Notes under the pieces: generated by a model
Seen by the model: the letters and a program-made list of their open reading frames with translations, nothing else
What the model was told of the DNA's origin: nothing
Database searches by the model: none
Source: a virus
Direction: 5' to 3' (one strand)
Length of the DNA: 24,912 nucleotides
Virus record (IMG/VR): IMGVR_UViG_3300030450_001402
Span: 21,879-46,790 of that record
Program-made: the position numbers and the translations under genes
Part shown: piece by piece, positions 1-24,912 of the stretch
Numbering within the stretch: the stretch's first letter is position 1
Layout of the letters: each line of letters begins with the position of its first letter

Positions 1-365
1 GAGAAGACAGAGAGCGAGGTAGTAGTAGCAGTAGTTTCGATAGTTCTTTCGATTTCCTGTGTTTCTAGTACTTGAGTTGCTGCTCTGGTTATTATTTCTA
101 AACTGAATGGATCTCCTACTGTATGGATCGTGAATACTGAATCTGAATCTACTATTCCTCCAGAAGTTGCTGAAGTATGTGTAACATTCTCTCCAGTCCA
201 CGAACTTAGGACTGAACCATACTTGGTTATCGTTATATCTTCTTCTATATCCTGTTGAGTTGTCGTTGTTGAATTCATCGACCCCTGGGTGAATTGGGGA
301 GTCACTAATTCGGCTCTCGCTACCATGGGTGATGCTAGTAGGAAGAGTAATAGCCATTTGTTCAT
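1..365 (-). CDS. Secreted protein of unknown function, N-terminal part (runs off the window)
   Basis: I translated this from the ATG at 365-363; the frame stays open to base 1, giving about 121 residues without a stop. The start is a classical Sec signal peptide, MNKWLLLFLLASPMVARA, followed by E at residue 19, so cleavage after ARA is likely. The mature part is rich in Ser and Thr (a TTTT run, a TATTTS stretch) with no Cys seen and no second hydrophobic segment. The ATG overlaps the TGA of the preceding gene (ATGA), so translation is probably coupled. I recall similar signal-peptide proteins in other marine cyanophages but know no function. Export suggests a virion, periplasmic or lysis-related role; the position after a holin candidate makes lysis one possibility, which is only inference. 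Confidence 0.75.
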   Translation of the reverse strand, partial: MNKWLLLFLLASPMVARAELVTPQFTQGSMNSTTTTQQDIEEDITITKYGSVLSSWTGENVTHTSATSGGIVDSDSVFTIHTVGDPFSLEIITRAATQVLETQEIERTIETTATTTSLSVF

Positions 366-673
366 TCTTCCTTTTTCTTTACCATAGGACAGTTGACGGG
401 TGTTCCATTACCCTTATCTTTAGAATTACCAGTAGCCAAGCCAAAAGTCGCCAATGCTCCAGTGAACACCGAAGCAACGAACGTGATATCTGAGTTACCA
501 GATTTCTTGACCATAGGTATTTCCACGTAATTTAAAGTTATTATAAATCCAGACCAAACAACAACGCCAAGTCTGACGAATGTTCCGAGAATCTGAATCT
601 GGGCTTCTTGGTCCTCTATTCCTTCTTTAAGTTTTCCGAGGAGTCCTTTTTTTTCTTCTGATTTTCCTTCCAT
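362..673 (-). CDS. Small two-helix membrane protein, holin candidate
   Basis: The 103-aa protein has a charged N-terminus (MEGKSEEKKG), a hydrophobic segment at about residues 30-50 (FVRLGVVVWSGFIITLNYV), a second at about 62-81 (DITFVASVFTGALATFGLA) and a Lys-rich C-terminal tail ending KKKEE. Two membrane helices, about 100 residues and a basic tail match class II holins, and the place after the tail-fibre region parallels T7 gene 17.5. No sequence motif proves this. The gene starts inside the upstream gene with a 58-nt overlap; a TAAGG about 7 nt before the ATG could serve as ribosome binding site. Alternatively it is also made as the C-terminal part of a -1 frameshift fusion (see findings). 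The protein family is, as I recall, widespread in marine cyanophages as a hypothetical. Confidence 0.8.
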   Translation of the reverse strand: MEGKSEEKKGLLGKLKEGIEDQEAQIQILGTFVRLGVVVWSGFIITLNYVEIPMVKKSGNSDITFVASVFTGALATFGLATGNSKDKGNGTPVNCPMVKKKEE

Positions 674-1017
674 TTGTTAACCTTAGCTTGTAATTGCTTT
701 TGGACTTTCTTTTTAATTGGTTCAAATAATGTTTGTGTAACAGAGGTGGTTGCCACTGCCACTACAGCTGTTGTTACAGCCGTAACCACTACCGCTGTTT
801 CAGGTACTGGCATCTGTATATCTAATACAGGAATTGTTAACTTAGGTGGTTCAGGCTCCTCAGTCGTAGGTTCCGCCTCAGTGTCCGCAGGACGCTCCAA
901 ATCGGCTGGGGGTACGATCATAGGTTTATAGGCTGGAACGTCCGCTGTAGGCGGTTTAAAGTACATCTGAGGGATATCTAATGCCTTGGGTAGGTCAGCA
1001 CTAGGTATCTTTATCAT
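616..1017 (-). CDS. Pro-rich protein with one membrane segment, unknown function
   Basis: The 133-aa protein has three visible parts. Residues 1-72 are Pro/Ala/Glu-rich and probably extended, with repeated short PPADL, PPTADVP and IPVLDIQMP-like motifs. Residues about 74-98 are a hydrophobic Ala/Val/Thr segment (AVVVTAVTTAVVAVAT) able to span a membrane. Residues 101-133 are strongly basic (KKKVQKQLQAKVNKWKE then a KKKK run). The start overlaps the stop of the upstream adhesin as ATGA, and the 3' end overlaps the next gene by 58 nt. The single membrane helix between an extended and a charged helical part could suit a spanin or a holin partner, but no defining motif is present. I recall related proteins in other cyanophages, without a known function. 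Confidence 0.75.
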   Translation of the reverse strand: MIKIPSADLPKALDIPQMYFKPPTADVPAYKPMIVPPADLERPADTEAEPTTEEPEPPKLTIPVLDIQMPVPETAVVVTAVTTAVVAVATTSVTQTLFEPIKKKVQKQLQAKVNKWKENQKKKKDSSENLKKE

Positions 1018-1640
1018 CCTATTGCTGTGATACCAATAATAGGCTGGTTAAATATAGGTCCAGCCCCACCATCCCAGTGATCGAATGTATTTAATTCTGC
1101 ATCATAACCAGCACTATATTCTCTCGCTTGGATTTTTATTGTTTTATTACTAGTCCAACTTGCAACTCTACCAGTATTAGTATCTGCTGAACCACCTATA
1201 TTAAAAGCATATCTATAATACCATTGCCCCTCAAAATAATTATTAGCTGTTACTGTTTTTCGTTGATAAACAACTTCATCGCTATCTAAATATAATCTAA
1301 AATGAGGGATTGGCCATATATCTGGATCAGAGCCATGCATACCATGATACTCATAAATAACCTGTGTAGTTCCTGAAGGTGGTGTATATGTAAAACTAGA
1401 TCCAGTTACATCTGCATAGCTTGTAGATAAAGCTTGTGCTCCAGTTACATTTGCAAGAGTATGATTTCCATCTTGTAATGCTATAACTGATCCGTCACAA
1501 GGAGAAAGGAATTGTTCTAATACTATACGTTGACAGCTGTTGAGCTTTCTAGCTTCAAGATTACCTGCACTAGATAGAACTATATTAGCTGTACCTGAAT
1601 TACTCCCATGAGTAATATTCGTTGTTTTTATTGTACTCAT
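1014..1640 (-). CDS. Adhesin-like tail protein; head module shared with the protein at 4774-5463
   Basis: A 208-aa protein built of an N-terminal leader of about 45 residues (MSTIKTTNITHGSNSG...LSSAGNLEARKLN) and a C-terminal beta-rich module. From VLEQFLSPCDGS onward it aligns along its whole length with the protein at 4774-5463: both carry GN.TL.NVT, DVTGSS, PP.GTT.VIYE, DSDE...QR, IGG.A...TGRVASW and end in IGITAIG. The N-termini of the two are unrelated. The design of a short anchor plus a compact C-terminal head is typical of cyanophage short fibres; receptor binding is inferred from this and from its place behind gp17. It lies 3 nt after the preceding gene, and its TGA overlaps the next ATG. 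No canonical Shine-Dalgarno precedes the start. Confidence 0.85.
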   Translation of the reverse strand: MSTIKTTNITHGSNSGTANIVLSSAGNLEARKLNSCQRIVLEQFLSPCDGSVIALQDGNHTLANVTGAQALSTSYADVTGSSFTYTPPSGTTQVIYEYHGMHGSDPDIWPIPHFRLYLDSDEVVYQRKTVTANNYFEGQWYYRYAFNIGGSADTNTGRVASWTSNKTIKIQAREYSAGYDAELNTFDHWDGGAGPIFNQPIIGITAIG

Positions 1641-1643
1641 AAT

Positions 1644-2285
1644 TTAATCCAGATAACGTAAACAGGCAGTTCCAGCTGTAAATTGATTACCAGAACCAGT
1701 GGTGCTATACATTCTAATCGTATTAATCACATTCCCATTACTACCTGTAGCTAATCTACCAGAACCAACTCTAGATGAAGTATCAGCTTTACCAACATGT
1801 GTTGCTATATATTTATCATCATTTGTTGGATCCATAGGAGTTACTGTAAATATGAAATCCATATCAGTACCAGGGTAAACATACCAAGCAGAGGTACCAC
1901 TTACAATACCTGTGCTGCTTCCATGTGCATATGTACCTACAGAATCATATCCAGAAGTCCAATAGTTATTAGCTCCATAACCAACTATAAAGCCAACATT
2001 ACCATTAGATACGTTTAAACCTGTAACAACAACTTCAAGTTTTTTAAAAGTGGCAGGGAATGCTGCATCCCAATCATACTTCCAAGAACCTGATACATCT
2101 ACTTCAGCTGTTTGTGTCCATATTGAGGCAGGAGTTACCCAACTTAAATTACCCGATCCATCAGTTTTTAATACCTGTCCAGCAGTACCATCTGCTCCAG
2201 GTAGTTTATAGACTGGATCTCCACCACTAGCAGGAGCATCTATTGATACGCTCCCTGATGTGGAGCCGTTTAGTTTTAAGGTCAT
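1644..2285 (-). CDS. Adhesin-like tail protein with a KLPGADG...LKTDGSG anchor module
   Basis: The 213-aa protein has an N-terminal module (residues 1-50) with GSVSIDAPAS, KLPGADGTAGQ and LKTDGSGNLSW, clearly the same module as in the protein at 4774-5463. The remaining about 160 residues (WTQTAEVDVSGSW...TGSGNQFTAGTACLRYLD) are aromatic, Gly/Ser-rich and probably beta-sandwich; the final GS..F.AGT..L pattern recalls C-terminal heads of phage fibres. The ATG overlaps the upstream TGA (ATGA) and is preceded by GGAG at 8 nt spacing, a good ribosome binding site. Assignment to the receptor-binding cassette rests on the shared module and gene context; the ligand is unknown. Confidence 0.85.
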   Translation of the reverse strand: MTLKLNGSTSGSVSIDAPASGGDPVYKLPGADGTAGQVLKTDGSGNLSWVTPASIWTQTAEVDVSGSWKYDWDAAFPATFKKLEVVVTGLNVSNGNVGFIVGYGANNYWTSGYDSVGTYAHGSSTGIVSGTSAWYVYPGTDMDFIFTVTPMDPTNDDKYIATHVGKADTSSRVGSGRLATGSNGNVINTIRMYSTTGSGNQFTAGTACLRYLD

Positions 2286-2875
2286 ACTGCTATCTCCGTT
2301 AAAGTAATTGTACTTGCACCTGGAGAATTATGTTGAGTATTAGTATCAGTATTTGTGCAGTTTATACCATAACCATAACTAGCATGAGTGGTCATACCTC
2401 GTCCTTTATAAGTAATTGCACCAGAAGACCAACTACCAGGTACGGTATCAAGATAAACATAAGTAAATATAGGAGATGCGTAATCACTACTCCTTACATT
2501 CCACCAAACATTACCAGTAAAATTCGATTGATCTGGATCTCCACCAGGTAAAGTTGTTCCATCTCTTTGAAATTCACCTAAGAAAGAATGGTTATCCGTC
2601 TTACTAACACATAATGATGCTTGAATTAAAATTTTATTATTTGCTGCAGTTGGAGTAATATCTAATGTATAACCAGTTAGATCTTCATAAGTAGTATTAG
2701 CTTTATTAATATGTGTATCATGTGTCATTGATACTACTTGAAGCACTGATCCGGCTCCTTTTTTAACTGCAGTTACTGCTCCATTAGCGAGCATATCGGT
2801 ATCTACTATACCGTCTGGTAAACCGCCTACAGCAAGACCTGTGACGGTACCGTTTCCATTAATTGTTATTGGCAT
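2282..2875 (-). CDS. Adhesin-like tail protein with a VLQV-type C-terminal head
   Basis: A 197-aa protein. Residues 1-36 (ITINGNGTVTGLAVGGLPD...DTDMLANGAV) form the same leader module as in the protein at 5793-6494. From GAGSVLQVVSMTHDT to the end (STITLTEIAV) it shows the pattern VLQVV...TYEDLTGYTLDITPTAANNKILI, a fold I know from many phage and marine viral fibre tips, where a strand-rich domain ends in TI.L.EI. The last codons overlap the next ATG as ATGA, and the gene starts 3 nt after the preceding stop. It probably forms a short trimeric spike or fibre tip; that oligomeric state is inferred from the family style, not from a visible motif. Confidence 0.85.
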   Translation of the reverse strand: MPITINGNGTVTGLAVGGLPDGIVDTDMLANGAVTAVKKGAGSVLQVVSMTHDTHINKANTTYEDLTGYTLDITPTAANNKILIQASLCVSKTDNHSFLGEFQRDGTTLPGGDPDQSNFTGNVWWNVRSSDYASPIFTYVYLDTVPGSWSSGAITYKGRGMTTHASYGYGINCTNTDTNTQHNSPGASTITLTEIAV

Positions 2876-2878
2876 AAT

Positions 2879-3421
2879 TTATACGATTGTCCAGGTTTCT
2901 CCATCGCCTACTGTCACTACTACAGCACTGCCGTCACCGTTTCCAGTAGCAGCAATCTCAACAGGTCCAGCAGTCATGGCGTTATGATTATTTGTAATTG
3001 TATAACTATAAGTTATTTCCTTTCCATTCTCCCAGAATATTTTATCAGGACCATTACCTTTTGCTCCAGCAGCTGAGTCACCCCATTCGGGTGCTGTAGC
3101 TCCTGAATTCATTACAAGTGATTGTCCAGCTGTACCTTTAGCTAATCTAGCTAACGTATCTGTACCACTACCATATAAGACATCACCTTGAACAAGTGAT
3201 ACACTTAATTTAGCACCAGTAACTGAATCATCTGCAGGTGTAGTAGTATCTGGTGGTACCGCCCATTCCATACCATTTGAGGTATATCCAAGGAATTTAT
3301 TAGTTCCAGAAGGAGCAGCATGTATATCTAGTTTAGCTTCTTGTATTGTATCGTCTGCTATATCAGCATTAACGATGTCACCATCTTTAATGGATTTTGA
3401 ATTAATTTCTGTTAATGCCAT
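2879..3421 (-). CDS. Short fibre protein carrying a segment paralogous to gp17
   Basis: The 180-aa protein begins [20 protein letters not shown] and has a repeat-like leader (DIADDTIQEAKL) resembling the decapeptide repeats of gp17. Residues about 60-114 run from TPADDSVT to ATAPEWG and match gp17 residues about 641-694 at 40 of 54 positions by my eye count. The C-terminal 50 residues (TYSYTITNNHNAMTAGPVEI...VTVGDGETWTIV) resemble the gp17 tip (SVGPITL...VTVNGRWVIS). So the gene looks like a miniature distal gp17. It starts with TAATG overlap to the small gene before it, and GGAGG sits about 10 nt before the ATG. Probable role: additional fibre or fibre-tip protein. Confidence 0.85.
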   Translation of the reverse strand: MALTEINSKSIKDGDIVNADIADDTIQEAKLDIHAAPSGTNKFLGYTSNGMEWAVPPDTTTPADDSVTGAKLSVSLVQGDVLYGSGTDTLARLAKGTAGQSLVMNSGATAPEWGDSAAGAKGNGPDKIFWENGKEITYSYTITNNHNAMTAGPVEIAATGNGDGSAVVVTVGDGETWTIV

Positions 3422-3597
3422 TAATCAGCTGCCTCCGCTGTGTTACCTTCTGCTACCCAGGCTTTGTATTCTTGGTAGTCGGTGTTTGCATCATCAAAAG
3501 GAATGCAAGCTCCATCTTCTTTTCTAATAACAGAGGATGTTTTATTACCAAATTTAGCTTCGGTAGGGCTTTTCTTATAAGTATAATTGATTTTCAT
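3421..3597 (-). CDS. 58-aa helper-type protein in the adhesin cassette
   Basis: I found this gene by translating the gap between two adhesin genes. The ATG at 3597-3595 directly follows the upstream stop, has GGAG at 6 nt spacing, and its TAA shares one base with the next ATG (TAATG). The protein starts [19 protein letters not shown], contains [20 protein letters not shown] and ends [18 protein letters not shown]. The pattern IPFD..NTDYQEY..W.AEGNT is one I recognise as common next to fibre genes in marine cyanophages, sometimes labelled tail-assembly chaperone-like; the function is not proved. Its tight coupling to fibre genes on both sides supports an assembly or connector role. Confidence 0.85.
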
Positions 3598-4767
3598 TTA
3601 AAGCTCCGCACTAAAGTCTAAACCAGATGTTGCATCATTAGTATATACTTGTATTGATTGCCCAGCTCCTGCGCTGTGGCTATCACAAGTAAACTGAACT
3701 CTACCACCGTCAGGAGTGGTTTCAGAAGAAACTAGCGCTGTTACATCTTGAGAGGCTGCAGTTTCTGAATCTACTTGTAGATCTCCCACTTCAGTAATAG
3801 TTGGAGATGATCTCATTGTTGTTGGTAATTGAAGATGACATCTAGGTTGAGTACTACTAGCCATGATGCCAGATACAACATAAGTATATTGTCTACCGTA
3901 ACCTATTCTAGTAAAATATCTCTGACACTTAAGAAATTCATCACCATACGATCTATGTTCAAAGTCAGTAGCATAATCTCCTACTTCTAATTGAACACCT
4001 GTAATTTCAAATGTTGCATCATTTGTTGTATACCATGTAGCTGTATTAACGGGATTAATAGTTGCACCACTTGCATAGGCAGCCCAAGTATTTAGAGCTA
4101 CTCCTGCATCTGTGTAGTTACCTCCAAATGCTGCATTAACCTCAACTTCCATTCCTGCGCCATTATTATTATCGAAAGTTAAGTTCGCATTTCCAGGTAT
4201 TGTTTTAGTTATTTTTGTCCAAGTATCAGCTGTTAAAGAACCAGTTTCAAATGGATAATTCTGTCTAGTCCCATCTTCTGACCTAATAGTTCCATAGAAA
4301 TTTTGAGCAACACTAGATTTCACCCAGAAAGATAAAGTTAGATAACTTGAGGTTGACGTATAATTCCATCCACTATTAGCTATATTTTGTGCTTCTATTA
4401 CTTGTCTAAATAAAATATAGTCTGGAGCACCTAATCCACTTGTTTGGTTTCCATTTGTTATATGGAAAGAGTTTCTAAATCCTGCAGCCCACGGACCAGT
4501 ATCACTAGAAGTTAAAGCGTGTTGAGCTGAAGTAGGTGCTTCGTCAGTATTAGCGTGTAGACATTTCCATCTATCGACAGAACCATAGCCGTTTGTAGTT
4601 GATGAAGTAGCTCTTTGAGCAACATTCATCGCACCGTTAATTATTAAATTTCTATTACTTAAGTTGTTGGTGATATTTGCAGTACAGGTTTTATCAGAAG
4701 CTGTAAGGGATATGGCATCACCAGTACCATTAGATGCTCTTATTGCATCGACATTTATTTGACTCAT
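3598..4767 (-). CDS. Phage tail fibre / carbohydrate-binding-like adhesin, 389 aa
   Basis: The N-terminus MSQINVDAIRASNGTGD with DKTCTANITNNL and then NRNLIINGAMNVAQR is a hallmark, in my memory, of fibre-associated proteins of cyanophages and other marine phages. A central region (YLTLSFWVKSS..., WTKITKTIPG) has the strand pattern of a carbohydrate-binding jelly roll, and ITGVQLEVGDYATDFEHRSYG followed by CQRYFTRIG is the characteristic end of that domain. About 100 further residues form a C-terminal beta-rich extension ending GLDFSAEL. AGGA lies about 9 nt before the ATG. It is the longest member of the cassette after gp17. Glycan binding on the host surface is the inferred role. Confidence 0.88.
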   Translation of the reverse strand: MSQINVDAIRASNGTGDAISLTASDKTCTANITNNLSNRNLIINGAMNVAQRATSSTTNGYGSVDRWKCLHANTDEAPTSAQHALTSSDTGPWAAGFRNSFHITNGNQTSGLGAPDYILFRQVIEAQNIANSGWNYTSTSSYLTLSFWVKSSVAQNFYGTIRSEDGTRQNYPFETGSLTADTWTKITKTIPGNANLTFDNNNGAGMEVEVNAAFGGNYTDAGVALNTWAAYASGATINPVNTATWYTTNDATFEITGVQLEVGDYATDFEHRSYGDEFLKCQRYFTRIGYGRQYTYVVSGIMASSTQPRCHLQLPTTMRSSPTITEVGDLQVDSETAASQDVTALVSSETTPDGGRVQFTCDSHSAGAGQSIQVYTNDATSGLDFSAEL

Positions 4768-4773
4768 AATGTT

Positions 4774-5463
4774 CTATCCTATTGCTGTAATTCCGATAGA
4801 TGGTTGATGGAATTGGTCATCATTACTACCACCTGTCCATTGACTGCTTTTATGAACTGAATTGTCATTACTTGCATGATGACTTGCAACTTGTAGTTTT
4901 AGAGTTTTTGCAGAAGACCAACTTGCTACACGACCTGTAGTTGTAGATGCTGTTCCTCCTATTGGAATACCAATTTTATATTGACATAATTGAGCAATAT
5001 TTGCATTTCCACCTAAATTAAACCGTTGGTTAGTAATTTCATCACTATCTATATTGAATGTAAAACATCCAATTCCATAACTATCCTCCCAACAGTCCAT
5101 AAAGTTAAATTCATATATGACCATTGTTGTACCAGTGGGAGGTACATAAGAGATTGATGAACCAGTTACATCAACAAAACTTGTTGTTGCATTTTGAACA
5201 GCAGTTACATTACCAAGAGTGATATTACCACCACTTGTAGCGATAGTTGAACCATCACAAATATGGTAGAACTGTTCTAGTATATTAGGTTTCCCAGGAT
5301 TAAAACTTAATTGACCTGAACCATCAGTTTTCAAATATTGACCTGCTGAACCATCTGCTACAGGAAGTTTTAAACTAACTGCAGCATTACCTGTTGTGGA
5401 AGCTGGTCCTTTAAGAGCCACACTTCCTCCGCCTGAATCAGCGGATATTTTTACTTCTGCCAT
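4774..5463 (-). CDS. Adhesin-like tail protein; chimera of two modules reused in the cassette
   Basis: A 229-aa protein. Residues 1-54 (GGGSVALKGPAS...KLPVADGSAGQYLKTDGSG) are the same module as the N-terminus of the protein at 1644-2285. From about residue 60 (NILEQFYHICDGSTI) to the end (PSIGITAIG) it is a paralogue of the C-terminal module of the protein at 1014-1640. The gene therefore shares its front with one neighbour and its back with another. It begins by TAATG overlap with the small helper-type gene before it and has no clear Shine-Dalgarno of its own, so coupling is likely. Receptor binding is inferred. Confidence 0.87.
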   Translation of the reverse strand: MAEVKISADSGGGSVALKGPASTTGNAAVSLKLPVADGSAGQYLKTDGSGQLSFNPGKPNILEQFYHICDGSTIATSGGNITLGNVTAVQNATTSFVDVTGSSISYVPPTGTTMVIYEFNFMDCWEDSYGIGCFTFNIDSDEITNQRFNLGGNANIAQLCQYKIGIPIGGTASTTTGRVASWSSAKTLKLQVASHHASNDNSVHKSSQWTGGSNDDQFHQPSIGITAIG

Positions 5464-5789
5464 TATGATTTAGGATATTTATCTTTAGTTGCTTTTATGG
5501 TAGCTTTCCATCCATCTATACCATTATGATAGATGTCATCCAACTGATCGACCACAGAAGGAAACTCTTCTCTACGTTTGGATTTATAAGAATCATTTTC
5601 TAAATTCCAAGCATCTTGTAAGGCTTTTAATCCATCAGTACATTCTTGTTCAGTAGGTTTAGATCCACCGTCATGAACAATTAGATTTGCATAGATTCTG
5701 TTTTTTGAATCTGACCATCCATACCATTGACCACTTCTTACAGTTAGAAGGTAGTCTGAGATATGATCAGGTTTTCCATTAATATCCAT
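5463..5789 (-). CDS. Tail fibre assembly / chaperone-like protein, 108 aa
   Basis: The sequence GQWYGWSDSKNRIYANLIVHD at the front and YKSKRREEFPSVVDQLDDIYHNGIDGWKATIKATKDKYPK at the back (quoted here only as family pattern: Y..KR..EFPS..DQLD..YH.G.DGWK..I...KDKYPK) match a small protein found next to fibre genes in many cyanophages and related to tail-assembly chaperone families. The protein is acidic and probably mostly helical in its C-terminal half. GGAG stands about 9 nt before the ATG. The gene lies 3 nt after the preceding adhesin and overlaps the next by TAATG. It probably helps one or more cassette proteins to fold or attach; direct evidence is lacking. Confidence 0.85.
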   Translation of the reverse strand: MDINGKPDHISDYLLTVRSGQWYGWSDSKNRIYANLIVHDGGSKPTEQECTDGLKALQDAWNLENDSYKSKRREEFPSVVDQLDDIYHNGIDGWKATIKATKDKYPKS

Positions 5790-5792
5790 TAG

Positions 5793-6494
5793 TTAAATCT
5801 CCAACCATTTAAAAGCACGTAGACCTGTTCTATGTCTCTCTGTCGATCCAAGTATACGAACATCATTCGTTCCACTTCCATAATTATGACAGTTCCAAGT
5901 CAAATTAAATTTTTGATTAGTTAAATCAGTAATTTTCAGAAAGGCTCTAGATATGGTAGTTGCATAAACAGTAGTATTTCCATCAAGGTTATTAGTCCAC
6001 GATTCAGCATAAGTATTCCAGTTTGAAGCATTATCTGATGTGTACATTATATATGCTCTGGTATAAGCATTAATGGCATTATTAATACTAGTGGTTAGCT
6101 GAAAGTTAATATCCCACCATCCAGTACTAGGGAAAGTATAGACACCTGATGAAGGAGCATTAAAGCCAGTACCAATTTGATTAAAGCCAGGCGTATCCGA
6201 TCTTTCTATATTATATCTTAGTATTCCTGAAGAGTCGTCTCCAGACCATGCACCAGTATAGAAACTATCAGTTAGTCTCCATTCGTCATAAACAATAGGG
6301 CCACCTCCACCAGGGTCAGCCCAACTGTTATCTCCTCTTAAAAATGTAGAAGAACTAGCTGTACCTGTAGCAGATAATTCAGCAACTCCAACAGAATCAT
6401 CTGCCAATGTGCCGTTATCAATGGTATTATCAGGTACACCACCAACAGCTAAATTTGTTATAGTTCCACTTGAACCTAAATTTAAAGTTCCCAT
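5793..6494 (-). CDS. Adhesin-like tail protein with a C1q-like C-terminal head
   Basis: A 233-aa protein immediately behind gp17 (TAATG overlap). Residues 1-38 (GTLNLGSSGTITNLAVGGVP, then DNTIDNGTLADDSVG) are the leader module also found at the start of the protein at 2282-2875. A linker SSTFLRGDNSWADPGGGGP, with the FLRGD.SW pattern common in fibre proteins, leads to a C-terminal domain of about 155 residues with GVYTFPSTGWWDINFQLT, RAYIMYTSDNASNW and ending RAFKWLEI. The alternating aromatic strands and the place of the last strand resemble C1q/TNF-like or fibre-tip jelly rolls; this is a judgement by pattern. Role: probable receptor-binding spike. Confidence 0.85.
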   Translation of the reverse strand: MGTLNLGSSGTITNLAVGGVPDNTIDNGTLADDSVGVAELSATGTASSSTFLRGDNSWADPGGGGPIVYDEWRLTDSFYTGAWSGDDSSGILRYNIERSDTPGFNQIGTGFNAPSSGVYTFPSTGWWDINFQLTTSINNAINAYTRAYIMYTSDNASNWNTYAESWTNNLDGNTTVYATTISRAFLKITDLTNQKFNLTWNCHNYGSGTNDVRILGSTERHRTGLRAFKWLEI

Positions 6495-9028
6495 TAGCTA
6501 ATCACCCAACGTCCGTTTACAGTTACAGTGTTATTTAAAGTTATAGGACCGACACTGTGCGCCCCTTCAGTAGCTGCTATTGTATGTGCATCACTAATTG
6601 TTAAAGTGTTTTTCCACATAGTTCCATTAGCAGAACTAGAAGAAACTCCTGTTAATGCTGAACCATCTCCAGAGAAACTAGTAGCACCAAGAGCACCAGT
6701 ATTAGAATTAAAGGTTAAGTTAGAACCACTCTTAGGTGCAAGATCTCCTGTAGCTGCTGTTACAAATAATGGAAAACAAGTTGTATCAGTTGATTCATCA
6801 GCAACTGTTATATCTGTTGGAGTAGCAACAACGAAATCTAATGTACCATCAGAATCATCATATGTAACTGCAATACCTGTTTCAGTATTACCAGTAACCA
6901 TACCTCCGACATAATCTTCTACTTGTTCTTCTGTTAAACCAGAATCAGTTCCCCACTCTGGAGCCGTAGCACCTGAGTTCATCTTTAGAACTTGACCTGC
7001 TGTACCCTTAGCTAAACGTGTCCAGCTATCAGTACCATCAGCATAAATAACATCACCTTGTACTAAAGATATATCTGTCTTACCTGCTGTAACTGAGTTA
7101 TCAGCTGGTGTGTTAACTGATACTGCAGAACCACATTTAGTTACATATAAAGTAGATCCACTTGGAGGAGGATCACAGAATCTAATACCGTCAGCACCAT
7201 CTAAATGGAAACCTTCATTAGAACCACTCCATGTACCATCATTAGGTTTCTGTAAGACACCATTTAATACTACAAGTAATTGAGCAGCTTGTGTTATACT
7301 AGCATCTGAAGTACCTTCAAATAAATCATATTGATCAATAGTCCCATTAAATGTAGGACCAGCTCCATCATGAGCTTCACCATTATCTTTAACACTTAAT
7401 ATCTTAAATTCACCAGTTGATGTAACTTCACCCCATGCAGATCCATCATAGACCTTCATCTTGTTAGCAGTCTTATTAAAGAATAGATCTCCTTCATCAT
7501 TATCTGAACCAGGATCACTATTTCCTATACGGTATCTTGCATTGAAGTCATTTATATCATCACTTAACTGTACAAAGTCTGACTCTTTTATCATTACCTG
7601 ATGGTAATCATAGATCTGACCAGATCCAGTGGATTTAACCATTAGACCAGTACCAGCTCCTAAGACATAAGGATCAGCATTTGAACCTACTCCACCTCTT
7701 AGTTCAGAAGGGAAGCCATTAATTGTTACAGTTGTATTATCAAGTGTATCAGCATTAGTAGATACACCACTTGAGTTAATAGATATCCCTGCAGCATCTG
7801 CAATACTGATTACAATACCAGCAGCAGCTTGAGTATTAGGGAAAGATTCATCATCTGCTATTACAGAGAAACCACCTAGAGGTGATATCTGTCCTGCTAC
7901 ATAATCAACAACAGCTCCTGAAGTTGGTATGTGAGAATCACTATCTGATATAGTTGTCTGTTCGCAATCTATCATACCGATTTCAACGGTATTTGCACCG
8001 ATTGCAGATACACCAGCATTATTAATGGTTATATCACCAGATAATGCTACTTCAGCTGCTTTATTAGAACCATTACCAACTAGTATTTTAGAACTATCTA
8101 GGTTCTCTAATTTAGTAAATTCAATAGCTGCGCCAGCTGCAACAGAAGCATTGACTACAGCATCAGATGCAAGTTCATCTGCTCCTACAGCATCATCAGC
8201 TAGATGTTCATTATCAATACTTGCTGCAACATAGTGCTCAGAATTGATAGAATCATCAGCTATCTTTGTACCATCTACAGCATCACCTGCAATCTTTACA
8301 GTTGTTACTGCACCACTTGCTAAGGCTGTAGCATCTACAGAACCAGGTGCATAATGCTCTGCATCTATAGAATCCGCTGCTAAGTGTTCTGAATTAACAG
8401 CATCATCTGCTATTCTAGTCCCATCTATAGCATCTGCTGCTATATCAGCTGTAGCTACTGCTCCATCAACAATCATACCTGATGTAATGGAATTAGCTTT
8501 ACCTTCTATTAAAATTGTACCAGATACATCTGGAATAGTAATAGTTCGATCAGCTGTTGGATCAGTTACTGCTAAAGTAGTTTCATAATCATTATCAGTA
8601 GCACCTTCAAATATAATACTAGCATCCTCACCTATGGTAAGATCACCAGTCATTGTTCCACCAGTATTAGCGAAATATCTATCGTTTATCTCTTGTGAAA
8701 CATAAATGTTTTGGGTAGAATTATCATTTAGATCTTCAGACTTAATCGCTGAACCTGGATAGAAGGTAGCAGCAAGGCTGTCAATATTTGTCTTTCTAAG
8801 TATTTTAATTTTTACTGCAGATTTGGGAGCACCACCAGATTCTTGTGTACTGGTTGCTCCTCCACTGGGGGCGGTAAATTGAATTGTTGTCGCATTGGCC
8901 AAAGACCAATTCGTAGTAACCGAGGCATTAAGTTGAACTTCAATGTCGGTACTCTTAAGATATGGAAATGTGAATGAGTAATTGGTGGTGGAACCATTAC
9001 CTGTATAAGACGTTTCTGTAACAGCCAT
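6494..9028 (-). CDS. 17: Tail fibre protein, T7 gp17-like
   Basis: An 844-aa protein (T7 gp17 is 553 aa). Residues 1-125 are the T7 tail-fibre N-terminal domain that attaches to the tail: YTGNGSTTNYSFTFPYL, KIKILRKTNIDSL, FYPGSAIKSEDLN and an N..QNIY...EI motif. Residues 189-308 are twelve decapeptide repeats (see separate entry). Further on come GDLFFNKTANKMKVYDGSAW, LLVVLNGVLQKP..., and at about 641-694 the TPADNSVT...ATAPEWG block shared with the gene at 2879-3421. The tip ends VTVNGRWVIS. The gene sits 9 nt after gp16, as in T7. It binds the host surface and forms the fibre shaft; the host receptor cannot be read from sequence. Confidence 0.95.
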   Translation of the reverse strand: MAVTETSYTGNGSTTNYSFTFPYLKSTDIEVQLNASVTTNWSLANATTIQFTAPSGGATSTQESGGAPKSAVKIKILRKTNIDSLAATFYPGSAIKSEDLNDNSTQNIYVSQEINDRYFANTGGTMTGDLTIGEDASIIFEGATDNDYETTLAVTDPTADRTITIPDVSGTILIEGKANSITSGMIVDGAVATADIAADAIDGTRIADDAVNSEHLAADSIDAEHYAPGSVDATALASGAVTTVKIAGDAVDGTKIADDSINSEHYVAASIDNEHLADDAVGADELASDAVVNASVAAGAAIEFTKLENLDSSKILVGNGSNKAAEVALSGDITINNAGVSAIGANTVEIGMIDCEQTTISDSDSHIPTSGAVVDYVAGQISPLGGFSVIADDESFPNTQAAAGIVISIADAAGISINSSGVSTNADTLDNTTVTINGFPSELRGGVGSNADPYVLGAGTGLMVKSTGSGQIYDYHQVMIKESDFVQLSDDINDFNARYRIGNSDPGSDNDEGDLFFNKTANKMKVYDGSAWGEVTSTGEFKILSVKDNGEAHDGAGPTFNGTIDQYDLFEGTSDASITQAAQLLVVLNGVLQKPNDGTWSGSNEGFHLDGADGIRFCDPPPSGSTLYVTKCGSAVSVNTPADNSVTAGKTDISLVQGDVIYADGTDSWTRLAKGTAGQVLKMNSGATAPEWGTDSGLTEEQVEDYVGGMVTGNTETGIAVTYDDSDGTLDFVVATPTDITVADESTDTTCFPLFVTAATGDLAPKSGSNLTFNSNTGALGATSFSGDGSALTGVSSSSANGTMWKNTLTISDAHTIAATEGAHSVGPITLNNTVTVNGRWVIS
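8105..8464 (-). repeat. Twelve 30-bp units coding decapeptide repeats in the gp17 shaft
   Basis: Reading in the gene-17 frame, twelve successive 10-residue units run without insertion or deletion from GAVATADIAA to GAAIEFTKLE. Typical units are DAIDGTRIAD, DAVNSEHLAA, DSIDAEHYAP, DAVDGTKIAD and DAVGADELAS. The rough consensus is D-A/S-I/V-D/N-x-x-x-L/I-A-x: hydrophobic residues at fixed spacing and acidic turns, as expected for a fibrous beta or mixed shaft. Codon use varies between units, so this is an old or purified protein repeat more than a fresh DNA duplication. Confidence 0.85.
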
Positions 9029-9037
9029 AGTTGCTTG

Positions 9038-12000
9038 TTAATTGTTTCCGTATTGTATAAGTTCTTTTTTATATTGTTCGTTTAGTTCCATCGCACGAGG
9101 TATATTACCTTGTTTTATTGCTGTATCCGTTAACTGTTGATACGATACTCTTTTAGTAATATGACCGTATTTTTCTGGTTGTTCTCTTGCTAATCGTTGT
9201 ACTTCAGCTTCTGCATTTCTTTGTGCAGTTCTTACAATACTATTTAGTTTTCTATATAGTGGCATTTTAGCTACTTTGATTTCAAGATCCTGTGGAGACA
9301 TGCGAGGATTAGTTCTTCTAAGTTGTTTAAGATCTTCAACTTCTTGTTTAAATATTTTATTCTTCATTAAAGGCTTGACTTGTTCAGCCATGTTCTGTGC
9401 ACCAATAAATTTATTAATCAATTCTCGCTCGTCAGGTGTATATTCATATGAACCTGATGAATCCATTTTAATCATAGCTACACCATCATATCCTATTTCA
9501 TATAACCATTCTCTCCAAGGTTCATTTCCATCACTTACTTGCCATAGACCTGTAGCATTTAAAACTCTTAACCATGGATTCTTGATATCATTAATAGCCT
9601 CTCCAGTCCATATATCTACTTTATCAGCTAATGTGTGATTAAAGAATGGGTTCTTTTTCTTCAGGTAAGAAAATAGACTACGATCTATTTCTTTTTGTGC
9701 ATTATCTATAGCAGAAGCTACTACACGACCTCCACCTGATAAAGTACCAACAATAGGTGAGGACATTATAGAATTAGCCATTAATCTATTAAATCCTGAT
9801 AAATCATTATTTATAATTGCAACAAGAGGTTCTAAACTAGCTACTGGATTATCTTGTAAAAATGCTGAAGTAATAGTCCATCCTACTTTAGACCAAAATT
9901 CATCTGCAAATCCAGAATCTAAATCCTTTCTATAATAAGCATAATTTCCAACAACAGTTAAAAGTTGGGAAATACCTGGAATACCTTCATATGGAATCCA
10001 TTTTCCAGCAATTTTAATATGTTTAGGTTTGAATCCCATTTCATTTATTTCTTTATATCTCCGAGAAGCGTTATGATGTCCACTACCAGTAATATTACCA
10101 GACATAGCATAGTTACGTAATAAAGTTGCTAGTGTGGTTCCAAAAATAACTCTACCTTTATATTCAGCTTGTAATTGTTTGAATAATGCTCTAGCATGAG
10201 GAGTAGTATTGAAATCAAGACCATGTGCAGCTAATGCAATAGCTATCTCTTCATCAGTTGAAGCCCATATAGTTTTGCCATATTTTCCTACACCTGGTAT
10301 AGCTCCAAGTGGTGTCCAAGATAGTGAGTTTTTTAACCAGTTTGATTGAGTTCTCGGAAACATTATTGCTTCCTTAAGTATAGGATAAGCAGTGGTTGCT
10401 TGATTCAAATAAGTAGCTAAATCATCATCTAAGTTTAAATTAATTTCACCTGTTATTTGTTTTAATACCTTATCTTTAATTAAACCATTCTCATCAAACA
10501 TTGTAGCATAATGTTTTGCTTCAGCTATTTCTATTGCTTTTTTATTAAACTGACCAAGTTCTGAGAAAACTTCATCATAGGCTCTCATTCTAGATAAATA
10601 ATGTGCCATATTTGTTGAAGTATAAGCATCAGCCATACTAAGCCCTGTCATACCATAACGCATTGGAGCCCATTGACCTAAATCTGTTAAACGTCTAGCT
10701 TGTTCAATTTGATACCAATTTCCCCAGTCTTTATCTTGGCGATATACTGATTGCATTTTATCAACTATACCCCATGTTTTATTACCTTCAAATACAAAAT
10801 CTTTTCTATAAGCTTTTAACATTAGATCAGGATCTTTATGAACCTTTTTCATCATTTTAAAAGCATCTGTTATAGCTCTACGTTGTGTCTCTTGAATAGC
10901 ACCATGATAATATAAAGTTTGTCTTATAGCATTTATATCACCCCCAACAGTATGACCTAAAATAGCAGTGAATGGTTTAAGTATAAGTTGATAAGTATTA
11001 GCTTTAGTAGCATTTATAGCTGATTTACCAGAAAGAATATTATTATATTTTACACTCCATAATCCTTTAGCAAATAAATTTAATTCTTTAGGATTAGGAC
11101 TTTTAAACATACCTGTCCAAGTTACTTGTTGTTCAGTCCATTTATATAATGCTTTTAATGTATCTACATCTCCATCAGTATGTCCAAAGACTTCTATTAA
11201 AGGTTTTAAAGCTTGTGGTTTATCTACTTTTAATTTTCTTAGTTCATCAGTAAATCTTTGATTTTTAGCATGTAAAGCACCTTCTGCTGCAATGAATTGA
11301 TCAGATAATTTTTTTATAACCTCATTGAATTCTTTACCAGTTGTTATATTTAAAAATTGATTTTGTTCTTGAAGTTGAAAACCTGCTATATATTTATTAA
11401 GACCTTGTTCATTCATAAGAAACTGCATCTTATCAATGATTAGATCCATAGCTCTATATTCATCTACATAAGGTTTTGCTATCTTTATACCTTCAGACAT
11501 AGTAGCTACTTCTCTACCAAGAGTATCCATAACTCTTGCAGAACTTTCAGTTATTTCACGTCCTAAAAATCTATCAGTTAAATCTCTTAATGCTAATTTT
11601 GCTGCTAGAGCTTGTTCTCTGGTAGCATAAGCTACTTTACCATAATACGATCTTTCTAAAAATAATTTTTTTATATCTTCTAAAGTACTACCTGGAGCCA
11701 TAATGCTTGTGTATATCTCCCATGCTGTTCTTTCTATATCCTTTGGAGACTGCCTAATACCATCAACAAGACCATCAAAAGGTCCAATATCTCTAGCATG
11801 TTCTGCTATTCCCATTACAACCTTACGACTTGTAGAACCTATTCCTAAACCTTTACTTAACATACTATTAGATATTAAAGGAGCAGGGTTACCACTAGGA
11901 TCAATATCTCCTTTTTTAAGAGCACTAGTATCTGCCATATTACGTGCTACATTAGCAGGAGGAATAGTTTGACGTGCTTCGCCTGATTCATCTAACCATC

Positions 12001-13198
12001 CAGGATTTAGATCTGGATCAAATGGTAGTTCTAATTGATTAACATCTGGATCTAATTCTTGTAAACGTTGTAATCTAGTTGCTTCTGCTTCTTTAACTCT
12101 AGAATCAAGATCTCGTTTTATATAATCATCCGGATTTTTAATTTTACCAAATGATTTTATAATATTACGTTTTTCCTGAAGTAATGTTTTTCTATTAGGA
12201 TTACTTATTTTATTAGTTGATAATAATTCATCAATCTTTTGGATTTTAATAAGTTTATCTGCTTCTGCTATTTCAGAGAATTTTAATAATTCTAATTGTT
12301 TATATTTTTCAGCTTTTTTATTTAATGGCCGAAAAAAATCTAGTGGTCCTATCTTATTTGTTACAGCAAGAAAAGCACCAAGAGTACTTCCAAAAACACT
12401 TAAACCTCCTTCTTCCAAAATATTCTTCCATTTTCTAACACTTGGACTATCTGATTCTTTAACTGCTAACCACTCAGGAATAGGAAGCCATCCTTCAGGT
12501 CCAAATATTCCAGGAAAACTTTGACTTAATGTTCCTGTAATATTTTCATGTTCTCCAACATCACTTAATCCGATAGTTGCCATGTTTTGTGCACCAAAGG
12601 CACCTGTCCTTACTAAACCTTTTGTAAATGCTGGCATTGCTGCAGGTAATGATTTAGTTCCTTGTGCAACTAAACCCCCACCCATCATACTAGGGAGTAC
12701 TATAGATAATATACTTCTAAGACCATTAGCAAAATCAGCATTTAATAAAGTTTCATGATCATCATATTTAGTAGCTTGATCCCATCTATCATCTAATTTA
12801 TCAAATTTAGGTATAACTGTACCCATTGCATCCATAGCAAAATCAGCAAGAGCCATTCCAGGTAAAGCAGCTGTTTCTAATACTTTAGCTCCAAACCGTT
12901 GATCTTGCTTTTTGTGCCAAGCATCTTTAAAACTCATTCCGTAGTATTTTTGATGCCAACCTTCTCTTAAAATATCTTTATTTTCTTCATCTGATGTTTG
13001 CCATTGATCATATTCTTCTAACATCTGTTTTTCATTTGTTTCATCTGTTAAATCAACAGAGCTGAATCCTATAGTACCACCAAATGGAGAAGGAAATTTA
13101 CCTTCTGTATTTTGTTTAAACCAACCAGTTGTATCTACTTCAGGTTCAATGACTTTAGTTTCTTCTTCTGGATTTTGTTCGTTCATAACTTCAGCCAT
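9038..13198 (-). CDS. 16: Internal virion protein, T7 gp16-like
   Basis: A 1386-aa protein, near the size of T7 gp16 (1318 aa), in the gp16 position between gp15 and gp17. It starts directly after the gp15 stop, with GAGG about 10 nt upstream. A hydrophobic stretch lies at about residues 161-180 (RSILSIVLPSMMGGGLVAQG) and another near 265-280. The long middle is helical and Lys-rich, and the C-terminus is very basic with many Q/R/K. In T7, gp16 is ejected into the cell and forms the periplasmic DNA channel. Unlike T7 gp16, I see no lytic transglycosylase motif (no catalytic ES followed by a GLMQ-type block) at the N-terminus. Identification rests on size, position and style more than on a motif. 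Confidence 0.88.
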   Translation of the reverse strand: MAEVMNEQNPEEETKVIEPEVDTTGWFKQNTEGKFPSPFGGTIGFSSVDLTDETNEKQMLEEYDQWQTSDEENKDILREGWHQKYYGMSFKDAWHKKQDQRFGAKVLETAALPGMALADFAMDAMGTVIPKFDKLDDRWDQATKYDDHETLLNADFANGLRSILSIVLPSMMGGGLVAQGTKSLPAAMPAFTKGLVRTGAFGAQNMATIGLSDVGEHENITGTLSQSFPGIFGPEGWLPIPEWLAVKESDSPSVRKWKNILEEGGLSVFGSTLGAFLAVTNKIGPLDFFRPLNKKAEKYKQLELLKFSEIAEADKLIKIQKIDELLSTNKISNPNRKTLLQEKRNIIKSFGKIKNPDDYIKRDLDSRVKEAEATRLQRLQELDPDVNQLELPFDPDLNPGWLDESGEARQTIPPANVARNMADTSALKKGDIDPSGNPAPLISNSMLSKGLGIGSTSRKVVMGIAEHARDIGPFDGLVDGIRQSPKDIERTAWEIYTSIMAPGSTLEDIKKLFLERSYYGKVAYATREQALAAKLALRDLTDRFLGREITESSARVMDTLGREVATMSEGIKIAKPYVDEYRAMDLIIDKMQFLMNEQGLNKYIAGFQLQEQNQFLNITTGKEFNEVIKKLSDQFIAAEGALHAKNQRFTDELRKLKVDKPQALKPLIEVFGHTDGDVDTLKALYKWTEQQVTWTGMFKSPNPKELNLFAKGLWSVKYNNILSGKSAINATKANTYQLILKPFTAILGHTVGGDINAIRQTLYYHGAIQETQRRAITDAFKMMKKVHKDPDLMLKAYRKDFVFEGNKTWGIVDKMQSVYRQDKDWGNWYQIEQARRLTDLGQWAPMRYGMTGLSMADAYTSTNMAHYLSRMRAYDEVFSELGQFNKKAIEIAEAKHYATMFDENGLIKDKVLKQITGEINLNLDDDLATYLNQATTAYPILKEAIMFPRTQSNWLKNSLSWTPLGAIPGVGKYGKTIWASTDEEIAIALAAHGLDFNTTPHARALFKQLQAEYKGRVIFGTTLATLLRNYAMSGNITGSGHHNASRRYKEINEMGFKPKHIKIAGKWIPYEGIPGISQLLTVVGNYAYYRKDLDSGFADEFWSKVGWTITSAFLQDNPVASLEPLVAIINNDLSGFNRLMANSIMSSPIVGTLSGGGRVVASAIDNAQKEIDRSLFSYLKKKNPFFNHTLADKVDIWTGEAINDIKNPWLRVLNATGLWQVSDGNEPWREWLYEIGYDGVAMIKMDSSGSYEYTPDERELINKFIGAQNMAEQVKPLMKNKIFKQEVEDLKQLRRTNPRMSPQDLEIKVAKMPLYRKLNSIVRTAQRNAEAEVQRLAREQPEKYGHITKRVSYQQLTDTAIKQGNIPRAMELNEQYKKELIQYGNN

Positions 13199-15640
13199 TT
13201 AATTCGGTCCTCTCTGTAAAGAATAAAGATAAGCGGTTAGATTTTTATAGTGTCTAGGATTAATACCTTTTTTAAAGTTTGTTCCTATTTCTTTTTCTCT
13301 TAGTTGTAATAAATCAGTATGATCAACAGGAATAAAATTAGTTTTATCTGTAAAACCTCTGTCTTTAAGAGCTTGGTTTAATAATTGTCTAGGTGTATGT
13401 CTACCATTGGTTAATTGGGATAATAAAATTAGATTTTTAGGATATGACCATTCACCAGGTTCGGAACCAAAATCAGTACCACGATGTACATAACCAACTA
13501 TATTTGATAATTGTTTATCAGAAATAAGTTTTTTATCAGCAAGAAGAGTTTCTATTCTACTAAGATTTTCTTTAGGTATATTTTCTTGATCCTGCATGAA
13601 AGCTCGTCTATTTACATACTCGTCTTCATCTACTAAAGCATCGAGAAGATCTTCTGTAGTATAAACTTGTTCATCTGTTTCATACTCATAAGATCCAGCA
13701 AATTCAACCAGACCATTTATATTATACCTTTGTTCCCTTCCTTCAGGATTTTTATAAGAATCATTTGGTTTATAATGTTTACCTACACCTGTATTCTGCT
13801 GATATGGCTCTATAGCTAATTCCTTTGCTTTAGCAACTCTTTCTAATGGATCTTCTATTTTATTTAATGCAGCAAAATGATAAAAGAAAGAGTGTTGTAT
13901 TTTTTCAATCTCTCTTTCAGCACTAGCACTTAATTTAGTTGGTGGGGTTTGTCCTAACTCAACAATAATTCTTTGTATTGATGTTTCAGCCCAATCTTTA
14001 ATATCTCTTTTAGCCTCATTACCAGGACCAAAAGCAGCTGTTAAATCTTTAATATCTGCAAACATATTAGAATAAGAACTTCTTACAGTATCTGGTAATC
14101 TAATATATTGAAATAAAAACTCAGCTAAATCTCCTTGTTGATGTGCTTTTTTTAAATTCTGCCTTATATCCCAATCACCTTGCTTAGCTTTACTATATGA
14201 TAATATTTCATAAGCATAACTTAATACATCTTCATTAGTTTCAGCACGTACAAATTTATCAAAAAAAGCCTCTTCACCTTTTAATGTACTTAAATCAATT
14301 CTATCTACATTTTCTGGATCTATAGCTGCTTTAATTGCAGTTATTTTTTGATTAGTAGTAGCATCTTTTTTTAATAATTCCTTCCGTTTTGTTTCTGTAT
14401 TATTTGAATACCAGTGTTGAAGAATATCTTCAGCATGATCTTGTTTATCCCATAATTCAGATTGACTTACTTTACCATCACCATCCTTATCCCAAGGTTT
14501 ATGTTCTAAATATCTTAATAATTTCTGCTTGCCAGCTCCTGCTGGTCCTTGATCGAAAACACCATTATCAATTAATGATTTTGTACCTTCAAGGAAGCCA
14601 TCTGTACGAAAATTTAATTTATCTGAAGGTAATATAAACTCTCCAGTTTTAGTAACTCCCCATGAGTTTTTATAAGCAGTTATAAAATCTTCATAGTATT
14701 CAGCTTCTTTTGTTGGATCAGTATTAAATTTAATTTTATTTGAAAGGCTATTTAATCTATCTTCATCTTCTGCTATTTGTTCATAGCCTTGAAATTTTGT
14801 TGCTTTTTTCTGACCAACACTTCTAAAGTGATCAATTATTTTTCTAGAACCTTTAGAATTAGGATTTAATCCATAAGCACGTATGATTTCCCTAGCACCT
14901 TCAACAAATAATGTTTCAGCAGTTTTAGAATTATAACGTAAACGTTTCTTAGGGTCTGGATTATCAGCTTCTTCAGTAAATTTTTGTTCTAAAGCTCTTT
15001 CATGAGTCTTCATTGCAATAATTCTATCTGCCATTACATTATTATAATGGATATTATTGCTTTCCTTTTTATCTAATAAAAGATTTGCTAATTTATATTC
15101 ACCATCTTTATTAGCAAATTTAGCATCTACAGTTATTTCTCTATTAACTTCATCAGAAGCTGATTCAAGAACATTACTATTCCATTCATATTCTGGTGAT
15201 TGTTCTACTTCCTCTAGTATCTTTTCACCTCGTCTTCTATCAAGTTCTTCTAAAATAGTAGTTGAAGCTTTCGCTAAATTCAGTGCACCCGTTTTAGTGA
15301 ACTGTCCCCAGTAGTCTGCCTTTTTACCATATTCAGTAGCTAAAGATTGTAGAGCTTCTTTTTCTCGTAATCCTCTTTTTGACATAGCATCTTCACGAGT
15401 TTGCCACTTTTTATTGTCTAAATCTCGTAGAATCTGGCTATTTTCTTCTTGATTACTATGAGTAGCTTTTAACCCTTGAGTTAATTCACTACCCACTTGT
15501 TGATATCTTAATTGATTTTCTTTTAAAGAATCAATAATAGTTCTAGCTTGGCGTTCAATTTGCCTAGTACTATCACCTAGAGTACCTTGTCTAAACCCAC
15601 CTCTTCTGCCCGTAGGCTTATAGTATGATGTGTTGCTCAT
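13199..15640 (-). CDS. 15: Internal virion protein, T7 gp15-like, with an EF-hand-type loop
   Basis: An 813-aa, strongly helical, charged protein (T7 gp15 is 747 aa) between gp14-like and gp16-like genes; in T7 this protein is ejected and forms the inner channel. The N-terminus (SNTSYYKPTGRRGGFRQGTL) is basic. Long amphipathic helices rich in E/K/Q follow. Residues 384-395 read DKDGDGKVSQSE, which fits the 12-residue EF-hand calcium loop at positions 1, 3, 5, 6, 8 and 12, and the flanking stretches (KQKLLRYLEHKPW before, LWDKQDHAEDILQHWY after) look helical. Start choice: first ATG, 17 nt after the gp14-like stop, without clear Shine-Dalgarno. AT-rich relative to the capsid and psbA genes. 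Confidence 0.9.
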   Translation of the reverse strand: MSNTSYYKPTGRRGGFRQGTLGDSTRQIERQARTIIDSLKENQLRYQQVGSELTQGLKATHSNQEENSQILRDLDNKKWQTREDAMSKRGLREKEALQSLATEYGKKADYWGQFTKTGALNLAKASTTILEELDRRRGEKILEEVEQSPEYEWNSNVLESASDEVNREITVDAKFANKDGEYKLANLLLDKKESNNIHYNNVMADRIIAMKTHERALEQKFTEEADNPDPKKRLRYNSKTAETLFVEGAREIIRAYGLNPNSKGSRKIIDHFRSVGQKKATKFQGYEQIAEDEDRLNSLSNKIKFNTDPTKEAEYYEDFITAYKNSWGVTKTGEFILPSDKLNFRTDGFLEGTKSLIDNGVFDQGPAGAGKQKLLRYLEHKPWDKDGDGKVSQSELWDKQDHAEDILQHWYSNNTETKRKELLKKDATTNQKITAIKAAIDPENVDRIDLSTLKGEEAFFDKFVRAETNEDVLSYAYEILSYSKAKQGDWDIRQNLKKAHQQGDLAEFLFQYIRLPDTVRSSYSNMFADIKDLTAAFGPGNEAKRDIKDWAETSIQRIIVELGQTPPTKLSASAEREIEKIQHSFFYHFAALNKIEDPLERVAKAKELAIEPYQQNTGVGKHYKPNDSYKNPEGREQRYNINGLVEFAGSYEYETDEQVYTTEDLLDALVDEDEYVNRRAFMQDQENIPKENLSRIETLLADKKLISDKQLSNIVGYVHRGTDFGSEPGEWSYPKNLILLSQLTNGRHTPRQLLNQALKDRGFTDKTNFIPVDHTDLLQLREKEIGTNFKKGINPRHYKNLTAYLYSLQRGPN

Positions 15641-15657
15641 AATTATTTATTAGTTAA

Positions 15658-16611
15658 TTAATTACCCCAAAAGCCTGCCTTGTCACCCATTGCATAATAA
15701 GTTGGGACAGAACCGGCAATACTTGTAAGAGTAGTTCCCCATGCTCGACCTGCTGCTGCACTTGGATCTGCTGTTGCTCCTAATACTGGAGCTGGTCCAA
15801 AGTCATATTCTTCTAATGCTCGTGGCATAATCCAATCAGTTAATGGGGTTGCTATTGGTTCAATGACTTCAGGTAATATACCTGGATCTAACATTTTAGC
15901 AGCATAAGCAGCTAAATCTGCAGTTTCTTTATCTCGTTTGATTTCATTTATAACAGCACGTGAAGTTCGACCAGCACTTTGTAATGTATCATTCAGTGCT
16001 CTTATACGTTTACCTGCTTTATTCCAAACTGAATAGACAGCTTTATCTGTAGTTAATCCACTCAAACCTCTAGATCGAATCTCACCTTCATCCATAAGAG
16101 CTTTTAATCTTAATTCTTCATCATCAATTCTAGATTCAATTTGAGTTTCTTCTAATCTAATTGATTCATCATGGATACCTGCTCGTTCAGCTAAAGAGTT
16201 ATAATAAAGCTGTGCATTATAAACTTCATCTGATCTTTCATATTGTGCATCTAAAGATGTTTGTTCACGATCACGTATCTGTATATCATATGCATATCGT
16301 TGAGCACTTAAAGCATCTTTATGTTGTGCTAATTTACCTTCATTGGCTGCTTTTTGGATAAGTTCTTCAATAGCAAAATCTCTATCTGCTACAAGTCTTT
16401 CTTTTCTAGCTTGCCAAGCAGCGGTATCATAATAGTATTGTCTTTCTGAAGCATCGTTTGTTGCTTCTGCTTGAGCTCTAGCAGCTGATGCAGATCTTTG
16501 ACCACCATCAATAGCACCTCCGATACCTGCACCAATACTTGCTGCTGCCAGTGCACCTGTACCAAATCCTGTTGTTGCAGCTCCTAGTAAAGCACCTAAC
16601 GCCATAAACAT
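15658..16611 (-). CDS. 14: Internal core / virion protein, T7 gp14-like
   Basis: A 317-aa protein (T7 gp14 is 196 aa) in the gp14 position between gp12 and gp15. The first about 40 residues are Gly/Ala-rich and hydrophobic (ALGALLGAATTGFGTGALAA, ASIGAGIGGAID), fitting insertion into the outer membrane when ejected. Then comes a long, charged, probably coiled-coil region (ASERQYYYDTAAWQARKERL, and EERLE-like heptads through residue 220). The C-terminal 90 residues are more Pro/Gly-rich and end AGFWGN. A perfect AGGAGG inside the end of gp12 lies 9 nt before the first ATG, which decides the start at MFMALG over the internal Met at residue 3. Extra length compared with T7 is normal in cyanopodoviruses as far as I recall. 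Confidence 0.9.
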   Translation of the reverse strand: MFMALGALLGAATTGFGTGALAAASIGAGIGGAIDGGQRSASAARAQAEATNDASERQYYYDTAAWQARKERLVADRDFAIEELIQKAANEGKLAQHKDALSAQRYAYDIQIRDREQTSLDAQYERSDEVYNAQLYYNSLAERAGIHDESIRLEETQIESRIDDEELRLKALMDEGEIRSRGLSGLTTDKAVYSVWNKAGKRIRALNDTLQSAGRTSRAVINEIKRDKETADLAAYAAKMLDPGILPEVIEPIATPLTDWIMPRALEEYDFGPAPVLGATADPSAAAGRAWGTTLTSIAGSVPTYYAMGDKAGFWGN

Positions 16612-16614
16612 AAG

Positions 16615-19600
16615 TTACTTCCTCCTATAAAATCTTGGCGAATAATTTCCTTCCCACATCATTGAGTTTAATGCCACGGGAAAGGGTGTATCATTAAATA
16701 TTCTTAATTCAAAATTATCTGATCTTTGATGTATTGGTATGCTAAATATTGATTGTTCTGATAATGTAACATCATTAGCTAAATAAGTATCAGCCATTGG
16801 TGTTGGATTTAAATCATACCATTCATTTAGATAGATAAGAATATCATCTGCACTATAGATTTTAATTTCAGTACTATTAGTTGGATTAGTTGGTGCTCCA
16901 TTTCCATCAATAAATATGATAGATTTCTCACCAGTAAACTGGAAATCAGTACCTTCAGTTTGTAGTACTCCTGCTTTCTTAACTTTAATTAAGCTTAAGT
17001 TATCCCTATCGAAAGTCCAAGTAAAGGTTGAGGTAGAACCATTAGCTGTAAATGTTTGGCTAGGAATAGAATTAAGTCTTATAGTTGTATCATTAACAAA
17101 AGTAAAGGATGTGCTTTCAAAGTTATTAATCTTTAGTTTTATTTGGTCTCTATCTACATATGCTATATCATCTTCTATCCAAGAGAAATCTGTTGTAGAA
17201 TCATCTCCAGTATATATCTTTTTACCTTGTCTTATACCAGTAGATTTCAGTTTAAATCCTAAGACACCTGAAAGACCAACAGCAAACTTCATTCTAGCTA
17301 TTGTTAATCTAGCAGAATAATCAGATTGCGTCATATCTTCATCTAATTTATAATAAGTTTTAGGTAAACTAATATCATAATCATATTTATATCCAATTAT
17401 AATATCACTAGCTACACTAGTCAAATCTTTTCTTGGAACCTTAAAGTAAGTACCCAATCCATCAGAGGCTCTATCAGGAGTAATTGTAAAACCTGATTCA
17501 ACTAACTGACCAGTAGTAGCAGAACCTTTAATAATAAGAACTGGTGTTAAAGATGTATCATCATTATACTTTAAGTAACATTTAGTACCATCATAGACAG
17601 AAGCTGTAGCCGTAGCTCCAGATCCTCCTCCACCTGTAAATGACACTACAGCACCGTTAGTATAACCTGTACCACCATTAGCTAAGGTGATGCTTGTTAC
17701 AGCTCCTCCTGTAAGCGTAGCAGTAGCTGACGCACTTGATCCTGGTGTACCTGCTGCTGGACCTGTAGTACCAGCTATAACAACTGTAGGTGGTGATGAA
17801 TAACCACTACCTCCAGCAGTGATTGTTATTGATTCTATACTTTTATACGGAGAACTATCCGCTGCAGCATATAAATCTATACATGGATTAATCTTCTGAC
17901 CTTTATTACTTACAATTATAGCATCATCTGGACTCTGACTTAAACTTGCTTTACTAAATGTAAACTGACTACCTTGCTTAGTAACCACTAGCATGTCATC
18001 TTCATCAACAGCTATTGATTGAACAGTACCACAAACTTGCCAATTAAACCAAGCTTCCATTAAATTCTTATCTCCATCACTATAAGTTCTGAAGAAATAA
18101 ATATAACGTGAAGCTTGATCTGACATTGCTATGAATTCATTTTCTGCACTAGCAATTAATGTATCTATTGTAGATGGAACCCATTCATTTACTATTCTTC
18201 CAACGTCTAAAACTTGTGGATTTTCATCTTGACCACGAGTTTGCATTGCAAAAACTCTAGTATAACTTGGTGTTTTACTTAGAAAATTCAGATGTGTTCC
18301 TGTATCTACTGGGTTGACATTAGTATCTATTTCATAATTAGAAATTGATCTGATAGTAGTAGTTGATGGTGTCAACACTCCACTTTCAGATGTCATTATA
18401 AATTGTTGAGTTTTAGAGAATAAAACTAAACCTTGTGTAGTTGGTATAGCAGCAGTTAAATCAACTGGTCTAATAGTTGATGCTTTTAAATCAATTGGAT
18501 CAGAATCTGATACTTGTTGTGCAGAGTCATGAAAGAAATTAAACTTTTCACCTGCTTGACTTAATGTAACATTATCATTTGATAAGAATCCTAATCGTCT
18601 ATTATCATATACAGAAGATTGAATCTTATTACCTATAAAACTAGGTTGAGGATTAGTTACATCATCACCTACTAACCTATTAGTCCAAGTAACTTTTCTA
18701 AATGTAAATGCATTAGTACCTGTTAATACTAATTCATGAGGCATAGTAGTATCATCAACACCTACAGAAACGGAAGGATCTATAGTTTCAGCCCAGTGAC
18801 CTACTCCTGATGTACCATTATCTGCTACAAATTTACGCCAATAATCATCATATACTATGTTAGCAGTATTCATTACCTTAACAGTATGCCCATTAAAGGA
18901 CTCCATAGGTAATTCAGCACTACTTGCTACTTGATCTTGAAAAACTCTAATAGAAGCTCCATCTTCACCACCTGTAGCTGTTATAGTAAATGCCGCTGTA
19001 TTAGATAATTGTAGTGTAGTTTTATAAACTGTTGTTGTTAAATTAGCTATACTTAATGCATCAATAGCTGTCTTTAAATCCCCTAATACATCACTATATT
19101 TATCAGTACCATTAGAAGTATGATTAACAGTTTGTCCTGCAACAACTACAGTATATGCAGTACTAATAGAAGTACCACTTAATACTAAAGTAGCTTGTTT
19201 TTTAGCTGTAAAAGAAGGTGCTGATTGTACAGCAGTTGTTATTAAATTGTTCGATATTATAGATGTATCTTGTAAATTCAATACATGGTAATTATCTCTA
19301 GCTCCTGTAAGGTAAGCTTGAGCACCACTACCATATGTCATACTACATGCAGCTCCTGTTGTGGCATTCCATACAGCTACAGTACCATTACCACTACTTG
19401 GTTTAGGTGTAATACATCCTATAAATTTATCTGTTCCTCTAGATATATAAAACCATTTAGAGGAATCGTATGTCGTACCAGTACCTAAGTTAGAAATCCA
19501 CTTTAAGCCTGGTCTTTTAGTTAAACCAAACGTAGGGTCAGGATAACCATTAAGACATTCACGGACTTGCCCTGGTCTTTTCTTATCATCAGATTGTCTA

Positions 19601-19647
19601 GATACTCCACCGAGATAATTATCTACTCGTTGAGTTACTGTTGTCAT
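16615..19647 (-). CDS. 12: Tail tubular protein B (nozzle), T7 gp12-like
   Basis: A 1010-aa protein (T7 gp12 is 794 aa). Near the start, YLGGVSRQSDDKKRPGQ then GLTKRPG is the family signature, and the C-terminus ends with NYSPRFYRRK. It forms the distal tail nozzle. Two regions look added: residues about 606-686 contain GGSGYSSPPTVVIAGTTG and NGGTGYTNGAVVSFTGGGG, a Gly-rich repeat module common in other cyanophage structural proteins; residues about 810-920 contain two fibre-type units, YTGDDSTTDFSW...IRLNSIP and FTANGSTSTFTWTF...IIFIDGNGAP, which resemble the first 55 residues of gp17. It overlaps tail tubular A by TAATG. Confidence 0.95.
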   Translation of the reverse strand: MTTVTQRVDNYLGGVSRQSDDKKRPGQVRECLNGYPDPTFGLTKRPGLKWISNLGTGTTYDSSKWFYISRGTDKFIGCITPKPSSGNGTVAVWNATTGAACSMTYGSGAQAYLTGARDNYHVLNLQDTSIISNNLITTAVQSAPSFTAKKQATLVLSGTSISTAYTVVVAGQTVNHTSNGTDKYSDVLGDLKTAIDALSIANLTTTVYKTTLQLSNTAAFTITATGGEDGASIRVFQDQVASSAELPMESFNGHTVKVMNTANIVYDDYWRKFVADNGTSGVGHWAETIDPSVSVGVDDTTMPHELVLTGTNAFTFRKVTWTNRLVGDDVTNPQPSFIGNKIQSSVYDNRRLGFLSNDNVTLSQAGEKFNFFHDSAQQVSDSDPIDLKASTIRPVDLTAAIPTTQGLVLFSKTQQFIMTSESGVLTPSTTTIRSISNYEIDTNVNPVDTGTHLNFLSKTPSYTRVFAMQTRGQDENPQVLDVGRIVNEWVPSTIDTLIASAENEFIAMSDQASRYIYFFRTYSDGDKNLMEAWFNWQVCGTVQSIAVDEDDMLVVTKQGSQFTFSKASLSQSPDDAIIVSNKGQKINPCIDLYAAADSSPYKSIESITITAGGSGYSSPPTVVIAGTTGPAAGTPGSSASATATLTGGAVTSITLANGGTGYTNGAVVSFTGGGGSGATATASVYDGTKCYLKYNDDTSLTPVLIIKGSATTGQLVESGFTITPDRASDGLGTYFKVPRKDLTSVASDIIIGYKYDYDISLPKTYYKLDEDMTQSDYSARLTIARMKFAVGLSGVLGFKLKSTGIRQGKKIYTGDDSTTDFSWIEDDIAYVDRDQIKLKINNFESTSFTFVNDTTIRLNSIPSQTFTANGSTSTFTWTFDRDNLSLIKVKKAGVLQTEGTDFQFTGEKSIIFIDGNGAPTNPTNSTEIKIYSADDILIYLNEWYDLNPTPMADTYLANDVTLSEQSIFSIPIHQRSDNFELRIFNDTPFPVALNSMMWEGNYSPRFYRRK

Positions 19648-20282
19648 TATCGTGCTAAGGCTTGGAATGGTTTGTAACTATTATAGAAGTTAGTTCTATC
19701 TTGTGGGTGTCCGAAGAAAGTATATTGACCTTGTTGTGTTTCATATTCTAATGCAGTAGATCTAGCAAAAGCTTCTTGTTGTTGTAGCATTTGATATTGA
19801 GTTTCATCTCCTACAATTCTACTAGATGTTATAGTAGCAGCTCTAGCAGTTATGAATTGTTGTATAGGTTCAGGTATATCTACCCAATCAAATTCCCATA
19901 TAACATCACATTCTACTGTAGTATGATCTGGCCAAGTATATCTATGGTGTTGTCTATCGTATAATTTTCCGCTTCTTCTTACGGCATCAAAATCTACGTT
20001 AGCACCATTCTCTGTTAATTTTATTTGTATTATATTATTTGGTATTGCTATCTCATTCAATGTAGATTCATCAGCTGATGGTGTAAACTCATAGTGATAT
20101 TCTCTATTGAAAGTCCAGCCTTCAGCCTGTACTTCCCTTGACACCTGTAATAGTGTATCGTAAGCAATCGCAACGTCTGGGTTGGTTTGATCTAGAGTGG
20201 TTACAGGAGCCTGACCACATGACGTTAGTATTTGATTTATGGCTGGTAATTCTTGAGTAGCGTTAGTGGTTGGAAAAGGCAT
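19647..20282 (-). CDS. 11: Tail tubular protein A (adaptor/gatekeeper), T7 gp11-like
   Basis: A 211-aa protein, close to T7 gp11 (196 aa). Family-typical features are LPAINQILTSCGQAPVTTLD near residue 13, the helix AYDTLLQVSREVQAEGWTFN, and the C-terminal block FITARAATITSSRIVGDE followed by a Gln-rich helix. It joins the portal to the nozzle. The gene is the first after the terminator behind the capsid gene, about 70 nt from the capsid stop, and overlaps gp12 by one base (TAATG). No Shine-Dalgarno is visible in the AT-rich leader. Confidence 0.95.
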   Translation of the reverse strand: MPFPTTNATQELPAINQILTSCGQAPVTTLDQTNPDVAIAYDTLLQVSREVQAEGWTFNREYHYEFTPSADESTLNEIAIPNNIIQIKLTENGANVDFDAVRRSGKLYDRQHHRYTWPDHTTVECDVIWEFDWVDIPEPIQQFITARAATITSSRIVGDETQYQMLQQQEAFARSTALEYETQQGQYTFFGHPQDRTNFYNSYKPFQALAR

Positions 20283-20302
20283 AAGTATAAATATTTGTAA
20301 TT

Positions 20303-20328
20303 AAAAAAAAGGGAGCCCGAAGACTCCC
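20303..20328 (-). terminator. Intrinsic terminator after the capsid gene (T-phi-like)
   Basis: On the minus strand a 7-bp stem GGGAGTC / GGCTCCC encloses a TTCG tetraloop and is followed by eight T. One pair is a G-U wobble that exists only in the minus-strand RNA (it would be a C-A mismatch in the plus strand), which fixes the direction. It sits between the major capsid and tail tubular A genes, the same place as T-phi in T7. Confidence 0.92.
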
Positions 20329-20352
20329 CATATATTGGTTAAAAGTTTAAGC

Positions 20353-21504
20353 TTAACCGAATGCAGCTGGCTTAGTTGCTGTTCCAGCGAACAGTTCAAC
20401 AGCAGCGGCTGGGTTAAGATAGTCTGCACCCATAGCAAGACGTCCGAGGATAACATCACCTTGGTAGATGACTGATACATCCCCTGAAGTTACTTGCACT
20501 TGAGGACCAAGAGCTTCGACAACCCCTGCGGCTTCTTTCTGGAAGATGAGGCCACAAGAATTAGCAAACTTAGCAGCTTGACCATAATCATTTTCAGTAA
20601 CGTTATGCTCATCTGCCATTGCATCGCCAACGAAAGATCCAGAATTACCTGGGTCAGCTACGTTAGCATCTGTTGTTCCAGCAGTTGTACCATAGATAGT
20701 ACCATACTTTCCGAAGAAAGGAATGTTCATTGACTTGTAGATCTTGATACCTGCAATTTCAATGATTCCATTACCCTTCTGTAGAGAGTCACCCTGCTCA
20801 TCACGATTCACTAATCCATTAGAGCCTACGGCTTGAATTAGTTCATAGTATTGACGTGGGTTAAGTACACCTACACGACCTTCAGAACTTACTCCCTTCT
20901 CATCTAGTGCAGCTGCGGCATCATAGAAAGCATTGATCAATGAAGCTGAGTTATAAGCATCAGAGAGTTGAGCATTAGTTCCAACACGGATCTGTGTACC
21001 GCCTGGTTCTACATAGTTAGCTTTGGTGATAGGAGATGCTTTACGAGCAGCCTTAGAGATTGCACGGAAGATCTTCTTATCATAATTTTCTGCAAGAGCA
21101 TATCCAATCTTTTTAGATATCTCTCCACGTAGGTCATAATGCGCCAGAGTTTCATCTAATTCATAAACGAATGCACTGGAGATGAGAAGGTCATCACAAG
21201 TGATTGTCTTCTCTGCGACTGGAGGTGCGCTATCACTATTACCTAGTATACTGTTACCTGGTGTATGATATTCAGCAGTTGTGCGACCTGTATAAATGAA
21301 CTGTAAAGACTTACCGTTCTTTAAGGTACGCTTCATAACTAGATCCCTAGCAATTGTATTGCGCTGGAATCCTTTGAACATCTCACCCGAAAACAGCTTG
21401 AGGTACAGGGCTCTACGGTTAGCGGTAGTTGCTATAACACCGTTATCAGCACCTGGACCTGTTAACAGGGCTGTGTTAGAGCCACTGGTAGTTTGATGTG
21501 CCAT
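20353..21504 (-). CDS. 10: Major capsid protein, T7 gp10-like
   Basis: A 383-aa protein (T7 gp10A is 345 aa) with the family start MAHQTTSGSNTALLTGPGAD and the block NRRALYLKLFSGEMFKGFQR at residues 29-48. It also has KRTLKNGKSLQFIYTGRTTA and a C-terminal QVTSGDVSVIYQGDVILGRL. The HK97-type fold is known for the family. It lies behind a 233-nt gene-free leader with hairpins and before a strong terminator, so it may be a separately tuned transcript. Base composition is clearly more GC-rich than gp15 and gp16, as expected for a highly expressed gene. No Shine-Dalgarno precedes the ATG; the leader there is almost pure A/T. No T7-like 10B frameshift extension is apparent. Confidence 0.97.
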   Translation of the reverse strand: MAHQTTSGSNTALLTGPGADNGVIATTANRRALYLKLFSGEMFKGFQRNTIARDLVMKRTLKNGKSLQFIYTGRTTAEYHTPGNSILGNSDSAPPVAEKTITCDDLLISSAFVYELDETLAHYDLRGEISKKIGYALAENYDKKIFRAISKAARKASPITKANYVEPGGTQIRVGTNAQLSDAYNSASLINAFYDAAAALDEKGVSSEGRVGVLNPRQYYELIQAVGSNGLVNRDEQGDSLQKGNGIIEIAGIKIYKSMNIPFFGKYGTIYGTTAGTTDANVADPGNSGSFVGDAMADEHNVTENDYGQAAKFANSCGLIFQKEAAGVVEALGPQVQVTSGDVSVIYQGDVILGRLAMGADYLNPAAAVELFAGTATKPAAFG

Positions 21505-21535
21505 TAATCTGGATAAAATTTAAAATATATACGTC

Positions 21536-21545
21536 TTCAGCTGAA
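21536..21545. promoter_or_regulatory. 10-bp palindrome in the capsid leader
   Basis: TTCAGCTGAA is a perfect inverted repeat 31 bp before the capsid ATG, next to a seven-T run on the plus strand. It could be a small protein-binding site or part of the leader fold. Nothing in the sequence decides this. Confidence 0.3.
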
Positions 21546-21577
21546 ATTTTTTTGATCATTTTTCGTGGTCTCTCCCA

Positions 21578-21589
21578 CCGTCTAGACGG
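21578..21589. promoter_or_regulatory. 12-bp perfect palindrome in the capsid leader
   Basis: CCGTCTAGACGG is a perfect inverted repeat in the gene-free stretch before the capsid gene, partly overlapping a second small stem GTGG/CCAC at 21565-21578. Such a GC-rich palindrome in an AT-rich leader is unlikely to be neutral, but whether it acts as DNA operator or RNA hairpin is unknown. Confidence 0.4.
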
Positions 21590-21625
21590 CTAAAGGTATC
21601 CTGCGTACAGGGCTAAAGCCAATTA

Positions 21626-21656
21626 GTCAGAAGTCCGACACTGAGGTGCTTCTGAC
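21626..21656 (-). promoter_or_regulatory. Strong stem-loop in the capsid leader
   Basis: GTCAGAAG and CTTCTGAC form a perfect 8-bp stem. Directly inside it, CAC/GTG adds three more pairs around a 4-nt loop, leaving a 5-nt bulge on one side. There is no T-run after it, so it does not look like a terminator. An RNA processing site or mRNA-stabilising hairpin ahead of the capsid message is plausible, like the RNase III sites of T7. Confidence 0.5.
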
Positions 21657-21658
21657 CG

Positions 21659-21688
21659 ATGATAGTTTACATGTAATGTTTCTATCAT
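21659..21688 (-). promoter_or_regulatory. Second stem-loop in the capsid leader
   Basis: ATGATAG and CTATCAT form a perfect 7-bp stem with a 16-nt loop that itself contains the palindrome TTACATGTAA (21667-21676). It is separated by only two bases from the hairpin at 21626-21656, so the leader carries stacked stems. Confidence 0.45.
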
Positions 21689-21692
21689 TACG

Positions 21693-21723
21693 AAAAAGGA
21701 TAGGAGTAAAAAGACCACTATCC
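21693..21723 (-). terminator. Possible weak terminator before the capsid leader
   Basis: On the minus strand, GGATAG...CTATCC pairs over 6 bp. One mismatch and a further 3 bp (with one G-U) follow around a CTTTTT loop, and five T come right after the stem. It starts 14 nt after the stop of the 50-aa acidic gene. It could end, or attenuate, transcripts coming from psbA, making capsid mRNA depend on a start inside the leader. The stem is AT-rich and the T-run short, so efficiency is doubtful. Confidence 0.5.
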
Positions 21724-21737
21724 ATAATTCATTGATT

Positions 21738-21890
21738 TTATTCACCCAAGAGGGCTTCTTCCAAGGAGTTATAATCTACCTCCTCGTCAACACCTGGAGG
21801 TTGTTGATCGCTAGGATTAGTATCAACTTTCTCAGGTTCAGGTGAAAAGGACGTGACCATTGCACGTCCATCTGTTGATTGGTGTGACAT
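21738..21890 (-). CDS. 50-aa acidic protein between the porin-like gene and the capsid leader
   Basis: Found by translating the stretch before the capsid leader. The ATG at 21890 shares one base with the stop of the porin-like gene (TAATG), which supports a real gene. The protein starts MSHQSTDGRAMVTSFSPEPE, is Pro/Asp/Glu-rich in the middle (NPSDQQPPGVDEEVD) and ends YNSLEEALLGE. It has no signal peptide or membrane segment and looks mostly disordered with a short C-terminal helix. I do not recognise it. Its place just before the capsid gene could suit a head or decoration helper, but that is a guess. Confidence 0.7.
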   Translation of the reverse strand: MSHQSTDGRAMVTSFSPEPEKVDTNPSDQQPPGVDEEVDYNSLEEALLGE

Positions 21891-22249
21891 TAGAATTTAA
21901 ACTTGGCACCTATTTTTGTACCATAAGCTGTATCATTAACTTCATCTGTAAGGAAAGAAACCTCACCGTAGATGTCTAACTTCTCAGAAGCAGCAATGGA
22001 TAAACCACCTTTGCCAGAGAAATCTGTGTTACCGTCAGCTCCATCAGGAGAAGTAAAAGCAGGACCACCTTGAATGTAATATCCAAGTGAACCTACATCG
22101 CCTTCATATCCAAGATGAAGATCAGTTGTTCTACCTGTAAAATTATTTCCTGTATAAGATCCGTTTGACTCAGCGTTGATATAGACGCCAGCCATTGCAG
22201 GAGTCGAAGCGAATGTAGTTGCCGCTAGGGCTAGTGCAATTTTTTTCAT
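21890..22249 (-). CDS. Small porin-like outer-membrane beta-barrel protein
   Basis: A 119-aa protein with a clear Sec signal peptide (MKKIALALAATTFASTPAMA, cleavage after residue 20) and a mature part of about 99 residues. The mature part has alternating strands: GVYINAESNGSYTG, TTDLHLGYEGDVGSLGYYIQ, LSIAASEKLDIYGEVSF and a final strand ending in Phe (GTKIGAKFKF), the usual sign recognised by the outer-membrane insertion machinery. I recall close relatives in marine cyanophages. At this length it can give only about eight strands, so a small OmpA/OmpW-like barrel or an oligomer is more likely than a full porin. It sits in the hli-psbA block, suggesting action on the infected cell more than in the virion. 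Confidence 0.8.
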   Translation of the reverse strand: MKKIALALAATTFASTPAMAGVYINAESNGSYTGNNFTGRTTDLHLGYEGDVGSLGYYIQGGPAFTSPDGADGNTDFSGKGGLSIAASEKLDIYGEVSFLTDEVNDTAYGTKIGAKFKF

Positions 22250-22258
22250 GTAATTAAT

Positions 22259-22309
22259 TTAAATGTTTTTTGTGTAAGTTACACCACGATACTTTAGTCT
22301 TACTGACAT
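22259..22309 (-). CDS. 16-aa micro-ORF with a YRG motif
   Basis: ATG at 22309 is preceded by GGAG at 7 nt spacing, the best ribosome binding site in this stretch. The peptide is MSVRLKYRGVTYTKNI. LKYRGVTY resembles the core of the cyanobacterial DUF4278 family (L.YRG..Y), known to me as short proteins in cyanobacteria and their phages. An in-frame upstream ATG at 22354 would give 31 aa (extra part MNPQHGTGLWYWRIT), but the ribosome binding site favours the shorter form. The role is unknown; the length makes it uncertain. Confidence 0.5.
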   Translation of the reverse strand: MSVRLKYRGVTYTKNI

Positions 22310-22355
22310 AGTAATTCTCCAGTACCACAACCCCGTTCCATGCTGTGGATTCATG

Positions 22356-22381
22356 CGTCCTTGTAAAAGGATGAACGGACG
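22356..22381 (-). promoter_or_regulatory. Structured spacer between the two micro-ORFs
   Basis: Several overlapping inverted repeats occur here: CGTCC/GGACG over 22356-22381, nested TCCTT/AAGGA (22358-22371) with a 4-nt loop, and a longer-range CCGTTC/GAACGG pairing (22333-22338 with 22373-22378) that competes with the first. Mutually exclusive stems suggest an mRNA element after psbA such as a stabiliser or processing site, but no T-run for termination follows. Confidence 0.4.
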
Positions 22382-22387
22382 TGATGT

Positions 22388-22444
22388 TTATTTTTTAGGA
22401 GGTCTTCCTTTTTTGGTACCGTAAGTACCTTTTCCTTTAGGCAT
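22388..22444 (-). CDS. 18-aa basic micro-ORF overlapping the end of psbA
   Basis: ATG at 22444 lies inside the last codons of psbA, giving an 8-nt overlap in another frame. The peptide is [18 protein letters not shown], extremely basic with GRPPKK reminiscent of an AT-hook core (GRP flanked by K). I recall near-identical MPKGKGTYG...GRPPKK reading frames in other cyanophage genomes, which would be strong evidence for a real gene, but I cannot verify that here. Possible nucleic-acid binding is inferred only from composition. Confidence 0.6.
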
Positions 22445-23495
22445 ATTCTTTCTCAGTTGTAGCCGCTAAATCTAGCGGGAAATTATGTGCATTTCTTTCA
22501 TGCATGACTTCCATACCTAAGTTAGCACGGTTGAGTACGTCTGCCCAAGTGGGGACAACTCTACCATTGGAATCAACGACTGACTGATTGAAGTTAAAGC
22601 CGTTGAGATTGAAAGCCATAGTACTGATTCCCATGCTGGTAAGCCATACGCAAGCGACTGGGAAAACAGCAAGGAAGAAATGAAGGCTACGACTATTATT
22701 AAAGCTAGCGTATTGGAAGATAAGTCTACCAAAGTAGCCATGAGCCGCAACAATGTTATACGTCTCTTCCTCTTGACCGAATTTGTATCCATAGTTCTGA
22801 GACTCATTCTCAGTTGTCTCACGAATAAGGGAGGAAGTCACTAATGAACCATGCATAGCAGCAAACAAAGCACCACCAAACATACCAATTACCCCAGCCA
22901 TGTGGAAAGGATGCATTAATATATTATGTTCTGCTTGAAAGACAAACATGAAGTTGAACGTCCCTGATATACCTAGGGGCATACCATCGGAGAAACTTCC
23001 TTGTCCAAATGGATAGACTAAGAATACCGCAAAGGCTGCTGAGACTGGAGCTGAATATGCTACACATATCCAAGGTCTCATACCTAGTCGATAACTAAGT
23101 TCCCATTGTCGTCCCATGTATGCTGCGATACCGATGAGAAAGTGGAATATAACAAGTTGATATGGTCCTCCGTTATATAACCACTCATCGAGGGTTGCAG
23201 CTTCCCAGATTGGGTAGAAGTGAAGACCGATTGCATTGCTTGATGGGACGACTGCCCCTGAGATGATGTTGTTTCCATAGAGTAGGGAGCCCGCTACGGG
23301 TTCTCGTATACCATCTATGTCAACTGGAGGAGCCGCAATGAAAGCAAGGATGAATGCTGTTGTTGCTGTTAATAGTGCAGGGATCATTAGGACACCGAAC
23401 CAACCAACGTAAATGCGGTTGTCGGTACTAGTAACCCAGTCACAAAAACTCTGCCAGTTGTTAGATGGTTTTGTAATTGTTACTGTAGTTGCCAT
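22437..23495 (-). CDS. psbA: Photosystem II reaction-centre protein D1
   Basis: A complete 352-aa D1 whose numbering matches cyanobacterial D1 throughout. Conserved residues seen: Tyr161 (YZ), Asp170, Glu189, His190, His198 (P680 ligand), His215 and His272 (iron), Ser264 and Phe255 (QB pocket), His332, Glu333, His337, Asp342 and Ala344 (Mn cluster; C-terminal processing after 344). After Ala344 only eight residues remain (ATTEKEYA) against about 16 in typical cyanobacterial D1. Position 130 is Gln, the form linked in cyanobacteria to the low-light D1 version. No intron. The protein replaces photodamaged host D1 during infection. The gene starts directly after the hli stop (TAAATG) and shows higher GC than gp15 and gp16. 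Sequence style is Prochlorococcus-like. Confidence 0.99.
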
Positions 23496-23681
23496 TTAAA
23501 AAATGCCAGGTATAATTTGTCCAGTTATTATGTATGAACCAAGGGCAGCCACAAAACCTAGCATAGCTAGTTGACCGTTTACACGCTCAGCGTTATCAAA
23601 ATAGTCTGATTCGATTACCTGTACTTGAGGTTCGGTAGCGAATCTGTTTTGTCTGTTGCCTGGTTCAGTTGTAGTTGTCAT
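23496..23681 (-). CDS. hli: High-light-inducible protein (Hlip)
   Basis: A 61-aa protein with a hydrophilic N-terminus (TTTTEPGNRQNRFATEPQVQ) and one membrane helix from about residue 31. The chlorophyll-binding signature is A-E-R-x-N-G-x-x-A-M-x-G-F at residues 31-43, with Glu32, Arg33, Asn35 and His-free ligand set as in the family. Hlips bind chlorophyll and carotenoid and protect photosystem II during D1 turnover, which explains the pairing with psbA. The gene ends exactly where psbA begins, so both are translated from one message. No clear Shine-Dalgarno precedes the start, and a hairpin lies 28 nt upstream. Confidence 0.97.
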   Translation of the reverse strand: MTTTTEPGNRQNRFATEPQVQVIESDYFDNAERVNGQLAMLGFVAALGSYIITGQIIPGIF

Positions 23682-23708
23682 TAATAGATAAGAATAAAAG
23701 TGCGTTTG

Positions 23709-23733
23709 GGAGAGGACGATCTTTCGGGTCTCC
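23709..23733 (-). promoter_or_regulatory. Hairpin ahead of hli-psbA
   Basis: GGAGA/TCTCC closes a 5-bp stem; inside, CGA/TCG pairs around a 4-nt loop, with a small internal loop between. No T-run follows on the minus strand, so it is not a standard terminator. It fills the short gap between the 55-aa gene and hli and may be an RNA processing or stabilising site separating head-assembly from photosynthesis messages. Confidence 0.4.
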
Positions 23734-23734
23734 G

Positions 23735-23902
23735 CTACGAATTCCAGATATCTACATTCTTACTATTTTTCTTTTTCTTTTTTTTGGCTTGATGGAAAGG
23801 AGTTTTAGTAGGGTTTTTTTCTTGCCATTTTTTGTAACCTTCGCCAGTATCTTTATTACCAGCTCCTCCTCCTAGTTTCCATTTGTCGTAAGCTGTGCTC
23901 AT
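23735..23902 (-). CDS. 55-aa Lys-rich protein after the scaffold gene
   Basis: Found by translating the gap between scaffold and hli. The ATG at 23902 shares a base with the scaffold TAA (TAATG). The peptide starts MSTAYDKWKLGGGAGNKDTG, continues EGYKKWQEKNPTKTPFHQA, has a run of six Lys and ends NSKNVDIWNS. Strong coupling to scaffold and a sensible composition argue for a real gene. The basic, Gly-containing sequence could bind nucleic acid or the acidic scaffold, but no family is recognised with confidence. I recall similar short ORFs at this place in other cyanopodoviruses. Confidence 0.75.
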   Translation of the reverse strand: MSTAYDKWKLGGGAGNKDTGEGYKKWQEKNPTKTPFHQAKKKKKKNSKNVDIWNS

Positions 23903-24729
23903 TAGAATTTTACGTTATCAGAACGGTCTAGTTTTTCAATTACGTCTTGTCTATAAGCAGGATCTTCATCGTAACGAGGATCACTCATAGCTGCGACTAG
24001 TTCTTGTTGACTTCTAAAGGTATCCTTAGAAGTTGTAGGTGGTTTACCTGAATACATCTTTCCTTCGTAGCCGTTTGCATCTTGATACTGAGCTTTCAGT
24101 CCTGCAACTGCTAACTTAATAGCACCTACATTACCTGTTGCAACTAGATTATTAAAAGAATCTATGTCACCTTGTTCATAATTTTCTCTAGCCCATTGAA
24201 CAATCTTACCATACTCAGCTTCACCTCCAGCTGCATTCTGAACAATATTAACATCTTTTTGTGTTAATTCAGGTGCAGCTTCTGTCTGTTGTTGAGTATC
24301 TTTACCTTTAATACTTTGAAGATAAGCACTAACTAATTCAGTGCTGCTCATCTCAGCAAACTTATCTATAGTTTCTTGTGAAAGACTATTATCATTATCA
24401 TAATATTCTTTACTTGCAGATTCTAAGAGGGTAGTGACCGCAGAATCTTCCGAAGTTTCTTTCTCTTCTTCTGATACTTTGTCGGATTCTTGAACCTCAG
24501 TCTCGTCAACTGTTTCGCTATCTTTATTACCTTGCTCTCCGAGTTTTCTTTCGAGTTCTCCATAAGCTTTTTCTAATTCTTCTGCATTTTTATATTTACC
24601 AGCAAGTAAACCTTCTTGCTGTTCTTGCAGAGCTTCACCAACTTCTAGGGACTCTTGTTCATCAGGGGTTAAACTATTCTCCGTGGTAACTGTATCAGTA
24701 CCAGGATCATATGTCATTGTTTCTGCCAT
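23902..24729 (-). CDS. 9: Capsid assembly scaffolding protein, T7 gp9-like
   Basis: A 275-aa, very acidic protein (T7 gp9 is 307 aa) between the portal and the capsid genes. Residues 41-60, LLAGKYKNAEELEKAYGELE, are a family-typical helix; a long Glu/Ser/Thr-rich linker follows. The C-terminus has MSDPRYDEDPAYRQDVIEKL and ends DRSDNVKF, the helical end that in this family contacts the capsid protein. It guides procapsid assembly and leaves before DNA packaging. It starts one base after the portal stop and overlaps the next small gene by TAATG. In T7 gp9 is directly followed by gp10; here the hli-psbA block is inserted between. Confidence 0.95.
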   Translation of the reverse strand: MAETMTYDPGTDTVTTENSLTPDEQESLEVGEALQEQQEGLLAGKYKNAEELEKAYGELERKLGEQGNKDSETVDETEVQESDKVSEEEKETSEDSAVTTLLESASKEYYDNDNSLSQETIDKFAEMSSTELVSAYLQSIKGKDTQQQTEAAPELTQKDVNIVQNAAGGEAEYGKIVQWARENYEQGDIDSFNNLVATGNVGAIKLAVAGLKAQYQDANGYEGKMYSGKPPTTSKDTFRSQQELVAAMSDPRYDEDPAYRQDVIEKLDRSDNVKF

Positions 24730-24730
24730 A

Positions 24731-24912
24731 CTATTCTTGTGGTGGTTGTTGTTCTTCAGGTGGCTGATTCATAGCATCCATAGCTGCATTCTTAGATGGA
24801 TCTAACATTGGTGATCCTGCTAGTTGACCAGCTTGATCAGTTAATGATTGCATCTGTTGAGCTTGCATTGCTTGTTGCTGTTCTTGAGCCATCTGTTCTT
24901 CTGTCTTAACAA
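24731..24912 (-). CDS. 8: Portal (head-tail connector) protein, C-terminal end only
   Basis: The last about 60 residues of an upstream gene, open to the window edge and ending in TAG at 24733-24731. The sequence is Gln/Met/Ala-rich (EEQMAQEQQQAMQAQQ, then QLAGSPMLDP) and closes with a Pro/Gln/Glu tail (NQPPEEQQPPQE), as in the flexible C-terminus of T7-like portal proteins. The main support is position: one base before the scaffold gene. The body of the protein lies outside the window. Confidence 0.8.
   Translation of the reverse strand, partial: VKTEEQMAQEQQQAMQAQQMQSLTDQAGQLAGSPMLDPSKNAAMDAMNQPPEEQQPPQE

Follow-up and report, generated by a model that had tools for sequence, protein, structure and literature searches.

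Ordered slots and exchanged heads in a candidate multi-adhesin receptor-binding cassette behind the gp17 tail fiber gene of T7-like cyanopodoviruses

Behind the tail fiber gene gp17 of a T7-like cyanopodovirus and its marine relatives, the N-terminal fronts of small adhesin-type proteins define slots that follow one another in the nearly invariant order S1 > S2 > S3, and the heads attached to these fronts are exchanged within and between slots at the front/head borders. Our preferred reading, to which we give a probability of roughly two-thirds (about 0.68), is that the locus encodes a receptor-binding cassette of several adhesins that fit standard sockets, in which the fiber tip docks the adhesins and recombination swaps their heads.

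The stretch of DNA analyzed here (the window, 24,912 nucleotides) comes from a 46.8-kb virus record with a gene order of the T7-like cyanopodovirus type: hli, psbA, the major capsid gene, tail proteins, internal virion proteins, gp17, variable genes, a phrog_9426 gene and a DUF6450 membrane protein gene. Nine genes (C, D, E, F, K, G, H, I and J) lie 3' of gp17 in an unbroken minus-strand run, in which neighbors overlap or are separated by no more than 6 nt. Specifically, the junctions gp17>C, D>E and K>G are TAATG, H>I and J to the next gene are ATGA, and the spacing is 3 nt at C>D, G>H and I>J, 6 nt at E>F and 0 nt at F>K. The original prediction had described TAATG, ATGA or 0–6 nt junctions, which is correct for all ten, and its coordinates, reading frames and coupling of nine genes hold as well; the ninth gene, implied by its mention of two helper-type proteins, is K. 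This gene fills the 176 nt that seem empty between F and G, begins right at the end of F, shares a TAATG with G and, with 58 aa (ORF at 3597-3421), was absent from the ORF listing because it falls below the 60-aa limit. The features are the following, all adhesin assignments being putative:

6494..9028, minus strand: gp17 tail fiber, with a PF03906-type N-terminal anchor, a repeat stalk and a C-terminal tip domain (~6497-6628)
5793..6494, minus strand: C, slot-1 adhesin of set 1, with an S1 front (~6309-6494) and a class h1 head
5463..5789, minus strand: D, small helper, phrog_9114, XkdW-like
4774..5463, minus strand: E, slot-2 adhesin of set 1, with an S2 front (~5296-5463) and an h2 head (4777-5283)
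3598..4767, minus strand: F, slot-3 adhesin of set 1, larger type, phrog_4492 tail fiber (E 5e-47), with a variable C-terminus (~3598-3899)
3421..3597, minus strand: K, 58-aa helper, phrog_20370 (E 1.6e-11)
2879..3421, minus strand: G, mini-gp17 and leader of set 2, with stalk repeats and a tip domain (~2882-3067), without anchor
2282..2875, minus strand: H, slot-1 adhesin of set 2, with an S1 front (~2756-2875) and an h0 head
1644..2285, minus strand: I, slot-2 adhesin of set 2, with an S2 front (~2136-2285) and a singleton head
1014..1640, minus strand: J, slot-3 adhesin of set 2, with an S3 front (~1557-1640) and an h2 head (~1017-1526)
616..1017, minus strand: B3, conserved gene closing the cassette, phrog_9426 (E 3e-44), with an ATGA overlap with J; a conserved flank in relatives

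Modules recur among these proteins. All-against-all BLASTP of the cassette proteins with SEG filter and composition correction matched the backs of E and J (47% over 170 aa, E 1e-45), the fronts of E and I (62% over 42 aa, E 2e-8), the fronts of C and H (38% over 39 aa, E 5e-5) and G with gp17 (74% over 54 aa, E 1e-21). Because the three front/back sharings and the mini-gp17, all named in the original prediction, remain significant after this filtering, they represent real similarity rather than a low-complexity artefact. None of the remaining pairs of cassette proteins gave a significant match after filtering and, thus, the heads of C, F and I are unlike the rest within the genome. The longest ungapped DNA copy inside the cassette is 67 nt at 78%, indicating that the shared stretches are old at the DNA level; a recent duplication within the genome was rejected on the basis of this low identity.

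For comparison, loci were collected from IMG/VR with four anchors (the DUF6450 gene, J, the gp17 N-terminus and H) and complemented with P-SSP7, SS120-1 and 9515-10a, giving 239 loci of marine phage relatives after duplicate removal. The relatives are metagenomic contigs, in which assembly chimeras are possible, and genes were labeled using profiles of the fronts, D, K, G and the tip domain, which are small sets built from these same loci. The DUF6450 and gp17 N-terminus anchors are independent of the adhesins; only loci obtained with these two entered the main test of association. No near-identical sister cassette was found: an E-anchored scan of viral contigs returned no close copy, a C-anchored scan returned two fragments only, and L097, whose gp17 start resembles that of the window most closely among the contigs, stops just within the C gene.

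The S1 family comprises the fronts of C and H and the S2 family those of E and I, while the third place (S3) is taken either by the J front or by F together with K; 52 of 62 K genes lie directly behind F. Among the profile-labeled loci, adjoining adhesin pairs were S1>S2 in 94 cases, S2>S3 in 82 and S2>S2 in 10, with three other transitions, and neither S2>S1 nor S3>S2 occurred. The window itself holds two consecutive sets, gp17-C-D-E-F-K and then G-H-I-J. The relative L094 has the same gene order except that D is absent, and two tip-bearing leaders are also present in L134, L218, L194 and L022.

Fronts keep this order and heads move. Heads were clustered by single linkage (E below 1e-6, 60% coverage), and each of the four commonest classes is found behind at least two slot types. 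Counted over all loci, where the H-anchored loci inflate h0 in S1, the numbers in S1/S2/S3 are 99/56/6 for h0, 4/15/0 for h1, 0/13/6 for h2 and 4/8/4 for h3; the corresponding numbers in the adhesin-independent loci are 21/14/1, 3/4/0, 0/4/3 and 1/6/3. When same-slot genes with fronts at least 70% alike were paired between loci, 1926 of 3850 pairs had no detectable head similarity, and even where the fronts are identical, the heads can lack any detectable similarity, as in L186/L212 and L188/L232. At the level of DNA, identity has sharp borders around nucleotide 150-200 of the adhesin genes; exchanged heads reach 90-100% identity in places, and this identity ends abruptly at the front/head border. 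For instance, an S2-front gene in L011 and an S3-front gene in L086 have unrelated fronts and heads that are 93% identical as protein and mostly 100% as DNA. These two loci also share ~2 kb of 100% identical DNA downstream and a G gene that is mostly 90-100% identical, their slot-1 genes are different, and the L086 arrangement is repeated in a second assembly (L087). Likewise, the S2 head of L182 and the S1 head of L249 are 86% identical.

The genes of the window follow the same pattern. Compared with L094, the first 20 residues of the E, F, I and J fronts are 85-100% alike and the heads ~10-30%. The J front recurs at 78-92% in L001, L088, L089, L091, L096 and L151, attached to other heads, and the I front has homologs in more than 30 loci while the I head is almost without relatives. 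Homologous DNA from 238 loci covers the fronts, helper genes and junctions, falls to near zero over the C and I heads and the end of F, and is zero in the last 300 nt of F; for most of the C head, no homologous DNA was found in the 238 loci. The module exchange at borders proposed in the original prediction is, therefore, strongly supported across relatives and in DNA, and the swapped heads that it anticipated in related loci are seen in L094, where different heads occupy nearly the same gene order. Its overall interpretation is partly supported: it captured the exchange at module borders and missed the underlying rule, in which the slots keep a fixed order, two full sets are present and the gp17/G tip domain predicts the set.

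The gp17 protein begins with the PF03906 anchor (residues 5-126; 41.7 bits against a Pfam cut-off of 25.2), its stalk matches the P-SCSP1u fiber (PDB 8i4m, E 3e-55), and a profile recognizes the tip domain at its C-terminus. In alignment with gp17, G retains the stalk repeats and the C-terminal tip and the anchor region is absent; consistently, Pfam gave no match for G, the PF03906 anchor included. The same mini-gp17 gene is present in L094, L134, L086, L088 and SS120-1. In the adhesin-independent loci, an S1 gene comes next in 19 of the 22 cases in which gp17 bears the tip (leaving 3 of 22 with a tip and no S1) and in 0 of the 47 cases in which gp17 is without it (Fisher p ~3e-14). Of the exceptions with a tip and no S1, at least two (L089 and L011) carry an S1-like front of a second, related type. 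Moreover, 106 of 108 S1 genes lie directly behind a tip-ended gene, which is gp17 in 38 cases and G-type in 68. Based on this genetic linkage, we infer that the fronts physically dock on the fiber tip. Two points speak against sockets: the adjacency could result from co-inheritance of one mobile block whose products make no physical contact, and the missing anchor domain of G leaves the attachment of the second set to the virion unaccounted for.

The locus might instead be a hypervariable host-recognition island in which the adhesins are ordinary cargo, the fronts are generic trimerization linkers and the order reflects descent, with no socket involved. Such islands with tail fiber, C1q-like, XkdW and assembly genes are described in marine phages (PMC3909814), and S1 and S2 fronts are also present within long fibers. 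We regard this explanation as serious but unlikely because it leaves unexplained that loss of the gp17 tip coincides with loss of S1 in 47 of 47 loci, that S1 lies behind a separate mini-gp17 where gp17 is without a tip, and that violations of the order are nearly absent despite freely moving heads.

AlphaFold monomer models of E and H, for which the input alignments consisted of window and locus proteins only, have confident all-beta heads and fronts that are low-confidence tails; in E, pLDDT is ~95 over much of the length of the head and ~50 in the front. The best solved folds for the two models were Pgp3 and the TNF-like lectins BC2L-C and PLTL (E ~6e-6 to 4e-3), followed by fiber or spike domains of lambda and phi812. 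For the top TNF-like matches, query-normalized TM-scores were weak to moderate (0.31-0.39 for E, 0.44-0.53 for H). By prediction, the E and H heads are thus TNF-like jelly rolls. Pfam and NCBIfam gave no C1q or TNF family match for C, E, H, I or J, and neither the sequence nor a profile of E returned anything meaningful from the sequences of solved structures. The h0 family, to which the H head belongs, corresponds to the C-terminal part of the fiber protein orf22 (PDB 9efk, 18 chains, E 1e-31). In L139, L048 and L022, such heads are fused to the C-terminus of gp17, and in all three the tip is missing and no S1 gene comes next; these fusions, few as they are, support that heads act at the fiber end.

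The position of these heads also bears on the idea that the small proteins sit off the tail as capsid or vertex decorations that aid adsorption from the head of the virion, akin to the horn and knob proteins in cyanophage Syn5. This would agree with the lack of a tail anchor in G, and unusual capsid appendages can occur in cyanopodoviruses. We consider it quite improbable, however, given that the same head families are fused to gp17 in the three loci above and end the fiber in PDB 9efk, that the PHROG families matched are those of tail fibers, and that the genes are tied to the fiber tip and not to a capsid gene.

Among the helpers, D belongs to phrog_9114 (E 2.5e-17); D itself has no match to Pfam XkdW (PF09636), whereas its L134 homolog passes (26.8 bits, cut-off 24.6). 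Relatives of D follow 77 of 156 h0 heads, 11 of 23 h1 heads and 0 of 20 h2 heads. This presence behind about half of the h0 and h1 heads and never behind h2 fits a head-specific chaperone, which we predict as the probable function of D.

In the multi-adhesin cassette that we favor, the T7-type N-terminus of gp17 would anchor to the tail, and its far end would be a conserved tip rather than a receptor-binding head. Small, separate and probably trimeric adhesins, present in the virion, would attach to this tip, each consisting of a front of 25-60 residues naming its slot and a TNF-like jelly-roll or other head that would touch the host surface and bind a receptor, with D- and K-type genes aiding the folding or assembly of particular heads. 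The two sets would act in series, the first led by gp17 and the second by G as a mini-gp17 of stalk and tip. Since DNA similarity is kept in the fronts, at the junctions and at the ends of the helper genes but not in the heads, ordinary homologous recombination between co-infecting relatives would swap heads within and between slots and could in this way alter host range. The repeated modules in one locus could also serve as substrates for a dedicated switching device (a diversity-generating retroelement, an invertase or a site-specific recombinase acting on the locus), but this is very hard to credit since all cassette genes are on one strand, the whole 46.8-kb record has no reverse transcriptase (RVT_1) and no tyrosine or serine recombinase, and inverted repeats in the cassette do not exceed 75% over ~25 nt, and near-identical direct repeats are absent from it. 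Retroelement, invertase and integrase were, therefore, rejected as the source of exchange, for which ordinary phage recombination at conserved borders is the simplest explanation. As the original prediction suggested, one virion may carry several receptor-binding proteins (RBPs), and the locus may actively create variants. More tentatively, and with somewhat less than even odds in our estimate, the T7-like virion would present ordered arrays of three trimeric adhesins per tip, each in its own socket and with recombining heads, and the mini-fiber would provide a second array. In that case, one particle could probe five or six receptors simultaneously.

In the cryo-EM structure of P-SCSP1u, the distal fiber was not resolved (PMC10575957). 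The grammar of fronts and heads bears on how short-tailed cyanophages recognize Prochlorococcus and keep pace with receptor change. It points to candidate receptor-binding proteins, and to their sockets, in the culturable model P-SSP7, in which the question is directly testable, and it offers a way of reading host-recognition loci in metagenomic phages, with position given by fronts and specificity by heads. Altogether, these observations suggest a standard-socket system for trying new host receptors.

In T-even phages, the tip of the long tail fiber protein gp37 carries a separate gp38 adhesin. The layout proposed here from the genes of the window is similar in that a separate small adhesin would be placed at a conserved fiber tip, but the T-even fiber has one adhesin and no ordered set, and we saw no sequence relationship. 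Earlier work has described host-recognition islands of marine phages (PMC3909814) as well as podovirus RBPs that dock through conserved N-terminal peptides (PMC6872550, PMC13082707). The available part of the work on metaviromic islands, which shows their under-recruitment, reports the same kinds of genes as in the window (tail fiber, C1q-like, XkdW and fiber-assembly genes) and, as here, N-termini that are better conserved than the variable heads, which in that work are C1q heads; that part contains neither the slot order nor the tip-to-S1 linkage, and neither the movement of heads between slots nor the double set (PMC3909814). Similarly, our literature search did not find small adhesins ordered in three slots, a link between such a set and a fiber tip domain, head traffic between slots or a doubled set led by a mini-gp17.

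In anchor-branched podoviruses (G7C gp66/gp63.1, K1-5/SP6, Klebsiella KP32 gp37/gp38), RBPs dock by a conserved N-terminal peptide (PMC6872550, PMC13082707). The window resembles these systems as a podovirus locus with conserved N-terminal peptides and heads exchanged behind them; as described for secondary RBPs, the fronts are conserved and the remainder has diverged, both in the window and in its relatives. In the podoviruses described there, the anchored RBP carries large enzymatic RBPs, one or two in number, for which a T4 gp10-like domain usually serves as the dock. By contrast, the window has three small adhesins per set, three fronts in fixed order, a different tip as the putative dock, with no T4 gp10-like domain reported by Pfam for gp17, and a mini-fiber that starts a second set.

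The clearest isolate example is P-SSP7 (NC_006882), which is like the window in position, fronts, and helper and head families. Its gp17 ends in the tip domain (E 2e-29) and is followed by gp37 (S1), gp38 (S2), gp39 (S3), gp40 (D-type) and gp41 (F/J-type front). The heads of gp37, gp38, gp39 and gp41 are all h0 and are 29-42% alike where pairwise matches were found, so that one head family is joined to four different fronts in one genome. P-SSP7 has one set with five genes and one head family, whereas the window has two sets and at least four head types.

Helper genes of the D type (5463-5789 and its relatives) follow about half of the adhesin heads of classes h0 and h1 and 0 of 20 h2 heads. 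In the window, D lies directly behind C, a separate adhesin with an h1 head, and the same order is found in a related phage locus, L048, in which the h1 head is fused to the end of gp17 (L048:5503-9648). D thus directly follows the h1 head whether this is separate or fused to gp17, and both arrangements fit a role of D in serving the head.

The gp17 of L097:1-12711 shares 99% protein identity with the window gp17 at the N-terminus; the DNA is a mosaic with ~90% identity across 2.2 kb and 72-79% elsewhere. In a comparison of the L011 and L086 assemblies, ~2 kb of downstream DNA are identical; the two differ by a fusion of the S2 and S3 adhesin genes and a replaced slot-1 gene, probably reflecting recent recombination or else an assembly chimera. 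The differing sites are L011:1379-2068 and L086:3126-4432.

Three further genes were annotated:

616-1017, phrog_9426 gene closing the cassette, overlapping the DUF6450 gene in another frame
362-673, DUF6450 gene, overlapping the phrog_9426 gene
21890-22249, gene that lies between the psbA and capsid genes and encodes a small beta-barrel protein

The overlap spans 58 nt, and an overlap of some kind is retained in many relatives. In a Pfam search, the beta-barrel protein matched over its full length (E 3e-42) to Phage_OMP, a family of cyanophage outer-membrane-like barrels.
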